Assembly (NCBI RefSeq): GCF_011303555.1
Contig: NZ_CP049868.1
Span: 3,224,001-3,288,000 of the forward strand
Direction: 5' to 3'
Length of the DNA stretch: 64,000 nucleotides
From: Pedobacter sp. HDW13
GTDB taxonomy: Bacteria; Bacteroidota; Bacteroidia; Sphingobacteriales; Sphingobacteriaceae
The notes under the pieces were generated by a model, which worked only from the letters and a program-made list of their open reading frames with translations, made no database searches and was not told the DNA's origin. Numbering within the stretch: the first letter of the stretch is position 1; each line of letters begins with the position of its first letter. Positions 1 through 64,000 of this stretch are shown piece by piece. The position numbers were made by a program, and so were the translations under genes.

Positions 1-570
1 TTTTGAAATTGTTCCGGTTAATTTACGTAAGGCCTGACTCATTAAACGGGCATGTAAACCCATTTTACTATCACCCATTTCACCTTCAATCTCGCTTTTA
101 GGAACTAGAGCAGCTACAGAGTCAATTACAATTACATCAATAGCCCCTGAACGGATCAGGTTATCGGCAATTTCTAGTGCCTGCTCACCGTTATCTGGTT
201 GAGAGATTAAAAGATTATCGGTATCTACACCTAATTTTTTTGCATAAAACTGATCGAAAGCATGCTCTGCATCAATAAAAGCAGCAATGCCACCTTTTTT
301 CTGCGCTTCGGCAATAATGTGGGTTGCTAAAGTGGTTTTACCAGAAGATTCCGGGCCATAAATTTCTATTACACGCCCTTTTGGAATACCGCCAATACCT
401 AAAGCGATATCTAAACTTATTGATCCTGTGGAAATATATTCTATGGCTTCAACAGCGGTATCGCCAAGTTTCATGATAGTGCCTTTACCATACGATTTTT
501 CGAGCTTGTCTAAAGTAAGCTGAAGGGCTTTTAATTTATCTGGATTTGCGTTGCTCATTTCTTTTTTCAT
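1..570 (-). CDS. recA: Recombinase RecA (partial, C-terminal part outside window)
   Basis: RecA forms ATP-dependent filaments on single-stranded DNA, drives strand exchange and triggers the SOS response. Only the first 190 codons are present; the gene runs off the left edge. The Walker A motif GPESSGKT is at about residues 72-79, the Walker B-like stretch [11 protein letters not shown] follows at about 150, and the conserved segment [21 protein letters not shown]-type region ends the visible part. I start at the ATG ending at 570; an in-frame ATG at 558 would remove four residues. nth lies upstream on the same strand, with its stop 121 bases before this start. No clear -7 box was seen in that gap. 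Confidence 0.97.
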
Positions 571-691
571 TACGGCGTAAATATAATCGATTATCGGCTA
601 ATATACTTGAATGTTGATATTTAAAATACTAATATATTTAGCTAAGGTAAATGTTTTTTAGCTAATGTCAATAGTAATGTGAAAATAATTT

Positions 692-1357
692 TTAAGCTTT
701 TAACTTGTCTCTTTCATTTTGGGCGGTTAGTCGTTCAAAATACCTGCACATGTAGGTGATTTCGCAAACATCGCATTTGGGGCTCCTGGCCACACAAACG
801 TAGCGCCCGTGCAAAATAAGCCAGTGGTGGGCAATGTGGATATCGTGCTCTGGCAGGTTTTTAACCAGGTCTTTTTCTACTGCTAAAGGCGTTTTGCCGT
901 TGGTTAAACCTAAGCGGTTGGCCACGCGGAAAACGTGTGTATCTACTGCCATAGCTGGTGCATTATAAATTACCGATGCAATTACATTGGCTGTTTTACG
1001 ACCAACACCTGGCATCTTTTGCAAGTCATCAATGCCCGAAGGTACAACATCGTTAAATTCGTTAAGCAGAATATTGGCCATACCCACCAGGTGTTTAGCC
1101 TTATTATTAGGATAACTGATACTTCTGATGTAATCGAAAACAATATCGGGTGTAACCTCTGCAAGTGCTTTGGCATTAGGGAAACGTTGAAAAAGGGCAG
1201 GGGTAACCATGTTTACCCTTTTATCGGTGCATTGTGCAGAGAGGATTACTGCAACTAAAAGCTGGTACGGATTGTTGTAATGCAATTCGGTTTCGGCATC
1301 TGGCTGCTTGGCCGAAAAATGTTCTACAAAAAGTTTATAACGTTCTTTTTTAAGCAT
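692..1357 (-). CDS. nth: Endonuclease III (DNA glycosylase/AP lyase)
   Basis: Base-excision repair enzyme that removes oxidised pyrimidines and nicks abasic sites. The helix-hairpin-helix MPGVGRKTAN carries the catalytic lysine (about residue 121), and the HhH-GPD aspartate is in VDTHVFRVANRLGL (about 139). Four cysteines at about 188, 195, 198 and 204 form the C-x6-C-x2-C-x5-C pattern of the 4Fe-4S loop. Length (221 aa) is normal for the family. I chose the ATG at 1357 (MLKKERY) over the TTG six bases upstream. A TATATTTG box lies only three bases before this ATG, so the mRNA may be nearly leaderless. recA follows downstream on the same strand. Confidence 0.96.
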   Translation of the reverse strand: MLKKERYKLFVEHFSAKQPDAETELHYNNPYQLLVAVILSAQCTDKRVNMVTPALFQRFPNAKALAEVTPDIVFDYIRSISYPNNKAKHLVGMANILLNEFNDVVPSGIDDLQKMPGVGRKTANVIASVIYNAPAMAVDTHVFRVANRLGLTNGKTPLAVEKDLVKNLPEHDIHIAHHWLILHGRYVCVARSPKCDVCEITYMCRYFERLTAQNERDKLKA

Positions 1358-1360
1358 GGG

Positions 1361-1368
1361 CAAATATA
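1361..1368 (-). promoter_or_regulatory. Candidate -7 promoter box of nth
   Basis: On the minus strand this reads TATATTTG, a full match to the Bacteroidota -7 consensus TAnnTTTG. It sits three bases upstream of the nth ATG, so transcription would begin at or next to the start codon. No convincing -33 TTTG was seen. Confidence 0.4.
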
Positions 1369-1369
1369 A

Positions 1370-1491
1370 GAGATAAACTTGTTCGATGGTTCATTAGTTG
1401 GTTAACTGGTTAATTGTTTAAATCGGTTAACTGCCTCCAAACTCTATGCCCCAAGCTCCAAACTGTTCATCGGTAACTGCAAACTGGCCAA
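1370..1491. other. Short intergenic stretch with repeated GGTTAACTG-like words
   Basis: The gap between nth and the regulator to its right contains variants of GGTTAACTG/GGTTAATTG repeated within about 60 bases. No ORF or clear hairpin is present. It may be degenerate repeat DNA. Confidence 0.3.
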
Positions 1492-2451
1492 CTACCCTTG
1501 GCTTATCTCCCGCAGTAATTTATCGCACTCGGCAAAGGCATTGTACAAATATTTATTGCGGTGCTTTTCTCCCTGACCGCTAAAGGAAACTGATTTCATG
1601 ATCAACCCCTGCATCCATTTTTTAGTCTGGAGGCAATATGACTGATCTTCGGTACGCAAATAATTAAAGGTATTGAAGCGGTTGTAGCAAGCCATGCGGT
1701 CTTTGAAATCGACCAGGTAAGCAATGCTGCCCAGCACATCGCAGTTGTACCAGTTAAAGGTATGGCTCGGGTCGATCGTTTTTTTACTGCCTATGGCATA
1801 CATGTTCATGTCGGTTAGGCAATATTTTACCTGTTCTACAATCTTAACGGCCAGTTCGGGATCGCTCAAGTGGCCCGCTTCAAAGGCATATCTAATCTGT
1901 TCTAAGGTGCCGGTTATGGTATCTTTCGACCATATTTCGGTACTGGGTATTTCGAGATAAGTGGCATGCAGTGCTTTAGAAATTTCAATAATTTCATCAG
2001 AGAGAAAGTTTGAACTGAACGGTACTTCTACATTGTTGGCGCTGTTTGCCCAGAAAAATAGTTTAAAACTGGTTAACTCGGGGTATTTAAAAAAGTGGAA
2101 TACGGGAATATCATCAGTAGTGATGGTAATGTGTTTTTGTTTGCTGTTTTTAATGGTTTTGAGATTGTCGAGTAAATCTTTAAGGTAGTTAACCATGTTC
2201 AGGTCTTCGTTTACGCTTAGATAGCTAAAAGTAACCGATAAAGATTGCCTGGGACTATATATAAAAGGTACGCTAAAACAATCAGACAGTTTAATAATCT
2301 GTTGTAATGTGAGGTTACTGTCGCCCCTTATTTTTTTATAAGCCTCATTGGTGCTGATGCCGAGTTCTTCGGCTATGCTTTGCGCCATATTCTGGTATTC
2401 GGGCAATGCCGATTTAATGGCTTCAAAAAAAAAATCCTGCTGATTATTCAT
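1492..2451 (-). CDS. HTH-type transcriptional regulator, uncharacterised
   Basis: 319-residue protein with an XRE-like helix-turn-helix at about residues 15-65 (AQSIAEELGISTNEAYKKIRG then LTLQQIIKLSDCFSV). The remaining 250 residues are a large alpha-rich domain that I do not recognise, rich in aromatic and charged residues with no signal peptide or membrane segment. The layout resembles cytoplasmic one-component regulators of the BetR type found in Bacteroidota. The ATG at 2451 is the only good start. It is divergent from the lipoprotein-desaturase genes to the right, so it may regulate them; that is a positional inference only. Confidence 0.7.
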   Translation of the reverse strand: MNNQQDFFFEAIKSALPEYQNMAQSIAEELGISTNEAYKKIRGDSNLTLQQIIKLSDCFSVPFIYSPRQSLSVTFSYLSVNEDLNMVNYLKDLLDNLKTIKNSKQKHITITTDDIPVFHFFKYPELTSFKLFFWANSANNVEVPFSSNFLSDEIIEISKALHATYLEIPSTEIWSKDTITGTLEQIRYAFEAGHLSDPELAVKIVEQVKYCLTDMNMYAIGSKKTIDPSHTFNWYNCDVLGSIAYLVDFKDRMACYNRFNTFNYLRTEDQSYCLQTKKWMQGLIMKSVSFSGQGEKHRNKYLYNAFAECDKLLREISQG

Positions 2452-2659
2452 GAAAGATTAATTTATAAGTTGAATATAAGGATTTTTCATAATTAGTTGA
2501 ATGATTATCATGCTGTAAATTAATTTGTTTAATGCTTTATAACTTTTAATGAGATGTTTTGTGCTTGATAGATTGTTTTTGACTTATGATGTAATCTTTA
2601 AGGATTATTTGAGCGAGTGGAGTGTTTTAGCTTTGGTAGAACAATTTAAACGCATCAAA

Positions 2660-3298
2660 ATGAATAGACAAATCTCAACCTCAACGAAGCCCAATGCTGA
2701 TGGCAAAGGATTTAATCGAAAAACAACCATCGCTATTTTTACCGTCGTGCTATGTTTTTTGTTTTCTGGGTGTGCTTCCTTTTCTGATCAAATGATTAAT
2801 CATCACAAAATTGATTTATTGCAGAAGAACTTATCGGAGCTTTCTGGTACCTACCAGCTGAAACCAGATTGGGAATATAATAAAGAAGGCGAAGCCAAAA
2901 TGGCCCAAGGCGAATATTTAATTGAAAATGTTCACAGATACATTAGTGGAAGGAGAATCAACTTTGATACTTTGACCGGTTTACTGCTAACGGTTAAGGT
3001 TTTGGATAGTAGTAATATCACTTTTCTTTTTAAAAAAGACGAAGCGGTTCTTGATAGTGTAACGCTTTCAGTAGAACTAGGACCTGCCGGCCTGTTGTAT
3101 TTAGGTAATCATTATGTAGAAACTACAGGTATCCCATATCTATGCGGAAGCACAATGAGTGAGAAGACCAGGATTGGATTGGCGAATGATGGCGGGCTCA
3201 TTCTAAATCACATCTTTAATAGCTCAGGCGGATTTTTGTTGATCTTTTCTGGTAGTTATTCTTCCCAATCAGCCTATCATTTAAAAAGAATTAAATAA
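2660..3298 (+). CDS. Putative lipoprotein, function unknown
   Basis: A hydrophobic signal ending in the lipobox LFSGC (LCFLFSGCASF) predicts a lipid-anchored envelope protein. The acylated cysteine falls near residue 37 when the ATG at 2660 is used. The frame is open upstream to 2549, but that extension would put the signal too far inside the protein, so I prefer 2660 (212 aa). The mature part has no motif I recognise. It is eight bases upstream of the first desaturase on the same strand and probably shares its transcript, which hints at a role in envelope lipid remodelling. That is inference. Confidence 0.65.
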   Translation: MNRQISTSTKPNADGKGFNRKTTIAIFTVVLCFLFSGCASFSDQMINHHKIDLLQKNLSELSGTYQLKPDWEYNKEGEAKMAQGEYLIENVHRYISGRRINFDTLTGLLLTVKVLDSSNITFLFKKDEAVLDSVTLSVELGPAGLLYLGNHYVETTGIPYLCGSTMSEKTRIGLANDGGLILNHIFNSSGGFLLIFSGSYSSQSAYHLKRIK

Positions 3299-3306
3299 AT
3301 ATCGCC

Positions 3307-4404
3307 ATGAACAAATTAAGATTTATAAAAGATGAAGGCTCGGCATTCTACAAGGAACTGAATGAGCAGATAGAACAGTATTTTACTGAAAATGGATTGC
3401 AGAAAACAGGGAATGCAAAGATGTTTTTCAAAATATTTCTCTACTTAGGATTGGATATCCTGTTCTATGTTTTAATGATTACCAGTCACTCGGTATTGGC
3501 ATTTTATGTTTTTTATCTGCTGATGGGGCTTTCTTTTCTTTTAACGGCATTTAATGTTTCGCATGATGCTGTACATGGAGTAGCTGTAAAAAGTAAATTC
3601 TGGAACCGATTGCTGTTTTCGCTCAGTTTTAATCTGCTGGGCAACAATGCTTACGTTTGGGGCAAAAACCATAACGAATCGCATCATTTGTATACCAATG
3701 TAGAAGGTAGCGACATAGATGTACTAAATAATCCTTTGTTCAGGATGACTGAATCGCAACCCTTAAAGTGGTATCATCGGTATCAGTTTTTGTATGCTCC
3801 ATTTCTATATCTTTTTTATTCGCTAAACTGGTTCTTTTTAAGGGAAACGCTGATGCTGTTTAATTTATCGAGCCGCACCATTAAAATTAAAATCCCAAAA
3901 AGTGAAGTCATAAAGTTGGTGCTGTATAAGCTCTTATATATCGGCTATATGATTGTTTTACCAGTTTCCCTGTTGCCTTTTGGCTGGCCGACAGTTTTGC
4001 TGGCCTTTCTGTTAAACCACTTTATTGTTTCGATATTATTGGTAGCTGTATTGGGTGTTGCGCATTTATCCGATTATGCATCACACCCTGTGCCTAATGC
4101 GCAAAACAAACTGAGTATGAGCTGGCCCAAGCTGCAATTGCTTACTTCTGTAGATTATCATGCGGAAAGTAAGTTCTTAAACTGGACACTGGGTGGTTTT
4201 AATGCACATGCAGTGCACCATTTGCTGCCGAATGTTTGTCATGTGTATTACCCTAAAATCATCCCGATTTTTAAGGCATTGGTCAAAAAACATAAGCTTA
4301 CCTATATGGAAATGTCGTACGGCGAATCATTGGCCTCACACTTCAGGTTTTTAAAAGTAATGGGGAAAAACGAGCATTTAATCCCGACGCAATATGAAAG
4401 ATAA
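3307..4404 (+). CDS. Fatty acid desaturase (membrane di-iron), copy 1
   Basis: Membrane-bound di-iron desaturase of the acyl-CoA/acyl-lipid superfamily, which inserts a double bond into a fatty acyl chain. The three histidine boxes are visible: HDAVH (86-90), HNESHH (122-127) and HAVHH (301-305). Paired hydrophobic segments lie at about 38-80 and 200-250. At 365 aa it has the usual length and no fused cytochrome b5 domain. It overlaps the next desaturase by 11 bases, so the two are likely translationally coupled. The exact substrate and bond position cannot be read from the sequence; the front-end or linoleoyl-type group is the closest by motif spacing. Confidence 0.88.
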   Translation: MNKLRFIKDEGSAFYKELNEQIEQYFTENGLQKTGNAKMFFKIFLYLGLDILFYVLMITSHSVLAFYVFYLLMGLSFLLTAFNVSHDAVHGVAVKSKFWNRLLFSLSFNLLGNNAYVWGKNHNESHHLYTNVEGSDIDVLNNPLFRMTESQPLKWYHRYQFLYAPFLYLFYSLNWFFLRETLMLFNLSSRTIKIKIPKSEVIKLVLYKLLYIGYMIVLPVSLLPFGWPTVLLAFLLNHFIVSILLVAVLGVAHLSDYASHPVPNAQNKLSMSWPKLQLLTSVDYHAESKFLNWTLGGFNAHAVHHLLPNVCHVYYPKIIPIFKALVKKHKLTYMEMSYGESLASHFRFLKVMGKNEHLIPTQYER

Positions 4405-5452
4405 ATACATTCAGGTAGCAGCTGATAGTCAGTTGCTTAAAGCAATATATGAGCGTGTAGATGAAGAGTTAATCGTCGATAAAGAAGTTTTTATGTGGCA
4501 CATTATATTTAAGTTCCTTGTGTACTTTTCACTCACCGCACTGCTTTACCTGGCCTTGTATAAAATTACCAGCCCGTTTGGCTTTATGGGCTGTTTTGTA
4601 TGCTATGGATTTGTATCCTTGCTTTTTGCGTTCAACTTTTCGCACGATTTTTCGCACAATACCATTTTTAAAAGTAAACGCCTTAATCACATTTGTTTCG
4701 TAGCCATTTATACCGTAGTGGGTGCACATGCCGAAGCTTGGAAATTACGACATGTTAATTCGCACCATTATGCGCCCAATGTGGTAGATTATGATTCGGA
4801 TTTAAAAATATCTAAACTAATCCGGGTGGTCCCTAATAGCAAATATTACTGGTTTCACCGTTTTCAACATCTGTACGCGCCGCTGGCCTATACCACGTAT
4901 TCCTTGTTTTGGATTTTTGTAAAAGACTTTGTCATCTTATTCAGCAAAGATGATTACGCTGGTAAAAAGACTTTTAAATATTATTGCTCTTTTGTCGTGC
5001 AGAAAATGAGCTACATCACCTTGTTGCTGGTGTTGCCAATGTGTTTTTCCGCTCAATCCTGGCAAATAGTACTATTGGGTTTTCTGCTAATGCATTTAAC
5101 GCAATCACTGTTTTTGCTCTTTACATTTTTTATGACACACCATGTGGAGGCGACGCAATATCCGGTAACCAATAAAGATGGATATATTAATACATCATGG
5201 CTGATGAACCAGATTAAAAGTTCTAACGACATGCATCCCTTTAGCAGAACAGCGAATTTTATTCTCGGCGGCTTTAACAACCATATTGCGCACCATTTAT
5301 TTCCGCATTACCACCATGCTTTTTATCCGGAAATCAGCCAGATTTTATACCGGATACTGCAGGAACACGGTATTAAGCCAAACGCTACCAGCTATTGGGG
5401 TGGAATCCAATCGCACCTGAGGCTGCTGAAGAAAATGGGAACTGTTGCCTAA
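4394..5452 (+). CDS. Fatty acid desaturase (membrane di-iron), copy 2
   Basis: Second member of the same superfamily (352 aa), with boxes HDFSH (84-88), HVNSHH (120-125) and HIAHH (297-301). It is a diverged paralogue of the preceding gene: box spacing, the FHRFQHLYAP-like segment and hydrophobic pattern are shared, but the residues between differ widely. The ATG at 4394 lies inside the end of copy 1 in another frame. The pair could act on different positions of one chain or as a hetero-complex; neither is shown here. The downstream barrel-like gene starts 28 bases after its stop. Confidence 0.88.
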   Translation: MKDKYIQVAADSQLLKAIYERVDEELIVDKEVFMWHIIFKFLVYFSLTALLYLALYKITSPFGFMGCFVCYGFVSLLFAFNFSHDFSHNTIFKSKRLNHICFVAIYTVVGAHAEAWKLRHVNSHHYAPNVVDYDSDLKISKLIRVVPNSKYYWFHRFQHLYAPLAYTTYSLFWIFVKDFVILFSKDDYAGKKTFKYYCSFVVQKMSYITLLLVLPMCFSAQSWQIVLLGFLLMHLTQSLFLLFTFFMTHHVEATQYPVTNKDGYINTSWLMNQIKSSNDMHPFSRTANFILGGFNNHIAHHLFPHYHHAFYPEISQILYRILQEHGIKPNATSYWGGIQSHLRLLKKMGTVA

Positions 5453-5480
5453 AGCTATCCATTCATCTAAATTTAATGTT

Positions 5481-6062
5481 ATGAAATATTTAATGCTTTG
5501 TTGTTTAGTGTTTCTGTTCTCACCTGGTTTCGCCCAACAAGATACCCTGCATCAAAAGAAAAAATTTTATTATGGTTTGGGTATTGGTTTTGGACCAGGA
5601 AGCGAAAGCGGTGGTTATGCCGATGTGTATTTATATCTGCAGCGTAAAACCAATTATCTGGCGCTTAAGTCGTCTGTAATGTCTGAATTTCAAATATACA
5701 GCTATGAACCTGCACCAGGTGTTTCAGATTTGGCCTTGATTTTAGGTAAAAGCTACACCTTTAATCAATACGTCAACGTGCAATTTGGGCTTGGCCCGGC
5801 CTACACGGAGCGCATCTACCGTGGAGCGTTTTTATACAATACCTGCAACTCTTTCTTTTGTTTGTTCGGTCGCGATGTATATGAAATTGCGAAGCAGCGC
5901 GCCCTTGGCTTATCAGCAGAAACCAAGTTTAATTTTATGGTGAGCAGCAGATGGGCACTCACTTTAGGCCTTAATGCAAACCTTAATCAAGCTAAAAGCT
6001 TTTGTGGTGCCTGTGTAGGACTTCGATATGGGAGGCTTCGTGATCGTATTGCAAAAAATTAA
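5481..6062 (+). CDS. Secreted, possibly outer-membrane protein, unknown
   Basis: 193-residue protein with a clear signal peptide (MKYLMLCCLVFLFSPGFAQ). The mature part is rich in alternating aromatic and glycine residues (FYYGLGIGFGPGSESGGY; YTFNQYVNVQFGLGPAY), a pattern seen in small outer-membrane beta-barrels. The frame extends to a TTG at 5445 overlapping the desaturase, but the ATG at 5481 places the signal peptide at the N-terminus and is preferred. Several cysteines (CNSFFC, CGAC) are unusual for a barrel. It converges on the MFS gene, whose stop lies on the opposite strand with the ends overlapping by four bases. Confidence 0.6.
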   Translation: MKYLMLCCLVFLFSPGFAQQDTLHQKKKFYYGLGIGFGPGSESGGYADVYLYLQRKTNYLALKSSVMSEFQIYSYEPAPGVSDLALILGKSYTFNQYVNVQFGLGPAYTERIYRGAFLYNTCNSFFCLFGRDVYEIAKQRALGLSAETKFNFMVSSRWALTLGLNANLNQAKSFCGACVGLRYGRLRDRIAKN

Positions 6063-7270
6063 TGCATCACTACGTAGTTTTCTTCGGCTTCTTTCTCTTC
6101 AGCTTCTAAAGTTACGGTTGCTGGTTTACTACTGTTGCTTTTAATTAACCAGAAAGCGAAGAACGCACCTATCAGGGCCATGGCAGCGCCAACATATGCA
6201 GGAGAAGTATAATCGAAACCATATACCAACGGAAGGCCACCAAAAAAGGCGCCGAGTGCATTACCAATGTTAAAACTTGCCTGACTTGCGGATGCAGCTA
6301 GCATTTCGGAACCTTTGGCACTTTGGATCATGAGCATTTGGATAGGAGCAGCCAGTGAAAAAGCGACCGCGCCGGTAACAAAAGTCATGATTAAAGCCAG
6401 CGGTTGACTCGCTGATACGAAATGCACAATGGTTAAGGTGATTACCATAGTAAGCAATAAAGCAGCAGAAGCTTTTGCCGGCGAGAACTTATCGGCTAAT
6501 CGACCGCCGATATAATTGCCGAACATCATACCCATACCGGCCAGCATTAATATATAAGTTACCGCATTTGAAGAAAAACCTGCAACTTCGGTCATTAAAG
6601 GAGCTATGTAGCTATACCAAGTGAATAGCCCGCCGGTACCGATCGAAATCATGAAAATAATGATCCAGGCATCTCTTTTTTTGAAGAAACTCAGTTCGGC
6701 TTTTAAATCGCGGTTTTTGGTGGCTTCTAAAGCAGGTAGCCAAAGTTTTAAGCTCAATAAAGTAACCAGGCCAACAAATACCACTACGGCAAAAGATATA
6801 CGCCACGAGAAATTATGACCAATAAAAGTACCTAAAGGTACGCCAACGATATTGGCAATGGTTAAACCCATAAACATTAGTGAAACAGCTTGTGCGGCTT
6901 TTCCTTTTTCGGCAATCCTGCTGGCTACTACAGAACCAACGCCGAAAAATGCACCATGAGGTAGTCCCGAAAGCAGGCGGGCTATAAATAAAGTATCGAA
7001 AGTAGGTGCAAACGCCGAAAATGCATTAAAAACCGTGAACATCACCATTAGCGCAATTAATATCTTTTTTGGTGGATATTTACCTGCAATCATGATCAGT
7101 AAAGGCGCACCGATTACTACACCCAATGCATAGGCAGAAATTAAATGGCCAGCTTCCGGGATGCTCACCCGTAAATCGGTTGCAATATCGGGTAGTAAAC
7201 CCATCATTACGAATTCTGTTATGCCGATGCCTAAACCGCCTAAAGTGAGTGGGAGTAAGTTCTTGTTCAT
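6059..7270 (-). CDS. MFS transporter, AraJ-like efflux family
   Basis: 403-residue major facilitator with about 12 hydrophobic segments. The N-terminal TM1 (LGGLGIGITEFVMMGLLPDIA) is typical of the drug or sugar efflux proton antiporters related to AraJ/YdhP. The loop RLLSGLPHGAFFGVGSVVASR matches the family motif after TM4. It would export a small molecule across the inner membrane; the substrate is not readable. An acidic tail (EAEEKEAEENY) closes the protein. A symmetric TAGTGT-n7-ACACTA element sits just upstream of the ATG and could be an operator. Confidence 0.85.
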   Translation of the reverse strand: MNKNLLPLTLGGLGIGITEFVMMGLLPDIATDLRVSIPEAGHLISAYALGVVIGAPLLIMIAGKYPPKKILIALMVMFTVFNAFSAFAPTFDTLFIARLLSGLPHGAFFGVGSVVASRIAEKGKAAQAVSLMFMGLTIANIVGVPLGTFIGHNFSWRISFAVVVFVGLVTLLSLKLWLPALEATKNRDLKAELSFFKKRDAWIIIFMISIGTGGLFTWYSYIAPLMTEVAGFSSNAVTYILMLAGMGMMFGNYIGGRLADKFSPAKASAALLLTMVITLTIVHFVSASQPLALIMTFVTGAVAFSLAAPIQMLMIQSAKGSEMLAASASQASFNIGNALGAFFGGLPLVYGFDYTSPAYVGAAMALIGAFFAFWLIKSNSSKPATVTLEAEEKEAEENYVVMH

Positions 7271-7278
7271 ATGCGCTT

Positions 7279-7307
7279 AGTGTTAAAATTACACTATGTA
7301 AAGGTAG
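7279..7307 (-). promoter_or_regulatory. Possible operator and -7 box upstream of the MFS gene
   Basis: An inverted repeat with six-base arms, TAGTGT at 7279-7284 and ACACTA at 7292-7297, lies 9 bases before the MFS ATG. On the minus strand it is preceded by TACCTTTA (7307-7300), one base off the -7 consensus. A repressor binding here would cover the transcription start. No regulator gene is adjacent. Confidence 0.3.
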
Positions 7308-7450
7308 CGCTTTTTATATTAAGGGATTGTAAAAATTAAGCCATTTGTGGGAGAGGTAAAATGGAAGAGGTAAGGGGGATAGCTGATGGTCAATGGTTGA
7401 TGGCGGATTTGCTAATTACCCATCATCCATAAAAATCCATCTTCCATAAA

Positions 7451-7483
7451 AAAAGGTTGCCCCACCCTGTGGAACAACCTTTT
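7451..7483 (-). terminator. Terminator after the sigma-factor operon
   Basis: Arms AAAAGGTTG (7451-7459) and CAACCTTTT (7475-7483) enclose a second short stem CCAC/GTGG. Read on the minus strand the hairpin is followed by a U run from the A tract at 7448-7454. It lies 17 bases after the stop of the 64-residue ORF. Confidence 0.7.
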
Positions 7484-7499
7484 CTGACTAGTGTAAATT

Positions 7500-7694
7500 T
7501 TATAATGACCTGCTATAAGCTAAAATCTTGTTGATGGTTTCATCTTGGGGATTTTTAGCCAGTCTATCTAACTTACTTTTGATCTGATCATAAAATAAGT
7601 CGATTTCTGCGTCAGATTCCATATCCATTTTAGGCTGAAACATGTTCGGGGTTGGTAAATTTACATTGTTTTTTGATGTAGAGGTTTTTGTCAT
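7500..7694 (-). CDS. Small protein downstream of an ECF sigma factor, unknown
   Basis: 64 residues starting MTKTSTSKNNVNLPTPNMF. The first 30 residues look disordered; the rest looks helical and charged (EIDLFYDQIKSKLDRLAKNP, then ETINKILAYSRSL). There is no membrane segment, so it is not a standard anti-sigma factor. It lies 85 bases after the sigma gene and just before a terminator, so it is probably co-transcribed. It may be a small cytoplasmic partner or unrelated; I do not recognise a family. Confidence 0.55.
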   Translation of the reverse strand: MTKTSTSKNNVNLPTPNMFQPKMDMESDAEIDLFYDQIKSKLDRLAKNPQDETINKILAYSRSL

Positions 7695-7779
7695 AAGCGA
7701 ATCGCGATAAGTTTTATAAACTTAACGATAGTTCAGATGCTTTATTTCGACCCCTAAAATATTTTATGTAACAATTACA

Positions 7780-8364
7780 TTACCCTTTATAGCTCACCTC
7801 CTTTGTTTTAAGCATTTTGCGCAGATTGCTCAATGCATAACGCATACGGCCAAGGGCAGTATTGATGCTAACATCGGTTAAATCGGCAATTTCTTTAAAG
7901 CTTAAATCGGCGTAATGACGCATTAATAGCACTTCTTTCTGCTCATCAGGCAATAAATGGATCAGCGCCTTTAAATCTTTATGAGTTTGATCGCGGAGCA
8001 TTCTGTCTTCTGCACTCTCATCATAAAAGTGTAGCATATTGAATACATCCATTCCATCAGAACTGGTGATGATTGGTGTTCTTTTTTCTTTCCTGAAATA
8101 ATCGATAACCAGGTTGTGCGCAATACGCATTACCCATGGTAAAAACTTACCTTCCTCGTTATATCTCCCCGATCGCAGGGTGTTAATCACTTTTATAAAA
8201 GCATCCTGAAAAATATCTTCCGCCAGATATTGGTCTTTAACCAATAAGTAGATAGAAGTATAAATTTTACTTTTATGCCTTTTTAAAAGTTCCTGCAATC
8301 CATTCTCGTTCCCGGCAATATATACCTTTACCAGGTCCTGATCATTATATGATTGTAAATTCAT
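7780..8364 (-). CDS. RNA polymerase sigma-70 factor, ECF family
   Basis: 194-residue ECF sigma factor. Region 2 (about 25-95) includes YLAEDIFQDAFIKV and WVMRIAHNLVIDYFRKEKR, the core-binding and -10-recognition helices. Region 4 (about 130-180) includes LLPDEQKEVLLMRHYADLSFKEIADLTDVSIN-type HTH and GRMRYALSNLRK. No anti-sigma gene with a membrane segment is adjacent, which differs from the usual FecI/FecR arrangement. uvrA is divergent with 261 bases between. The signal that controls this factor is not visible. Confidence 0.92.
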   Translation of the reverse strand: MNLQSYNDQDLVKVYIAGNENGLQELLKRHKSKIYTSIYLLVKDQYLAEDIFQDAFIKVINTLRSGRYNEEGKFLPWVMRIAHNLVIDYFRKEKRTPIITSSDGMDVFNMLHFYDESAEDRMLRDQTHKDLKALIHLLPDEQKEVLLMRHYADLSFKEIADLTDVSINTALGRMRYALSNLRKMLKTKEVSYKG

Positions 8365-8558
8365 AGGTTTACCTACACTAAATCCCGTACTGTTTGCTAA
8401 AAATTAATTTGTAGATGTATAATTTCTATAGCTTCTCTCCTATGTTTTTTGAAATGTGTTAGTTTGGTTCTGAGGTTGTTAATGTTCAAAGAAAGTTATT
8501 TTTTTATCAAAAAGCAAAAAATAAAATGTTAAAAAATAAATTAACCATCTCAGTACCC

Positions 8559-8566
8559 TATTTTTG
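8559..8566 (+). promoter_or_regulatory. Candidate -7 promoter box of uvrA
   Basis: TATTTTTG matches TAnnTTTG and lies 59 bases before the uvrA ATG in a long AT-rich gap. No good -33 TTTG was found at the usual 19-21 base spacing. Confidence 0.4.
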
Positions 8567-8625
8567 TATCTTCTTAAAACCCAAATTACTTTGTTGGGTT
8601 TATACCTTTATATCCTTTACAATAC

Positions 8626-11439
8626 ATGAGCAAAAAAGAGGCCGAAAAAGATCCGCATAGAAATATTATTATAAAAGGTGCCCGTGTGCACAATCTTAAA
8701 AACATCGATGTGGCCATTCCAAAAAATAAACTGGTAGTGGTAACGGGTATGTCGGGCTCGGGTAAATCTTCGCTCGCATTCGATACTTTGTATGCTGAGG
8801 GGCAACGCCGGTATGTAGAGAGTTTATCGTCGTACGCACGCCAGTTTATGGGCAGGATGAATAAACCCGATGTAGATTATATTAAAGGTATAGCACCAGC
8901 CATTGCCATTGAACAGAAGGTAATTACTTCAAACCCGCGTTCAACAGTAGGTACCTCTACCGAGATTTACGATTACCTGAAGCTGCTTTTTTCGCGGATT
9001 GGTAAAACCATTTCTCCGGTTTCGGGCAAAGAGGTAAAAAAAGATTCGGTAAGTACCGTGGTAGATTATGTAAATGCCATGCCCGAAGATACTACCGTAA
9101 CCATTTTCTGCCCGCTTTATCCGCATAATAACCGCACCATTAAAGAAGAACTGGCCATTTTATTGCAAAAAGGCTTTTTAAGGGTACGTATTAACGATAA
9201 AATTGAAAAGATAGAAGGTGTTTTAGATGATACCGGTTTTAAGGATGTTGAACTAACAGACGATAAAACGGTTCAGATTCTGATTGACCGGATTGTAACC
9301 AACCAGGAAGAAGAAACTTTAAGCCGCCTGGCCGATTCGGCGCAAACCGCTTTTTTTGAAGGTAAGGGCGATTGTTATGTAGAAGCAGAAGGCGAAACCA
9401 AACATTTTAGCGATCGTTTTGAGCTTGATGGTATCCGTTTTGAAGAACCTACACCAAATTTTTTCTCTTTCAACAATCCATATGGTGCCTGTAAACGTTG
9501 CGAAGGTTATGGAAATGTAATTGGGATTGATGAAGATCTGGTTATTCCGGATAAGAGCAAAAGTATTTATGATAATGCCATTGCTCCATGGCGCGGCGAA
9601 AAAATGGGTGTTTGGTTACAGAACTTTGTAAAAGCAGCTCCTAAATTCGATTTTCCGATACACAGATCTTACAGCGCTTTAACCGAAAAGGAGCAACAGG
9701 TATTGTGGACAGGGAATAAATATTTTGAAGGATTGGATGCTTTTTTCAAAGAACTGGAAGAGCAGACCTATAAAATACAGTATCGGGTAATGCTATCGCG
9801 CTACCGCGGAAAAACTACCTGCCCTGATTGTAAAGGCTCGCGCCTGCGCAAAGACGCATCGTATGTTAAGATTGCAGAAAAATCGATTATTGATGTGGTT
9901 TTAATGCCGCTTTCGAAAGCCCTGGTTTTCTTTAATGAATTAAAATTAAGTGTAAACGATGCCAAAATTGCCAAACGTTTGCTGGCCGAAATTGATAACC
10001 GTTTTCTATATCTAAACAATGTTGGTTTGGGTTACCTAACCTTAAACCGTTTGTCGAATACCTTATCGGGCGGAGAATCGCAAAGGATAAACCTGGCAAC
10101 ATCATTAGGCAGTAGCCTGGTAGGCTCTGTTTATGTTTTAGATGAGCCGAGTATTGGTTTGCACCCGCGCGATACCAATAAACTGATTGAGGTTTTACTT
10201 TCTTTGCGGAATGTTGGCAATACCGTTTTGGTAGTTGAGCACGAAGAAGAAATGATGCGTGCAGCCGATCATATTATCGATATTGGCCCGGAGGCAGGTA
10301 CTCATGGTGGTAATCTGGTATTTAGCGGCGATTACGAGGCGATTTTAAAAGATAAAAATAGTTTAACAGGTCGCTATCTGGCCGGTTTGGAGAAAATAGC
10401 CATTCCTACACAGCGCCGCAAATGGAAAGACCACATCCTGATTAAGGGAGCAAGGGAAAACAACTTGCAAAATATCGACGTTAAATTCCCACTTGGGGTG
10501 TTTACCGCAGTGAGTGGTGTTTCTGGCTCTGGAAAAACCAGTTTGGTTAAAAAGATTTTGTATCCCGCATTGCAAAAAGCCATCGGGAATTATGCAGGCG
10601 AACAAACAGGTGCTTACGATGGTATTTTTGGTAACTATGATTTAGTAAGTGGCGTAGAACTGGTTGATCAGAATCCGATTGGGCGCTCGAGTCGTTCTAA
10701 TCCGGTTACTTATGTGAAGGCCTGGGACGATATCCGCGCGTTGTTTTCGGGATTGGCTGCTGCAAAAGCTGCCGGACTGAAGCCTGCTGCTTTCTCGTTT
10801 AACGTAGAAGGTGGCCGTTGCGATGTTTGCCAGGGTGAGGGCGAGGTGAAGATTGAAATGCAGTTTATGGCCGATATTTATCTACCTTGCGAAGCTTGTA
10901 ACGGCAAACGCTTTAAACAACAGGTGTTAGATGTAACTTACAAAGAAAAAAATGTTTCGGAAATTTTAGACATGACCATTGATGAAGCGGTCGATTTCTT
11001 TAAAGACGAACAAAAGATCCTGAATAAGTTAAATCCGCTGGTTGATGTTGGCTTGGGCTACGTGCATTTGGGGCAATCGTCAAACACTTTATCGGGTGGT
11101 GAGGCGCAGCGTATTAAACTGGCTTCGTTCCTGATTAAAGGGAATAATGCCAATAAAACGGTATTTATTTTTGACGAGCCAACCACTGGTTTGCATTTCC
11201 ATGATATTAAAAAACTCTTAAAAGCATTAAATACACTTATTGAACAAGGTAACACCATTTTGGTTATTGAACACAATATGGATATGATTAAATGTGCCGA
11301 TTGGGTGATCGATATTGGCCCCGAAGGTGGTGATGGCGGCGGAAGTGTGGTATTTGAAGGGGTACCCGAAGACCTGGTTAAAGTAGAAAATTCGTACACC
11401 GGAAAATATTTGGCTACGCATTTAAATTTAAATCCATAA
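8626..11439 (+). CDS. uvrA: Excinuclease ABC subunit A
   Basis: Damage-recognition ATPase of nucleotide excision repair, 937 aa, normal length. It has two ABC cassettes: Walker [10 protein letters not shown] at about 42-50 and GVSGSGKTS at about 635-643, with signature motifs [10 protein letters not shown] (first) and [10 protein letters not shown] (second). The zinc modules are intact: CKRCEGYG with CPDCKGS, and [10 protein letters not shown] with CEACNGKRF. The DNA-damage insertion region is present. Bacteroidota often carry more than one uvrA, so this may be one of several copies. The downstream LysE-type gene begins 8 bases after the stop. Confidence 0.97.
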
Positions 11440-11447
11440 TTTCGGCA

Positions 11448-12101
11448 ATGCTTTTTCTAACGTTTTTCATAGGCATTATCCTTAACGCTATGGGGTATAT
11501 CCCTCCGGGCAACATCAATCTCACTGTTGCACAGCTGGCCATTAACAAGGGCATGCGACAGGTTTGGTATTTTATTTTGTCTTTCTCTTGTGTAGAGGTG
11601 TTTTTTACTTTTGGTATGATGCGCTTTGCCAGATGGGCCATGAGCGATATTAACCCGAATGAGGCAGTTAGCGAAGTACGCCTGAGTACTTTGGTAGATT
11701 GCTTTATGATTGTGATGTTTTTAGTAATGGGTACAATTACCTGGAAAAACCGGAAGAAAGTACCTAAAACCAGCAATAAAAAAGAAGATAAACGGAGTGG
11801 CAGTGTGCTTTACGGATTAATTTTAGGGATACTTAATCCTGTTCAGATTCCATTCTGGTTGTTTTTTGGCAACTACGTTATTCTACACCAATGGATTCAA
11901 ACGGATTACCTTTCACTGGTAATTTTCAGTTTAGGCTCGGGTGTGGGCTCTACACTTGCACTTTATTTGTATGCACACTTTGCTACCTACATTCAGGAAA
12001 AATTTGCGCTAAGCAGCTTAATCATTAATAAATCTATCGCCATATTTTTATTTGCACTGGCGGGGTACTTAATGGTGAAGCAAGCGATTGTTATTTTTTA
12101 A
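11448..12101 (+). CDS. LysE-type amino acid/metabolite exporter
   Basis: 217-residue membrane protein with about six hydrophobic segments. The N-terminal segment MGYIPPGNINLTVAQLAINKG carries the PPGPxN-like motif of LysE/RhtB exporters, and ILGILNPVQIPFWLFF is the second family landmark. It would export a basic amino acid or related metabolite across the inner membrane; the substrate is not readable. It follows uvrA closely and is ended by a good terminator, so it may be co-transcribed with uvrA. Confidence 0.75.
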   Translation: MLFLTFFIGIILNAMGYIPPGNINLTVAQLAINKGMRQVWYFILSFSCVEVFFTFGMMRFARWAMSDINPNEAVSEVRLSTLVDCFMIVMFLVMGTITWKNRKKVPKTSNKKEDKRSGSVLYGLILGILNPVQIPFWLFFGNYVILHQWIQTDYLSLVIFSLGSGVGSTLALYLYAHFATYIQEKFALSSLIINKSIAIFLFALAGYLMVKQAIVIF

Positions 12102-12110
12102 GATAAATGG

Positions 12111-12134
12111 GTCTGCATTTCGCAGACTTTTTTT
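12111..12134 (+). terminator. Rho-independent terminator after the LysE-type gene
   Basis: Stem GTCTGC (12111-12116) and GCAGAC (12122-12127), five-base loop ATTTC, followed by seven T (12128-12134). Confidence 0.85.
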
Positions 12135-12148
12135 ATGTTTTAGAACTT

Positions 12149-12386
12149 AGCCACGGTATACACGGATTATTATTCATAGCCTGCAAAACTCATCAGCGAA
12201 ATTTGCGTAATCAGTGGGAAACCTGTGTAATTGTCCCGCAGATTTAAGGAGATAGACGCAGATTTTTATTTTCTTTAATTATATAACAAGCCACGGATGC
12301 ACGGAAATACCCGGATTGTTTTCATAGCGATGGTGTGCATAGTTGGGAATATTCATCAGCGGAATCTATGTAATCAGTAAGAAACT
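12149..12386. repeat. Two diverged copies of an intergenic repeat
   Basis: Copy 1 (about 12149-12223) and copy 2 (about 12289-12386) share an ordered set of words: AGCCACGG followed by CACGGA, then TTCATAGC, then CATCAGCG-AAT-TGTAATCAGT with GAAAC. Between them are two GCAGATTT words (12238-12246 and about 12258-12266). The copies differ by substitutions and an insertion in the middle. No ORF spans this 380-base gap. It looks like decayed dispersed repeat DNA. Confidence 0.55.
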
Positions 12387-12521
12387 GTCTTAGCCATAGC
12401 CTTTGTTATAAAATTGATACAGTAATACGCTGCGCTTAACCCAAACATAACATTAAATTTATGTTTAAGAAGTCCTGCCAAGCTAATATTGGACTTTATT
12501 ACAAAACATATTTTCATCCTT

Positions 12522-13364
12522 ATGTCTAACAGACGGTTTTTTCTAAAAAGTGGTCTGGCTGCTGCAGTAGTTGCCGGTTTATCGCCAGTTCTCCCTTCAT
12601 TCGCTGAAGAAAACAATATTCCAGCCAGATCGGGTAAAGCACCAAAACTTCGTTTCGCAATCGCATCCGATGGTCACTACGGACAACCGGGAACTGAGTT
12701 TAAGCTGCATCACGAAAATATTGTAAAATGGCTTAACCAATCGCACGAGCAAAATCCGCTGGATTTAGTAATTATAAATGGCGATTTGGTACATGATAGA
12801 CCCGAATTGTTGAAAGAAGTTAAAAAGGATTATTACGATCGTTTAAAAGTTCCTTTTTATGCGGTGCCGGGTAACCACGATCATGCCGATACTCAGCTCT
12901 GGAAATCGGTTTTTGGTTACGAGGATAACTTTTCTTTCGAAAAAAACGGCGTAGGTTTTGTTTTGGCCAATACCTCTGATACTAAGGGAGCCTATCTCTG
13001 CCCGAACAACGATTTTTTAAAGCAGGAATTAGAAAAGTTTAAGGATTTAAAAACGGTTTTTGTGGTATTGCACATTCCACCACATTTCTGGGTACCCGAA
13101 AGCCCCTTTGTAGAATGTCCGGATACCATTAAACTTTTGCACAGCTATGCTAATGTAAAAGCTGTATTTCATGGCCACGACCATAGTTTAGATGCTGTTT
13201 TTTATACCAATAAGCTACCACATTTTTTCGATGCGCACATAGGTGGCAATTGGGGTACCGCTTATAAAGGTTACCGGATTGTAGAGGTTGATGAAAATGA
13301 TAAGATTAAAACTTTTCAGGTAAATGCAAGTGGAACGCCTTTATTAAATGAAACCAAATTATAA
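12522..13364 (+). CDS. Tat-exported metallophosphoesterase
   Basis: 280-residue calcineurin-like phosphoesterase. A twin-arginine signal (NRRFFLKSG followed by a hydrophobic stretch) predicts folded export. The metal ligands are in order: ASDGHYG, NGDLVHDRPE, PGNHDHAD, LHIPPHFW and HGHDHSLD, the signature of a binuclear metal site. The ATG at 12522 puts the twin arginine at residues 4-5; the frame opens at a TTG at 12489 that is less likely. Substrate is unknown. It heads a co-directional set with the barrel-like protein and the YncE/phosphoesterase fusion (gaps of 17 and 18 bases), suggesting a periplasmic phosphate-ester function. Confidence 0.88.
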   Translation: MSNRRFFLKSGLAAAVVAGLSPVLPSFAEENNIPARSGKAPKLRFAIASDGHYGQPGTEFKLHHENIVKWLNQSHEQNPLDLVIINGDLVHDRPELLKEVKKDYYDRLKVPFYAVPGNHDHADTQLWKSVFGYEDNFSFEKNGVGFVLANTSDTKGAYLCPNNDFLKQELEKFKDLKTVFVVLHIPPHFWVPESPFVECPDTIKLLHSYANVKAVFHGHDHSLDAVFYTNKLPHFFDAHIGGNWGTAYKGYRIVEVDENDKIKTFQVNASGTPLLNETKL

Positions 13365-13381
13365 AGCTTCGGCATCTTAAA

Positions 13382-14221
13382 ATGAAAAAAATATTCTTTG
13401 CAGCTATTCTTGCTGCATTTGCACTTCAGGGCTCTGCTCAGAACCAAACAACCGTTAACCCCGCATTAAAAACAGGTAACGAAGCTGCACAACCCTTTCT
13501 GTTTACCGTAAATACCCTTACCGCCGAAAACCCACGCTGGAATATTCATTATTCGGGTAGTTATGGCGAGCGTACAAACGGGCAATTCGGTTACGATGGT
13601 TTAGGGCAACAATTTGGTGTTAAGGGTTATTTAGGTAGCCGTTTAACGCTTTATGCTACGGCAGCACTGGGCTTTGCCAATGGTGGGGGCGTTGCTTCTG
13701 CAGAGCAGGCTGAGGTAATCAGAGATTTAATTGGTGGCAAGGGTATTTCGGGCTTTAGGCTGGGTGCAGGTTTGGGCTTAAGCCGCGACTGGTCTAATAC
13801 CGGATCGGCCATAAGCCGGATTACAGCTGCATTCGATCGGACCAACTGGCGGATGGCTGGTAATTTGCGATTTGAAAAAGCTTTTGATAAAACCCGGGAT
13901 AAGCTTGATTTTATTACCAGCATTGGTTTTCAGCACCGTGTTTCACATGCTTTATATTTAGGTTTCGAAGCCCTTGGGCAGGATTTGGAAGGTTTCTGGG
14001 AGAAAGATGAAGCAGAAGGAGGGGCAAAACTGTTAATCGGCCCATCCATTAATCTTGAGCCCAACCACAGTAAACTTTCGTTTTCTATTTCGGGAGGTCC
14101 GGTATTTTACGGTACTCGCAGCCAGGTTACCTCGCCTGCAGCTATACGCGAAATTGGGAACGTAGCATCAGGCAATGGCTATAGCATCAGGGCTTTGGTT
14201 AACTTTAATCTCCACCGGTAA
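13382..14221 (+). CDS. Secreted, probable outer-membrane barrel protein
   Basis: 279 residues with signal peptide MKKIFFAAILAAFALQGSAQ. The mature part alternates glycine and aromatic residues across many short strands (IHYSGSYGERTNGQFGYDGLGQQFG; LYATAALGFANGGG; LRLGAG-like GFRLGAGLGLS) and ends in a strand rich in aromatics (YSIRALVNFNLHR), consistent with an outer-membrane barrel of 8-12 strands. No enzyme motif is seen. It lies between two phosphoesterases, so it could be their outer-membrane partner; that is positional inference. Confidence 0.6.
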   Translation: MKKIFFAAILAAFALQGSAQNQTTVNPALKTGNEAAQPFLFTVNTLTAENPRWNIHYSGSYGERTNGQFGYDGLGQQFGVKGYLGSRLTLYATAALGFANGGGVASAEQAEVIRDLIGGKGISGFRLGAGLGLSRDWSNTGSAISRITAAFDRTNWRMAGNLRFEKAFDKTRDKLDFITSIGFQHRVSHALYLGFEALGQDLEGFWEKDEAEGGAKLLIGPSINLEPNHSKLSFSISGGPVFYGTRSQVTSPAAIREIGNVASGNGYSIRALVNFNLHR

Positions 14222-14239
14222 TTTTTTACAATCAAAACA

Positions 14240-16681
14240 ATGAAAAAATCATATATCCTTATTCTTTTTAGTTTGTTGCTGGTACAACAAGGCTTTGCAC
14301 AATGGCCCGGTAAAAACGAAACCACCCAACAAATTTTATTGCCTAATGGCTGGAAATTAAGTCCGGCCGGCCATTCTGTGCAACTGGGCGATTTACCTTT
14401 AAACATGCAGCTTAGTGCTTCGGGTAAATACCTGGCCATTACCAACAACGGTCAGAGTACACAATCGCTACAGCTTATAGATCCTAAAACCGAGCAAATT
14501 ATAGATGAAAAGGTCCTGGCCAAATCGTGGTACGGAATTGCCTTTAGTAAAGATGAAAAACACCTGTATGCTTCAGGCGGTAACGACAACTGGATTCTGG
14601 ATTTTAACATAGAAAACAATAAGCTTGGCAAGAGTGATACAATTGTTCTGGGCGAAGTTTGGCCAAAGGGAAAAATATGCCCTGCCGGAATTGTGGTAAA
14701 CAAGAATAACAGCAAACTATTCACTGTTACCAAAGAAGACAGCGCACTATATATTATCGATCCGGCGGCAAAAAAGATACTAAAGCGGGTTCAGCTCCCG
14801 GCCATTGCCTACAGCTGCGCATTGGCTGCCGATGAACAGAAGTTGTATGTTTCACTTTGGGGCGGAAAAGCAGTAGCTATTGTCGATTTGTTAACTGAAA
14901 GCATTACCCAGAGCATCCCGGTTGGCGACCATCCTAATGAGCTTTTGCTCAACAAAAAGGGAAATATCCTGTATGTTGCCAATGCAAACGACAATACAGT
15001 CTCGGTAGTTAATACGCTTACCAATAAAGTAACCGAAACCATTTCTACTACACTTTATGCCACACAGTTAACTGGTTCAACCACTAACGGTCTGGCCCTG
15101 AGTAATAATGAAAAAACCTTATACATTGCCAATGCCGATAACAATTGTTTGGCAGTTTTTGATGTAAGTAAACCGGGGGTGAGCCAAAGCCAGGGTTTTA
15201 TACCTGTAGGCTGGTACCCAACCAGTGTTAAAGTTTTAGGTACAAAAGTTTTGGTAACCAATGGTAAAGGTAATACATCTATGGCTAACCCGAAAGGGCC
15301 GCAACCGGTTTCGAAAGTAGATAACAGCGATTATCATATGGGTAGTACCGCCAATAGCCGGTTGCAGTACATTGCCGGACTGTTTAAAGGTACTTTATCT
15401 TTTATCGATGCACCAAAACCCGAGCAGTTAAAAATATATACCAAACAGGTTTATGCCAATACACCTTTCAGCGATAAAAGAACAATAACTGCCGATGGTG
15501 AAGCTGGAAACCCAATTCCCAGAAAACAAGGTGAAAAATCGCCCATAAAACACGTTTTCTACATTATAAAAGAAAACAGGACTTATGATCAGGTACTGGG
15601 CGACATTAAAAAAGGTAATGGCGATTCTACGTTAACGCTTTTCGGCCGAAAAGTAACCCCCAACCAGCATGCTTTAGCCGAGAATTACGTATTGCTCGAT
15701 AATTTTTATGTAGATGCGGAGGTTAGTGCCGATGGACACAACTGGAGTATGGCAGCCTATGCAACCGATGTGGTAGAAAAAACCTGGCCCACCAGTTATG
15801 GTGCACGTGGAGGCAGTACCACTTTCGAGGGTGGCAGGCCTGTTACCTACCCAAAAGGAGGCTTTATCTGGGATTATTGCCAAAGAGCTGGAATAAGTTA
15901 CCGCAGTTATGGCGAATTTGGTTCGTACGGTAAAGCCAATATTAAATCGTTGCAAGGGCACATGTGTCCTGCTTCTCCGGGCTTTGATATGGATATTAAA
16001 GATCAGGTACGGGTAGATGCCTGGGAGCACGATTTCGATTCGTTACTTGTTGCCGGAGCAGTACCACAATTTAGTACTTTACGCATTTCAAACGATCATA
16101 CCAGCGGACAAAAGAAAGGTAAATATTCACCTCAGGCCGCGGTTGCCGATAACGATTTAGCTGTTGGCCGTATTTTGGAGCACCTTTCGCATAGTAAAGT
16201 GTGGAACGAATCGGTTGTATTTATTTTAGAAGATGATGCGCAAAACGGACCAGACCACGTAGATGCACACCGCTCGCCGGCTTATGTAATTGGACCATAT
16301 GTAAAAAGAAATGCGGTAGTGCATACCATGTATTCTACCTCGGGCTTTTTGCGTACCATGGAGCTGATTTTAGGCTTGCCACCCATGAGCCAGTACGATG
16401 CAGGGGCAATGCCTTTGTACGAATGTTTTACTGCCAAGCCCGATTTTACTCCTTATAATGTATTGCAACCTTTTATTAATTTAGATACCCGGAATGTAGC
16501 TGTTAACGAAAGCAGCAGACGATCAGAATTCTTCAATTTTGCAAAAGAAGATGCTGCACCCGATTTAGATTTAAACGAAGTGGTGTGGAAATCGGTTAAG
16601 GGAGAGCAATCGGTAATGCCTGCACCAAAACGGAGTGCTTTTGTTATCCTCGAAAAGAAGAAAAAAGACGGCGATGATTAA
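14240..16681 (+). CDS. YncE-like beta-propeller fused to phosphoesterase
   Basis: 813 residues with signal peptide MKKSYILILFSLLLVQQGFAQ. About residues 45-380 are YVTN/YncE propeller repeats (ILYVANANDNTVSVVN; TLYIANADNNCLAVFD). About 420-760 is an alkaline-phosphatase-superfamily phosphoesterase, with VFYIIKENRTYDQVLGD (the first metal region) and FILEDDAQNGPDHVDAHRSP (the second metal region, D/H ligands). Such fusions are recurrent in Bacteroidota. It would act in the periplasm or at the surface on phosphate esters, with the propeller for binding. It shares a transcript with the two genes upstream and is closed by a very long terminator hairpin. Confidence 0.85.
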   Translation: MKKSYILILFSLLLVQQGFAQWPGKNETTQQILLPNGWKLSPAGHSVQLGDLPLNMQLSASGKYLAITNNGQSTQSLQLIDPKTEQIIDEKVLAKSWYGIAFSKDEKHLYASGGNDNWILDFNIENNKLGKSDTIVLGEVWPKGKICPAGIVVNKNNSKLFTVTKEDSALYIIDPAAKKILKRVQLPAIAYSCALAADEQKLYVSLWGGKAVAIVDLLTESITQSIPVGDHPNELLLNKKGNILYVANANDNTVSVVNTLTNKVTETISTTLYATQLTGSTTNGLALSNNEKTLYIANADNNCLAVFDVSKPGVSQSQGFIPVGWYPTSVKVLGTKVLVTNGKGNTSMANPKGPQPVSKVDNSDYHMGSTANSRLQYIAGLFKGTLSFIDAPKPEQLKIYTKQVYANTPFSDKRTITADGEAGNPIPRKQGEKSPIKHVFYIIKENRTYDQVLGDIKKGNGDSTLTLFGRKVTPNQHALAENYVLLDNFYVDAEVSADGHNWSMAAYATDVVEKTWPTSYGARGGSTTFEGGRPVTYPKGGFIWDYCQRAGISYRSYGEFGSYGKANIKSLQGHMCPASPGFDMDIKDQVRVDAWEHDFDSLLVAGAVPQFSTLRISNDHTSGQKKGKYSPQAAVADNDLAVGRILEHLSHSKVWNESVVFILEDDAQNGPDHVDAHRSPAYVIGPYVKRNAVVHTMYSTSGFLRTMELILGLPPMSQYDAGAMPLYECFTAKPDFTPYNVLQPFINLDTRNVAVNESSRRSEFFNFAKEDAAPDLDLNEVVWKSVKGEQSVMPAPKRSAFVILEKKKKDGDD

Positions 16682-16735
16682 CATACACAAAAAGGCAATT
16701 TTCAGATCGAAAATTGCCTTTTTGTGTATGTTTTT
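16682..16735. terminator. Strong terminator after the YncE fusion
   Basis: A perfect 22-bp stem, 16682-16703 with 16709-16730, five-base loop AGATC, followed by TTTTT (16731-16735). The A-rich 5' arm could also act on the opposite strand for msrA, which ends 33 bases further on. Confidence 0.9.
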
Positions 16736-16762
16736 GAATTCAACTCTACACTCCAAACTAAT

Positions 16763-17251
16763 CTACAGCTTCCAATCAGGTCTTTCGAAATGGCAGGTAT
16801 AACCATAAGGGTTTTTCTGTAAATAATCCTGATGATCTTCTTCTGCATTCCAGAAATCAGTTTCAGGCACTACTTCAGTTACTACTTTTCCAGGCCATAT
16901 GCCCGAGGCATCCATTTCGGCAATTAGTGTTTTAGCAGTTTCTTCCTGTGCAGCATTGGCAAAAAATATGGCCGAGCGGTAAGAAGTACCCAAATCATTT
17001 CCTTGTCTGTTACGTGTTGTAGGATCGTGGATCTGGAAAAAATATTCTAGTAATTTACGGTATGATAAAATTGTTGGATCAAAAGTAATCTCAATGCCTT
17101 CAGCATGTGTTCCGTGGTTCCGGTAAGTAGCGTTTGGCACATCCCCTCCGGTATATCCAACTACAGTCGAAATTACACCTGGGTAATGGCGAAACAATTC
17201 TTCTACTCCCCAAAAACAACCGCCAGCAAGAATGGCTTTTTCAGTATTCAT
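16763..17251 (-). CDS. msrA: Peptide-methionine (S)-S-oxide reductase
   Basis: Repairs S-epimers of oxidised methionine in proteins. The catalytic motif GGCFWGVEE has its cysteine at residue 12, and the family segments [14 protein letters not shown] and [12 protein letters not shown]-like ([13 protein letters not shown]) are present. It ends HFERPDWKL with no C-terminal resolving-cysteine tail and no MsrB fusion. I start at the ATG ending at 17251 ([11 protein letters not shown]); the longer open frame to 17413 is not homologous. Length 162 aa is normal. There is no signal peptide, so it is cytoplasmic. Confidence 0.96.
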
Positions 17252-17341
17252 ATATCTTTCCTTTTTGTGTAGAATAAAGATACGGTGAAGATGTGTAAAA
17301 GGAAAGTAAAGATGAAGTGAGCCGGGCTTATCGGTTCTTCG

Positions 17342-17365
17342 GCGGTTGGTGAGGGCACCGACCGC
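17342..17365. repeat. REP-like palindrome with GGTG/CACC core (1)
   Basis: Ten-base stem GCGGTTGGTG (17342-17351) with CACCGACCGC (17356-17365), one G-T pair, loop AGGG. It belongs to a family of four similar hairpins in this window. Confidence 0.55.
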
Positions 17366-17469
17366 TGGCGTAAAGTTTTGCCCGTTTTTTTTGTGACATT
17401 TTTTTAGGCACAATAAATATTGTCACTAAAGTTCTGAGTGGTTAAAATAAAATATGGTAAGTATCCTAT

Positions 17470-17491
17470 CGGTTGGTGTCTTCACCAACCG
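17470..17491. repeat. REP-like palindrome with GGTG/CACC core (2)
   Basis: Nine-base perfect stem CGGTTGGTG (17470-17478) with CACCAACCG (17483-17491), loop TCTT. On the other strand the loop is AAGA, so it is in inverted orientation to element 1, 104 bases away. Confidence 0.55.
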
Positions 17492-17521
17492 AAATAGAGG
17501 AGTATCGTTTTGCAGAGAGCG

Positions 17522-18397
17522 CTACTTGTCCCAGCTAAAATCCATAAAACTTACATTGTTTTTGCGCGAAGAACTTACCGCAATGCCCTTTTCGGCCCTA
17601 TCAGTAAAAGTAAAACCTTCCAGTTCATCTGGCTTATCGGTATCTATTACACTTAAAACAGCCTCGTGCCCGGTGGCAATTGATTTTTCCAGATCGAGGA
17701 ACGTTAACCGCCATTTCCGCCCCTCAACCTGGTTTTGAATCAATACCAATATGCCTTTACTTTCTATCCAGTGCAGGTTTTGCACCCAGGGCGAGCAGGT
17801 AAATTTTTGAACTACCACACCGCTTTCGCTGGTTTTAGTGGCTTTGGCCAATGCTTGCGGGTTTAACAAGCGAACCTCGTTGGCTTTGTTGCCGTAATCG
17901 GCTGTGGCAACAAACCATTTGCCCTTATATTTAACATATTCGGGCCGTGCTCCCTGTATGCAGGCATCATCGTCGATAGTTTTAAGCAAATTGCCGTCTA
18001 ATGTTCCGGTTTTTAAAAACCCATCCCAGTTAATGCAATTAATTACGGCTTTCCACAACGTTCCTGCCTCATTTTGCCTTACCGAGTTACCCACAAAAGT
18101 GGGCAATCCCTTGTGGTGCGCTATCCCTGTAGGGTGTTTAATCATATTTTCGCCTTTTATGGTAAAGCGGTATTCTTTATGCTGATAGCTTAACGAATCT
18201 TTTTGAAGTTTAAACTCGCGCATTACGCCAACCTCACGGTCGCCGTACAGGAAATAGCTTCCGTTCTGGTAGGTAATACCCTGGCAGGCACCTAGCGAAT
18301 CTACCGTGATGTTTTTGGCGATTTTGCCATCAGTTTTACCAGTTCTGGCTACAAAAAACATTACCAGCAGCAGCAATATCGGATTTAAAGTTTTCAT
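17522..18397 (-). CDS. Secreted protein of unknown function, possible propeller
   Basis: 291 residues with an N-terminal hydrophobic signal (MKTLNPILLLLVMFFVARTG). It contains repeated short strand-like units (GITYQNGSYFLYGDREVG; WVQNLHWIESKGILVLIQNQ; LEGFTFTDRAEKGIAVSSS) suggesting a beta-propeller-like fold, but I see no catalytic motif and do not recognise the family. The gap to the upstream YdcF-like gene is four bases, so the two form an operon. Its stop is followed by the REP-like hairpins. Confidence 0.55.
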   Translation of the reverse strand: MKTLNPILLLLVMFFVARTGKTDGKIAKNITVDSLGACQGITYQNGSYFLYGDREVGVMREFKLQKDSLSYQHKEYRFTIKGENMIKHPTGIAHHKGLPTFVGNSVRQNEAGTLWKAVINCINWDGFLKTGTLDGNLLKTIDDDACIQGARPEYVKYKGKWFVATADYGNKANEVRLLNPQALAKATKTSESGVVVQKFTCSPWVQNLHWIESKGILVLIQNQVEGRKWRLTFLDLEKSIATGHEAVLSVIDTDKPDELEGFTFTDRAEKGIAVSSSRKNNVSFMDFSWDK

Positions 18398-18401
18398 TGG
18401 C

Positions 18402-19649
18402 TTAAGGATCTAAAGGTTCGTCAAAATCAATTTGCAGCGATGTTGTATTTGGGTAGAATTCCGATTCGGTATCACTTAAGCGTTTGCCGTTTTTGTATGG
18501 GTAGTAACCAAGTTCTTTTTTACACCTTTCTGGCAGTATAGTGGTAATGTAAAAGCTCTGCGATTTTACGGTACTAACCATGGCTGTTTTATCAACAGGT
18601 ATGCCGTACCTAAACATTAGCCTTACGCAGTTGCGCATGTTGGTAGTGGTATGGCGGGCATGGGGTTCCATAATAATGGCACTTTCTGGTATAAGTAGGG
18701 TTTCCATCAAAAATTTTTTCATTTCAAAAGCCTCGCTGTATTTGGTTTTATAAGGGTGAACGCGCCCGCCCGATACCACAATAAATGGTGCCTGGCCTTT
18801 CTGGTATTGTATAGCAGCTAAACGGCAGCGAATCATCCCACCGGCACTTAAAGCAGTTTCTTTATCTTCGGGGCCGGCACCCGGCACCAGAATTACGCTG
18901 TAAGGATATTTCTTCCAATCGGTTTTTTTAATCTGGTTAATGGCTGGCTGGTTTACCCCGCTAACCATCGGTTCATAATCGGCCGCATCATTTCTTTCGT
19001 TCAACTCTAAAGCTACCATTGCAAAATTTAATGTAGGTTCAAAAAAGAGCTCGTTTTCGGGTTGTAAGGCCAACAAAGCATTTGCGACTGTAAGCTCTGC
19101 ATACTCTTTATCTTTTAAGCTAAAACTAATCGAATCTATTTTGGGGTAATTGGGCTTGTTGCCCTCCACATATACCCCAATGGCATAATTTAACGCATTG
19201 GCATCTTGCTCCCATGCTTTAACCAATAAGTTTTTGGGTGTTTGTTCGGCATACAGCGCATAACAGCCCGAAGGGATGAGGTGATTGCTTACTACCTTGC
19301 CGAGTGCATTGTTTTCGTTGTAGCTGTTGCTTAACTCCTGGCCAATAGCTGTAATTTCTTCGGCACTAAACTTTAGCGCATTGGCGTAACAGCTAATATC
19401 GGTTTTGCAGGTTTGTAAAGCTTCGGTTGCCTGGGTTCTTTTGGTATCGGCAATTTTTTTAAGCAGGCTGTTTTCTTTCAACATTTTGTTAAGCCCGGGC
19501 AATTGTTTAAAAAGCGTAAGCAAATAGTAGTTTTTGTACTGTACTGCATTATTGCTCTTTATTAACTGGTAGGCTTGAACGGGTTTATCCTGCGCCTGTA
19601 AGCCCTGCCACAGCAGGCAGGCTATAAAAAAGGGATAGAAGACTTTCAT
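18402..19649 (-). CDS. YdcF/DUF218-family protein, exported
   Basis: 415 residues with signal peptide MKVFYPFFIACLLWQGLQAQ. The C-terminal half (about 245-400) is the DUF218/SanA/YdcF domain: VILVPGAGPED, PFIVVSGGRVHPY and AIIMEPHARHTTTNMRN are its three landmarks, which form a Rossmann-like nucleotide- or SAM-binding fold. The N-terminal half is helical and unrecognised. Members of this family are linked to envelope integrity, but a reaction is not established. It is the first gene of a two-gene operon with the secreted protein downstream. Confidence 0.8.
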   Translation of the reverse strand: MKVFYPFFIACLLWQGLQAQDKPVQAYQLIKSNNAVQYKNYYLLTLFKQLPGLNKMLKENSLLKKIADTKRTQATEALQTCKTDISCYANALKFSAEEITAIGQELSNSYNENNALGKVVSNHLIPSGCYALYAEQTPKNLLVKAWEQDANALNYAIGVYVEGNKPNYPKIDSISFSLKDKEYAELTVANALLALQPENELFFEPTLNFAMVALELNERNDAADYEPMVSGVNQPAINQIKKTDWKKYPYSVILVPGAGPEDKETALSAGGMIRCRLAAIQYQKGQAPFIVVSGGRVHPYKTKYSEAFEMKKFLMETLLIPESAIIMEPHARHTTTNMRNCVRLMFRYGIPVDKTAMVSTVKSQSFYITTILPERCKKELGYYPYKNGKRLSDTESEFYPNTTSLQIDFDEPLDP

Positions 19650-19773
19650 TAAAAATTTTAATGCAAAATAAAGCCCTGGCTATTAAAAAAACATTAAGCA
19701 GATGTTACCCTTTACAAATTAATAAAACGGTTTAGGAGTGCGTATAGAAGATTTAATGTAAACTTAAAATAGC

Positions 19774-19789
19774 TGCAAAGATCTTTGCA
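19774..19789. promoter_or_regulatory. Perfect 16-bp palindrome, possible operator
   Basis: TGCAAAGATCTTTGCA is its own reverse complement. It lies 43 bases upstream of the candidate -7 box of susC copy 1, a position suited to an activator or repressor dimer. Confidence 0.4.
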
Positions 19790-19831
19790 CAGAGTTAACA
19801 TAGTGGATACATAGTGTTAAAAGCACACACC

Positions 19832-19839
19832 TACTTTTG
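19832..19839 (+). promoter_or_regulatory. Candidate -7 promoter box of susC copy 1
   Basis: TACTTTTG matches TAnnTTTG. It would give a 5' leader of about 125 bases before the ATG at 19971. No clear -33 TTTG. Confidence 0.35.
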
Positions 19840-19970
19840 TCGCCGTAGAACGCTCATAAAATTAGTTGTTAACCTTTAAGGATAAGCCTATGTAAATGCA
19901 TTGATCTACATATCTGCCAAAAAATACAAACTCCAGTACTATTTAAAAATCTATTACTAAGCACAAAAAG

Positions 19971-22900
19971 ATGACACCATTTTTTTTTACCGCAAGCATA
20001 AAAAGTGCCTGCAGGAAATTGCTTTTGCCTGTTGGTATGTTAGCTGCATGCAGCCCAGCCGCTATGGCAGTAAGCAATGCCAAATTAGTTCGGGCTACTG
20101 AGCTTAACAAACGTTTTGTTGCCATTAGCGGAACCGTAACCGACGAGAAGGGGCAACCGCTGCCGGGCGTTAGCGTTTACGATAAACAGACTAAAAAAAC
20201 AACAACTACAGATACCAACGGAAAATATACTATTGAAGCCACCAATGGGGCTACGCTGGTTTTCTCGTACATTGGTTTCGATACACAGGAAGTTTCGGTA
20301 TCGGGCAATAGCACAATCAATATCAGGCTTAAAGAAAGCAGCAACACTTTAAATGAAGTAGTGGCAATTGGTTACCAAAAGATCAGAAAATCGGATGTTA
20401 CCGGTGCTATTAGCAGTGTTAAAGCCAGCGAATTAAACTTAACCTCGCCTACAGTGGGCCAGGCATTGGTAGGTAAAGTTGCAGGTGTACAGGTATCGCA
20501 AACCAGTGGTGCACCTTATTCGGGTACAAAAATAAGGGTAAGGGGTATTGGTTCTATTAATGCCAGTTCCGATCCTTTATACGTAATAGATGGTTATCCG
20601 GCTGGCAACAACGTAGCCATTAATCCTGAGGATATCGAAACCATCGACATTTTAAAAGATGCAGCTTCGGCAGCCATTTATGGTTCAAGGGCATCGGGTG
20701 GGGTAGTGTTAATTACCACCAAAAGAGGTAATGATGGTAAGGGCCGTTTCGAATACGATGTTCAGGGCGGTATTTCCCAACTGGCTAAAAAAGTGAAATT
20801 GCTCGATGCCAATCAGTTTATTCAGCTATTGATAGATGGCCGTAACAATGCCTATAAAGATTTATGGGTAAATGCCGGTAAAACCTGGAACGATGCCATG
20901 TATGGCGATAACAATGCTACGCGTATTGCCAATGTAGGTAACGGGAGCAGTGTAAGCATACCTGCCGATCTTTATAATTTTAGCACACAACAGGCCATCC
21001 CTGCTGCTTACAACACCGATTGGCAGGATGAGTTGTACCGCAATGCAGCCTTTCAGCGCCATAACCTTTCTTTCTCTGGGGCACTAAAGATGTAAAATAC
21101 TTTTTAAGCGGCGGTTACCAGAACAATGATGGTATTGTAACCAACACCAACCAGAAGGTGACCAACTTTAGGGGTAATATTGATGGTAAGGTGAGCGAAC
21201 GCTTGCATGTTGGTGCAAACATTGCTTATACTCAAAATAATAACAGAGAGGTACAGGAAGGTCGTTATAACCTAAGTCCGATGATGTCGGCCCTGATTTA
21301 TTTACCTTTCCTGCCAGCCAAAGATGCCAATGGTAATCCAATCCAGTTCGGAATGGGTTCATTAGCCTCTCAATACGGTATTCAAAATCCTGAAAACCCT
21401 TTGGCTACTGTAGCGCAAATGAAAATAACGAGAAAGGGCACCAGGAGTAGCTACAATGCCAATGCCACCTATAATATTTTAGCAGGATTGGATTTTAAAG
21501 CAAACTTAGGTACACAAACTTACAACGAGAAATACGATTATTATTTGCCAACCAGTTTAAGTAGTGGCAATACCGCACCTTATTCTCCTGAATCGATTAG
21601 GGCTGCCAATGCTATTGCGCAAACGCTTAGCCAGGTAGATCAATTGGCCGAATTTACCTTAAACTATAATAAAACTTTTGGTAAGCACAACCTAAATGTT
21701 TTAGGTGGTTATTCTGCTCAAAAGGCATCAAGCGATTTAATTCGTGTGGCAGCTAACGGTTTCCAGAACGATTATATTGGCGAAATTACTGATAAAGGCG
21801 CTGATGCAGGTTTCTTTACCCTCGATAAAAGAACTGGCAAGGTAGTAACTACCCTGGTTTCTTATTTTGGTCGTTTCAGTTATAACTATGCTGGTAAATA
21901 TTTTTTAACGGGTTCTTTCCGTCGCGATGCATCTTCGAGATTTGGCCCGCAAAATAAGTATGGTAATTTCCCTTCAGTAGCTGCTGGATGGAATTTATCT
22001 GACGAAAGTTTTTACAATAATTTTTTGGGCGAACAATCGCGTGTTAAACTAAGGGCAAGCTGGGGTTTGGTTGGTAATAACAGTATTCCTGATTACCGTA
22101 CTTCTCAAGAGCTGAGTGCCCCGGGTGGCGTAGTTTTTGGAAATGCAATTTCGACTGCAATTTGGCCTGGTGCGATACAAGATTTGGGTTTGGGTTGGGA
22201 ATCAACTTCTCAGTTTAACTTTGGTACAGACATTAGTTTGTTTAAAAACCGCGTATCTGTTATCGCAAATTATTATTTAAGTAATTCGTTCAATTTGCTG
22301 TTTAATCAACCACTATCGGCAATTTCAGGAACGTCATCTATTTTAACAAACCTTACTGATAGCAGGGTACGTAACCAGGGTTTTGATGTACAGGTAGATG
22401 GTAAAATTATTCAGAACGACGACTTTACATTTGGGTTAAGCGGTAATATTGCCGTTAACCGCAATAAAGTTTTAGATATGGGCGGTGCCAGCACAATATA
22501 CACTGCAGGCGCAGAGCGTTCGTATATAACACATGTTACCCAGGAGGGCCAACCAATAGGTATGTTTTATGGGTTTAAAGTATTGGGTAGAATTACTGCC
22601 GATAACTTAGGTAAAGTTGCACCATCGGCTGCATCAACCAATCCGGCAAAAATTGGCGATTTGTATTTTCAGGATACCGATGGAAACGGCATTGTTAACG
22701 ATGCAGATAAAACTGTAATTGGCACACCTTACGCTAAATTTACCTATGGTTTTGCCTTAAACACTTCTTACAAAACTTTCGATTTAAGGGCCTCTTTCAA
22801 CGGTTCGTACGGTAACCAGGTGTTAGATGGGCAGGATTATTACCTATATAACTTTGAAGGTTCGGGTAACCAGTATGCAGATGTTGCTAATCGTTACCGC

Positions 22901-23242
22901 AATGAAGCTAATCCGGGCAGTGGCTTAAACTACCGTCCATCACGTGCAGGTACACAAAGTAACTCTACCCGTTTATCCTCATTTTACATTCAGGATGGTT
23001 CTTATTTCAGGTGTACAAACATTACGTTGGGTTATTCTTTTCCTAAATCGCTTGCCAACGCCATTAAAGTAAGTAATGTTCGTATTTATGGCAGTATTGA
23101 TAATGCCTTTACCATAACCGATTATAAAGGATATAACCCGGAGGTAGATTATAGTGCCGGAAACAACCTCGCGCCTGGGGTAGATTATGGAAACTATCCA
23201 TTGGCCCGCACATATAACCTTGGTATAAAATTGACTTTTTAG
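19971..23242 (+). pseudogene. SusC/RagA TonB-linked outer-membrane protein, frameshifted (copy 1)
   Basis: SusC proteins are 22-strand TonB-dependent transporters that import oligosaccharides with a SusD lid. The N-terminal part has the carboxypeptidase-regulatory-like domain (ISGTVTDEKGQPLPGVSV, about 44-120) and plug (VGKVAGVQVSQTSGAPYSG, IRVRGIGSINASSDPLYVIDGYP). The frame breaks at the G run 21078-21081 and stops at 21095. Adding one G restores SFSGGTKDVKYFLSGGYQN and joins the frame that is open to 23242, which ends in a typical barrel strand (YNLGIKLTF). The total length of 3272 bases is one short of a whole number of codons. It could be a true inactivation, a phase-variable state or a sequencing error. 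susD follows 10 bases later. Confidence 0.85.
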
Positions 23243-23252
23243 AATTTAAGAA

Positions 23253-24782
23253 ATGAAAAAACATATTTATAAAGTATTGGCCCTAAGTGCTGTTTTAAGT
23301 TTGGGAGCCTGTAAAAAAGACTTTCTAAACCAAAAGAATCCCAATGCAATCGCTGTAGAAAATTATTTTAACACGGAAAACGACGTATTGTTAGCCGTTA
23401 ATGGTGTATACCAATCGCTTCGGAGTAGTAATACGGTAGGCGAAAACAGTGGCTTGTTTACCGATGAGCGCTCGGATGATGCCGGAAGAAACGATAACCA
23501 AAGTAATGCCGGCGAGCCTTTTCAGTTTAACGATTTTTCGCTTTTGCCAAGCAACTCTTATTTAAAGAGCCATTGGTTAGCACTTTACGAAGCAATTGGA
23601 AGAACCAATACTGTGCTTGCCAACATTGATAAAGTTGCTTTTGCTAACCCGGCAACGAAAGAGAATTATAAAGCCGAGGCTAAGTTTATCAGAGCGTTAA
23701 TGTATTTCGAACTGGTTCGGAAATGGGGAGCTGTACCGGTAGTAACCAAGCCGCTTACTACAAAAGAAGAGGTTAAAGAAAGTACTTTCCGTGTCGCCGA
23801 AGCAGATGTATATAACCAGATTGTAGCCGATTTAAAAGATGGTTTGGGTAGTACCTTGCCAAATTTCCAAACAGGTGCCAATATTGGCAGAACTTCTAAA
23901 GCCGCATTGAATGCATATTTGGGTAAGGTTTATTTAACCATGGCAGCAACGTTGCCAAATAATAAAGCCGAAAACCTAACTAATGCAAACACTTACCTGT
24001 TGGCTGCTTACAATATGAAAGCATTCGGTAATTTATCAGAAATACCATACACTGATGTTTTTGATGTAACGAAGAAAACAACCTGTAAAGAACTGATTTT
24101 TCAGATTTCTTATAAGCAAGGCGATATTAGCTTTAGCTCGAGTATCGCAGCAAATAACCAGGCAAAAGGCGAAACCATTAATTCGTTAAAACCATCTACC
24201 GGTATTGGTGGTAATGTAAAGTTAGATTTGGTTAATGAGTACGAAACAAGCGATTTGAGGAAAGATTTTTCGGTTAAGTTTGCCAACGATAATACCGTTA
24301 AAGATTGGTTTGTTACCAAATTTCGCGATGCAAGCCAATTGGCAACAAATGCTGGTTACGGCGGTAACGATTGCATTTTAATGCGCTATGCCGATGTAAT
24401 TTTAATGCTGGCCGAGGTAAATATGTTGCAGGGTAACGATGCCGTTGCCATTCAATACCTGGATATGGTAAGGGCAAGGGCTGCAATGCCGCTTTATGCC
24501 GTAGCCAAAACCGATGCCACTTACGCCGCTAAATTTCCAACCTTAAAGCTGGCTATTTTGCACGAGCGTAGGGTAGAAATGGCTTTCGAGCACCAAAGAT
24601 GGTTCGATTTAATTAGAAACTTTACCGCTGCTGAGTTAGTTACTTATTTAAAGGCCAAGCCGCAAGCATCATACGGTATTGCAAAGCTGGCCAACGTAAC
24701 CACAAAAGATCGTTATTACCCAATACCTTTTGATGAGGTAAAACTCGATCCGGTTAAAATGTACCAAAACCCAGGTTATTAG
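23253..24782 (+). CDS. SusD/RagB-family glycan-binding lipoprotein (copy 1)
   Basis: 509 residues. The lipoprotein signal ends in the lipobox LGACKKDF (cysteine near residue 20), so it is lipid-anchored and surface-exposed, as in SusCD complexes where SusD captures the glycan over the SusC pore. SusD landmarks are present: LNQKNPNAIAVENYFNTENDVLLAVNGVY near the N-terminus, TPR-like helices (AEAKFIRALMYFELVRKWG), and the C-terminal AILHERRVEMAFEHQRWFDLIR with PIPFDEVKLDP and NPGY. The frame is intact although its partner susC is frameshifted. The ligand is unknown; it lies on the same strand as the second SusCD pair but beyond the regulator. Confidence 0.92.
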   Translation: MKKHIYKVLALSAVLSLGACKKDFLNQKNPNAIAVENYFNTENDVLLAVNGVYQSLRSSNTVGENSGLFTDERSDDAGRNDNQSNAGEPFQFNDFSLLPSNSYLKSHWLALYEAIGRTNTVLANIDKVAFANPATKENYKAEAKFIRALMYFELVRKWGAVPVVTKPLTTKEEVKESTFRVAEADVYNQIVADLKDGLGSTLPNFQTGANIGRTSKAALNAYLGKVYLTMAATLPNNKAENLTNANTYLLAAYNMKAFGNLSEIPYTDVFDVTKKTTCKELIFQISYKQGDISFSSSIAANNQAKGETINSLKPSTGIGGNVKLDLVNEYETSDLRKDFSVKFANDNTVKDWFVTKFRDASQLATNAGYGGNDCILMRYADVILMLAEVNMLQGNDAVAIQYLDMVRARAAMPLYAVAKTDATYAAKFPTLKLAILHERRVEMAFEHQRWFDLIRNFTAAELVTYLKAKPQASYGIAKLANVTTKDRYYPIPFDEVKLDPVKMYQNPGY

Positions 24783-24810
24783 AAAAGTTTAAGTTTCTGT
24801 AAAATATTAA

Positions 24811-24834
24811 ATGGGCGGTGGAGACACCGCCCAT
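24811..24834. repeat. REP-like palindrome with GGTG/CACC core (3)
   Basis: Ten-base perfect stem ATGGGCGGTG (24811-24820) with CACCGCCCAT (24825-24834), loop GAGA. There is no T run after it, so it is not a standard terminator, though it follows susD directly. Confidence 0.55.
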
Positions 24835-24850
24835 TTGCGCTTGCATGAGT

Positions 24851-24866
24851 TGGGTGTTCTCACCCA
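24851..24866. repeat. REP-like palindrome with GGTG/CACC core (4)
   Basis: Six-base stem TGGGTG (24851-24856) with CACCCA (24861-24866), loop TTCT, which reads AGAA on the other strand. It is in inverted orientation to element 3, 16 bases away. Confidence 0.5.
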
Positions 24867-24951
24867 CCTGATAGACCGGTGAATTTTTTAGTCATTTTAT
24901 ACAGTTTCTTAAACTGGTTAAATAAATAGATAAGCGGGCCGATTATTTGGT

Positions 24952-25233
24952 GTGCCCCAAAAGTTGGACAGATTCAAAATTAAGTTTTGCGCACAAAGTT
25001 ATACCTATGATGCTACAGTAATTACTTCAAGATTATCTTCCAATACATGGACTTTTACTGCCATTCACGACCCCTTGAACGGGACACATCCTGTCAGCGG
25101 ACACAGAGACTTTGGATACATCAGCAATCCGGATGGATTGTATAATTTCTATACCAGTGGAGTCGACCGACTTAGAACTAATTTTACACAACAAGCAAAA
25201 ACCAAATCATTATTCTTAAAATTTAGATCCTGA
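24952..25233 (+). pseudogene. Orphan 93-residue ORF, probable gene fragment
   Basis: The ORF opens with a GTG inside the string GTGCCCCAAAAGTTGGACA, which looks like the terminal sequence of an insertion element, then continues as AQSYTYDATVITSRLSSNTWTFTAIHD and GTHPVSGHRDFGYISNPDG with NFYTSGVDRL. The second part has the composition of a real protein C-terminal segment, but there is no start signal, signal peptide or complete domain. I think an insertion event left a truncated gene here. The parent family is not recognised. Confidence 0.35.
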
Positions 25234-25239
25234 AAAGAA

Positions 25240-25666
25240 CTGAGGCTCAGTCGAAATTATAATAAATTACCTGTAGAGTACCTCTACTAAGACTGCTACA
25301 GGGTTGTCTAATACCGAATAGGCCACTCCCGTGCGCCATACACGCTGCGATATATCCGCAAAATAGCTACCAAAGTTTCAGGAACTTCTACGGCAAGTGT
25401 TTTACTGATAATGGTTTTATCTTTATCCCATATGGAGAGCATTGCGTCATTTGCAATCTGATCAGAAGGTCATCACTAATGTATATTGCAGTCACAATCG
25501 TTCGAAGTATGGAGCGCTGCAATCAGTATGGTGGCGCTAAATTGGTTAAACGAGGTATGGTTTCTGATATTTTTTCCGTAACTATTAGGTGATTGCGTGT
25601 AGTTTCTGTATTGGGAAGTAACCAATCAACGGTAAATTTAACAACGCGGGCTTTGCGACTGGTTAA
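25240..25666 (-). pseudogene. Degenerate coding remnant downstream of the hybrid sensor
   Basis: No long ORF spans this stretch, but the minus strand carries protein-like pieces in different frames. About 25653-25525 reads SRKARVVKFTVDWLLPNTE and continues to a stop; about 25445-25315 reads WDKDKTIISKTLAVEVPETL then VAILRIYRSVYGARECP. The pieces are separated by stops and frame changes, as in a decayed gene that once lay between the sensor and susD. The original family is not recognisable to me. Confidence 0.35.
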
Positions 25667-28600
25667 TTAATTTTCGTTAATAAACTCGCTCGGTGTTTTG
25701 CCAAAATGTTTTTTAAACTCTGAGCTAAAGTATTTTCTATCATTAAAACCTACTGAATAAGCAATTTCTGAAATATTACCTGCACCTTGTTTAAGTAATT
25801 GTGCAGCCCGCTTAATGCGAATCGATTTAATAAAGTCGTTTACCGAAAGATCAGTGAGTGCCCTTATTTTTTTATACAATACCGGCTGGCTCATACCAAT
25901 TTCTGATGATAGGGTAGGTACATCAAAATCCGGATCGGCAATTCTATCTTCTATAACCTGGATAATTTTACTTAAGAAATTTTGTTCAGTAGTATTAATA
26001 ACCATGTTTTTAGGCTCGAGTGTAATTACCTGTGCAAATTTTTGCTTTATGGTTTCTCGTGCACTGAGCAGATTTTGGATATTTAATTCCAGTATTTTGA
26101 GGTTAAAGGGCTTCATGATATAGGCATCGGCACCATTTTCTAAACCATTTACCTGATGTACATATGCAGATCTGGCGGTTAATAAAACCACCGGAATATG
26201 GCTTGTACTCTCGTCGGTTTTAAGCTTACGGCAAAGCTCCAGGCCATCCATAACCGGCATCATTACATCACTTATAATTAAATCGGGGATGAGATCTAAC
26301 GCGCATGCCAGACCAGTAGCTCCATTTTCACATTCGTAAATATTATAGCTTTGGTTTAAGGCCTGTTTAATAAATGTTCTTACATCTTCATTATCTTCTA
26401 CCAGTAAAATGCTATATTTTTTTGGCGTTGCGGGCAGCGGTTGCTGCAGGTTTTGCCCGGCCAGGGTTTGCGTATCTGGTATTACTTCAATATTGTAGTT
26501 TAGTGCATTATCGTAATAAACATAATCGGGTATAAAATCATCCTGATTAAAATGTGCTTTGCCTTTCTTTAAACTTACTGTAAATGTAGTAGCTCCAAAA
26601 GCATTGTCATTTTTAGGACTGCTTTGGAAAGTAATCTGGCCATGGTGTAGTTCTACAATGCTTTTTGATAAGGATAAGCCTAAACCAGTGCCAATGGTGG
26701 TGGTGGCATTGGCCTGATAAAAATTGGTAAATAAACCGGCCTGATTTTCTAAAGGGATTCCTTTGCCATTATCGCTCACCTGAATTTGGATAAGCTGATT
26801 TTCCTGACTTATTTTTAAACCGATTTTTCCGTTTGTGGGGGTAAATTTAAAGGCGTTTGAAAGCAGGTTAAACAAAACCTTTTCCATTTGTACCTTATCA
26901 AAGTACAGCTCTATTTCTGTTTGACTGGTTTCGAAACCATACTCGATATTTTTAGAAATAGCCATGTTTTGAAAGGCCAAAAATATTTCCCTGCAAAATT
27001 TTACCACATTGCCCGGGCTTACATGTAAAGTCATTTTTCCGCTTTCTGCCTTTCTAAAATCTAGCAACTCGGTAACCAGGTTCATTAAGCGGTGTGCATT
27101 GTTTTTAATCGGTTGCAAATCCCTGTTCAGCGCAGGGTCGTCTTTTGCATTTTCGATTAGTTTATCTAAGGGGCCAACAATGAGTGTTAATGGCGTACGT
27201 ATTTCGTGCGATATGTTGGTGAAAAATTCGAGTTTATGTTCGTTAACCTCTTTTTCTTTTTTAAGTACAGCTTTAATTAATAAATAACGTACAAATACAA
27301 AAGATATAGCTGCAAAAGCGCAGAAATAAAACAGGTAAGCCCACCAGGTGCGGTAAAAGGGGGGTAAAATTTTAATCTGTAAGGTACTGGCATCTTTTGT
27401 CCAAAGGCCGTCGTTATTACTCCCTTTAACGGTAAGTGTATAATTGCCTGGCGAAAGGTTGGTATAGCTTGCTGATGGAATATCTACATAATTCCAGTTT
27501 TTTTCGAAACCTTCAAGCTTATAGGCATAATGGTTTTTGTTCGATTTGATGAAGTTAAGCAGTGTAAAATCAATCGAAAATACATTTTGATCGGATTCGA
27601 AGGTGATCGATTTTAAGGTACTGATGTTTTGTTTAAGCAAGCCATCGCGGCCGTTTAACGAAACAGGTTTGTTAAAGAGCTTTAATCCGGTAAAAATAAT
27701 GGGTGGCGTGGTTTTGTTTACTTTAATCTGGTCGGGGTAGAAACTAATCATTCCGCTCAATCCGCCAAAGAAAAACTGCCCTTTGCTATCTTTTAAAAAC
27801 GATTTGTAATTAAACTCGTTTCCGGGTAATCCATCTTTAGTATTATAAACTTTAAAGGTATGAAGTGCTGGGTTATATTTACATAAGCCTTTGTCGGTAG
27901 TAATCCACAGGTTCTGAAAATCATCTTCCAAAATGCCTCTAATGGCATTGCTGGGTAGGCCATCCAGAGCGGTTATCCGCTTATACTGGTGCTTTTCGGG
28001 ATGGAGTTTAAACAGCCCGTTTCTAATGGTGCCAATTAGCAGATAACCGGTCTTATTTTCGGTTATACAGCTAATTTCATTGTATTTTAAAATTTCAGGG
28101 CTGGCAGCCACACGGTGTGCAAATTTATTAGCGCCATTTTTTAATTGGTAAAGACCTGCGTTTGTTGCCACCCATAGGGTTCTTTTGCTGTCTTCGAAAA
28201 TGTAAAACACCGCATCGGCACGGCCGTTAACCCTGTTGCGTATAAATTTACCTGTTTGCGTGTCGAAACTGTTTAGCCCTCCATTGGTACCTACCCAAAA
28301 CCTGCCGAAACTATCTTCAAAAACAACGGTAATTTCATCGTTGCTTAAAGAGGAAGTATCGTTTGTACGACTGGTATAACGAACAAAACTTTTAGTTTCG
28401 GGCTTAAAAAGATTTAATCCGCCGTAATGCGTGCCGATCCAAACTTTATTGTTTTTATCGCGGATAACCGATTTAACCAAATTGGCGCTTAAACTTGCAG
28501 GGTTATTGGGGTTATTTTTATAACGGGTAAAAATATTTTTCTTACGGTCGTAGTAATTTATGCCTTCACCTTCGGTTGCAATCCACAGGTTTTGGTACTG

Positions 28601-29713
28601 ATCTTCCATAATTGAACTCACTACATTGCTGCTCAGTCCGTTTGGTGTGGTGCTACTCTGGTAAACCTTAAATGGTGTGTAGTTGGGGTACACCATGTTA
28701 ACGGCGCCATAATAAGTGCCCACCCAAATAATACCCTGGCGGTCCTGATAAATATCGTAAACCGAATTTTGGCTTAAGCTTGAAGGATTTTCAGGCTCGT
28801 TTTGTAAGGTGCTGAAACTTCTGCTTGCCGGATTGTATATATTAATGCCGTGAAGGGTTCCAATCCACAGTTTACCTTCCTGATCGAGCATAATTTTGCG
28901 CACGTTATTACTGCTTATACCCTGCGGGTTAAGGCTGGAATATGTATAGTTGGTAATTTCTTCGGTGTTGAGGTTAAGTTTGCTTACACCGGTTTGTTTG
29001 GTGCCGATCCAAAGGTTGTTTTCGCGGTCTTCTACAATAGTGGTTACATGGTTATCAACGGCTTTGTTAAGCTTATCGCTATAGGCCTTAAAGTATTTGA
29101 AGGTAACTTTACTTCCGTTAATACGCATGTTCATTAGGCCGCTACTGGTGCTTAACCACAAAGTACCAGTATGGTCTTCGGTAATGGTGTAAACTTTTTG
29201 GCTTTGTTTTTTATTATATAAAAAGTGTTTAAAGCGGTATTTTGCGGTGTCGGTTAATAAATTTAATCCGCTTGCTGTACCAACCCAAACCCTGTTTTTT
29301 TTATCCTGGTAAATACAATATATCCCAGAATTGCTTAAACTGGCGGGGTCTTTGTCATCGTGCTGGTAACGGTCAAAATTGTCATCTTTTTCGTTATACT
29401 TACTCAGGCCATCCTGTGTGCCAATTAGCAACGATCCGTTTTTGAGTGATAAAATAGAAGAAAGGTAAGATGACGCACTTAGGCTTTTTTTGTTGCCCTT
29501 TTCATTGTTATAGATTTTAAAAGTTTGAGAATCGTATTTGTTTAGCCCAAAGCGGGTTCCAAACCAGATAAATCCCCTGGCATCCTGGGCGATTGATAGC
29601 ACCGAACTTTCCGAAAGCCCGTTCTCAACATTGAGGTGTTTAAAAGCATATTGGTTTTGCGCACTACCTGCTATAGTAAAAAATGCAAGTATTAAGGTGA
29701 ACAAGGCTTTCAT
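25667..29713 (-). CDS. Hybrid two-component sensor/response regulator (HTCS)
   Basis: 1348-residue membrane regulator that senses oligosaccharides in the periplasm and activates polysaccharide-utilisation genes. After signal peptide MKALFTLILAFFTIAGSAQ come about 14 Reg_prop propeller repeats (for example GFIWFGTRFGLNKYD, LWIGTLHGINIYNP), then a Y_Y_Y domain (about 690-780), a membrane segment (WWAYLFYFCAFAAISFVFVRYLL), HisKA with H836 (FTNISHEIRTPL), HATPase (DNGKGIP, GTGLGLSLSK), a receiver with D1149 (IISDVMMPVMDG) and an AraC-type HTH ending HFGKTPSEFINEN. All key residues are intact. It is divergent from susC copy 2 and most likely controls that operon. Confidence 0.95.
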   Translation of the reverse strand: MKALFTLILAFFTIAGSAQNQYAFKHLNVENGLSESSVLSIAQDARGFIWFGTRFGLNKYDSQTFKIYNNEKGNKKSLSASSYLSSILSLKNGSLLIGTQDGLSKYNEKDDNFDRYQHDDKDPASLSNSGIYCIYQDKKNRVWVGTASGLNLLTDTAKYRFKHFLYNKKQSQKVYTITEDHTGTLWLSTSSGLMNMRINGSKVTFKYFKAYSDKLNKAVDNHVTTIVEDRENNLWIGTKQTGVSKLNLNTEEITNYTYSSLNPQGISSNNVRKIMLDQEGKLWIGTLHGINIYNPASRSFSTLQNEPENPSSLSQNSVYDIYQDRQGIIWVGTYYGAVNMVYPNYTPFKVYQSSTTPNGLSSNVVSSIMEDQYQNLWIATEGEGINYYDRKKNIFTRYKNNPNNPASLSANLVKSVIRDKNNKVWIGTHYGGLNLFKPETKSFVRYTSRTNDTSSLSNDEITVVFEDSFGRFWVGTNGGLNSFDTQTGKFIRNRVNGRADAVFYIFEDSKRTLWVATNAGLYQLKNGANKFAHRVAASPEILKYNEISCITENKTGYLLIGTIRNGLFKLHPEKHQYKRITALDGLPSNAIRGILEDDFQNLWITTDKGLCKYNPALHTFKVYNTKDGLPGNEFNYKSFLKDSKGQFFFGGLSGMISFYPDQIKVNKTTPPIIFTGLKLFNKPVSLNGRDGLLKQNISTLKSITFESDQNVFSIDFTLLNFIKSNKNHYAYKLEGFEKNWNYVDIPSASYTNLSPGNYTLTVKGSNNDGLWTKDASTLQIKILPPFYRTWWAYLFYFCAFAAISFVFVRYLLIKAVLKKEKEVNEHKLEFFTNISHEIRTPLTLIVGPLDKLIENAKDDPALNRDLQPIKNNAHRLMNLVTELLDFRKAESGKMTLHVSPGNVVKFCREIFLAFQNMAISKNIEYGFETSQTEIELYFDKVQMEKVLFNLLSNAFKFTPTNGKIGLKISQENQLIQIQVSDNGKGIPLENQAGLFTNFYQANATTTIGTGLGLSLSKSIVELHHGQITFQSSPKNDNAFGATTFTVSLKKGKAHFNQDDFIPDYVYYDNALNYNIEVIPDTQTLAGQNLQQPLPATPKKYSILLVEDNEDVRTFIKQALNQSYNIYECENGATGLACALDLIPDLIISDVMMPVMDGLELCRKLKTDESTSHIPVVLLTARSAYVHQVNGLENGADAYIMKPFNLKILELNIQNLLSARETIKQKFAQVITLEPKNMVINTTEQNFLSKIIQVIEDRIADPDFDVPTLSSEIGMSQPVLYKKIRALTDLSVNDFIKSIRIKRAAQLLKQGAGNISEIAYSVGFNDRKYFSSEFKKHFGKTPSEFINEN

Positions 29714-30072
29714 GTGAAAAGAAAAATAGAAGGGTTAGCTTAACGGGATTAAATGTACAATTCTATTTTTATTATTAAAATCAAATCAGACTACCACCAG
29801 CAATTTTAACACTTTATCTGCGTATGGCCTCTTTTTCATGCCAAATTTCGATGGTTTTTAGAATTTTGCACCTATTTGTTAAGGATTTTACCCCCTTCAT
29901 TCGCTCCCAAAGCAACAATTTTGAATAACCAAATATTAGAGCAAAACCAAACCATTTAAGCCGATACCTTTTTTTCTTATAGCCGGAACTGATGTTCCAG
30001 CTGTTAGCAGCTGCAGGTTATGCCCATAATTTTTTGCGATTAGAAGAAAAATGTTAGTCAACTAAACAAACA
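29714..30072. other. Divergent regulatory gap, sensor / susC copy 2
   Basis: This 359-base gap has no ORF. It contains an imperfect GC-rich palindrome near 29999-30018 (CAGCTG-TTAG-CAGCTG). I found no full TAnnTTTG box. The HTCS binding site is expected here but cannot be pointed to. Confidence 0.4.
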
Positions 30073-33000
30073 ATGGAAAAACTTTACAAACATCTCAAAA
30101 TTGGAGAAGCAAAACGGAGCAGTTTTAACTTACCAATAAAACTATTCTCATTAATTATGCTTTTGAGTTTTACGGTATTTACTGCCTTTGCTCAAACCAT
30201 AAAAATTACAGGAACAGTAAAAGATACTCAGGGGGAGTAATGCCTGGAGTAAGCGTTACTGTAAAAGGTACTTCAACAACAGTGGTAACTGGAAGTGATG
30301 GTAAATACACTATCGCGATGCCAGAAGCCCAAAACACATTAGTATTTAGCTACATTGGTTACGATACTAAAGAAGTATTGGCTGGTAAGGCTACAACATT
30401 AAATGTTACACTGCAAGAGCAAAACAATAGCTTAAATGATGTAGTTGTAGTAGCTTACGGTGTGCAGAAAAAAGTTAATGTAATTGGTTCTGTATCTAGC
30501 ATTAGTGCTAAATCCATTGAAAACAGACCGGTTACCAACTTATCATCATCTCTTGGTGGTTTAAGCTCGGGTGTATTTGTTCGTCAATCGTCTGGCAAGC
30601 CAGGTTCAGATGGTGCCACCCTCAGAATTCGTGGTACCGGAACAATAAATAACAATAATCCATTAGTGGTAGTTGATGGGGTTATCGGAAGTATAGATGC
30701 CGTTAATCCCAACGACGTTGAAAGTGTTTCGGTTTTAAAAGATGCGGCCGCTTCATCAATCTATGGTTCACTTGCTGCAAATGGGGTTATCTTAATTACC
30801 ACAAAAAGAGGAAATAGCGGGAAAACAGTAGTAAGTTATGCGGGATTGGCATCAATTGCAAAACCTGCAAATCTGCCAACTTTTATAACCGATTATATTA
30901 CTCACATGAATTTGGTTAATGAAGGTTACCGTAATTTAGGGCAAAATCCTATTTATACAGATGCTACCATTGCACAGTGGGCGGCTGCAAACGCCAATCC
31001 TGACGGATTAACCCCACAAGGTGTACCCAATTATATTGCTTATCCAAATACAGATTGGGGCAGTGCTATATTTGAAAATAATGTTGTGCAACAACATAAT
31101 ATTTCCTTAAATGGTGGATCTGAAAATACAAAATTCTTATTATCTGCATTGTATCTTAATAATCCGGGTACAATGGCAAATACAGGTTCTGATAAATACA
31201 GTTTGCGTATAAACTTAGAATCGAAAGTGGCTAAATTTTTAACCGTAGGTACGCAAACCTTTGCTTCTTATCAAACCTATGGTTTAGCCAATACCGATAA
31301 TGCATTTAACTTTTTGCGTCAAACCACACCGGGCGTATATCCGGTTTGGAATGGTAAATACGGTTTTCCGGCTGCTGCTGAAGAATCTTCAACTGCAAAT
31401 AACATTGTTCAATATCTGTATGGTACTGGTGGTGCTGATAATGAGACCCGTATTAACACAACAGTTTTTGCACGATTTGATATTTTAAAAGGTTTAGATT
31501 TCGAAACTCGTTTTAACTATCAAACCCGACAAGAAGAATTTAATAACCATGCCGTTACTTTCGAAAAATGGAATTTTGCAACCAATACATTAAAATCTCC
31601 TAAAACTACAGCCGACCAGTTAACCACAAGTTATGGTTTTAATAAAAATTATGGGATAACAATAGATAATATTTTAAAATATAACACCACTATAGCCAAA
31701 CACCATGATATTAGTTTGTTGGCTGGTTACAATCAATACTACTATAATTATTATAACATTGGTGCTACCGGAAAAGGCTTGTACGATGAAGCAGTTACAA
31801 CACTTGGATCTGCTACCGCTATCACATCGGGAACAGGTGGCGAGTATGATTATGCCATGCGTTCGGCTTATGGTCGTTTAAATTATGCTTACAAAAGCAA
31901 ATACCTTTTTGAAGGTGTGTTCAGGTATGATGGATCTTCAAAATTCGCGGAAGATTATCGCTGGGGATTTTTCCCTGCTTTCTCAGCAGGATGGCGTATT
32001 TCTCAGGAACCATTTATGAGTAAATTGAACGATTACATTGGGAATCTAAAACTTCGTGCCTCGTGGGGTAAAACAGGTAACAATGTAATGAATACGGTAT
32101 CGGCTCTGGGTAACTACGATTATCAGGCACTTTACAGTGGTACGAACTATTCATTTAACGGTGCACAAGCCAGTGGGTTAATATCAACCAAATTTGCCAA
32201 CCCATTTTTGGTTTGGGAAGCTACTACAACAACCAACCTTGGTTTAGATGGTAATTTATTCCATGGTAAAATGAATTTTGAAATTGACTTGTATAATAAA
32301 TTCACATCTAAAATTTTATTTACACCAACTATTCCTATAACATCGGGAACAGCTACTGCAGCAACTCAAAATATTGCAGAAATGTCTAACAAAGGTTTAG
32401 AGCTTACTTTAGGTTATAATAGTAATATCGGCGATTTTAAATATGGTGTTTCAGGTAATTTTGCATATAATTTTAACCGCGTAACCAAGTACAAAGGTAC
32501 TTATCAGGCTGGCTATACAACAGATGCATTAGGAAACAAGGTTTATACTTCAAACCTGGGTAGTGTTTCCAGCGGTGGCGCTAACCGTATTTTAGCTGAT
32601 CACGAATTCAATGAATATTACATGCAAACCGTTTACAAAGGCGATGGAAATTATTTTACAAACGGGAATGTAAATGTTAATGGCGGGCCTAAAGATGGTA
32701 TGATCCGTACACCAGCTGATATGGATTGGTTAAATGCAATGATTGCAGCAGGATATTCTTTCCAGCCAGCCGGAGGTGTTGGTAAAACCAAAATTTATTA
32801 TGGTGATTTAATTTATGCAGATAACAATGGTGATGGACTTTATGGTAATAGCTTTGATGCACAGTTCTTAAATAAATCTTCTACACCAAGGTTTAACTAC
32901 GGCTTTAGCATGAATTTATCGTATAAAAATATAGATCTTTCTATGCTATGGTCAGGCAGTGCAGGTATGTGGTATTACTGGAATGCTACAGGCTATAACA

Positions 33001-33389
33001 ACTCTGTTGTATCTCTTGGTAATGCAGTAAGTACCTTAATAGCAAACGATCATTATTATTACAACGATGCAAATCCTAACGATCCGGCTAATAATATTAA
33101 TGCAAAATATCCAAGACTTAAAAATACTACCGATGTTCAAAACGCAGCAGTAACAAGTGATTTTTACTTATATAATGCTTCATATCTAAAGTTGAAAAAC
33201 TTACAGATTGGTTATACGCTGCCAGAAAAAATTTCTAAAAAAGCGGCCATGAGCAGAGCAAGAATTTTCCTTTCAGGAGAAAACCTGTTTACCATTACCA
33301 ATTATCCGGGCTTAGATCCTGAAATAGGAGCAGGAGTATCTTATCCAACTATGCGCCAGTATTCTTTAGGCTTAAATGTTACTTTTTAA
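30073..33389 (+). pseudogene. SusC/RagA TonB-linked outer-membrane protein, frameshifted (copy 2)
   Basis: The ATG at 30073 opens a frame with a signal peptide (LIMLLSFTVFTAFAQ) and the start of the regulatory-like domain (IKITGTVKDTQG), then meets TAA at 30238. The remaining 1049 residues continue in another frame from 30240 (PGVSVTVKGTSTTVVTGSDG). One extra G in the run 30231-30235 would join them as KDTQGGVMPGVSV. The total 3317 bases is one short of whole codons. Plug (VVVDGVIGSIDAVNPNDVESVSVLKDAA) and barrel up to YSLGLNVTF are otherwise intact. The break lies between the signal peptide and the rest, so as read no exported protein would be made. susD starts 10 bases after the stop. Confidence 0.87.
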
Positions 33390-33399
33390 CGGAAACAAA

Positions 33400-35160
33400 A
33401 TGAAAAAGATTTTAACCATACTATTTACAATTGCAGTATTTACGGGTTGTAAAAAAGACTTATTAACAACTACACCTCCTTCACAAGTTGCATCAGAAAT
33501 GATGTGGACTACAGATAACCTAACCGATCAGGGAATGACCGGTGTTTATGCCACTTTAAGATACGGCATGGCATCAGGTGGTGCCTCAGGTTTAGAATTG
33601 TACCAAATGGATTGTTTGGGTTTTACCGGCCAAACCTCGGGTGCAGAATCCTTACTTGCAGGAACAATAACGCCAAGTAATGGCTATTTCGGTGGGCATT
33701 GGCAAAACCTTTATGAAGGTATTCAGCGTGCAAATGATGCTTTAAAAAACATTGCGATAAAATCTCCTTCTTCACCTGAGAAAAAAGCCAGGTATATTGC
33801 TGAAGCAAAATTTTTAAGGGCTTATTTTTATTTAAGATTAAATCAGTTGTATAAAGGTGTACCGATTTATTTAGAGCCTTATCTTCCTGAAGAAGCAATT
33901 AAACCTCGTTCTACAGAAGCGGAAGTTTGGGCTCAGGTAATCAGTGATTTAACTGCCGTGGTTGCAGAACCAAACCTACCTGATAGATATACCAGTGGTA
34001 ATGCAAATTATGGTCATGTTACTAAAGGTGCTGCTTATGCTTTACGTGGCAAAGCCTATATGTACACACAAAAGTGGGATTTAGCCGCTGCAGATTTTCA
34101 AAAAGTTAAAGATGCCGGTTATGGTTTGTTTGCAAATTATAGCGCATTGTTTAAAACCGCTAATGAACAATCTAATGAAATGATTTTCTCTATTCAAAAT
34201 ATTGGAGTTACTGGTTTTGGTTCCACTACACAATTTTATTGCGGTACCCGTTCTTCTTTCGGCTCATGCTGGAATACCTATCATGTTTCTCCAAACCTGG
34301 TAGATTTATACGAAAATGCTGATGGCTCTAAATTTAACTGGGATGCCGTTATTCCTGGATATTCAGCTCTTTCTGTAGCAGAGAGAGAGGTGTACTTTTT
34401 AAGAAACAACCTAACAGCGGCCGAAATTACAGCAGCCACTACAAGAGGCGCAAAAATGAGTTTGTATTTGCCAACAGGAAACGAAGCACGTATTATTCAG
34501 GCTTATGCTAACCGTGATCCTCGATTGGCTGCAAATGTAATTACACCCTACTCAACTTATTTGGGGGTATTTGGCGGTGCTAATGCTCTTGTAACTTCAA
34601 GATGGCCTTATCGCGCTGAAGCGGCTACGAATGGCGATTTGCGTACAGATACACAAAGCCTGTTCTATTATTTATACCGTAAATATGTTTACGAAGGCGC
34701 AACAGAAACACCAGCCAGAGATTACGGGCCTACAGATTTTGTTTTAATCAGATATGCTGATGTACTTTTAATGTGGGCAGAAGCTCTTAATGAACAAGGT
34801 TTAACTGCTGAAGCCATTGCTAAAGTAAACGAAGTAAGAACCAGAGCTGGTGTTGCACTACTTCAAAATACAAATGCTGCTTTACCAACATTTGTAACAA
34901 GCCAGACAGATTTGAGAGAAAGAATTCGCAACGAAAGAAGAGTAGAGTTCCCGAACGAGGGGATTAATTTCTTCGATGAAATGAGATGGAAAAGCTGGAA
35001 GGACAAAGTTTTTTATGCTGGTAATGGTGTAAAGCAAGCGTGGGGTAAAGTTGTATATGCTTACTCTTTTAAAGGTGATTATTTGTATAACTGGGCAATT
35101 CCGGCTGTAGAGATAGAGCGGAATCCAAACCTGACTCAGAATCCAGGTTGGATAAATTAG
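33400..35160 (+). CDS. SusD/RagB-family glycan-binding lipoprotein (copy 2)
   Basis: 586 residues. The lipobox FTGCKKD follows a short signal (MKKILTILFTIAVFTGC), so the protein is lipid-anchored at the surface. The SusD landmarks are present: LYEGIQRANDALKNI, AEAKFLRAYFYLRLNQLYKGVPIYLEP, a long ligand-binding loop region, IRYADVLLMWAEALNEQG and RERIRNERRVEFPNEGINFFDEMRW near the C-terminus, ending NPNLTQNPGW. I start at the ATG at 33400; a longer frame opens at 33376 inside the end of susC. It would capture the polysaccharide that the downstream PL8 lyase cuts. Confidence 0.93.
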   Translation: MKKILTILFTIAVFTGCKKDLLTTTPPSQVASEMMWTTDNLTDQGMTGVYATLRYGMASGGASGLELYQMDCLGFTGQTSGAESLLAGTITPSNGYFGGHWQNLYEGIQRANDALKNIAIKSPSSPEKKARYIAEAKFLRAYFYLRLNQLYKGVPIYLEPYLPEEAIKPRSTEAEVWAQVISDLTAVVAEPNLPDRYTSGNANYGHVTKGAAYALRGKAYMYTQKWDLAAADFQKVKDAGYGLFANYSALFKTANEQSNEMIFSIQNIGVTGFGSTTQFYCGTRSSFGSCWNTYHVSPNLVDLYENADGSKFNWDAVIPGYSALSVAEREVYFLRNNLTAAEITAATTRGAKMSLYLPTGNEARIIQAYANRDPRLAANVITPYSTYLGVFGGANALVTSRWPYRAEAATNGDLRTDTQSLFYYLYRKYVYEGATETPARDYGPTDFVLIRYADVLLMWAEALNEQGLTAEAIAKVNEVRTRAGVALLQNTNAALPTFVTSQTDLRERIRNERRVEFPNEGINFFDEMRWKSWKDKVFYAGNGVKQAWGKVVYAYSFKGDYLYNWAIPAVEIERNPNLTQNPGWIN

Positions 35161-35180
35161 ATTGTTAAGACATGCTTTTA

Positions 35181-35207
35181 GGCCGCCACCGTCATGGCGG
35201 CCTTTTT
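35181..35207 (+). terminator. Rho-independent terminator after susD copy 2
   Basis: Perfect stem GGCCGCCA (35181-35188) with TGGCGGCC (35195-35202), loop CCGTCA, then TTTTT (35203-35207). It separates SusCD from the enzymes, which therefore may have their own promoter or rely on read-through. Confidence 0.88.
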
Positions 35208-35329
35208 AACATAACACTATAACCTTTTTCGAAGCATACATACCTTGCTCAATTGAACACATGGGTGAAAATTGACAATATTATATATGAAAAATCATAA
35301 TTGAAATAAAAAAAACGATAAGTGGAGAA

Positions 35330-35428
35330 ATGATGCAACTGGTTTCTGCTAGTTTTGAAGAAAAACGGGCACCCGCTTTTCCTTACGGTAAATATCAAAA
35401 CTGGTTTTGGGGCTTCAATAAAAAATAA
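35330..35428 (+). CDS. Possible 32-residue ORF before the PL8 gene
   Basis: Starts at tandem ATG codons after a purine-rich stretch (GTGGAGAAATG) and ends three bases before the PL8 ATG. The predicted peptide includes MMQLVSASFEEKRAPAF and a tail NWFWGFNKK. It has no signal peptide. It could be a translated leader peptide, the tail of a lost gene, or chance; I cannot distinguish these. Confidence 0.25.
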   Translation: MMQLVSASFEEKRAPAFPYGKYQNWFWGFNKK

Positions 35429-35431
35429 CAG

Positions 35432-37540
35432 ATGTTGGCAGGCAAGAAAATAATAAATTTTAAAATATTGGCTTTTAAGGTACTCAGCGTCGGTGCTTTA
35501 TGTGTATTGTTGTTCGTTAATCAGGCAAAAGCACAAAATGAGCCCTACAATACCATTTTGCAACGCATTAATACAGATTTGCAAACATTTGTTAAAGATA
35601 AAAACCTGGCTACTGAAATAGGGGTAAACCTGAAAAACCTAAACACAGATGGCAGCTGGGCTGATGTTAATTATACTGATGTGCAGTATGCTCCGCTAAA
35701 AAGAATTAAGGATATGGCCACAGCTTATATCCGGTCATCAAACAAATGGTATAGCGATGCGCAATTGCATACATCGATTGTAAAAGGATTACAGAATTGG
35801 CTCGATAAAAACCCAAAGAATAAAAACTGGTGGTACAACGATATTTTTTATCCGCAGGCCATTGGGCAAACACTCATTTTAATGCGAAGTGCTAAAGTGC
35901 AGCTTCCTGCAAGTCTCGAACAGGCATTGATTCAACGGATGGTGATTCGCCGTTTTAGAACTGGCGATGGAGCCAATACCTCAGATGAAGCGCTGCATTA
36001 TCTCTACCGTGCCTGTTTAACCCGCAATAAAGCAACACTCGATTCAGCTGCAAAATATCTTTTCGAACCCATTGCCATCAGCGATGGGAAAGAAGGTGTT
36101 CAGGTTGATGGAAGCTATTACCAGCATGGTAAACAACAAGCTATTGCCAGTTATGGGCGCGTTTTTGCAGGTAACTCTGTAAATGCCGCTTTTTATTTAA
36201 GAGAAACCGATTATACCTTGCCTAAAGATCAGCTTGCTATTTTAGTTAACTATCTTAAAAACACTTTCCTTCAAACCATACGTGGCTCGTTTTACGATTT
36301 CAATGTACGCGGTCGTGGCATTAGCCGTAAAGATTCGCTAAGTAGCGGAATGGGCGGAATGATTGAAAAAATTAAATTTTTCGACTCCGAAAATACCAGC
36401 TATTGGAACGCTTCGGCATTAAGAACAGCAGGTAAGAAACCAGCTAATTACAACATTACCCCTTCGCATAGCCAATATTGGAAAAGCAATTACACCTTGC
36501 ATGTAAGACCGGCTTATACTTTTAGTGTGCAGGCTTCATCTAACCGGACTTTAAGAACGGAGCGGGGAAATAATGAAAATATATTGGGTAAGTTTTTACC
36601 CGATGGGGCAACCAATATCCAGCGCAGCGGTTCTGAATATGCTAACTTGGTGCCGGTTTGGGAGTGGGATAAAATACCTGGCACTACCAGCAGGGATTAT
36701 CCTGACGATGAGGGTGCAACCATCCGTAAAGACTGGGGGATACCCGGTACTACCAAATTTTCGGGCGGGGTAAGTGATGGCGTGTACGGCGTATCCTGCT
36801 ACGATTTAAATTACGATAGCCTTCAGGCTAAAAAAGCCTGGTTCTTTTTCGATCGGGAAGTGGTTTGTTTAGGGGCCGGAATCAAAAGTGAAGCTCCCGA
36901 AAAGATTACTACAACAATTAATCAGGCCTGGAGCAGGGGAGCGGTAATTTCATCGTCAGGTGAAAAAAATGAGCAAGGCGTATGGGCAGTTCATGATAGC
37001 ATCGGCTACATCTTTCCGGAGGGTGGTCAGGTAGAAATTAGCAATGTGGCCCAGGCAGGTAGCTGGTACCGCATCAATCAGTTTCAATCCAAAAACGAAT
37101 TAAAACACAATGTCTTTAAAATCTGGATAAACCATGGTACAAAGCCGCAAAATGAGCGTTATCAGTACATCGTTATTCCGGGAACTACAGTGGCGGAGAT
37201 TAAAAAGTATAACCGGTCTATGATTCAGATTTTAAAAAATACAGCAACGCTTCAGGCTGTAAAACATAGGGACTTAAATATGTTGCAGGCAGTATTTTAT
37301 ACCCCCGGAACGCTGGAGTATGATGGTGCTTCGCTCTCTGTTGACAAGCCTTGTACAGTATATATTAAAAATTTAAACACCAAAACTCCGGTACTATACA
37401 TTGCCGATCCTGCTCAGGAAAACCAGTTAATTCAGGTTCAGTTTAAAGCCGCAGGATCATCAACAACCAAAAACATAACCTGTAATCTGCCAACCGGTGC
37501 TTTTGTGGGTGCTACCGCAAGTTTTAAAATAGTAGAATAA
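35432..37540 (+). CDS. Polysaccharide lyase family 8 (chondroitin AC/hyaluronan lyase-like)
   Basis: Cleaves uronic-acid polysaccharides by beta-elimination, leaving a 4,5-unsaturated uronate. 702 residues with signal peptide ending VNQAKAQ. The catalytic positions are N182 (GDGANTSDEA), H232 and Y241 (DGSYYQHGK, ASYGR), R295 and R299 (VRGRGISR). From memory, P. heparinus chondroitinase AC uses N175, H225, Y234, R288 and R292 in about 700 residues, a constant offset of seven, which strongly supports full catalytic competence and close relationship. The C-terminal beta domains are complete. Substrate could still be chondroitin, hyaluronan or a xanthan-like glycan. The signal peptide places it in the periplasm or at the surface. 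Confidence 0.93.
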   Translation: MLAGKKIINFKILAFKVLSVGALCVLLFVNQAKAQNEPYNTILQRINTDLQTFVKDKNLATEIGVNLKNLNTDGSWADVNYTDVQYAPLKRIKDMATAYIRSSNKWYSDAQLHTSIVKGLQNWLDKNPKNKNWWYNDIFYPQAIGQTLILMRSAKVQLPASLEQALIQRMVIRRFRTGDGANTSDEALHYLYRACLTRNKATLDSAAKYLFEPIAISDGKEGVQVDGSYYQHGKQQAIASYGRVFAGNSVNAAFYLRETDYTLPKDQLAILVNYLKNTFLQTIRGSFYDFNVRGRGISRKDSLSSGMGGMIEKIKFFDSENTSYWNASALRTAGKKPANYNITPSHSQYWKSNYTLHVRPAYTFSVQASSNRTLRTERGNNENILGKFLPDGATNIQRSGSEYANLVPVWEWDKIPGTTSRDYPDDEGATIRKDWGIPGTTKFSGGVSDGVYGVSCYDLNYDSLQAKKAWFFFDREVVCLGAGIKSEAPEKITTTINQAWSRGAVISSSGEKNEQGVWAVHDSIGYIFPEGGQVEISNVAQAGSWYRINQFQSKNELKHNVFKIWINHGTKPQNERYQYIVIPGTTVAEIKKYNRSMIQILKNTATLQAVKHRDLNMLQAVFYTPGTLEYDGASLSVDKPCTVYIKNLNTKTPVLYIADPAQENQLIQVQFKAAGSSTTKNITCNLPTGAFVGATASFKIVE

Positions 37541-37628
37541 ACACACCTAAAATTATGAAACCATCAGCGTTTGCACCTGCTACAGCCAGGCCCGACAAAT
37601 ACTGATTTTGAAAAACAAAAATGATAAG

Positions 37629-38813
37629 ATGAAAAAAATCAATCTAGCCGCTACACTACTCCTGCTTATGGGATCGGTCTCATTTGCCCAAAGCCCAAAG
37701 AAACCCATGGCTCAATTAATTAATGATGAATTTAAATTTGCTGCCGATCAATATCAGGTGTTGGCTAAGAATATTCCTGCAGGAAAAACACCGCAGAGTT
37801 TTGATAAAGGTAAACCTGTTAATTTCGATATTAAATGGTGGTGCAGTGGTTTCTACTCAGGTAGTTTGTGGTACATTTACGAACAGACCAAAAATGACAA
37901 GGTAAAAAGTGAGGCAGAGGCTGCACTTAAAATATTAGAACCTAACCAAACCTTTACCGGTAACCACGATCTGGGTTTTATGATGTATTGTAGCTTTGGT
38001 AACGGGTATCGCATTACCAAAAATCCAGCATATAAAGAAATTATCCAACGTTCAGCGCAATCATTGGCTACACGTTTCCGTCCTAAAATTCAGGTTATCC
38101 AATCGTGGGACAAGAATAAATATTGGGAATGCCCGGTAATTGTAGATAATATGATGAACCTGGAAATGTTAAACTGGGCCAGCGATAACGGCGGCAATGC
38201 ACGCTATAAAGAAATTGCTATTACACATGCCAATACTACAATAAAAAACCATTTCAGACCAGATTTTAGCTCTTACCACGTGGTAGATTATAATCCGGAA
38301 ACTGGCGGGGTTATTAAAAAAGCTACTTGGCAGGGTGCTGCAAACTGTTCGGCATGGTCGCGCGGACAAGGCTGGGCTTTATACGGTTACACCATGATGT
38401 ACCGCTTTACCAAAGACCAAAACTATTTAAAACAAGCTATCGGAATTGCGAATTATATCTTAAAAAATCCGAACTTACCTGCCGATAAGATTCCGTATTG
38501 GGATTTTGATGCGCCTTTAATTCCTTATGCCAAACGCGACGCTTCTGCAGGTGCAATCATTGCATCGGCACTGCTCGAACTGGGACAATACACCGAAGGC
38601 AAAGAAAAGGCTGAATTTAAATCGGCTGCCGAGACCATGATTTACTCCCTGGCGAGTGCGACTTATCGTGCCAAGGCAGGCGAAAACGGTGGTTTTTTAT
38701 TGATGCACAGCACAGGTGCTTTTCCTTTAAACAGCGAAATAGATGTGCCGCTGGTTTATGCCGATTATTATTATTTAGAGGCGCTTGCACGATATAAAAA
38801 ATGGTACCTATAA
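37629..38813 (+). CDS. GH88 unsaturated glucuronyl hydrolase
   Basis: Removes the unsaturated uronic acid from the non-reducing end of oligosaccharides made by polysaccharide lyases, by hydration of the double bond. 394 residues with signal peptide MKKINLAATLLLLMGSVSFAQ, so periplasmic. The (alpha/alpha)6 family landmarks are GNHDLGFMMY with D114 and CPVIVDNMMNLEML with D173, matching the two essential aspartates of the family, and NCSAWSRGQGWALYGY. The TTG opening the frame at 37608 is less likely than the ATG at 37629. It works directly on the products of the PL8 lyase upstream. Confidence 0.92.
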   Translation: MKKINLAATLLLLMGSVSFAQSPKKPMAQLINDEFKFAADQYQVLAKNIPAGKTPQSFDKGKPVNFDIKWWCSGFYSGSLWYIYEQTKNDKVKSEAEAALKILEPNQTFTGNHDLGFMMYCSFGNGYRITKNPAYKEIIQRSAQSLATRFRPKIQVIQSWDKNKYWECPVIVDNMMNLEMLNWASDNGGNARYKEIAITHANTTIKNHFRPDFSSYHVVDYNPETGGVIKKATWQGAANCSAWSRGQGWALYGYTMMYRFTKDQNYLKQAIGIANYILKNPNLPADKIPYWDFDAPLIPYAKRDASAGAIIASALLELGQYTEGKEKAEFKSAAETMIYSLASATYRAKAGENGGFLLMHSTGAFPLNSEIDVPLVYADYYYLEALARYKKWYL

Positions 38814-38830
38814 ACAACAATTTAAACAAA

Positions 38831-40060
38831 ATGAACCATAAATCACTTTTAACCATTATTGCTTGCTGCTTGTTTTTTACCGCAACAGCCCAAAATAAAA
38901 AAATAACTACAGGTGCCGAGGACCGCGCCATTTGGGTAAAACAATTGTATCGTATAGCCAATCCGGTAATTCATAACCTGGCTAACGAAACATTAAAAAA
39001 GAACATGCCTTTAGAAAAAGCACCTGGCTATGGTTTAAATGCTGCTAAGGTAACTTATCTGGAAGCATTAGGACGTACAATTGCTGGCATAGCGCCCTGG
39101 CTGGCCTTACCTGACGATGAAACTGCCGAAGGTAAACTGAGGAAAACTATGCGTACTGAGCTTTTAAAAGGATTGGCTAATTCAGTAAATCCCGAAAGCC
39201 CCGATTATATCAGCTACCGCTCAGAGAGCCAGCCTATAGTTGATGCAGCCTATGTGGCACATGCTTTTTTACGCGCTCCAAAAGCACTTTGGGAGCCACT
39301 TGATGAAACAACCAAGAAAAGATTTATCGAAGAGTTTAAGTCGCTCAGAACCCGTAGCGGTGCGTACAACAACTGGTTGTTGTTCTCGGGCTTAACCGAA
39401 GGTTTTTTATTAAGCATTGGCGAACAGTACGATCCTGCCCGTGTTCAGTTTGCTATCAATAAAATGAAAGAATGGTATGTAGGCGATAGCTGGTACAGTG
39501 ATGGCGAAAAATTTAGTATGGATTATTATAATTCTTATGTAATCCACCCCATGTTGGTCGATCTTTTAAAAGTACTGGTAGAAAAGAAAAAAGCACAGCA
39601 GGCCGATTACGATCTGGCTTTAAAACGGATGGTGCGTTATTCGGAATATTTAGAGCGGATTATCTCGCCAGAAGGAACTTACCCTGCCTATGGCCGTTCT
39701 ATTACCTACCGTACGGCAGCATTTCAGGCATTGGCGCAGGTGGCATTGATGGAAAAACTACCTGAATATGTTAAACCCGCACAGGTGCGTGGCGCTTTAA
39801 CCAAAGTAATTTATAACCTGTATAACGGAAACCAAAATTTTGATGATAAAGGCTGGTTGGTATTAGGCTTTAACGGTCACCAGCCGGATGTTGCCGATAC
39901 CTATACTTCTACAGGTAGTTTGTATATGGCTACATTGGGCTTTTTAACACTGGGTTTACCAGCTGACAATAAGTTTTGGACAGATGCACCTGCACCATGG
40001 ACCAGTTTAAAAGCATGGGGCGGAGAAACGATAAAAAAGGATTATAAAGTTGAGTATTAA
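38831..40060 (+). CDS. DUF2264 family protein, probable glycan-active enzyme
   Basis: 409 residues with signal peptide MNHKSLLTIIACCLFFTATAQ. The whole mature length matches the DUF2264 layout, with family segments MPLEKAPGYGLNAAKVTYLEALGRTIAG-type near the start, FRSESQPIVDAA-like (YRSESQPIVDAAYVAHAFLRAP) and WYSDGEKFSMDYYNSYVIHPM. It is an all-helical toroid. I believe some DUF2264 relatives have been reported as glucuronidase-type hydrolases (a GH154-like group), but this is from memory and not certain. Its place between GH88 and KduI argues for trimming of uronate-containing oligosaccharides in the periplasm. The frame opens at 38801, but the ATG at 38831 precedes the signal peptide. Confidence 0.8.
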   Translation: MNHKSLLTIIACCLFFTATAQNKKITTGAEDRAIWVKQLYRIANPVIHNLANETLKKNMPLEKAPGYGLNAAKVTYLEALGRTIAGIAPWLALPDDETAEGKLRKTMRTELLKGLANSVNPESPDYISYRSESQPIVDAAYVAHAFLRAPKALWEPLDETTKKRFIEEFKSLRTRSGAYNNWLLFSGLTEGFLLSIGEQYDPARVQFAINKMKEWYVGDSWYSDGEKFSMDYYNSYVIHPMLVDLLKVLVEKKKAQQADYDLALKRMVRYSEYLERIISPEGTYPAYGRSITYRTAAFQALAQVALMEKLPEYVKPAQVRGALTKVIYNLYNGNQNFDDKGWLVLGFNGHQPDVADTYTSTGSLYMATLGFLTLGLPADNKFWTDAPAPWTSLKAWGGETIKKDYKVEY

Positions 40061-40084
40061 TACCAATAATCGATATCGTATAAA

Positions 40085-40092
40085 TATATTTG
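40085..40092 (+). promoter_or_regulatory. Candidate -7 promoter box of kduI
   Basis: TATATTTG matches TAnnTTTG and lies 53 bases before the kduI ATG, in the gap after the DUF2264 gene. It suggests the two kdu genes can be transcribed apart from the secreted enzymes. Confidence 0.45.
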
Positions 40093-40094
40093 CG

Positions 40095-40125
40095 GGTAAG
40101 ATTTGATATCGGTTCAAATCTTACC
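40095..40125 (+). promoter_or_regulatory. Inverted repeat at the kduI transcription start
   Basis: Perfect 12-base arms GGTAAGATTTGA (40095-40106) and TCAAATCTTACC (40114-40125) with a seven-base spacer, starting two bases after the -7 box. There is no T run, so it is more likely an operator or a 5'-UTR hairpin than a terminator. Confidence 0.5.
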
Positions 40126-40145
40126 TCACAACTCAATTTTAACCA

Positions 40146-40985
40146 ATGAACAAATTCGAAAGCCGTTACGCTCAAAGCCCAAAAGAAGTTAAACAAATGG
40201 ATACCGCAGCGCTGCGGGATAATTTCTTAATTGAAAACGTGTTTGAAGCCAACCAGGTAAATCTAACATTATCTCATTTTGACAGATATATTGTTGGTGG
40301 TGCCATGCCAGTTGACCAGAAAATTGCACTTCCTAACCCCGATGATTTAAAAGCCAGCTACTTTTTAGAACGTAGAGAGCTTGGGATTATCAATGTAGGC
40401 GGAAAGGCAATTGTTACGGCCGATGGCGAAACCTACGAATTGGATTATAAAGAAGCTTTATATATTGGTAAAGGTACTAAAGAAGTATTTTTCGAATCGG
40501 CTGATAAAGGTGTAGCTACAAAATTGTACATCAATTCGGCACCTGCGCACCATACTTACCCAACTAAAAAGGTAAGCAAGGCCGAAGCTGAAATTGTTGA
40601 GCTGGGAACACCCGAAACAGCAAACCACCGCATCATTAATAAATTGCTGGTGAATAGTGTTTTGCCAACCTGTCAGTTACAGATGGGGATGACCGAATTA
40701 AAATCGGGTAGCGTTTGGAATACCATGCCTGCGCATACGCACGACAGAAGGATGGAAGCTTATTTTTATTTTGAAGTTCCACAGGGACAAAGTGTTTGCC
40801 ATTTTATGGGCCAGCCGCAAGAAACACGCCACATCTGGATGCAGGGCGATCAGGCGGTAATTTCGCCAAACTGGTCAATCCATTCAGGTGCAGGTACCAG
40901 TAATTATACCTTTATTTGGGGTATGGCTGGCGAAAACCTTGATTATGGGGATATGGATCACTGCGCCATTACAGAATTGAAATAA
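40146..40985 (+). CDS. kduI: 5-dehydro-4-deoxy-D-glucuronate isomerase
   Basis: Converts 5-keto-4-deoxyuronate, the product left after GH88 action, to 2,5-diketo-3-deoxygluconate in the cytoplasm. 279 residues, the standard length, with the N-terminal landmark MNKFESRYAQSPKE and SHFDRYIVGGAMP. The cupin zinc ligands are in PAHTHDRRMEAYFYFE (two histidines and a glutamate) with a further histidine in WSIHSGAG. No signal peptide. kduD follows on the same strand. No KDG kinase or aldolase is in the window, so the pathway must be completed elsewhere. Confidence 0.97.
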   Translation: MNKFESRYAQSPKEVKQMDTAALRDNFLIENVFEANQVNLTLSHFDRYIVGGAMPVDQKIALPNPDDLKASYFLERRELGIINVGGKAIVTADGETYELDYKEALYIGKGTKEVFFESADKGVATKLYINSAPAHHTYPTKKVSKAEAEIVELGTPETANHRIINKLLVNSVLPTCQLQMGMTELKSGSVWNTMPAHTHDRRMEAYFYFEVPQGQSVCHFMGQPQETRHIWMQGDQAVISPNWSIHSGAGTSNYTFIWGMAGENLDYGDMDHCAITELK

Positions 40986-41065
40986 ACCGTCATCTCGACT
41001 AAAGTGTGCCAATTTTTATTGGTAGCGGAATGGAGAGATCTTATAAAAGTATCAATAGAAAACAC

Positions 41066-41830
41066 ATGTCAAACGTATTTAATTTAGCAGGTAAAACTGC
41101 TTTAGTTACCGGTTGCAAAAGAGGAATTGGAAAAGCCATGGCTTTAGCACTTGCAGAAGCCGGTGCTGATGTTATTGGTGTATCGGCCAGCCTTGAATTT
41201 CAAGGTAGCGCCATAGAAAAAGAAGTTTTGGCCCTGGGGCGCAAATTTTATGCTTATCAGTGCGATTTCAGTAAACGCGAAAACACACTGGCATTTGCTG
41301 CACAGGTAAAAGCCGATCATCCGGTAATCGATATTCTGGTAAACAACGCCGGCACCATTTTACGTAAACCCATTGCCGAGCACCCTGATGAATATTGGGA
41401 TGAGGTAATTGCGGTAAACCAAACTGCTCCGTTTATCTTAACCCGCGAAGTGGGCAGGGATATGATAGCCAGAGGTAGTGGGAAAGTAATTTTTACAGCA
41501 TCGCTATTGTCGTTTCAGGGCGGAATTACTGTGCCGGGTTATGCTGCAAGTAAAGGTGCAATTGCTTCTTTAACCAAAGCTTTTGCTAACGAGTGGGCAT
41601 CAAAAGGCGTAAATGTAAATGCCATTGCACCAGGTTACATTGCTACTGATAATACTACCGCCTTACGCGAAGATCAGGATAGAAGCACTTCGATTTTGTC
41701 ACGTATTCCGGCAGGAAGATGGGGTACGCCCGAAGATTTTAAAGGGCCAACATTATTCCTTGCCTCAGCTGCAAGTGATTACGTCCACGGAACAATTTTA
41801 ACCGTAGATGGCGGTTGGATGGGACGATAG
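41066..41830 (+). CDS. kduD: 2-deoxy-D-gluconate 3-dehydrogenase (KduD-type SDR)
   Basis: Short-chain dehydrogenase that reduces 2,5-diketo-3-deoxygluconate to KDG with NADH. The Rossmann glycine motif is TGCKRGIGKA (about 16-25), the NNAG motif is about residue 90, and the catalytic YAASK is at about 155-159. 254 residues. The ATG at 41066 (MSNVFNLAGKTALVTG) is chosen; the frame opens at 41006 but the extension is not homologous. It pairs functionally and positionally with kduI and is closed by a terminator. Confidence 0.94.
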   Translation: MSNVFNLAGKTALVTGCKRGIGKAMALALAEAGADVIGVSASLEFQGSAIEKEVLALGRKFYAYQCDFSKRENTLAFAAQVKADHPVIDILVNNAGTILRKPIAEHPDEYWDEVIAVNQTAPFILTREVGRDMIARGSGKVIFTASLLSFQGGITVPGYAASKGAIASLTKAFANEWASKGVNVNAIAPGYIATDNTTALREDQDRSTSILSRIPAGRWGTPEDFKGPTLFLASAASDYVHGTILTVDGGWMGR

Positions 41831-41880
41831 GTTAGTTTTGAGTCCAGAGTCTTGAGCTCTGAGTCGGGATTTATAAAAAA

Positions 41881-41914
41881 AACTCGTTGGTTTTGAAATC
41901 AACGAGTTTTTTTA
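41881..41914. terminator. Bidirectional terminator, kduD / carbonic anhydrase
   Basis: Stem AACTCGTTG (41881-41889) with CAACGAGTT (41900-41908), preceded by an A run and followed by a T run, so it can serve both converging genes. Confidence 0.88.
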
Positions 41915-41930
41915 TGCTCCGGTCTTCCGA

Positions 41931-42557
41931 CTAGTAGAGTTTATAAATCTCAGTAATGTCTTTCAATATTTTTTCGAAGTCGATTTTCAGGTCAATTAAC
42001 CGGCCTGTTTTAATATCAAAAACCCAGCCCTGTACAGTTAGTTTACGGCCAACAATGGCTTCCTGTACGGCTGCTGTTTTAAGCAGGTTAACACATTGCT
42101 CCTGAACGTTAAGTTCAACAAGGCGGTTATAGCGTGCCTCCTCATCAGCAATGGCATTCAATTCATCTTTATGTAAACGGTAAACATCGCGGATGTTTCT
42201 TAACCAGGGATTTAAAATACCCAAATCTGCAGGTTGCATGGCTGCTTTAACGCCACCACAGTTGTAATGGCCACAAACTACAATATGGTTTACCTTTAAG
42301 TGCCTTACTGCGTAATTTAAAACCGTCATTACGCTTAAATCTACGTTATTTACCAGATTGGCAATATTGCGGTGCACAAATGCCTGTCCGGGCTGGATTC
42401 CCATTAAATCTTCGGCAGTAACACGGCTGTCAGAACAACCAATGTATAAAAATTCGGGGCTTTGGCCTTTAGCCAGATCCGTAAAATAATCCGGGTTAAT
42501 GGATAGTTTTTCGGCAATCCATTTCTCGTTGTTTTTAAAAACTTCTTCTACATTCAT
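41931..42557 (-). CDS. Beta-class carbonic anhydrase
   Basis: Hydrates CO2 to bicarbonate in the cytoplasm. Zinc ligands are C41 (CSDSR), H97 and C100 (GHYNCGG), and the D43-R45 catalytic dyad is intact. 208 residues, normal for the plant/Can-type beta class. The ATG ends at 42557 with no longer candidate. It is a single-gene unit converging on kduD. Confidence 0.95.
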   Translation of the reverse strand: MNVEEVFKNNEKWIAEKLSINPDYFTDLAKGQSPEFLYIGCSDSRVTAEDLMGIQPGQAFVHRNIANLVNNVDLSVMTVLNYAVRHLKVNHIVVCGHYNCGGVKAAMQPADLGILNPWLRNIRDVYRLHKDELNAIADEEARYNRLVELNVQEQCVNLLKTAAVQEAIVGRKLTVQGWVFDIKTGRLIDLKIDFEKILKDITEIYKLY

Positions 42558-42735
42558 AATTTAATTCAATAAGGATTGTATTGTTGTTGGGAAAAATGCA
42601 GTATTTATACTGGTATAAAACTAAAAAAGATTTCCCGGTTTTGATAACAAATTCAGCTAACAAAAGTTTAGCAGATTGTAAGATATTGCTGTTGCAAATT
42701 TGTGGGGAAATTTAGCGGGTAAGCAGTGTGGAAAT

Positions 42736-42756
42736 ATTTCTACAAAATGTAGAAAT
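42736..42756. other. Short hairpin upstream of carbonic anhydrase
   Basis: ATTTCTACA (42736-42744) and TGTAGAAAT (42748-42756) form a nine-base stem with loop AAA, about 180 bases upstream of the carbonic anhydrase ATG. No T run. Role unknown. Confidence 0.35.
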
Positions 42757-42794
42757 CACATTTTGAATAAGAGAAAGTAGAGCGATATTTTAAA

Positions 42795-42832
42795 TACATC
42801 CGAAGTTTAATTACTGCTAAACTCCGGATGTA
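42795..42832 (-). terminator. Probable terminator hairpin after the 203-residue ORF
   Basis: Arms of 15 bases (42795-42809 and 42818-42832) pair with one mismatch; it lies 11 bases after the stop of the minus-strand gene. The trailing T content is weak on that strand. Confidence 0.5.
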
Positions 42833-42843
42833 GCTATGCTGTT

Positions 42844-43455
42844 TTAGCTGGCAACTGCTACCGCATTTTTGTTGATGTGGTTAGGCAGTTCCTCGAGTGT
42901 GTATAAGTTAACCAACGATTCTCTTAAAACATTTTTTGAATCGTACCACACGTTATCATGCGTAAAGTGACAAACACCTTTGGTAAGTTCGGTAATAATG
43001 GCACCAATTAAAGTACCAAAGTGGTTTTCAAAAACATCTCCTGCATGGTATTTAATTGAGAATACCTTGTTGTGGTTTTGAAGTTGCGCTTCTATTTCAG
43101 CGCTTAGTTTAATGGTTCTAGCTACCTTCTTTTTCTTCTTCTTTTTAAAAAGAGTGGTTAACTTCTGAATAAAGCTTTGTTTAATGATTTTATCTTTAAA
43201 AAGCTTTTTCTTGTATTCTTTAAGGTCGAAAGGTTTAATTGAAGTGCCAAAATTTAACTTTAAGTTGTTTTCGTTAAATATTTCTAAGCTTGGCTTTTCC
43301 CATTTAAACACGATGGGTAAGTTTCCGTTCGAATTTCTGAATGAAAACGATGAATTAATGTCAAGAACGCTTTCATGCTCGTTCAAGCGTTTTAAAATAG
43401 TTGGGATTAAATCGTCTGTTAAGGCGTTGGTATAGATGTGTATATAAGCACTCAT
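42844..43455 (-). CDS. Hypothetical protein with a polylysine patch
   Basis: 203 residues, no signal peptide or membrane segment. The middle has a run of seven lysines (FKKKKKKKVART, about 103-114), flanked by a mixed N-terminal domain (MSAYIHIYTNALTDDLI) and a C-terminal domain with FSIKYHAGDVFENHFGTLIG. I do not recognise a family. The polylysine patch suggests binding to nucleic acid or another polyanion, but that is a guess. It appears to be a monocistronic gene with its own terminator. Confidence 0.5.
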   Translation of the reverse strand: MSAYIHIYTNALTDDLIPTILKRLNEHESVLDINSSFSFRNSNGNLPIVFKWEKPSLEIFNENNLKLNFGTSIKPFDLKEYKKKLFKDKIIKQSFIQKLTTLFKKKKKKKVARTIKLSAEIEAQLQNHNKVFSIKYHAGDVFENHFGTLIGAIITELTKGVCHFTHDNVWYDSKNVLRESLVNLYTLEELPNHINKNAVAVAS

Positions 43456-43720
43456 TTTGTTAATAAGATTACTGAAATCAATAAAATTCTATATTGATAA
43501 TTAAGGATATCGACGTATAGGTGGCTATTGCGTAAACAGCCAGATATCGTTAACTCGGGAATCTTGAAAAGATAGGGTGGTTAGTTTTTTTCATATATAG
43601 GTTTTTTGTGTGTTTACTTGTATTGTTTGTTTTACTTGCTAAACGTATGCTGTGATGAAAACGTTACACTTGTAAAAACAAAATTTCTATAGCAATAATT
43701 ATACCATAAAGTTGTAAGGA
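43456..43720. other. AT-rich intergenic gap
   Basis: 265 bases between two minus-strand genes. I see no ORF, terminator or strong promoter box. Confidence 0.4.
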
Positions 43721-44362
43721 TTATTTTAATCTCTCTACCAGTTTTTTTATGCTGGCTGCACCCATCATGCTTTTAAACTCAGGCATATCTTGGTGGTCTT
43801 TCTCTATCAATTGCTTTAAGCTTCTGTTAAAGCTTCTTACAGAAATGCCGAGATAGGCAGCCATATCATCTTTTGAGATAGAGATGTGCTCATCAGCCTG
43901 TAATTGGAGCAGTTTTAACAGTGCATATTCTACCGTGTACAATTGTTGAAAAGATGCACGTGTACTGGTTTGTATAATCCGGGTAGATAGCTCCTGGAGT
44001 AAGATTGTAGTAAATTCACTACTTTTTTGTATCAGCGATAGGAAAATGTGATCGGGGATAACATATGCAGTTACTTCACTTATGGCAGCTACATTACATA
44101 AACAATTGATCTTTTTTAAAGCTTCCAGTTCGCCAATAACCTCGCCCTTGCCTAAAAACTCAATAATAAAATCCTTGCCGTTTTCTTCCGAAATAAAACA
44201 CTTGCTGATTCCCTCTTTAATGATGTAGATGTTGCTGATTTTGTCGCCCTGTTCAATTAAACGATAACCGGCTTTAAAGCTTTTGAGGGCAATGTTTCCG
44301 TCAGCATTTTCGGTACTAAAACGTTCAATAAAAGAGAGGAAGTTGAGATTGGTTCGTAGCAT
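43721..44362 (-). CDS. Crp/Fnr-family transcriptional regulator
   Basis: 213 residues with an N-terminal cyclic-nucleotide-binding-like domain (FKAGYRLIEQGDKISNIYIIKEG; LGKGEVIGELEAL) and a C-terminal HTH (ISISKDDMAAYLGISVRSFNRSLKQL). The cNMP phosphate-cassette arginine is not evident, so it may not bind cAMP; many Bacteroidota members of this group do not. I start at the ATG at 44362 (MLRTNLNF); the open frame to 44563 would overlap the divergent HAD gene and its promoter and is rejected. It is divergent from the HAD/acetyltransferase pair and may regulate it. Confidence 0.85.
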   Translation of the reverse strand: MLRTNLNFLSFIERFSTENADGNIALKSFKAGYRLIEQGDKISNIYIIKEGISKCFISEENGKDFIIEFLGKGEVIGELEALKKINCLCNVAAISEVTAYVIPDHIFLSLIQKSSEFTTILLQELSTRIIQTSTRASFQQLYTVEYALLKLLQLQADEHISISKDDMAAYLGISVRSFNRSLKQLIEKDHQDMPEFKSMMGAASIKKLVERLK

Positions 44363-44410
44363 ATTCTTTTTGCTGAGACAAATGTCCTTTTTTATCAGGA
44401 TTGCCGGCGT

Positions 44411-44418
44411 TACTTTTG
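44411..44418 (+). promoter_or_regulatory. Candidate -7 promoter box of the HAD gene
   Basis: TACTTTTG matches TAnnTTTG and lies 22 bases before the HAD ATG, in the divergent gap with the Crp-like gene. It would give a very short 5' leader. Confidence 0.45.
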
Positions 44419-44440
44419 TGGCACTAAAGTAAGCATAACC

Positions 44441-45136
44441 ATGAACAATCAGATTACCGTAATTGCTTTTGATGCTGATGACACCCTTTGGGTAAACGAA
44501 CCTTACTTCCGCGAAACCGAAGATAAATTTGCTGCCCTGCTGGAAGATTTCATGCCACGCCACAGTATAATTGCTGAACTCTACAAAACTGAAATGGCTA
44601 ATTTACAACTTTATGGTTATGGTATTAAGGGTTTTATGCTCAGTATGATCGAAACGGCATTGAAGATAACAGTGGGGAAAAATGACCCCAAAGTTGTGGA
44701 AATGATAATCGAATTGGGGCAGGAAATGTTGAACAAACCTATCGAACTGCTGGATGGGGTAGAGGAAGTACTTAAAGCCCTGCACGGAAAATATAAACTG
44801 GTTGTGGCTACCAAAGGCGATCTGCTCGATCAGCAAAGGAAACTAACCAAATCGGGTTTAGATCATTATTTCCATCACATCGAAATTATGAGCGATAAAC
44901 AGGAAAGGGATTATCAAAAACTGATGAAACACCTGGATTGCCAACCCGAATCGTTCTTAATGCTGGGCAATTCCTTAAAATCGGATGTACTACCAGTGCT
45001 CAATATTGGCGGGCATGCCGTTCATATTCCGTACCATACCACCTGGGTGCACGAAAGTATTGATCACATCATTGAGCATCCTAATTTTTACGAGATGGAA
45101 AGCCTGTCGGAAATTTTACCAAAATTAATTGAATGA
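44441..45136 (+). CDS. HAD-superfamily hydrolase
   Basis: 231-residue haloacid-dehalogenase-type phosphatase. Motif I is FDADDTLWVNE (D nucleophile near residue 9), motif II is the VVATKG segment at about 127, and motif III/IV is in MLGNSLKSDVLPVLNIGG. The helical cap lies between about 18 and 90. The substrate is probably a small phosphorylated metabolite. Its stop overlaps the next ATG by four bases (ATGA), so the two are coupled. Confidence 0.88.
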   Translation: MNNQITVIAFDADDTLWVNEPYFRETEDKFAALLEDFMPRHSIIAELYKTEMANLQLYGYGIKGFMLSMIETALKITVGKNDPKVVEMIIELGQEMLNKPIELLDGVEEVLKALHGKYKLVVATKGDLLDQQRKLTKSGLDHYFHHIEIMSDKQERDYQKLMKHLDCQPESFLMLGNSLKSDVLPVLNIGGHAVHIPYHTTWVHESIDHIIEHPNFYEMESLSEILPKLIE

Positions 45137-45768
45137 AAGAAAAAATAGATATAGACACCTGGATCAGAAAAGATCATTTTAAATTTTTTAGCACATTTGG
45201 CGAGCCATTTTTTGGCGTAACCGTTGATGTGGATTGTACGCCTACCTACAAGGAAGCAAAAGAGAAAGCCGTTTCGTTCTTTCTGCTTTATTTGCATAAA
45301 TCGCTTGCTGCGGCAAATGCGATTGAACCTTTTAGCTACCGCATTATTGATGGCGAAGTGTGGAAATACGACCGTGTAAATGCTGCAGCAACCATTAACC
45401 GCCCAAACGGTACTTTTGGTTTTGGTTACCTCGATTTTTACCACGACTTTAACGATTTTAAACTGGCAGCTAATCAGGAGATCGAAAAAGTACAAGCTAC
45501 AACAGGCTTAATTCCATCTGCTTCTGGCGAAAATGTAATTCATTACTCGGCACTTCCCTGGTTAAATTTCACTTCTTTATCTCATGCCCGCAATTTTGCT
45601 TTTCAGGATAGCTGCCCTAAAATCTCTTTTGGCAAGGTGAGAGATGAAAACGGAAGAAAAATAATGCCGGTTTCTATCCACGTAAACCATGCTTTAATGG
45701 ATGGCTACCATGTGGCGCAGTTTGTAGATACCTACCAGGATTTGCTGAATAAAAATGAACCTGCTTAG
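45133..45768 (+). CDS. Chloramphenicol acetyltransferase-like protein
   Basis: 211 residues with the CAT fold. The catalytic HxxxDG motif is present as HALMDG in VNHALMDGYHVAQFVDTYQDLL near the C-terminus, and the N-terminal DTWIRKDHFKFF is a family landmark. The family transfers an acetyl group from acetyl-CoA to an alcohol; resistance to chloramphenicol is possible but not shown, since many chromosomal Bacteroidota copies have other or unknown substrates. Translationally coupled to the HAD gene upstream. Confidence 0.88.
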   Translation: MKEKIDIDTWIRKDHFKFFSTFGEPFFGVTVDVDCTPTYKEAKEKAVSFFLLYLHKSLAAANAIEPFSYRIIDGEVWKYDRVNAAATINRPNGTFGFGYLDFYHDFNDFKLAANQEIEKVQATTGLIPSASGENVIHYSALPWLNFTSLSHARNFAFQDSCPKISFGKVRDENGRKIMPVSIHVNHALMDGYHVAQFVDTYQDLLNKNEPA

Positions 45769-45840
45769 CCAGGTGGGGTTGATGGCATTTCTTCGCTTTT
45801 AAGCTGAAAGATGTGCTGCAATAAAAAAAAACAATTATCA

Positions 45841-45871
45841 TTTGCTTTCGATAAAGTATTTGCTATTTTTG
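45841..45871 (+). promoter_or_regulatory. Promoter of tRNA-Ala
   Basis: TTTG (45841-45844) and TATTTTTG (45864-45871) separated by 19 bases fit the Bacteroidota -33/-7 consensus at the usual spacing. It lies 72 bases before the tRNA. This is the best promoter match in the window. Confidence 0.6.
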
Positions 45872-45943
45872 CAGCACAGGCAGGAAGCTTGTTCCCATTA
45901 TCTTATTTGTTTATTCGGGTTTGGTTATTGGAATTTAAAAATT

Positions 45944-46017
45944 GGGGGATTAGCTCATTTGGCTAGAGCGCTTCGCTGGCAGTGAAGAGGTGATCGGTTC
46001 GAATCCGATATTCTCCA
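45944..46017 (+). tRNA. tRNA-Ala (anticodon GGC)
   Basis: Full cloverleaf: acceptor GGGGGAT with ATTCTCC, D-stem GCTC/GAGC, anticodon stem CTTCG/TGAAG with loop CTGGCAG giving anticodon GGC, T-stem ATCGG/CCGAT with loop TTCGAAT, discriminator A. The CCA end is not encoded. The 3' terminal bases are repeated 111 bases downstream, next to an integrase remnant. Confidence 0.95.
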
Positions 46018-46130
46018 CAGGTCCCCATAATACTACCGATGGTCAGTGTTTTAGTGAGTTGAATGGCATCTACTCAGCCAAAACTCAGCCACAGAAAAAA
46101 GAGAAGTCAAATAATCTGGCATTCTCCACA
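46010..46130 (+). repeat. Short direct repeat of the tRNA-Ala 3' end (possible att sites)
   Basis: ATTCTCCACA occurs at 46010-46019 (tRNA 3' end) and again at 46121-46130. Tyrosine integrases commonly recombine at tRNA 3' ends and leave such duplications. The interval is about 100 bases with no gene; the adjacent integrase remnant supports the reading. Ten bases is short, so chance cannot be excluded. Confidence 0.45.
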
Positions 46131-46131
46131 A

Positions 46132-46172
46132 AAAACCATCAAACAACTAGAGATAAGTTGTTTGATGGTTTT
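46132..46172 (+). terminator. Long terminator hairpin after the tRNA region
   Basis: A perfect 17-base stem (46132-46148 with 46156-46172), seven-base loop, A-rich 5' arm and T-rich 3' arm. It probably ends the tRNA-Ala transcript, and lies just beyond the second att-like copy. Confidence 0.8.
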
Positions 46173-46223
46173 AAAAATCCAATCTCCAATAAAATTCCAC
46201 CGCGAAATAGAACTTTGAGTTCT

Positions 46224-46440
46224 ATGGAAATTCCGGACTTGCCCTACACCATTCCAAGATTATTTAAAGGAAAAAAGATTGAATCTGTTCCTAAAGGTAG
46301 CACGTGGGCTAAAGAAGAGCCCCTCCAGAGCTGGTATGTTGAATTTTTTTCACAACCCACAGACTGGTCAGATGGAAAGGTTCAGGCCGACTAAGAACCT
46401 TAACCGGATAAAAGATCCACACGAAAAGCTTAAGCATTTT
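46224..46440 (+). pseudogene. Tyrosine recombinase (integrase) N-terminal remnant, frameshifted
   Basis: The ATG at 46224 opens MEIPDLPYTIPRLFKGK, then SWYVEFF, which continues after a frame change as HNPQTGQMERFRPTKNLNRIKDPHEK. Joined, this matches the start of Bacteroidota site-specific integrases (a WYVYF-RNPETGKLERF-like segment before the SAM-like core-binding domain). The break is at a run of seven T (46344-46350) where six would keep the frame. The catalytic domain is missing. It is the relic of the element that inserted at the tRNA. Confidence 0.55.
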
Positions 46441-46458
46441 ACACGGTTGTGCGAAGCT

Positions 46459-46596
46459 TACCGCTACCATTATACTGATCTCATAAAGAATCATCAAAGG
46501 CAGGAATACAATCAGCATATTCTGTATATCAGGGGTAGTTGTGACCACCGCTGCAATGATCAGCATGATCACAACCGAATATTGTTCAGTACTAAG
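46459..46596 (-). pseudogene. TatC-like C-terminal fragment
   Basis: On the minus strand an open stretch reads EQYSVVIMLIIAAVVTTTPD, then IQNMLIVFLPLMILYEISI and MVAV. This resembles the last two membrane segments of the twin-arginine translocase subunit TatC (motif around TPPD and the LYEISI helix). Everything upstream of the fragment is missing. It lies antisense to the end of the integrase remnant and its start overlaps the left 18-bp repeat. Confidence 0.5.
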
Positions 46597-46607
46597 GGTG
46601 GTTTATT
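46590..46607 (+). repeat. 18-bp direct repeat, left copy
   Basis: TACTAAGGGTGGTTTATT. An identical copy is at 59024-59041, 12.4 kb away on the other side of the peptide-secretion cluster. Confidence 0.6.
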
Positions 46608-46689
46608 AATATGATGGTGGAGCGAGTTTTCAATTTTGTCACATTGATTCATAAAGTTGTAGAGCTATCCGCATCCATTCGGAATAAAT

Positions 46690-46725
46690 TAAGAATTTTA
46701 CCCCTAAAAACTAAGAATTTTACCC
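46690..46725 (+). promoter_or_regulatory. Direct repeats, candidate LytTR binding site
   Basis: TAAGAATTTTACCC occurs at 46690-46703 and 46712-46725, a 22-base period or two helical turns. This spacing is the known layout for LytTR-domain dimers. It lies 109 bases before the ATG of the first LytTR regulator. Confidence 0.6.
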
Positions 46726-46833
46726 TTACCGCTTTTTAATGATTGCCTAATTTTACTGCCAATAAGATAATTGAGCTTAAAAGTATTCATTTTGATGTTT
46801 CATTTTCTTAACGACATCTAACCTGTTATCTAA

Positions 46834-47541
46834 ATGAAACTCTCTTGTATTATCTTAGACGGTGAGCTATTTGCCTCGCAGCAATTGGCAAAATATCTTG
46901 CCAAGATGCCAATTATTGGAAAGGTAAAAATCTATATTAACCCGCACTTAGCCATAGTGGATATTATAAAATCTGAAATTAAAATTGATATTCTATTTAT
47001 TGATCTTGAAACACCCAATACGGCTGGGATAGACCTTATAAAAAAGATCCGTGATAGGGTAAATTTTATCGTACTGGTAAGCTCACATCTAAAGGTTGCC
47101 GTAGAAGGTTATAATCTCAAAGTGGATCACTTCTTACTCAAGCCATTTAACTTTGAGGCATCTCGAAGGATTATTGGCCTGCTCTCAGAAAAAATAATCT
47201 CTGAAACGCCATCAATTAATATTAAACAGGAAAAGGAATACACAAGAATACCTATAGATGATATTATTGCAGTCGAAGCAGCACTGAACTATGTGAAGAT
47301 ACATACTAAATATCGTGTATTTATAATTTATAACAGTATGAGGCGTACTGAGAACGAATTAAGCCCTTATGTCGACTTAATCAGAATCAGTAAGTCTTTT
47401 ATTATTTCAAAGAGCCATATTCGGAAAATCGTGGGAAGACAGATTTTCTTAGAAAATGAAATCAAGGTAACCATAGGAAGTACCTATAAAATGAGTTTAA
47501 CTAGGATACTTAAAGATTTACCCACTTTTCAGAAAGATTAA
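46834..47541 (+). CDS. LytTR-family response regulator, atypical receiver
   Basis: 235 residues: receiver domain (1-120) and LytTR DNA-binding domain (about 135-230; RIPIDDIIAVEAALNYVKIHT, LIRISKSFIISKSHIRKI). The phospho-acceptor aspartate is in LFIDLETPN, and the lysine switch is in LLKPFNF. The acidic pair is altered: IILDGE where the family has a DD or DE pair, so one metal ligand may be lost. No histidine kinase gene is adjacent. A pair of direct repeats upstream fits autoregulation. It converges on a paralogue. Confidence 0.88.
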   Translation: MKLSCIILDGELFASQQLAKYLAKMPIIGKVKIYINPHLAIVDIIKSEIKIDILFIDLETPNTAGIDLIKKIRDRVNFIVLVSSHLKVAVEGYNLKVDHFLLKPFNFEASRRIIGLLSEKIISETPSINIKQEKEYTRIPIDDIIAVEAALNYVKIHTKYRVFIIYNSMRRTENELSPYVDLIRISKSFIISKSHIRKIVGRQIFLENEIKVTIGSTYKMSLTRILKDLPTFQKD

Positions 47542-47620
47542 GATTATCTGCATCCATCAATTAATTCTGATTAAGTGCCAACCATTTACTCTTATTCACC
47601 TTACCTAGCTACCTATAGCA

Positions 47621-48334
47621 CTAGATGGGTAAAGGGTTATTTTTGCGATCAGTTTCAATAAAATCAATTAAATAGACGAACTGATCTTTAAAGGTACTGC
47701 CTGGATTTAATTGAATTAAGTTTTTTAAAAAGATAGTTTTCCCTTCTATTCTTTCTATGTAATTTTTAGCGATAATAAAAGATCTGTTAATCCGAATGAA
47801 GTTATTGTTGTTTTTCAGCTCACTTTCGATTTCAGATAGTTTGTAGTAAGAGATGTAGATCTTTTTAATGGTATGAATCTTAACATAATTTGACGCTCCC
47901 TCAAAAGCAATAACATCTCCCAGATTTACTTTCTCGATTTTTTTTCCTTCCTTGACATTTAAATATGAATTCTCTCCAGTACAAATTTTATTGACCAAAG
48001 ACTCGAAAGTTTTGAATGTGAAGGGTTTTTCAAGAAAACACTGTGCTTTAATATCATAGCCAGTAATGGCATATTGTAAATGACCACTAACCAATATTAG
48101 GTTTCTTATTTTGTGTCTTATAGATTTTGCCAATTCGATTCCGGATAAGTCAGGCATTTCAACGTCTGTAAACAAAAAATCTAATGGTGAATCTAAGGTG
48201 TTTATAGCTTGTAGAGCAACCGTAGCACAATTATATGAGTTTATGATAATCAGATCTGGCATTAAACTTATATACTCGACAATCTGCTCAATAGAGCACG
48301 GATCATCATCAACAATAATACAGGAGAGTTTCAT
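47621..48334 (-). CDS. LytTR-family response regulator
   Basis: 237 residues, a paralogue of the gene at 46834 with the same start (MKLSCII). The receiver has an intact acidic cluster (IIVDDDP), acceptor aspartate (LFTDVEMPD) and lysine (FLEKPFTF); the LytTR domain (about 140-232) reads VNLGDVIAFEGASNYVKIHT and FIRINRSFIIAKNYIERI. No kinase gene is nearby. It is divergent from the peptide-oxidation and export genes on the right with 228 bases between, a natural place to control them. Confidence 0.9.
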   Translation of the reverse strand: MKLSCIIVDDDPCSIEQIVEYISLMPDLIIINSYNCATVALQAINTLDSPLDFLFTDVEMPDLSGIELAKSIRHKIRNLILVSGHLQYAITGYDIKAQCFLEKPFTFKTFESLVNKICTGENSYLNVKEGKKIEKVNLGDVIAFEGASNYVKIHTIKKIYISYYKLSEIESELKNNNNFIRINRSFIIAKNYIERIEGKTIFLKNLIQLNPGSTFKDQFVYLIDFIETDRKNNPLPI

Positions 48335-48514
48335 TAATTCGAGAGGTTTAAATTTAGAAATACAAGTTAAATAAAATTGATTGAAATCAGATTAAGTGGG
48401 ATGAATAAATTTGATTAGTTCGCATAAAAAATCTACACATTGGTATAAAAAACAAAAAAAAGGTAATATTTTTTTTCACTTTCATTTCTAGAATAGCGCA
48501 TTGGAAATGACTAA

Positions 48515-48536
48515 ATTTTCCAGCGCCCTGGAAAAT
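48515..48536 (+). promoter_or_regulatory. Palindrome upstream of the VKOR fusion gene
   Basis: ATTTTCCAG (48515-48523) and CTGGAAAAT (48528-48536) form a nine-base inverted repeat with loop CGCC, ending 26 bases before the ATG. There is no T run, so an operator or 5'-UTR hairpin is more likely than a terminator. Confidence 0.5.
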
Positions 48537-48562
48537 AAGACAATCTTAACCAAATTACTATC

Positions 48563-50158
48563 ATGATTTTTTTTGCTTCTAAAAAGCCTAATTTGGATGC
48601 CATTGCATGCAAGCTGCTCAAAAAACTAAAGGTAAATAGCAAAACTATTGAAGGTAAACTTCAAGAGCATCCAGAATATCCTAGTATACTGTCTCTAAAT
48701 GATTGTCTAACCGAACTTAAGGTCGCAAATCAAACTCTGCGTATAAATAAAGAAAATTATAAGCCTGAAGATTTGATGTTCCCTTTTGTAACTCATTTTA
48801 ATATCGGAGAGGGGAAATTTGTTCTAGTAAACGCAATTGAAAATGGAAAGGTAGATTTATCTGATGATCAGCAGGATAATATAGAGATAAGCGAAGAAGA
48901 TTTTTTAAAATACTGGACGGGCATATCTTTATTCTCTGAAGTGGATGAAATGAGCGGGGAAAAAAACTATACTCAAAATCGATTTAAATATCTCTTGCTA
49001 GATACTATATTACCCCTAGGATTTTTTCTATCACTAACCATGTTTTCTTTGTTGGTGACAGCACATGCGTTCTCTTGGGGTTACTTCTGCCTAGCACTGA
49101 TAAAACTTATTGGATTGGGTATAACTACGTTACTATTGATTCAGGGCATCAATGCCAATAATCCCCTTATCCAGAGTCTATGTAACTTTGCTGGTAAAAA
49201 TAACTGTGTTACTATACTGAAGTCTGATGCTGCAAGGATTACTTCTTGGCTTAGCTGGAGTGAGGTTGGTTTTTTTTATTTTGCAGGCTCATTATTATCT
49301 CTATTACTTTTGTACTCATCTCTAGCCCTGTTAGTCTGGCTCAATCTTTTTTCTTTACCATATACCATCTATTCAGTTACTTATCAATACAAAGTCAAAA
49401 ACTGGTGCATATTATGTTGTTCTGTTCAGGTTTTACTTTGGTTGGAGCTTCTAAGCAATATTATATTTGAATCTGGTCAGCCTAACTTTAATCTCTCATT
49501 ATTTTCCTTGTCCTTTAGAGAGTATCTAATTCTAGGAATATCATTTCTTACGCCAGTATTCCTTTGGGCATTTCTAAAGCCATATTTTTTAAATACAGCT
49601 AAACTTAGGCTGGTACAGCAGCAGCTAAAGAAATTTAAATATAATGTAGATCTGTTTAAACAGGTGTTGACAAATCAGCGACATTATATTATCGGGGATG
49701 ATGTAATGCCGATTATCCTAGGCAATCCAGAGGCTGAGACCGTTATCACAATGGTAAGTAATCCTTTTTGTGAACCATGCGGAAAAGCCCATCAAGTTAT
49801 CGATGAATGGTTGGCAACCAGAGATGACATCCAGTTAAAGGTCGTATTTACCACATCAAATGACAACAATGATCGTGGAACAAGGGTAGCAAGACATGTG
49901 AGTGCTCTAAGTCTACTATTAGATAAAACAATCGCAGAAAAAGCACTAAAGGACTGGTATAAACACGACACTAAGAAATATGAAGATTGGGCAAAAAAAT
50001 ATCCTGTAAGTTTTAATGGCGAAATTTCCTCTATAGAGGAAAAACAAAGAGCATGGTGCGCAATGGCAGAAATAACCTTCACTCCAACCATTTTTATAAA
50101 TGGGTATAAACTACCTGAGCCGTACCGATTAGAGGATGTAAGTTATTTAACCTCTTAA
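48563..50158 (+). CDS. C39-like / VKOR / DsbA-like fusion (disulfide-forming membrane protein)
   Basis: 531 residues in three parts. Residues 1-120 resemble a C39 peptidase fold without the catalytic cysteine (HPEYPSILSLNDCLTEL; VTHFNIGEGKFVLVN). Residues about 140-345 are a membrane VKOR domain: loop cysteines C207 and C215 and redox C282-ILC-C285. The eight-residue spacing of the loop pair equals that of human VKOR (C43/C51). Residues about 355-531 are a thioredoxin/DsbA-like domain with C403-EP-C406 in NPFCEPCGKAH and a cis-proline segment FTPTIF. VKOR passes electrons from the DsbA-like domain to quinone. It lies directly before a six-cysteine secreted peptide, which is its likely substrate. 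Confidence 0.9.
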   Translation: MIFFASKKPNLDAIACKLLKKLKVNSKTIEGKLQEHPEYPSILSLNDCLTELKVANQTLRINKENYKPEDLMFPFVTHFNIGEGKFVLVNAIENGKVDLSDDQQDNIEISEEDFLKYWTGISLFSEVDEMSGEKNYTQNRFKYLLLDTILPLGFFLSLTMFSLLVTAHAFSWGYFCLALIKLIGLGITTLLLIQGINANNPLIQSLCNFAGKNNCVTILKSDAARITSWLSWSEVGFFYFAGSLLSLLLLYSSLALLVWLNLFSLPYTIYSVTYQYKVKNWCILCCSVQVLLWLELLSNIIFESGQPNFNLSLFSLSFREYLILGISFLTPVFLWAFLKPYFLNTAKLRLVQQQLKKFKYNVDLFKQVLTNQRHYIIGDDVMPIILGNPEAETVITMVSNPFCEPCGKAHQVIDEWLATRDDIQLKVVFTTSNDNNDRGTRVARHVSALSLLLDKTIAEKALKDWYKHDTKKYEDWAKKYPVSFNGEISSIEEKQRAWCAMAEITFTPTIFINGYKLPEPYRLEDVSYLTS

Positions 50159-50262
50159 AATTAATGAATAACACTTAACCAATATTTTGTTAACGAAGAA
50201 ATGAAAAGTCTAAATCTGAACATAAACATCTGCTTAGCAGACACATTGTTTTAAAAGAAAAA

Positions 50263-50347
50263 GGGGCAGCTTGATTGCAACCGAAACTGCCCCATAACGA
50301 GTACTGGCGTATACCAGCACCGCTTAAGTTACCCTTGCGTGAAAGGG
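50263..50347 (+). ncRNA. Structured 5' leader of the peptide precursor gene (candidate)
   Basis: Three hairpins precede the precursor ATG. The first pairs GGGGCAG (50263-50269) with CTGCCCC (50287-50293), the second CTGG/CCAG (50304-50317), and the third CCCTT (50332-50336) with AAGGG (50343-50347). The first is followed by no T run. The arrangement could protect or regulate the peptide mRNA, or it could be a cis-acting RNA of a new kind. Confidence 0.4.
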
Positions 50348-50382
50348 CAACAAACTTAAAAAACAAATTTAAACTTAAAACA

Positions 50383-50625
50383 ATGAAAAAGTTAAAATTG
50401 AATCAAACAAACTTTGCTGGCGCAGAAGTATTGAGCAGGGCACAATTGAAAAATGTAATGGGCGGTACAGGAAGCTGTGGGGTTAAAGTTAATGGAACCT
50501 GGTGTACGGTATCTGGTGGTGCTTCCACAGCTGAAGGTATGCTAGGAACAACCCAAACCTGCAATGGCGGAGAAATTTCAGGTACTGTAACAAACTGGTG
50601 CTGTGATAGTTGTTACTGGAATTAA
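50383..50625 (+). CDS. Double-glycine-leader peptide precursor with six-cysteine core
   Basis: 80 residues. The leader MKKLKLNQTNFAGAEVL, then SRAQLKNVMGG, ends in a double glycine at 27-28, the C39 cleavage site, and fits the natural-product precursor leaders of Bacteroidota. The 52-residue core begins TGSCGVKVNG and holds six cysteines (core positions 4, 13, 32, 45, 46 and 49), enough for three disulfides, and ends CCDSCYWN. It is rich in Gly, Thr and Ser, possible O-glycosylation sites. I chose the ATG at 50383; the open frame back to 50275 runs through the hairpins and lacks homology. It sits between two thiol-redox genes. Confidence 0.85.
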   Translation: MKKLKLNQTNFAGAEVLSRAQLKNVMGGTGSCGVKVNGTWCTVSGGASTAEGMLGTTQTCNGGEISGTVTNWCCDSCYWN

Positions 50626-50688
50626 ATGATAACTTGTTTTCAAAGCGGGCATTCTGAATGTTTGCTTTGAAAACATTTATTTAAACAT

Positions 50689-52131
50689 ATGAAATACATA
50701 ACGATAATTTTTGCATCATTACTTATTTTTTGTTCTAAAAGAGTTGCAGGTAGATCTTCCGATTTCATGATTCGGCAGGAAGGTATTACCTTAATTTTCC
50801 AGAAAGATCAGAATCGAGGGCGAAACGCTTCGAAGAAAAACATTATTAGCTATTATGACGAAAAGTTGATTAAAAAAGAAGTAATTGTCGAAAATGAACA
50901 AAAGAATGATACGATATTGATTGCAACCGGAAAAAAAATTCTTCCTGTGGATATATCCTTTAATAATGTTACGTTCAATTATTACCTAAAACAGAGTGAT
51001 AAGATCACATTTCAAATCATAAATGGTATCCTCTTTGGGAAATCAGCATTAGCGCATAATAAGAGCTTAGATATAAATTATACAGTCGCCTACAGCCAAT
51101 TCAACAACGAGTTACTTGAAAAAAAAGCGCCCCCCTCAGTTGAGTCAAATTCCCTATCTCCAAAACTGTTGTTTGAGAAAATTGTCAAAAAACATACTGC
51201 CGAAATCAAGTTTATAGACTCCCTGGTAAGCAACGGTCTTATCTCAGAAGAAATCTCAAAGCAATACCTTAAGCAATCTCAATATAAATACATAGGCACA
51301 ATTTTTACCAATAAGACCTTAAGCCCTTATGTTGAACAGTCGGATTTTTCAAAGAGCATTGTTGCTATTCTCAATGACGATACTGCGCTTGGGACAAGCT
51401 ATTTTGATACATTTTTAATCTGGAAATACCTATGGAGTGATGAGCTAGGTATTGAAAGAATAAGAAATGCGAGCAGTATTAGGTTAAACTACGTTCAGGC
51501 ATATGAAAAAGTAAAAAAAAGTATGCCAAACGAGTTCGTGAGAGACTATCTTTTATTCCGTATATTGGAGTTGGTCCAGGACGAAGGAAAGTCAGCCGAT
51601 TTCAACAAACTCCTAGCTCAGCTCAAGCTAGATGTCAAAAACATGACCTATTATAACCATCTTGTAGCAGAGCATGAAGAAAATGAAGATTTTCTAAAGG
51701 GAGTGTCAATTGTTTCGGACCTGTCAAAGAACCGGCAATTAGAATATGAAAAAATCATTAATGAACTCAAGGGAAATGTAGTCTATGTTGATCTTTGGGC
51801 AAGTTGGTGTGTGCCCTGTAGAAAGGCATTTCCAGCCTCTAATAAACTACGTATGGCCTTTAAGGACAAAAAAGTAAAATTCCTCTATATATCCATTGAC
51901 AGTAAATACACAGACTGGAAAAAAGCGAACCAAGAGGAAAATCTTTCTTCTTACAAATACAGCCTGATACTGACCAATGCAAAGACTAGTTTACTAGTGA
52001 AACAGATCTCGTTAAAAATGATACCCCGGTATTTAATATATAACAAAAAAGGAGAACTTATCTACAAAAATGCTCCTGCTCCCGATGATAGAGAACTGTC
52101 CAATATTCTGAAAAAGTATGCTTCTGAATAG
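50689..52131 (+). CDS. Exported thioredoxin-like protein (TlpA/ResA type) with long N-terminal domain
   Basis: 480 residues, signal peptide MKYITIIFASLLIFCSKRVAG. The N-terminal ~330 residues are unrecognised, with beta-rich (30-130) and helical (150-340) parts. The C-terminal domain (about 355-475) is thioredoxin-like: NVVYVDLWASWCVPCRKAF with C374 and C377, and KMIPRYLIYNKKG carrying the cis-proline region. Such domains reduce or isomerise disulfides in the periplasm. It is 63 bases downstream of the six-cysteine peptide, so correction of wrongly paired cysteines in that peptide is the natural inference. Confidence 0.85.
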   Translation: MKYITIIFASLLIFCSKRVAGRSSDFMIRQEGITLIFQKDQNRGRNASKKNIISYYDEKLIKKEVIVENEQKNDTILIATGKKILPVDISFNNVTFNYYLKQSDKITFQIINGILFGKSALAHNKSLDINYTVAYSQFNNELLEKKAPPSVESNSLSPKLLFEKIVKKHTAEIKFIDSLVSNGLISEEISKQYLKQSQYKYIGTIFTNKTLSPYVEQSDFSKSIVAILNDDTALGTSYFDTFLIWKYLWSDELGIERIRNASSIRLNYVQAYEKVKKSMPNEFVRDYLLFRILELVQDEGKSADFNKLLAQLKLDVKNMTYYNHLVAEHEENEDFLKGVSIVSDLSKNRQLEYEKIINELKGNVVYVDLWASWCVPCRKAFPASNKLRMAFKDKKVKFLYISIDSKYTDWKKANQEENLSSYKYSLILTNAKTSLLVKQISLKMIPRYLIYNKKGELIYKNAPAPDDRELSNILKKYASE

Positions 52132-52185
52132 GATATCTGTGTCTATTGTAATCGACAAAATTATTAATCTAAATTAAGGCAACAA

Positions 52186-53514
52186 ATGGAAAGTCATGAA
52201 AGAACTGTGTTCTGTGCAAACGTAATTAATCTTCCACATAGGGTTGATCGTTATTCACATGTTAAAAGAGAGTTTGAAAGCAGACCAGAATATACTGTTA
52301 ATTTGGTTGCTGCTATCTCACATCAGATTGGAGCATCAGGTCTCTGGCAAACAATCAAACAGATTATCCGGTCCGGACAAGAGAGGTCAGCAGAATATGT
52401 AATTATCTGTGAGGATGACCACCAGTTCACACCAAAATATGACAAAAAACAGCTCGAAAGGTTGATTTCTGAGGCAAAGAAACTGCAAGCTGATATTCTG
52501 CTGGGTGGGATCAGCTGGTGCCGAAGTGCTTTGCAGGTTTCAAAGGATCTATTTTGGGTTGATAAATTTTCAGGCTTACAATTTACAGTGATCTTTCGTA
52601 AGTTTTATGACACCATATTAAATGCGGAGTTTAAAGATGGCGATGCTTCCGATTACAAAATCTCTGAATTGAGTGACAATAAATTGGTTATTTTCCCATT
52701 TATCTCTATCCAAAAAGAATTTGGCTATTCTGATGTAACCATCTCGAACGATACAATAGGTTTTGTAAGTGACCTGTTCAAAAATACTGCTTTAATACTA
52801 GATCAGTTAATAAGGGTTAGAGCATTTTATCAAGCGTTACCAAATATCAATTTTAGCCATACGGATTTGCAATTAAATGAAATTTTACTCCCTACCTATA
52901 TTATTAATCTACCTGAGCGGGAAGAAAGGCTCAGTCATATCAAAACACAATTTTCTGAAAGAAATGAGTTCGAGACGACTATAGTAGAAGCTTGTCGACA
53001 TACCACTGGCGCTATAGGGCTTTGGAAAAGCATTATCAAAGTGATTAAATTGGCGATAGAGAATGAGGATGATGTAATCGTAATTTGTGAAGATGATCAT
53101 GAATTCACCAAAGAATATTCAAAAGAGTTCCTAATCAAAAACATTATCGAAGCAGGTGAACAAGGAGCAGACATCCTCTCAGGGGGAGCAGGCAGCTTTG
53201 GGCAGGCAATGCCCATAACAGCCGAAAGGTATTGGATAAACCCAATTTTCTCGACTCAGTTTATTGTAATCTACTCTAAGTTCTTTAAAAAGATATTAGA
53301 TTATAAGTTTAAAAAGACTGATACTGCCGATGGTGTTTTCTCCTTATTGACTAGCCACAAAATGTTACTTTTCCCATATATTTCTATTCAAAGGGATTTT
53401 GGATATTCAGACATCACTCAGATACACAATGAGATACCAGGGCTTGTTAGCAATATGTTCAATGAAAGCCAAAACTTTCTGAGAAATATTAAGGCTGCTT
53501 ATCTACGACAGTAA
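52186..53514 (+). CDS. Tandem-duplicated GT25-like glycosyltransferase
   Basis: 442 residues made of two homologous halves, about 10-228 and 236-440. Each half begins with the GT25 hallmark (ANVINLPHRVDRYSHVK; TYIINLPEREERLSHIK), then SGLWQTIKQII or IGLWKSIIKVI, and then the metal-binding motif ICEDDH (E76-D77-D78-H79 and E302-D303-D304-H305). Later FPFISIQKEFGYSD and FPYISIQRDFGYSD also repeat. GT25 enzymes transfer galactose or related sugars. No signal peptide, so it would act in the cytoplasm, before export of the peptide. The acceptor is unknown; peptide glycosylation is inferred from context. Confidence 0.8.
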   Translation: MESHERTVFCANVINLPHRVDRYSHVKREFESRPEYTVNLVAAISHQIGASGLWQTIKQIIRSGQERSAEYVIICEDDHQFTPKYDKKQLERLISEAKKLQADILLGGISWCRSALQVSKDLFWVDKFSGLQFTVIFRKFYDTILNAEFKDGDASDYKISELSDNKLVIFPFISIQKEFGYSDVTISNDTIGFVSDLFKNTALILDQLIRVRAFYQALPNINFSHTDLQLNEILLPTYIINLPEREERLSHIKTQFSERNEFETTIVEACRHTTGAIGLWKSIIKVIKLAIENEDDVIVICEDDHEFTKEYSKEFLIKNIIEAGEQGADILSGGAGSFGQAMPITAERYWINPIFSTQFIVIYSKFFKKILDYKFKKTDTADGVFSLLTSHKMLLFPYISIQRDFGYSDITQIHNEIPGLVSNMFNESQNFLRNIKAAYLRQ

Positions 53515-53778
53515 AAATATGGACTCTCATAATAGACCTCATTTCCTACTAGATCCCAACATGACATTTGAGCGGACTTTTTTCGATATCGACTGATGTG
53601 GGTTTGCAACTTAGGTCTATTTATCAGATTTCTTTGATAGGCATGCTGGGAGCAAATGATCACTTGTTAATTATTTACTTAGGAAAGTACTGTACAGCTT
53701 ATAAGTAGGCACTGTTCCTATAAAAAAATCATCTATAGCAATACTGCTGGGTAATTACCCTTAGAAAGAACATTTATT
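53515..53778. other. Gap with a GGGTAATTACCC palindrome
   Basis: 264 bases without a supported gene. A perfect 12-base palindrome GGGTAATTACCC (53749-53760) lies 18 bases before the next ATG and could be an operator. A 25-codon ORF at 53519 has no support. Confidence 0.4.
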
Positions 53779-55149
53779 ATGAATTTAAGAATACTTATTT
53801 CTGTTGTTCTACCAGTGTATAATGGCCAGGATTATATTAAAAAAGCCATCGACAGTATACTCAACCAGACCTTTGATAATTTTGAACTGATCATCATTGA
53901 TGATTGCTCGACTGACAATACTGTTTCTATTATTGAACAGTTTAAAGATAAAAGAATACGCTTGATCCGAAATCCGACAAACAAAGGCAATTACGCATGT
54001 CGAAATATAGGCAATAGCATATCAAAGGGGAAATATATTGCTGTAATGGATGCAGATGATATATCCTTGCCTAATAGATTACAAGTTCAGTATAATTACT
54101 TGGAACGATATCTCAAACTGGGACTTGTAGGAAGCTTCGGACAGTTTATAAATGAGATTGATCAAAAAGTAGGAATTCTAAGAAAGCCAGTTGAACATAA
54201 CTATATTAAGCTTTTTTTATTCAGAGATAACTGTTTTATCCACTCATCAATGATGTATCGAGCCTCTTTTTTAAAAAGATTTCACATTTGCTACAATGAA
54301 CGATTAAAATTCGCCGCAGATTATGATTTTGCAATTAGATGTTCAAAAAAATTCAAAGTGATGAATATACCCGAGGTACTGGTGGAATATCGTTCCCATG
54401 GCAATCAGATCTCTCAGGAAAAAAGAATAGAACAATTGCAGTTTGCCGATCAAATCCGGTTATGCCAACTTAGACAATTTAAGATAAAATATGTTCCGAT
54501 AGAACTAAATGTTCACTTTAAAATGCTGCAGATCAAATTATGTGAAAAAGATCTAGAGTCGGCCGTAATTTGGTGTAATAGACTGATAGAAGCCAACGAA
54601 CGCTTTAAAATCTATAACCATAAGCATTTCTATGAATTTTTAGATCTGACTTTATCCTTTTCATTTCAGAACAGCGAAGCAAATAGTTGGCCCATAGAAC
54701 AAGAAATGATTGATTTTATTAAGGATAAAATAACCTCAGGTAAAAAAATACTTGAATTTGGTTCTGGTAATGGGACAAATGTTCTTTTGGAAAATTTCGA
54801 AGTCCACAGCATAGAGCATGACATAGATTTCGTTACAAATCGCGGAAAATCCCATTTCTGTATTCATTCGCCTATTAAAGCTGGCTGGTATGATCGTCAG
54901 GCGGTTCTAGAAGTACTTCAACAATCATTTGATTTTATGTTAGTTGACGGCCCTCCCGTAGAATTAAAGGCTGGAATCTTAGATCATTTGGATTTATTTA
55001 CCGGAATAGAATGTCCAGTTATATTCGATGATGTAAATAGACCCTTAGATTTTAACGTTATGGAAACATTTTGCCTGAGGCTGAATTATTCGCCGGAAAT
55101 TATCCAAGGAAGACATAAACAATTCGCCTACTGTACTAAACAATTATAA
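53779..55149 (+). CDS. GT2 glycosyltransferase fused to a methyltransferase-like domain
   Basis: 456 residues. Residues 5-230 are a GT2 domain: SVVLPVYNGQDYIKKAIDSIL, IDDCSTDNT and the metal-binding VMDADD (D91-x-D93-D94). Residues about 300-456 form a Rossmann methyltransferase-like domain with KILEFGSGNGTNVLLENFE (glycine-rich motif at 326-332) and FDFMLVDGPPVEL, of a type seen after glycosyltransferases. No membrane segment. It lies 12 bases before the C39 exporter, so it belongs to the export operon. A sugar transfer followed by methylation or similar modification is possible. The substrate is not readable. Confidence 0.8.
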   Translation: MNLRILISVVLPVYNGQDYIKKAIDSILNQTFDNFELIIIDDCSTDNTVSIIEQFKDKRIRLIRNPTNKGNYACRNIGNSISKGKYIAVMDADDISLPNRLQVQYNYLERYLKLGLVGSFGQFINEIDQKVGILRKPVEHNYIKLFLFRDNCFIHSSMMYRASFLKRFHICYNERLKFAADYDFAIRCSKKFKVMNIPEVLVEYRSHGNQISQEKRIEQLQFADQIRLCQLRQFKIKYVPIELNVHFKMLQIKLCEKDLESAVIWCNRLIEANERFKIYNHKHFYEFLDLTLSFSFQNSEANSWPIEQEMIDFIKDKITSGKKILEFGSGNGTNVLLENFEVHSIEHDIDFVTNRGKSHFCIHSPIKAGWYDRQAVLEVLQQSFDFMLVDGPPVELKAGILDHLDLFTGIECPVIFDDVNRPLDFNVMETFCLRLNYSPEIIQGRHKQFAYCTKQL

Positions 55150-55160
55150 ACAATTTTACA

Positions 55161-57350
55161 TTGAAAAAATTCCCATTTTATAAGCAGCCAGATCAAATGG
55201 ATTGTGGTCCAACCTGTATACGCATGATTGCAAGATATTATGGTCGAAATTATAGCTTACAACGTTTGAGAGAGATTTCAGGTATCAACCGTGCAGGTGT
55301 TTCTCTATTAGGTATTAGCGAGGCAGCAGAGAAAATTGGCTTCAGAACAACCGGGGTCAAACTGACTGTAAGTAAACTACAGGAAATGGAAATGCCATGT
55401 ATACTTCATTGGCGACAGAATCATTTTGTAGTACTCTATAAGGTGGAAAAGAATAGCATCTTTTATATAGCGGATCCAGCCCGAGGTCTCATTAAGTACA
55501 ATAAGGACGAGTTTGTAAAATTTTGGGAAAATACTCGAAATGAAAATGGTGGTCTTGGAATTGCTTTAGCCATTGAACCCAGTCCTGAATTTTATCAGCA
55601 AATAGGAGATCCTAATAAAAGGCTAGATATAACCTATATACTAGGTTATTTAGTAAAATACAAAAGCCTAATCATACAGCTCTTCATGGGACTTGGTGTA
55701 GGTAGTTTACTTCAATTGATCCTGCCCTTCTTAACTCAAGCTGTTGTAGATATTGGTATTAATACACGAAATTTAAATTTCATTTATATTGTCTTAATTG
55801 CCCAAACTATGCTTTTTTTAGGACGGATGAGTGTCGATTTTATTCGTGCCTGGATATTGTTGCATATCAGTACACGCATCAATATCTCCATTTTGACCGA
55901 TTTCCTAATCAAATTGATGAAATTGCCTATGAGTTTTTTTGAGACCAAGATGACTGGCGATATCATGCAACGGATGAGCGATCAAGGACGTATACAGACT
56001 TTTTTGACAGGATCATCTCTCAGTACGGTCTTTTCTCTTTTTAATCTTATTGCATTTGCTTTTGTATTAGCCTATTACAATTTAGATGTATTTCTAATTT
56101 TTGTTGTTAGCAGTATATTGTACAGCATAGTTGTAATTATTTTTCTCAAAAAACGTAGGGAACTTGACTTTAAACGTTTCGACATTGCCTCTCAAAATCA
56201 GAGTACAGTTGTTCAGTTGATTTCAGGCATGCAGGAAATAAAACTCAATAACTGTGAACAGCAAAAGCGTTGGGAATGGGAACGCGTGCAAGCCAGTTTA
56301 TTCAAATTTAGTATAAAGAGCCTTGCGCTAGGCCAGATTCAGCAATTTTTTGCATTTTTCATAAATGAGGGGAAGAATATTTTAATTACCTTTTTAGTGG
56401 CTAAATCTGTTGTAGACGGACAATTGACTCTTGGCGGTATGATGGCTGTGCAATATATAGTTGGCCAGTTGAATAGCCCGATTGAGCAATTTTTAGGTTT
56501 TTTACAGGGTTTTCAGGATGCCAAAATTAGCTTGGAGCGATTAAACGAGGTTCATGAACTAGAAAATGAGGAGCCATTAGGAAAACAGTTTCTATTCGAT
56601 TTACCTAAACATACTACTATAAAACTCAATCAATTGAGTTTTACTTATCCCGGTGCAGGCAATGATCCTGTACTGTCTAATATCAATCTGGAAATCCCAG
56701 TTGGTAAAACCACAGCTATAGTTGGTATGAGCGGGAGCGGAAAGACAACAATCCTGAAACTCTTACTGCGTTTTTATGAACCACAAAAAGGTGAAATCAA
56801 AATAGGGAGTTCAAATATAAATCAGGTCAGTTTTAAATTTTGGAGGGGAAAATGTGGCATAGTCATGCAAGATGGTTATATCTTTTCAGACACAATAGCT
56901 AGAAATATAGCAGTTGCAGATGAATACCCAGACATTGAAAAATTGCAGCACGCCATCAAAGTAGCCAATATTGCTGACTTCGTAGATGAACTCCCGCTTG
57001 GCATTCATACCAAAATCGGCGCGGCAGGAAATGGAATAAGTCAAGGACAGAAACAGCGAATCCTTATTGCAAGGGCCGTGTATAAAAATCCTGAGTATAT
57101 TTTCTTTGATGAGGCGACAAATGCATTGGACGCAAACAATGAAAAAATCATCATGGAAAATCTGGAAAGTTTTTTTGAAGGCCGTACTGTTGTTGTCGTT
57201 GCACACCGATTAAGTACTGTGAAAAACGCGGATAATATTGTTGTGCTAGACAAGGGGCTTATCATTGAACAAGGAACTCATTTGGAACTAACCCAGAGAA
57301 AAGGAGATTACTATCAGCTTGTAAAAAATCAATTAGAGCTAGGAAATTAA
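55161..57350 (+). CDS. C39 peptidase-containing ABC exporter
   Basis: 729 residues that cleave double-glycine leaders and export the mature peptide. The N-terminal C39 domain has C15 (QMDCGPTC), H88 (RQNHFVV) and D105 (IADPARG) intact. About 160-440 is the six-helix membrane domain, and 480-729 the ATPase: Walker A GMSGSGKTT from 522, signature ISQGQKQR, Walker B IFFDEATNALD. The start is TTG at 55161 (MKKFPFYKQPDQ), supported by alignment with the family start. It is the key evidence that the 50383 peptide is processed and secreted. Confidence 0.95.
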   Translation: MKKFPFYKQPDQMDCGPTCIRMIARYYGRNYSLQRLREISGINRAGVSLLGISEAAEKIGFRTTGVKLTVSKLQEMEMPCILHWRQNHFVVLYKVEKNSIFYIADPARGLIKYNKDEFVKFWENTRNENGGLGIALAIEPSPEFYQQIGDPNKRLDITYILGYLVKYKSLIIQLFMGLGVGSLLQLILPFLTQAVVDIGINTRNLNFIYIVLIAQTMLFLGRMSVDFIRAWILLHISTRINISILTDFLIKLMKLPMSFFETKMTGDIMQRMSDQGRIQTFLTGSSLSTVFSLFNLIAFAFVLAYYNLDVFLIFVVSSILYSIVVIIFLKKRRELDFKRFDIASQNQSTVVQLISGMQEIKLNNCEQQKRWEWERVQASLFKFSIKSLALGQIQQFFAFFINEGKNILITFLVAKSVVDGQLTLGGMMAVQYIVGQLNSPIEQFLGFLQGFQDAKISLERLNEVHELENEEPLGKQFLFDLPKHTTIKLNQLSFTYPGAGNDPVLSNINLEIPVGKTTAIVGMSGSGKTTILKLLLRFYEPQKGEIKIGSSNINQVSFKFWRGKCGIVMQDGYIFSDTIARNIAVADEYPDIEKLQHAIKVANIADFVDELPLGIHTKIGAAGNGISQGQKQRILIARAVYKNPEYIFFDEATNALDANNEKIIMENLESFFEGRTVVVVAHRLSTVKNADNIVVLDKGLIIEQGTHLELTQRKGDYYQLVKNQLELGN

Positions 57351-57410
57351 ACAAAAAATATCAGATTTTCAGGCTATTACCCATCATATTGAAATATTAA
57401 TTTAAAAAAG

Positions 57411-58748
57411 ATGAACAATAAATTAGGCACCATAGATAGCAAAATACATCAGGCAGATAGTTTAAAACTGCCTGAACAAAGCTATGTAGATATCAATAGC
57501 GAAGAGGTTCAGGAAATAATCGCGTCAGTACCATCTTGGATATTGAGAAGTGGAAATACTGTAATCTTTATTGTTCTGCTCGGAATCCTATTAATGTCAT
57601 CATTAATTGAATATCCTGATGTGGTAAAAACAGGATTAAAGATAAACTCTCTCAATTCACCAAAGCCTATATTGGCCAAGCAAAATGCAAAGCTTACCAA
57701 ACTGCTAGCCAAAGATGGCGAAACCGTAGAAGAAAACCAGATATTGGCATATTTTGAAAGTACTGCAAACCCCGTAGACATCCTTGAGGTCAATGAAAAG
57801 CTACTCATCATTAAACATAACATTTTAAATAATATTGATAAAGAATTGATCTTACCGGCAGCGATGAACTTGGGAGAGCTACAGACAAGTTATCAGAATT
57901 TTTATCAGCAATATCTAGCCTTTCTTTCTACAAAAAAAAATGGTTATTATATAAATAAGGCCACCTTTCTTGAGCGTGATCTCCAAGATATCAGTAGTTT
58001 AAAAACACAGATATTCAAACAGCAAAAAATTCAAGAACAGGAGTATGCAAATAATGAAAAAGAATATAAAGCTTATAAACAGCTTTATGAAAAAAAGGTA
58101 ATCTCTCGGAATGAATTTTCGGAACATGAAAATAAATATCTTGCCGCAAAATATCCTTTACAACAGACAGAGACGGCTATCCTAAATAATTCCACCGCAA
58201 ATAATGCAAAACGAAAAGAATTGTTAGATATAAGGCACACCATTGCTGAGGAGCAAGCAAAGTTTATCCAATCGTTAAATCAATGTATAGGTGATAGTGA
58301 TGCTTGGATTCAACTATATGTTCTGAGAGCGCCAGTAAAGGGACGATTGAGCTATGCGGGAATTATCCAGCAGAATCAGAACATATTGGCTGGTCAAGAG
58401 GTTTTTATCGTCAATCCTGGTAATACAGATTTTTTTGGAGAAATGCAAATTCCACAATATAATATGGGCAAAATCCATAGGGGAGAAAGAACTTTGATCA
58501 AACTAAAAAGTTACCCATTTGAACAATTTGGAACAATCAGAGGGAGACTTACCTATATTTCTGATGTAGCTTATCAAGATAGTGTCTTCATCGCTAAGGT
58601 AAGTTTTGAAAAATTTGAAAATAAAGATAAATACAATAAGATAGTTTTAAAGAATGGAATGTTAGCAGATGCAGAAATTATCACCGAGGAAAGTTCTTTG
58701 CTACTACGTTTTTTTAGAAACATAAAAAAAATGATGACTACTCAATAG
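57411..58748 (+). CDS. HlyD-family secretion adaptor
   Basis: 445 residues, one N-terminal membrane segment (NTVIFIVLLGILLMSSLIEY at about 47-68), then biotinyl-lipoyl-like and long coiled-coil sections (about 100-290), and a beta-barrel (LYVLRAPVKGRLSYAG; GKIHRGERTLIKLKSYPFEQFG). This is the periplasmic adaptor that joins a C39 ABC exporter to an outer-membrane channel. No TolC-like gene is in the window, so the channel is supplied elsewhere. It starts 60 bases after the exporter. Confidence 0.92.
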   Translation: MNNKLGTIDSKIHQADSLKLPEQSYVDINSEEVQEIIASVPSWILRSGNTVIFIVLLGILLMSSLIEYPDVVKTGLKINSLNSPKPILAKQNAKLTKLLAKDGETVEENQILAYFESTANPVDILEVNEKLLIIKHNILNNIDKELILPAAMNLGELQTSYQNFYQQYLAFLSTKKNGYYINKATFLERDLQDISSLKTQIFKQQKIQEQEYANNEKEYKAYKQLYEKKVISRNEFSEHENKYLAAKYPLQQTETAILNNSTANNAKRKELLDIRHTIAEEQAKFIQSLNQCIGDSDAWIQLYVLRAPVKGRLSYAGIIQQNQNILAGQEVFIVNPGNTDFFGEMQIPQYNMGKIHRGERTLIKLKSYPFEQFGTIRGRLTYISDVAYQDSVFIAKVSFEKFENKDKYNKIVLKNGMLADAEIITEESSLLLRFFRNIKKMMTTQ

Positions 58749-59147
58749 TTAGCTCACAACTTAAGAACTCAAAAATCAGCTGTAATCGGGAAGTAATAAA
58801 AACGGCTTTATGATAAAAGGAATATGGTCTATGATTTTGGACAGAAAATTTCAAGCCAGAATGTTTTTGGTAATATTCTTTCATCATATATTAGATTACT
58901 TTTTTGATTTAACTATTAAAATTTGTACATGTAAATCATAGCAATTGCAGCTAAAACGTATTGAAAAAATGGTGAGCTATTCGGTGAGGTCACCAATCAG
59001 CTTGAATTTAGCACCACTTATTATACTAAGGGTGGTTTATTCTTAGGGTTTTATTCCCAATTTATTATCTCGTTGATCGGGATTTGTAATTCCGTCCCAT
59101 ATTGCGGGCATTCCATCATCTTTAATCACCACTGTGTGCCGATAGAG
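58749..59147. other. Gap at the right edge of the cluster, insertion-element-like debris
   Basis: 399 bases with no supported gene. It contains the right 18-bp repeat (59024-59041), the palindrome GGTGAGGTCACC (58984-58995), and words around 58978-59020 that resemble the ends of IS21-type elements. It looks like a decayed mobile-element boundary. Confidence 0.4.
59024..59041 (+). repeat. 18-bp direct repeat, right copy
   Basis: TACTAAGGGTGGTTTATT, identical to 46590-46607 and in the same orientation. The bases flanking the two copies differ. Confidence 0.6.
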
Positions 59148-59567
59148 CTACACTCCAAATTGCTTACAAAAATGAGTCAAAATCTGAATAAGCTCCACAG
59201 CATAATTAACAGAAATTTTCAATACAGCATCACCACTATAATTTATGGCTATAGCCTGCTCGTTTACATTAAAACCCACATACAACGTGGGCTGGCCTAA
59301 ATCCCAATAAACCAATTCATCGGCTGTTTTAAACAACTGTCCTTGATAAGGTTCTTTAATATAACCAGGGCTGTTCCAAATGGCTTCAGCTAAGGCGGTT
59401 ATTATTGAAATTAAGCTTTCAGCATCTTCTTTGGTTAACAAACAACTTTCGCTGGTTTCTTTGTCTAGCTCAAGGTGTATTTTATCGCTATCCTTAAATA
59501 ATAAAATACTGCCGCTTTTAACCAGCCATTTATAAACCTGGGGTTCCTGATTGTGCATATTACTCAT
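59148..59567 (-). CDS. Hypothetical protein, 139 aa
   Basis: No signal peptide or membrane segment. It has a mixed alpha/beta look (VYKWLVKSGSILLFKDSDKIHL; TKEDAESLISIITALAEAIW; LGQPTLYVGFNVNEQ). I do not recognise a family. Its start overlaps the end of the PTH2-like gene by eight bases, so the two are coupled, and they might act together. Confidence 0.6.
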   Translation of the reverse strand: MSNMHNQEPQVYKWLVKSGSILLFKDSDKIHLELDKETSESCLLTKEDAESLISIITALAEAIWNSPGYIKEPYQGQLFKTADELVYWDLGQPTLYVGFNVNEQAIAINYSGDAVLKISVNYAVELIQILTHFCKQFGV

Positions 59568-59877
59568 TGTTATTGGGTACCCACATCTTAAAAAACTTAA
59601 ACATTTTGGGATATTCTTCCCTGGGCGAAAAGGCTATGCAGGCTTCCTGATTGTTTAATGCCGATTCGGTGAGCACAATATGGTCTGCTTCCTTTTTAGC
59701 ATTTGCGAACTCTGTTTCAGAAACCACACAAACCACCTTCTTAAATATGCCATTTATCCAGGTTTGCATGTTTGCCGTGTTTTCAAATTTCCTAAAACAG
59801 GCAAGAGATGCGTGTGCTGTAATTACGGGTACCATTTTATCAGGAACCTCTCTTTTAACTAAAATATACATCTTCAT
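59560..59877 (-). CDS. Small PTH2-like protein (tentative)
   Basis: 105 residues. The segments MYILVKREVPDKMVPVITAHASLACFRKF, then KKVVCVVSETEFANAKKEAD and CIAFSPREEYPKMFKFFKMW follow the order of the peptidyl-tRNA hydrolase 2 fold (a conserved AHA after the first strand and helix, then VKV-strand and helix, then a final strand). The GK and Q residues expected before the AHA are not clear, so catalytic activity is doubtful. The reaction is not assigned. It is coupled to the gene downstream. Confidence 0.5.
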   Translation of the reverse strand: MKMYILVKREVPDKMVPVITAHASLACFRKFENTANMQTWINGIFKKVVCVVSETEFANAKKEADHIVLTESALNNQEACIAFSPREEYPKMFKFFKMWVPNNNE

Positions 59878-60015
59878 GATATAGTGAGCGCTTTGCGAAG
59901 TTGGCGTTGACGATAAACTTACAGAAAAATTGTGAAGTTGAAGGTTTTATGCTACCGGGTAGCACCAATGCAATATCCCCGATTACCTTTGGTATTAAAC
60001 CGTTGCCCGAAGGTT

Positions 60016-60915
60016 TTAATCAGTATGCCGCAAAAAGGGCCGATCGGCATTGCTTTCCATAAATACCTTACGGTATTCCCTGGGCGATATACCTTGCCGG
60101 ATCTTGAATTGCCTGTTAAAATAAGAAACATTATCAAAACCACAGGCATAACAGATGGCTGTGATATTGTTATCTTTCCCAATTAATAATTTTGTGGCAT
60201 GACTTACCCTAATCTCATTTACAAACTGTGAGAATGTTTTGTGGGTGCTGTTTTTAAAATAGCGACAAAATGCAGCTTTGCTCATACAAGCGATGGAAGC
60301 CGCCGATTGGATGTCTATCTCCCGATGATAATTTTCGAATACATAATTGAATATGGAAGCCAGTTTTTTAGCATTACTTTCATTATGGCGTATTTTTCTG
60401 CTATCGTCTGTAATGAGTAATGCTCCTTGCTTACTGCTCAGCGAAAGCTCTTCCAATATCTGCAGCAACAGAATCAGGTTTTTCATTTGCTGGTTAGGCT
60501 GAAACTGGAAGAAGCGGGTGCTGGTTGAAGCCGCTGAAGTGTCGAATTTTATACCATATATCGATTGTTGCAACAGCTCCTTCACTGCCCTCAGTTCCAG
60601 GGTCTCAAAGAAATCCTTTCCCATAAAATCTGCAGAGAATTGCACTACAATGGCGTGCGCTACTTCTTCATCAGTTGTAGTTAGGATATCACTTGAAAAA
60701 CAATGCACCAGCCCCGGCCCGAACATAAAGACATCTCCTTCCTTATAATTCATTACCTTATTGCCCACATACACCTGCCCTGAACTTTTTACAATCAAGA
60801 TCAACTCATAGCTGTGGTGAAAATGAAAAGTACTGGTAAACTGTGGCTGACAGTATTCTTTAATTGCGAAACTGGCGTCCTCAGGAGTAGATATCGGTCG
60901 GTAAGAAACTTTCAT
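60016..60915 (-). CDS. AraC-family transcriptional regulator
   Basis: 299 residues. The N-terminal cupin-like sensing domain (about 1-150; FHFHHSYELILIVKSSGQVYVGNKVM) is followed by the C-terminal double HTH (about 195-290; IQSAASIACMSKAAFCRYFKN, ITAICYACGFDNVSYFNRQFK). I start at the ATG ending at 60915 (MKVSYRPIS), seven codons inside the longest frame. It is divergent from the catabolic genes to the right with 183 bases between and is the obvious candidate for their activator. Confidence 0.9.
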   Translation of the reverse strand: MKVSYRPISTPEDASFAIKEYCQPQFTSTFHFHHSYELILIVKSSGQVYVGNKVMNYKEGDVFMFGPGLVHCFSSDILTTTDEEVAHAIVVQFSADFMGKDFFETLELRAVKELLQQSIYGIKFDTSAASTSTRFFQFQPNQQMKNLILLLQILEELSLSSKQGALLITDDSRKIRHNESNAKKLASIFNYVFENYHREIDIQSAASIACMSKAAFCRYFKNSTHKTFSQFVNEIRVSHATKLLIGKDNNITAICYACGFDNVSYFNRQFKIRQGISPREYRKVFMESNADRPFLRHTD

Positions 60916-61028
60916 AATTACTGTTTTTTGGTACAATAGTTATTTTTAGAAGCTAAATTTGACTATTAATGTAAATATAGTATCAAAAATGAGCAAATGA
61001 AGTATTTTTATTTCAATTGAAATCTGAA

Positions 61029-61036
61029 TAAGTTTG
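61029..61036 (+). promoter_or_regulatory. Candidate -7 promoter box of the epimerase operon
   Basis: TAAGTTTG matches TAnnTTTG and lies 62 bases before the epimerase-like ATG, in the divergent gap with the AraC gene. Confidence 0.4.
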
Positions 61037-61098
61037 TTTTACCCAGGCGCCGTTATACGCGGTGTCTGCATGATACTAACCAAAATATTATACCTGAT

Positions 61099-61983
61099 AT
61101 GGAACTTGCAATACACAATTGGATGCGTGCTGAAACGATAGAAACAACGATAAAAAGAGTTTCTGCGATTGGATATACCAGGCTCGAAGTTGCCGGGAAC
61201 CCTGATCAGTACAATACAAAGGACGTAAGAAAACTAATGAAAGCGCATGGGCTGAGTTGCTGGGGTTCTGTAACATTAATGCTTGGCGAGCGTAACCTGC
61301 TGGCCAGTAATGAGGGGCAACGGGCAGCTTCCGTTCAGTACGTAAAAGATGTAGTGAAAATGGTGAAAGAACTTGATGGCCATATGGTTTCTGTTGTTCC
61401 TGCTACAGTAGGCAAGTTGGTGCCCGATGGCCGCAAGGAAGAGGAGTGGGGCTGGGCTGTTAACGCCATGAAAGAAATATACGAATACAGCGAAGCCGCA
61501 GGCGTACTGTTGGGCATTGAGCCTATTAACCGGTTTGAAACCTATTTTATTAACCGTGCCGAACAGGCATTGGCACTGGCTGCAGCAGTTGGCCCGAACT
61601 GTGGCGTATGTTTGGATACTTTCCACATGAATATCGAAGAAACAGATTTGTTTGAATCCATTAGGAAAGCGAAGGGGAAACTGGTAGGTTTTCATGTGGC
61701 AGATAATAACCGCATGGCACCGGGAATGGGAAATCTCAACTGGCAAAAGATCATCGATACCCTTCGGGAAATAAATTATAACGAGGTCCTTTCTGTAGAG
61801 TTTTGTGCCCCATTAGATCGTACTCCCGCCAATCCTTATCCTGGAGCTATAGACGAAAAGCCCGAAAACCTTAGTCCCGAGCAGGAGAAATTCCTGATAG
61901 ACCATGGTAGCTCGTCGGTTACCGATGCATTTTATACCATGCTAACCCAACAATCATTTAATACCTTATCAAAACTTATTTAA
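61099..61983 (+). CDS. Sugar phosphate isomerase/epimerase family protein
   Basis: 294-residue xylose-isomerase-like TIM barrel. The metal-binding residues expected for D-tagatose/psicose 3-epimerases are visible: E in GIEPINRFE, D and H in VCLDTFHMNIEE, H in GFHVADNNRM and a final E in VLSVEFCAP. There is no signal peptide. The substrate is probably a keto-sugar or related polyol derivative. It heads a co-directional set with an enolase-superfamily enzyme, a VOC protein and a 2-hydroxyacid dehydrogenase. Confidence 0.88.
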   Translation: MELAIHNWMRAETIETTIKRVSAIGYTRLEVAGNPDQYNTKDVRKLMKAHGLSCWGSVTLMLGERNLLASNEGQRAASVQYVKDVVKMVKELDGHMVSVVPATVGKLVPDGRKEEEWGWAVNAMKEIYEYSEAAGVLLGIEPINRFETYFINRAEQALALAAAVGPNCGVCLDTFHMNIEETDLFESIRKAKGKLVGFHVADNNRMAPGMGNLNWQKIIDTLREINYNEVLSVEFCAPLDRTPANPYPGAIDEKPENLSPEQEKFLIDHGSSSVTDAFYTMLTQQSFNTLSKLI

Positions 61984-62101
61984 GGTCTGAAAGGATCATA
62001 AGCATAGTGCTTAGCAACAGCAATGAGCCGTGACTGCATGCGATTAAACACTAGCGCCATACAAACACTTTCATAACCGATAAAAGACAAATTATATTTT
62101 A

Positions 62102-63268
62102 ATGAAAATAACAAATGTAGAAGCATTTTGGTTACGTTGCCCCATACCTGAGGCGAAACAACACGTATCAGATTATGGGCTGCTTACCAATTTTGATATG
62201 ACCCTTGTGGTAATCACAACAGATACAGGATTGCAGGGCTTTGGAGAAGCCAAGGCTGCAGTAGGCTCTTCAGGCGTATGTGCTTCCATTGTAAACTGTA
62301 TAGAAAACGAACTCAAGCCCGTATTGTTGGGCAAGTCTGTAAAAGACATTACCCGGCTTTGGGAAGAAATGTATAATGGAACAAGAGACCATTATGCATT
62401 GTCGAGAGGAAGAAAATTCCCTATCCTTGGACGGCGGGGCCTTACGGTATCTGCCATGAGTGGGATCGATACCGCACTATGGGATTTGAAAGGCAAAATG
62501 CTGAACGTTCCAGTACTTGATTTGCTTGGCGGTGCCTGCAGAGATAAAATGCCTGCTTACGCAAGTGGGGGGTGGGCAGACCTGGAACATATAGGCGAGC
62601 AGTTGAATGGCTATGTGAGTAAAGGGTTTGGGGGAGTGAAAATGCGTGTAGGCGTAATGGATGGTACCGTACAGAAAAGTATAGATCGGGTAAAAGCAGC
62701 CAGAGCAGCACTGGCGCCTGAAATTAAGTTAATGGTTGATGCACACGGCACGTTCAGCGTACCCGAGGCAAAGCAATTTTGCCGGGGCGTAGAAGATTGT
62801 AACATCTATTGGTTTGAAGAGCCAGTTAGTCCCGACAATAGGAAAGGAACAGCAGAAGTAAGGGCTGCTACCCACATACCCATTGCCGCCGGCGAAAGTG
62901 AGTTTACCAGTTTTGATATACACGATCTTTTGCAAATCAGGGCTATAGATGTTGTTCAGCCCGATGCAGCCATTATTGGCGGCATTTCAGAAGCTATGCG
63001 GGCCGGGCATCTGGCCAGTGTGCACCAGGTAGAGCTGGCACCACATTGCTGGGGCTCAGCATTTTCTTTCATGGCAGGGTTAACTGTAGCATTCGCAAGC
63101 CCCTCGGCAACCATTATTGAGTTCTCTTTAGGAGGAAACCCCATGATGTACGACCTGGTGAACGAACAAATTAATGTAATCAACGGCGAAATTGCCGCAC
63201 CTTCTGCTCCAGGACTGGGATTAACCCCTAACTGGGATTTTGTAAAACAGTTTAAACAGCCAGTATAA
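62102..63268 (+). CDS. Mandelate racemase/muconate lactonizing (enolase-superfamily) enzyme
   Basis: 388 residues. The N-terminal capping domain (1-125) precedes the barrel with KMR (the KxR/KxK acid-base site), metal ligands D (LMVDAHG), E (YWFEEP) and E (AAGESEF), then D in VVQPDAA and the catalytic H in LAPHCW. All catalytic positions are filled, so it is likely an active acid-sugar dehydratase or racemase; the substrate is not readable. The gap to the VOC gene is 11 bases. Confidence 0.9.
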   Translation: MKITNVEAFWLRCPIPEAKQHVSDYGLLTNFDMTLVVITTDTGLQGFGEAKAAVGSSGVCASIVNCIENELKPVLLGKSVKDITRLWEEMYNGTRDHYALSRGRKFPILGRRGLTVSAMSGIDTALWDLKGKMLNVPVLDLLGGACRDKMPAYASGGWADLEHIGEQLNGYVSKGFGGVKMRVGVMDGTVQKSIDRVKAARAALAPEIKLMVDAHGTFSVPEAKQFCRGVEDCNIYWFEEPVSPDNRKGTAEVRAATHIPIAAGESEFTSFDIHDLLQIRAIDVVQPDAAIIGGISEAMRAGHLASVHQVELAPHCWGSAFSFMAGLTVAFASPSATIIEFSLGGNPMMYDLVNEQINVINGEIAAPSAPGLGLTPNWDFVKQFKQPV

Positions 63269-63279
63269 AATAATTAATT

Positions 63280-63768
63280 ATGGCAAAGGCACTTAAAATT
63301 AATCATGTAACGCTCATTGTAGATAATCTGGAAAAAGCAGGAGATTTCTACAGGCAGGAACTTGGCCTTGAGCCACTCCCTGCTTTTAAGTTCGATTACC
63401 CTGTAATGTTTTTCAGGTTTAATGATGAACAACAATTGCATATTTCGGAATGGGAAGACCGCACGTCATTTCGCGGGCATATCTGTGTACAGGTAGACGA
63501 TTTCAGCAGTATCTTTTTCCGCATGAAAGCGTTGAATGCCATTGATGTTAACCCCTGGGGGAAAGTGAGGGAATTGCCAGATGGAGCTATGCAGATGTTT
63601 GTACGCGATCCCGCTGGCAACCTGGTAGAAATTTCTTCAATACCTGGAGCTGAAGTAGACGAACGGATATTTAAAGATGAGCTTTATGAAGCAGGTTTAT
63701 ACGTTTCGAACAGGAACGATTTCAGAGGCTTAAAATCAGATGACGCTACTTTATACCATAAAAAGTAA
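63280..63768 (+). CDS. VOC-family (glyoxalase/dioxygenase fold) protein
   Basis: 162 residues. Paired beta-alpha-beta-beta-beta units: INHVTLIVDNLEKAGDFYRQELGL with the first metal histidine, then LHISEW, and GHICVQVDDF with the second histidine, and VRDPAGNLVEISS with a glutamate. The metal-binding set is plausible. Its stop overlaps the next ATG by one base (TAATG), so translation is coupled. It probably acts in the same catabolic pathway as the enolase-superfamily enzyme. Confidence 0.85.
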   Translation: MAKALKINHVTLIVDNLEKAGDFYRQELGLEPLPAFKFDYPVMFFRFNDEQQLHISEWEDRTSFRGHICVQVDDFSSIFFRMKALNAIDVNPWGKVRELPDGAMQMFVRDPAGNLVEISSIPGAEVDERIFKDELYEAGLYVSNRNDFRGLKSDDATLYHKK

Positions 63769-64000
63769 TGAAGAAAAACGTATTGTTACTCGAAACTATT
63801 GCCGAAGAAGCACTTTCGCTGCTAGCCGAAAATGCGCATGTATTCAAAGGATATGAAGCAGGTGGGCTAAATGAGGTTTTGGGAAAGGTAGAAATACATG
63901 CCGTTATTACCAGGGGGAAGGGGCAGATTGATAAGCCTTTAATGGATGCCTTTTCTAATTTGCAGGTGGTAGCCAGGTGCGGCGTGGGACTTGATAATGT
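63768..64000 (+). CDS. D-isomer specific 2-hydroxyacid dehydrogenase (partial, N-terminal)
   Basis: 77 residues are visible before the window ends. MKKNVLLLETIAEEALSLL starts the substrate-binding domain, HAVITRGKGQIDKPLMDAF and LQVVARCGVGLDNV match the family's first domain and the segment before the NAD-binding domain. It would oxidise or reduce a 2-hydroxyacid from the upstream pathway. The C-terminal part lies outside the window. Confidence 0.88.
   Translation, partial: MKKNVLLLETIAEEALSLLAENAHVFKGYEAGGLNEVLGKVEIHAVITRGKGQIDKPLMDAFSNLQVVARCGVGLDN

What the first reader, a model, noticed from the sequence alone, without database searches (positions are those of the whole stretch)
48563..58748. 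Candidate system making a secreted, disulfide-rich and possibly glycosylated peptide
One run holds a VKOR/DsbA fusion, a double-glycine-leader peptide with six core cysteines, an exported thioredoxin, a tandem GT25-like protein, a GT2-methyltransferase-like fusion, a C39 exporter and a HlyD adaptor, all on the plus strand. Seen: gene order, the GG site, the CxxC motifs and the intact C39 triad. Established: C39 exporters cleave GG leaders and VKOR re-oxidises DsbA-like proteins. Inferred: the peptide is oxidised, may be glycosylated, and is exported. No lanthipeptide or sactipeptide maturation enzyme is present, so this looks like a disulfide rather than thioether product, and the two glycosyltransferases make it unlike the usual arrangement. 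No immunity gene is recognisable.
Basis: partly seen in the sequence, partly recalled or inferred. Interest (0 to 1): 0.87.

Follow-up and report, generated by a model that had tools for sequence, protein, structure and literature searches.

The report
Glycosylated, disulfide-bonded secreted peptide system
A soil bacterium carries a gene set that appears to make a small, cysteine-rich secreted peptide and to hang a sugar chain on a short glycine-serine handle at its front end, a handle that in relatives across the phylum appears with this sugar enzyme and is usually missing without it.

Summary
The window lies in a Pedobacter-like genome. 48563-58748 encodes, in order: a degenerate-C39/VKOR/DsbA fusion (the C39-like part was missed), a double-glycine precursor (true start 50383, six core cysteines), an exported thioredoxin, a tandem GT25, a GT2 with an unconfirmed methyltransferase-like tail, a C39 exporter and a HlyD adaptor. 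The set recurs in Sphingobacteriaceae, Chitinophagaceae, Dyadobacter, Flavobacterium and an oral Prevotella relative.

A Gly-Ser within eight residues of the GG site marks 19/20 precursors beside tandem GT25 but 5/103 beside the same oxidase without it. The prediction was written down before a scan outside the family: 28/30 versus 1/22. It survives phylogenetic control, and homologous cores swap only this linker with GT25. Some precursors carry 24-32 GS dipeptides. The enzyme folds like human collagen galactosyltransferase, and varied extra glycosyltransferases lie nearby.

Best reading: a modular glyco-RiPP resembling glycocins in layout but using unrelated enzymes and a Ser "GS handle". Glycosylation itself is inferred. 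A covarying three-hairpin RNA, absent from Rfam, precedes the precursor. Target and activity are unknown.

The parts
48563..50158 (+). C39-like (catalytically degenerate) / VKOR / DsbA fusion: membrane disulfide oxidase with a probable cytoplasmic leader-binding domain
   Evidence: Pfam Peptidase_C39 and Thioredoxin_4; PDB profile hits to C39 domains, VKOR (4nv6, 4nv2, 3kp9) and DsbA-like proteins; catalytic Cys/His lost, six redox Cys invariant; model pLDDT 86, PCAT1/BdbD/ComA among top folds
50260..50350 (+). conserved three-hairpin RNA element in the precursor's 5' UTR (model R1), not in Rfam
   Evidence: 20/20 pairs with compensatory changes in 31 sequences; 37/40 hits in related loci 22-76 nt upstream of a GG precursor ATG; single copy in own genome; no Rfam family near gathering score
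50383..50625 (+). precursor peptide: 28-aa double-glycine leader, 52-aa core TGSCGV... with six Cys; Gly-Ser handle at core residues 2-3
   Evidence: translation; TIGR04149 20.9 bits, cut-off 25; conserved leader in related loci
50383..50466 (+). leader peptide up to the GG site (predicted cut after the codon ending at 50466)
   Evidence: sequence; C39 cleavage after GG is established for the family
50635..50675 (+). intrinsic terminator-like hairpin (19 pairs) directly after the precursor
   Evidence: 3 terminator-like sites in the region vs 0.6 expected in shuffles; this is the strongest
50689..52131 (+). exported TlpA/thioredoxin-like protein (WCVPC)
   Evidence: Pfam Thioredoxin_8 E 1.8e-10; thioredoxin-like genes recur at this place in related loci
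52186..53514 (+). tandem GT25 glycosyltransferase, proposed peptide O-glycosyltransferase acting on the GS handle
   Evidence: Pfam GT25; EDD in both halves; model pLDDT 89; top PDB folds human COLGALT1, E 2e-14; GS association
53779..55149 (+). GT2 glycosyltransferase with an extra C-terminal domain (methyltransferase-like motif, unconfirmed); accessory, proposed glycan extension
   Evidence: Pfam Glycos_transf_2 8.7e-37; GT2 half recurs in some loci, C-terminal half in none of 63; no convincing PDB match
55161..57350 (+). C39 peptidase-containing ABC exporter (TTG start)
   Evidence: Pfam Peptidase_C39 1.8e-36, ABC_membrane, ABC_tran; triad C, H, D present
57411..58748 (+). HlyD-type periplasmic adaptor
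   Evidence: Pfam HlyD_3 4.9e-10
46834..47541 (+). LytTR response regulator, possible regulator of the locus
   Evidence: Pfam Response_reg + LytTR; position only
47621..48334 (-). LytTR response regulator, possible regulator of the locus
   Evidence: Pfam Response_reg + LytTR; position only

Best explanation
The locus makes a secreted glycopeptide. Proposed steps: (1) the precursor is translated from a short transcript with a structured 5' UTR; (2) in the cytoplasm the tandem GT25 transfers a sugar to the Ser of the Gly-Ser handle just after the GG site (Ser3 of the core here), using a collagen-galactosyltransferase-like fold, its second half and the GT2 extending the glycan; (3) the leader, possibly held by the degenerate C39-like domain of the oxidase, is delivered to the C39 exporter, which cuts after GG and exports the core through HlyD and an outer-membrane factor encoded elsewhere; (4) VKOR/DsbA, with the exported thioredoxin as reductase/isomerase, forms up to three disulfides. 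Shown: gene content, folds, recurrence of the cluster, and tight co-variation of GS with GT25. Inferred: that Ser is the acceptor, the sugar identity, the order of steps, the leader-binding role and the biological target (most likely interbacterial, from hypervariable cores).
For: In-family: GS within first 8 core residues in 19/20 GT25+ vs 5/103 GT25- precursors, p 8e-17; 15/16 vs 5/70 per locus; 15/16 vs 5/38 with like leaders. Of 153 dipeptides only GS stands out, 0/2000 label shuffles as extreme. Prediction noted before the scan, then 28/30 precursors (15/16 loci) outside the family vs 1/22 in GT25-less genomes, p 2.7e-11. Phylogenetic control: GT25 state changes 24 times on the oxidase tree; about 11 of 13 independent pairs agree, about 0 oppose, p ~0.001. 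Homologous Cys-rich cores: the GT25+ copy has GS and the GT25- copy lacks it in 10 of 13 pairs, 2 both, 1 reversed. Cys-free precursors with 8-12 GS beside tandem GT25 in four loci lacking the oxidase, and 24-32 GS in Pedobacter metabolipauper. COLGALT1/LH3 folds top the PDB search. Extra sugar enzymes near GT25: GT2, GT6, GT10, GT11, GT14 (Branch), Gly_transf_sug/Gb3_synth, sulfotransferase, UDP-galactopyranose mutase.
Against: No chemistry was observed. The GS window was chosen after seeing the in-family data (the out-of-family set is the clean test). Exceptions: L058 has GS only deeper in the core; L208 and one of three L185 precursors lack it; L190/L191 MAGs (leader ending AGA, core TTYSC) and the oxidase-less Mucilaginibacter loci L038/L040/L230 lack it and fall outside the counted sets; L122, L132, L146, L147 have GS without GT25 (L122, and by eye L146, carry a DUF6734 gene instead). 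The second GT25 half has lost EDD in many relatives. GSG is also an ordinary flexible linker.
Confidence: 0.72

Rival explanations
1. The peptide is a plain disulfide-bonded, bacteroidetocin-like bacteriocin. The glycosyltransferases serve the cell envelope or capsule (for example immunity by surface modification), and GS is a flexible spacer that tends to go with this cluster type.
For: Bacteroidetocins have GG leaders, four Cys and thiol oxidoreductases in their regions (PMC6671954). Many VKOR loci here lack GT25 and have no GS. The extra glycosyltransferases differ between loci.
Against: A spacer would not be expected to appear and vanish with GT25 in many independent lineages or in homologous cores, nor to expand to 24-32 repeats.
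Confidence: 0.15
2. The peptide is glycosylated, but by the phylum's general periplasmic O-glycosylation at D-S/T-hydrophobic motifs; the tandem GT25 acts elsewhere.
For: That system is widespread in Bacteroidota and acts on exported proteins (PMC12871550).
Against: The D-S/T motif is not associated with GT25 (6/20 vs 17/103, p 0.21). The window core has only one weak candidate (DSC), and GS-G sites do not fit the published motif.
Confidence: 0.05
3. GS is a recognition or binding element for the tandem GT25, and the sugar is placed on another residue (Thr, Cys or Tyr) as in S-linked glycocins.
For: Glycocins are O- or S-glycosylated inside the core (PMC12457901). The core holds several Thr and Ser.
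Against: Thr near the N-terminus is not enriched, and Cys-free precursors also carry GS repeats beside GT25, so Cys is not required.
Confidence: 0.08

Closest known systems
Glycocins (sublancin, pallidocin, thermoglycocin)
   Same: precursor with double-glycine-type leader, cluster-encoded glycosyltransferase, C39 exporter and two thiol-disulfide oxidoreductases; disulfides plus sugar (PMC6405829, PMC12457901)
   Different: No SunS-type S-glycosyltransferase model was hit; the enzyme is a tandem GT25 with a collagen-galactosyltransferase-like fold; predicted acceptor is a GS handle at the core N-terminus; varied accessory glycosyltransferases; VKOR instead of BdbB/DsbB; Bacteroidota; no immunity gene found
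Bacteroidetocins
   Same: Bacteroidota GG-leader, Cys-paired secreted peptides with thiol oxidoreductases nearby (PMC6671954)
   Different: 15-aa leader, four Cys, 42-residue product; no glycosyltransferase mentioned in the paper's text
GG-Bacteroidales rSAM-targeted precursors (TIGR04149)
   Same: leader resembles the model
   Different: score below cut-off (20.9 of 25), and no radical-SAM gene in the window
COLGALT1/LH3 collagen hydroxylysine glycosyltransferases
   Same: tandem GT-A architecture and polypeptide substrate; best PDB folds
   Different: 12-13% identity, different domain arrangement (TM about 0.3 over the whole), substrate here predicted Ser rather than hydroxylysine
Serglycin-type Ser-Gly repeats of proteoglycans (from general knowledge)
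   Same: GS repeats beside glycosyltransferases, some of the GT14/Branch family that includes xylosyltransferases
   Different: analogy only; no evidence for xylose or glycosaminoglycan

Membership tests
Glycocin | cluster-encoded peptide glycosyltransferase of the SunS/GccA type | tested here: not met
   P0003 and P0004 hit no SunS-type NCBIfam model; the conserved enzyme is GT25
Glycocin | C39 peptidase-containing exporter | tested here: met
Glycocin | thiol-disulfide oxidoreductases in the cluster | tested here: met
   VKOR/DsbA fusion and thioredoxin
Glycocin | sugar on Cys/Ser/Thr of the core and disulfides in the product | not testable with these tools
   needs mass spectrometry; predicted here on Ser of GS
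TIGR04149 rSAM-modified RiPP precursor | score above curated cut-off | tested here: not met
   20.9 vs 25 bits
TIGR04149 rSAM-modified RiPP precursor | radical-SAM maturase nearby | tested here: not met
   none in the 64-kb window
Bacteroidetocin | GG leader, paired Cys, thiol oxidoreductase in the locus | tested here: met
   features as in PMC6671954
Bacteroidetocin | sequence similarity to bacteroidetocin A/B cores | not tested
   bacteroidetocin sequences were not fetched; core length 52 and six Cys differ from 42 and four
GT25 glycosyltransferase | Pfam GT25 match, EDD motif and GT-A fold | tested here: met
VKOR/DsbA disulfide oxidase | four VKOR cysteines and a DsbA CxxC | tested here: met

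The most novel reading that the evidence does not exclude
A phylum-wide class of modular glycosylated RiPPs: hypervariable Cys-rich (or Cys-free) secreted peptides carry an interchangeable N-terminal Gly-Ser handle, from one GS up to 32 repeats, that is O-glycosylated by a collagen-galactosyltransferase-like tandem GT25 and then elaborated by interchangeable glycosyltransferases (some blood-group-like GT6/GT11/GT10, some GT14, sometimes sulfated), under a new family of structured 5' UTR RNAs in part of the family.
Probability: 0.6. Interest if true: 0.88.

Novelty: new variant of a known kind. Interest (0 to 1): 0.76.

Why it matters
If true, it gives Bacteroidota their own route to glycosylated, disulfide-stabilised secreted peptides, with a sequence-predictable acceptor (GS after GG) and a one-gene switch (tandem GT25). 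That would make peptide O-glycosylation in these bacteria predictable from sequence, supply new peptide glycosyltransferases that may tolerate very different cores (useful tools), and expose many unexplored peptides in soil and oral Bacteroidota, several in type strains that can be grown. The RNA element is a separate, directly testable new regulatory motif.

Tried and rejected
Close precursor relatives in viral contigs: none. TIGR04149 search of own genome: no useful second precursor. Rfam on the locus: only a weak unrelated hit. Sequence-only PDB search for GT25: nothing, hence the fold search. Methyltransferase identity of the GT2 tail: not supported. General Bacteroidota D-S/T glycosylation motif: not associated. 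Thr or overall Gly as the discriminating feature: no or weaker association. Literature searches for a GT25, VKOR/C39 or glycosylated Bacteroidota GG-peptide system found no description in the held library; subscription papers and preprints are not covered.

Full report
Observation. The seven genes are real and ordered as described. The window sits at 3.224-3.288 Mb of a complete 6.38-Mb genome; a contig of one same-genus genome has the length and coordinates of a Pedobacter sp. PF22-3 record, so the genus is very probably Pedobacter. New: the oxidase starts with a C39-like domain, whose catalytic Cys and His are lost while all six redox cysteines are kept; a profile finds C39 exporters, VKOR and DsbA in turn, and the model agrees for the C39 and DsbA parts. 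A hydropathy profile with the known VKOR layout would put the C39-like domain on the cytoplasmic side and DsbA outside (inference).

Conservation. Tandem-GT25 relatives occur in 34 of 301 genomes of the family and most lie among the same partners. A scan of 84,980 species genomes returned 63 loci in Pedobacter, Mucilaginibacter, Sphingobacterium, Parapedobacter, Chitinophaga, Niabella, Niastella, Arachidicoccus, Dyadobacter, Flavobacterium, Hoylesella oralis, Alloprevotella and MAGs. The two GT25 halves are sometimes separate adjacent genes; the first half nearly always keeps EDD, the second has often lost it.

The GS handle. Precursors beside tandem GT25 share a leader, Cys richness and one more thing: Gly-Ser soon after the GG site. 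To test it, about 100 further loci with the same oxidase were fetched. GS within eight residues: 19/20 with GT25, 5/103 without (p 8e-17); 15/16 vs 5/70 per locus; 15/16 vs 5/38 when only long leaders are compared. Among 153 dipeptides nothing else approaches it, and 0 of 2000 label shuffles do as well. Of the five GT25-less exceptions one (L088) is a contig end in a genome that has GT25 on another contig.

Out-of-sample test. The prediction was written into the notebook before the scan outside the family. Result: 28 of 30 precursors, 15 of 16 loci, against 1 of 22 precursors beside the oxidase in 15 genomes outside the family in which no GT25 was found (the search was shown to work on positive controls). 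p 2.7e-11. Caveats: two MAG loci (L190, L191) whose leader ends AGA were outside the counted set and have no GS; L200 and L201 are near-identical.

Phylogeny and matched cores. On a tree of 155 oxidases GT25 presence changes 24 times; in independent pairs GS follows it about 11 of 13 times and opposes it about 0.1 times, median p about 0.001 (a FastTree tree, not the careful method). Cores that are homologous from the first Cys onward differ in the linker: GT25+ copies have GS, GT25- copies do not, in 10 of 13 pairs (for example TTDCRPGTCG cores: FRDNGGSGG versus VVQPTTGGG), both have it in 2, one is reversed. So the handle behaves as a module that comes and goes with the enzyme.

Extreme cases. 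Pedobacter metabolipauper encodes precursors with 24 and 32 GS dipeptides beside its tandem GT25. Four loci (L179, L184, L188, L222) have tandem GT25, no oxidase within the fetched flanks, and 169-204-residue Cys-free GG-leader precursors with 8-12 GS. Thus GS goes with GT25, and Cys-free GS-rich precursors were seen only where the oxidase is missing (though some oxidase-less loci still have Cys).

Enzymes. The tandem GT25 model (pLDDT 89) has human COLGALT1 and LH3 as best PDB matches (E 2e-14), then bacterial beta-1,4-galactosyltransferases. Whole-chain TM scores are about 0.3 because the two domains are arranged differently, so this shows fold and tandem plan, not specificity. Around it lie varied sugar enzymes: GT14/Branch, GT10, GT6 with GT11, Gb3_synth/Gly_transf_sug, GT2, sulfotransferase, UDP-galactopyranose mutase. 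The window's own is a GT2; its C-terminal half looks methyltransferase-like by eye only.

RNA and transcription. The 91 nt ahead of the precursor form three hairpins. In 31 sequences all 20 pairs show compensatory changes, 90% of cells pair against 69% in shuffles and 31-47% in slid controls. That alignment was fitted to the model, but the 16-sequence MAFFT alignment already had 13 of 20 covarying pairs. Hits lie 22-76 nt upstream of GG precursors in 37 of 40 cases, including loci not used for the model, with and without GT25. Own genome: one copy. Rfam: none. The first hairpin loop (UUGCAA/UUCGAA) resembles a T-loop (by eye). A terminator-like hairpin follows the precursor, suggesting a short separate transcript.

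Comparison. The layout is that of glycocins (PMC6405829; three-disulfide members in PMC12457901) and the redox part that of bacteroidetocins (PMC6671954). The glycosyltransferase family, predicted acceptor, accessory set and phylum differ, so it works like a glycocin but is not filed as one. A RiPP survey of Bacteroidales mentions glycosyltransferases in some clusters, but no VKOR or disulfide system of this kind (PMC10352776).

What is not shown. No sugar, linkage, disulfide, activity or target was measured. A bacteriocin-like role is inferred from hypervariable cores and family resemblance; no immunity gene was found.

Noticed in passing
window 50260-50350: Three-hairpin 5' UTR RNA with covariation in all 20 pairs, not in Rfam, directly upstream of GG precursors in Pedobacter and, more weakly, other genera of the family, whether or not GT25 is present; first loop UUGCAA/UUCGAA looks T-loop-like.
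   Followed up: yes
L122:13198-14820, L146:10574-11722: Two loci with a GS-bearing precursor but no GT25 carry a DUF6734 gene (Pfam for L122, by eye for L146), a possible alternative glycosyltransferase for the same handle.
   Followed up: partly
L071:12790-15431, L150:13300-15999, L157:11421-13926: GT25-less oxidase loci with a Glyco_transf_7C-type gene followed by a LanC-like gene (by eye): another maturation plug-in for the same precursor type.
   Followed up: partly
window 46834-47541 and 47621-48334: Two LytTR response regulators directly upstream of the locus; similar genes lie near some related loci (L036, L089).
   Followed up: no
window 50515-50622; L058, L123, L147, L210: A recurring C-terminal WCC[DN][SN]C motif in cores from distant genera, including Hoylesella oralis.
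   Followed up: partly
L210 (Hoylesella oralis ATCC 33269), L211 (Alloprevotella): Tandem-GT25 loci in human oral Bacteroidales.
   Followed up: no
L202:7990-9223 (Pedobacter metabolipauper): Precursor-like ORFs with 24 and 32 GS dipeptides and a leader-like start that lacks the GG site.
   Followed up: partly

What the first reader, a model, noticed from the sequence alone, without database searches (positions are those of the whole stretch)
50383..50625. Six-cysteine core with a CC pair and a C-terminal Cys-Tyr-Trp tail
The 52-residue core has cysteines at positions 4, 13, 32, 45, 46 and 49, an adjacent CC, and many Gly/Thr/Ser residues. The pattern does not match a disulfide-bacteriocin family I know. 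The even count and neighbouring oxidase and isomerase genes favour three defined disulfides.
Basis: partly seen in the sequence, partly recalled or inferred. Interest (0 to 1): 0.72.

Follow-up and report, generated by a model that had tools for sequence, protein, structure and literature searches.

The report
RNA-led, glycosylation-linked disulfide peptide cluster
The six-cysteine peptide looks like one interchangeable warhead of a widespread bacterial peptide-weapon platform, in which a shared folded RNA, an oxidase fusion and an exporter stay the same while the peptide changes, and where a sugar-adding enzyme resembling our collagen galactosyltransferase goes with a Gly-Ser tag on the peptide.

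Summary
In detail: window 50383-50625 encodes an 80-aa double-glycine precursor whose 52-residue core has Cys at 4, 13, 32, 45, 46 and 49. The core has two clear relatives. Both keep C4/C45/C46/C49 and lack C13 and C32 together, which predicts a C13-C32 disulfide. The peptide sits in an operon with a degenerate-C39/VKOR/DsbA-like oxidase fusion, a TlpA-like thioredoxin, a tandem GT25 glycosyltransferase, a GT2, a cleaving exporter and HlyD. Across 142 related loci the machinery is shared but cores are hypervariable (175 unique of 176; 165 of 176 have an even Cys count). (1) A GT25 gene goes with an x-G-S motif right after the cleavage site (12 of 14 loci against 2 of 79; tree-controlled pairs 7.1 for, 0.1 against). 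The GT25 model best matches human COLGALT1. I infer Ser3 O-glycosylation. (2) A ~100-nt structured RNA absent from Rfam lies about 27 nt before the start codon, with 24 of 26 pairs showing compensatory changes; it recurs in 45 of 144 genomes of the genus. Gene order is bacteroidetocin-like, gene content glycocin-like. Disulfide pairing, sugar and killing are untested.

The parts
46834..47541 (+). LytTR-type response regulator, probable cluster regulator
   Evidence: PF04397 and PF00072; LytTR regulators recur in 32 of 142 loci
47621..48334 (-). second LytTR-type response regulator, divergent
   Evidence: PF04397 and PF00072
48563..50158 (+). degenerate C39-like domain + VKOR-like membrane domain + DsbA-like thioredoxin domain (disulfide oxidase fusion)
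   Evidence: C39 and Thioredoxin_4 in the window protein; over 13 homologues C39 in 12, VKOR PF07884 in 11 (not the window protein itself), Thioredoxin_4 in 10; Cys207, 215, 282, 285, 403, 406 invariant in 13 of 13; catalytic C39 His position reads K and no active-site Cys
50258..50357 (+). structured RNA element, three hairpins plus a 3-bp pseudoknot, 5' leader of the precursor gene
   Evidence: model hit E 1e-26; covariation in 44 homologues; fold z -4.7; no Rfam match
50383..50466 (+). 28-aa double-glycine leader of the precursor
   Evidence: TIGR04149 below cut-off
50467..50625 (+). 52-aa core with six Cys and N-terminal T-G-S, with stop codon
50689..52131 (+). TlpA/ResA-like thioredoxin with long N-terminal region
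   Evidence: Thioredoxin_8, Redoxin, AhpC-TSA; WCVPC visible in the sequence
52186..53514 (+). tandem GT25 glycosyltransferase (two GT-A domains, EDD in both)
   Evidence: PF01755 28.5 bits against cut-off 24, 16 of 16 homologues; model pLDDT 91.6; best match COLGALT1
53779..55149 (+). GT2 glycosyltransferase with a methyltransferase-like C-terminal part
   Evidence: PF00535 8.7e-37; C-terminus only PF08484 at 0.023, below cut-off
55161..57350 (+). PCAT: C39 peptidase + ABC transporter, TTG start; active-site DCGPTC present
   Evidence: PF03412, PF00664, PF00005
57411..58748 (+). HlyD-type membrane fusion protein
   Evidence: PF13437, TIGR01843

Best explanation
A secreted, disulfide-bonded and probably O-glycosylated antibacterial-type peptide made by a modular platform. 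Steps, with basis. (1) The precursor mRNA starts with a structured RNA whose fixed spacing to the start codon suggests translational or stability control (structure shown by covariation; function inferred). (2) The tandem GT25 adds sugar to Ser3 of the core (the GG-x-GS motif) in the cytoplasm before export, perhaps extended by the GT2 (inferred from co-occurrence and from the COLGALT1-like model). (3) The PCAT cuts after GG and exports the core with HlyD (inferred from the intact C39 motif and family knowledge). (4) In the periplasm the VKOR-DsbA-like fusion and TlpA-like thioredoxin form and proof-read disulfides. C13-C32 is one bond; C4, C45, C46 and C49 form the other two, most likely C4 to C45 or C46 plus the remaining one of these with C49 (inferred). 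(5) The product acts on competing bacteria, as the bacteroidetocins made from the same gene order do (inferred by analogy).
For: Gene content and order. VKOR-type fusion in 148 of 399 family genomes and 33 of 296 phylum genomes. Even Cys count in 165 of 176 cores; concerted loss of C13 and C32. GT25 with xGS: 12 of 14 against 2 of 79 loci having VKOR and PCAT, Fisher p 1.9e-11. On the oxidase tree GT25 changes 12 times; over 10 independent pairs xGS goes with it in 7.1, against in 0.1, median p 0.016, while leader length alone is not associated (p 0.375). Later GT25-anchored loci: 8 of 10 recognised precursors have strict xGS and the other two have GS within positions 3-5. Same core family without GT25 lacks xGS (L031). 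GT25 model closest to COLGALT1, Z 18.2. RNA covariation and position, 49 of 58 hits 16-52 nt before a precursor start. Bacteroidetocin gene order and killing from passages of PMC6671954.
Against: No immunity gene and no activity are known. GT25 loci without strict xGS exist (L070, L104, L174, L183), as do xGS loci without detected GT25 (L098, L102, L141, L155, L193; L102 is on a 3.4-kb contig, L155 has a GT61-like gene and L141 has GT4, GT61 and DUF6625). Of 17 GT25-anchored loci only 4 held a precursor seen by the leader profile. The tree test's p ranges up to 0.22 over pairings. The core family has only three members, so the paired Cys change is one or two events, and one of the three is a broken gene. 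The window oxidase itself does not reach Pfam's VKOR model.
Confidence: 0.66

Rival explanations
1. An unmodified bacteroidetocin-like disulfide peptide; GT25 and GT2 serve lipopolysaccharide or another product and are only neighbours.
For: Most clusters (101 of 117 VKOR loci with a recognised precursor) lack GT25. Close core relatives work in clusters without it (L031). Bacteroidetocin regions need only four genes (PMC6671954 passages). PF01755 is named after LPS enzymes.
Against: GT25 and xGS change together on the tree; GT25 lies inside the operon between thioredoxin and PCAT; the fold resembles a protein-directed galactosyltransferase; GT25 loci also carry long (GS)n precursors.
Confidence: 0.2
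2. A secreted signal (pheromone) peptide read by the flanking LytTR regulators rather than a toxin.
For: Two LytTR response regulators flank the operon; regulators of this type in 32 of 142 loci.
Against: No sensor kinase was recognised between them in the ORF list, and the extreme core variety fits conflict better than a receptor-matched signal.
Confidence: 0.17
3. A metal-binding secreted peptide in which CCxxC and other Cys hold copper or zinc instead of forming disulfides.
For: CCxxC occurs at the C-terminus.
Against: A dedicated disulfide oxidase fusion and thioredoxin; even Cys counts across unrelated cores; concerted loss of C13 and C32.
Confidence: 0.05
4. The conserved upstream element is a DNA recombination site used to exchange cores, not a functional RNA.
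For: Cores are hypervariable while the element is shared; two or more copies occur in some clusters (L072, L084, L238).
Against: Compensatory changes in 24 of 26 pairs, one-strand orientation and fixed distance to the start codon fit an RNA.
Confidence: 0.08

Closest known systems
Bacteroidetocins (proposed class IIf bacteriocins; PMC6671954, PMC8546649; passages read)
   Same: Order membrane protein - peptide - thiol oxidoreductase - GG-cleaving ABC transporter; Cys-rich mature peptide in the published 42-53 residue range; Bacteroidota; no immunity gene seen
   Different: 28-aa leader rather than 15-16; six Cys rather than four; GT25 and GT2 present; structured RNA leader; similarity to bacteroidetocin sequences and BamA targeting not testable here
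Glycocins (sublancin, glycocin F, ThgA/OrgA with three disulfides; PMC12457901, passages read)
   Same: GG- or GK-type leader, PCAT, two thiol-disulfide enzymes, a glycosyltransferase; three disulfides plus sugar in ThgA
   Different: Glycosyltransferase linked to the peptide motif is a tandem GT25, not the GT2 family of SunS (family of SunS recalled); oxidase is a VKOR fusion; Gram-negative host; acceptor would be the N-terminal x-G-S
COLGALT1/GLT25D1 collagen galactosyltransferase and mimivirus R655 (PDB 9evj, 9crz)
   Same: Tandem GT-A arrangement in COLGALT1 and best structural matches of the GT25 model
   Different: 12-17% identity; whole-chain rmsd 20.8 A for COLGALT1, so domain arrangement differs; substrate and sugar of the window enzyme unknown
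TIGR04149 GG-leader precursors
   Same: Leader resembles the model (20.9 bits)
   Different: Below the curated cut-off of 25; no radical SAM gene identified among the operon proteins scanned

Membership tests
Bacteroidetocin (class IIf) | leader of 15-16 aa ending in GG | tested here: not met
   leader is 28 aa; definition from PMC6671954 passages
Bacteroidetocin (class IIf) | mature peptide 42-53 aa with at least two Cys | tested here: met
   52 aa, six Cys; range from PMC8546649 passage
Bacteroidetocin (class IIf) | gene order TM protein, peptide, thiol oxidoreductase, PCAT | tested here: met
   two GT genes are inserted before PCAT; whether their five-TM protein is this VKOR fusion was not tested
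Bacteroidetocin (class IIf) | sequence similarity to bacteroidetocin A or B; killing through BamA | not testable with these tools
   peptide letters are in figures that are not held; no bench assay
Glycocin | PCAT plus double-glycine-type leader | tested here: met
Glycocin | two thiol-disulfide oxidoreductases in the cluster | tested here: met
Glycocin | SunS-like GT2 peptide glycosyltransferase | tested here: inconclusive
   a GT2 is present, but its 23 PDB sequence matches are named as polysaccharide, lipid-linked or unspecified glycosyltransferases; glycosylation itself not testable
GT25 (PF01755) | Pfam gathering score and GT-A fold with acidic EDD motif | tested here: met
   28.5 against 24 bits; EDD in both halves of the window protein; model
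TIGR04149 rSAM-modified precursor | curated cut-off 25 bits | tested here: not met
   20.9 bits
Class IIa bacteriocin | YGNGV motif | tested here: not met
   motif absent from the core by inspection
Known Rfam RNA families (for the leader RNA) | match at gathering score | tested here: not met
   0 matches; only chance-level matches up to E 5

The most novel reading that the evidence does not exclude
A modular peptide-weapon platform of Pedobacter and its relatives. A new structured RNA class, a leader, an oxidase fusion and an exporter form a constant chassis into which hypervariable even-Cys cores are fitted. Separate glycosyltransferase sets (tandem collagen-galactosyltransferase-like GT25, or GT4/GT61/DUF6625) write sugar onto a Gly-Ser tag at the N-terminus of the mature peptide, so the first residues after the cut form a glycosylation code, extreme in precursors with serglycin-like (GS)n tracts.
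Probability: 0.5. Interest if true: 0.87.

Novelty: new variant of a known kind. Interest (0 to 1): 0.75.

Why it matters
It turns one odd peptide into a rule that can be tested: which secreted peptides carry sugar can be read from two or three residues after the cleavage site and from the glycosyltransferase next door. It suggests a bacterial counterpart of collagen galactosylation acting on Gly-Ser, gives DUF6625 a likely role, and adds a covarying RNA family, not in Rfam, that marks precursor genes and can be used to find many unannotated peptides. It also predicts one disulfide in a new core family.

Tried and rejected
Rejected: L063, L098 and L099 as core relatives because of their CCxxC ends; a profile of the three true cores does not support them (L098 E 1.1, the other two not among the listed hits). 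I first put them in an alignment and dropped them.

Rejected: a plain glycocin reading, since the nearest core relative's cluster has no glycosyltransferase and the recurrent GT is GT25.

Tried without result: plasmid collection search for the peptide (no match); PDB sequence search for GT25 (none); fold search with the core model (pLDDT 85.6; best E 4.9, nothing usable); Pfam for the GT2 C-terminus. Paper searches in which I saw no description of GT25 in such clusters, of VKOR fusions with these peptides, or of this RNA: (open-licence PMC only; listings read). Passages were opened in seven papers: PMC6671954, PMC8546649, PMC11195462, PMC10352776, PMC12181424, PMC9576775, PMC12457901; none was read whole.

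The second association (AG|SG cores with DUF6625, 9 of 10 loci against 1 of 107) was kept as a side finding: those loci may be one clade, and the tenth (L100) is a false AG|SG call that has GT25. The motif classes were chosen after looking at the first 41 loci, so includes the loci that suggested the rule; searches are later, GT25-anchored loci, some from genomes already sampled, used to test it. The RNA model's 15 training sequences match by construction.

Full report
What is there. The window encodes an 80-aa precursor at 50383-50625 with a 28-aa GG leader and a 52-aa core, Cys at 4, 13, 32, 45, 46, 49, ending CYWN. Pfam has nothing for it and NCBIfam only TIGR04149 below cut-off, 20.9 against 25 bits. 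Only one copy exists in its own genome.

Neighbours. Upstream is a 531-aa fusion whose N-terminal part matches C39 peptidases but lacks the active-site Cys and has Lys where PCAT1 has its His, followed by a VKOR-like membrane part and a DsbA-like domain. The window protein itself does not reach Pfam's VKOR model, but 11 of 13 aligned homologues do, and all three redox Cys pairs are invariant in 13 of 13. Downstream follow a TlpA-like thioredoxin, a tandem GT25, a GT2 with a methyltransferase-like tail, a C39-ABC exporter with an intact DCGPTC motif, and HlyD. Two LytTR regulators lie before the operon.

Relatives of the core. A Pedobacter MAG (L031) carries a 71-aa precursor with 67% core identity. 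G085 carries one whose frame has a TAA at the leader/core junction. Both lack C13 and C32 (Tyr and Phe in L031) and keep the other four Cys. A profile from the three finds no further member among 27,913 small ORFs of 159 loci. L031's cluster has the oxidase, thioredoxin, exporter and HlyD but no glycosyltransferase, a short leader, and no x-G-S on this core.

The platform. The fusion occurs in 148 of 399 genomes of the family and 33 of 296 of the phylum. I fetched 140 regions around it or beside earlier peptide hits and analysed them with the window and L031, 142 in all. They hold 176 precursors by the leader profile with 175 different cores; 165 have an even Cys number (6 in 107, 8 in 30, 4 in 23) and 11 an odd one. 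Of 89 pairs of similar cores, 87 differ by an even number of Cys; this largely follows from the even totals, but clear paired losses are seen in the window family and among five paralogues of L246.

GT25 and the x-G-S motif. GT25 genes were found in 17 of the 142 loci, often as two adjacent single-domain ORFs. Among loci with both oxidase and exporter and a recognised precursor, x-G-S at core positions 1-3 occurs in 12 of 14 with GT25 and 2 of 79 without (Fisher p 1.9e-11). Without the exporter requirement it is 12 of 16 against 5 of 101 (p 1.2e-9), and within long leaders 12 of 15 against 4 of 45 (p 4.6e-7). On a tree of the oxidase fusion (119 loci, including two later ones) GT25 changes 12 times. 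Over 10 independent pairs the motif follows GT25 in 7.1 on average and opposes it in 0.1 (median p 0.016, range 0.008-0.22), while long leaders alone do not predict it (p 0.375). GT25 occurs in 25 of 145 genomes of the genus but in 2 of 395 genomes drawn across the class.

Later loci. Seventeen more regions were fetched by GT25. The leader profile saw precursors in four of them: 10 precursors, 8 with strict x-G-S and two with GS at positions 3-4 or 4-5. In the other thirteen, L236 has a Cys-free ORF with seven T/S-G-S repeats, L242 two precursors with (GS)n tracts, and L240 and L241 lanthipeptide-like ENF..TSG..C precursors; L233, L239 and L243 have other double-glycine-like small ORFs, and L234, L235, L237, L244, L245 and L247 none that I recognised. 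L196, a GT25 locus, has two precursors with very long (GS)n tracts.

GT25 structure. The window GT25 was modelled with 15 homologues (pLDDT 91.6, pTM 0.87). Foldseek's best PDB hits are human COLGALT1 entries (E 5e-15), and the second look gives COLGALT1 Z 18.2 over 351 residues (rmsd 20.8 A, so domains match but are arranged differently) and mimivirus R655 Z 15.8 over 168 residues (rmsd 2.6 A). Many other GT-A enzymes also score above Z 10, so the fold alone does not give the substrate. A protein-directed galactosyltransferase-like enzyme beside a peptide whose Gly-Ser start tracks the enzyme makes Ser O-glycosylation the most likely reading. The sugar is not known.

The RNA. The 140 nt before precursor starts fold better than shuffles on average (mean z -0.9 over 176), and many loci of the window's genus share one architecture. 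A model from 15 of these finds the window copy at 50258-50357 (E 1e-26), 52 hits in 100 loci and 6 in 58 more. Of these 58, 49 end 16-52 nt (median 27) before a recognised precursor start on the same strand, three more precede GG-leader ORFs missed by the table, and one precedes a GT25 gene. In the genus 45 of 144 genomes carry it; the window genome has one strong copy. In 44 aligned copies 24 of 26 proposed pairs show changes on both sides; the covariation score is 0.470 against 0.205 in shuffles and at most 0.159 when slid. A 3-bp pseudoknot between CGC after hairpin 2 and GCG in the loop of hairpin 3 pairs in 100% of cells, but mostly without variation. Hairpin 3 pairs in only 69% of cells, partly from gap placement. 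Rfam has no match. A second model finds weaker copies elsewhere: of 22 hits up to E 0.5 in 93 further loci, 18 lie just before a recognised precursor and 2 more before GG-leader ORFs, against about 0.7% per hit by chance. L031's coordinates equal G806:C219, so the genus includes Pedobacter sp. UBA1951.

Comparison with what is known. Bacteroidetocins have a five-TM protein, peptide, thiol oxidoreductase and GG-cleaving transporter in this order, kill Bacteroidales, and target BamA (passages of PMC6671954 and PMC8546649). This cluster shares the order but not the 15-16 aa leader. Glycocins combine PCAT, two thioredoxin-like enzymes and a glycosyltransferase, and one has three disulfides and cleavage at GK (passages of PMC12457901); L183's MGKGS may be similar. 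So it works like both and is filed as a member of neither.

Verdict. The cysteine observation is right and its disulfide reading well supported. The larger result is a chassis with exchangeable cores, an RNA leader not in Rfam, and a glycosyltransferase/Gly-Ser rule. Secretion, disulfides, sugar and activity remain inference.

Noticed in passing
L103, L120, L124, L134, L141, L143, L147, L149, L189: Precursors cut at AG|SG go with a DUF6625 (PF20330) gene, and mostly GT4 and GT61 genes; 9 of 10 AG|SG loci against 1 of 107 others. DUF6625 is probably a glycosyltransferase for Ser-Gly starts.
   Followed up: partly
L196 6496-7738; L242 12231-12973: GT25 loci with precursors bearing very long (GS)n tracts, like serglycin acceptors.
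   Followed up: partly
L240, L241: GT25 beside PCAT/HlyD and a lanthipeptide-like ENF..TSG..C precursor, without the full oxidase fusion.
   Followed up: no
window 50208-50270 and the same place in other loci: Palindromes such as TTTTGTACAAAA or TTTTTGCAAAAA sit just before many RNA elements; a promoter/start-site box or operator is possible.
   Followed up: partly
L070 3380-3481: A copy of the RNA element lies directly before a GT25 gene instead of a precursor.
   Followed up: no
L199 5298-5638 and 7432-7569: GT25 remnants near a precursor with GG|DFGSGSGSGS, an apparent decaying pair.
   Followed up: no
L246 12152-13966: Five tandem precursors, all x-G-S; the fifth lost two Cys together.
   Followed up: partly
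L256-L267: Distant oxidase-fusion loci carry other leaders (MLKNILNLEGAQKLTKNEQKSINGG type) with Cys-rich cores, so the platform is wider than one family.
   Followed up: partly
window 53779-55149: GT2 with a C-terminal SAM-methyltransferase-like part (LEFGSG, DGPP); perhaps adds and methylates a second sugar. Motif recalled; Pfam match is below cut-off.
   Followed up: partly
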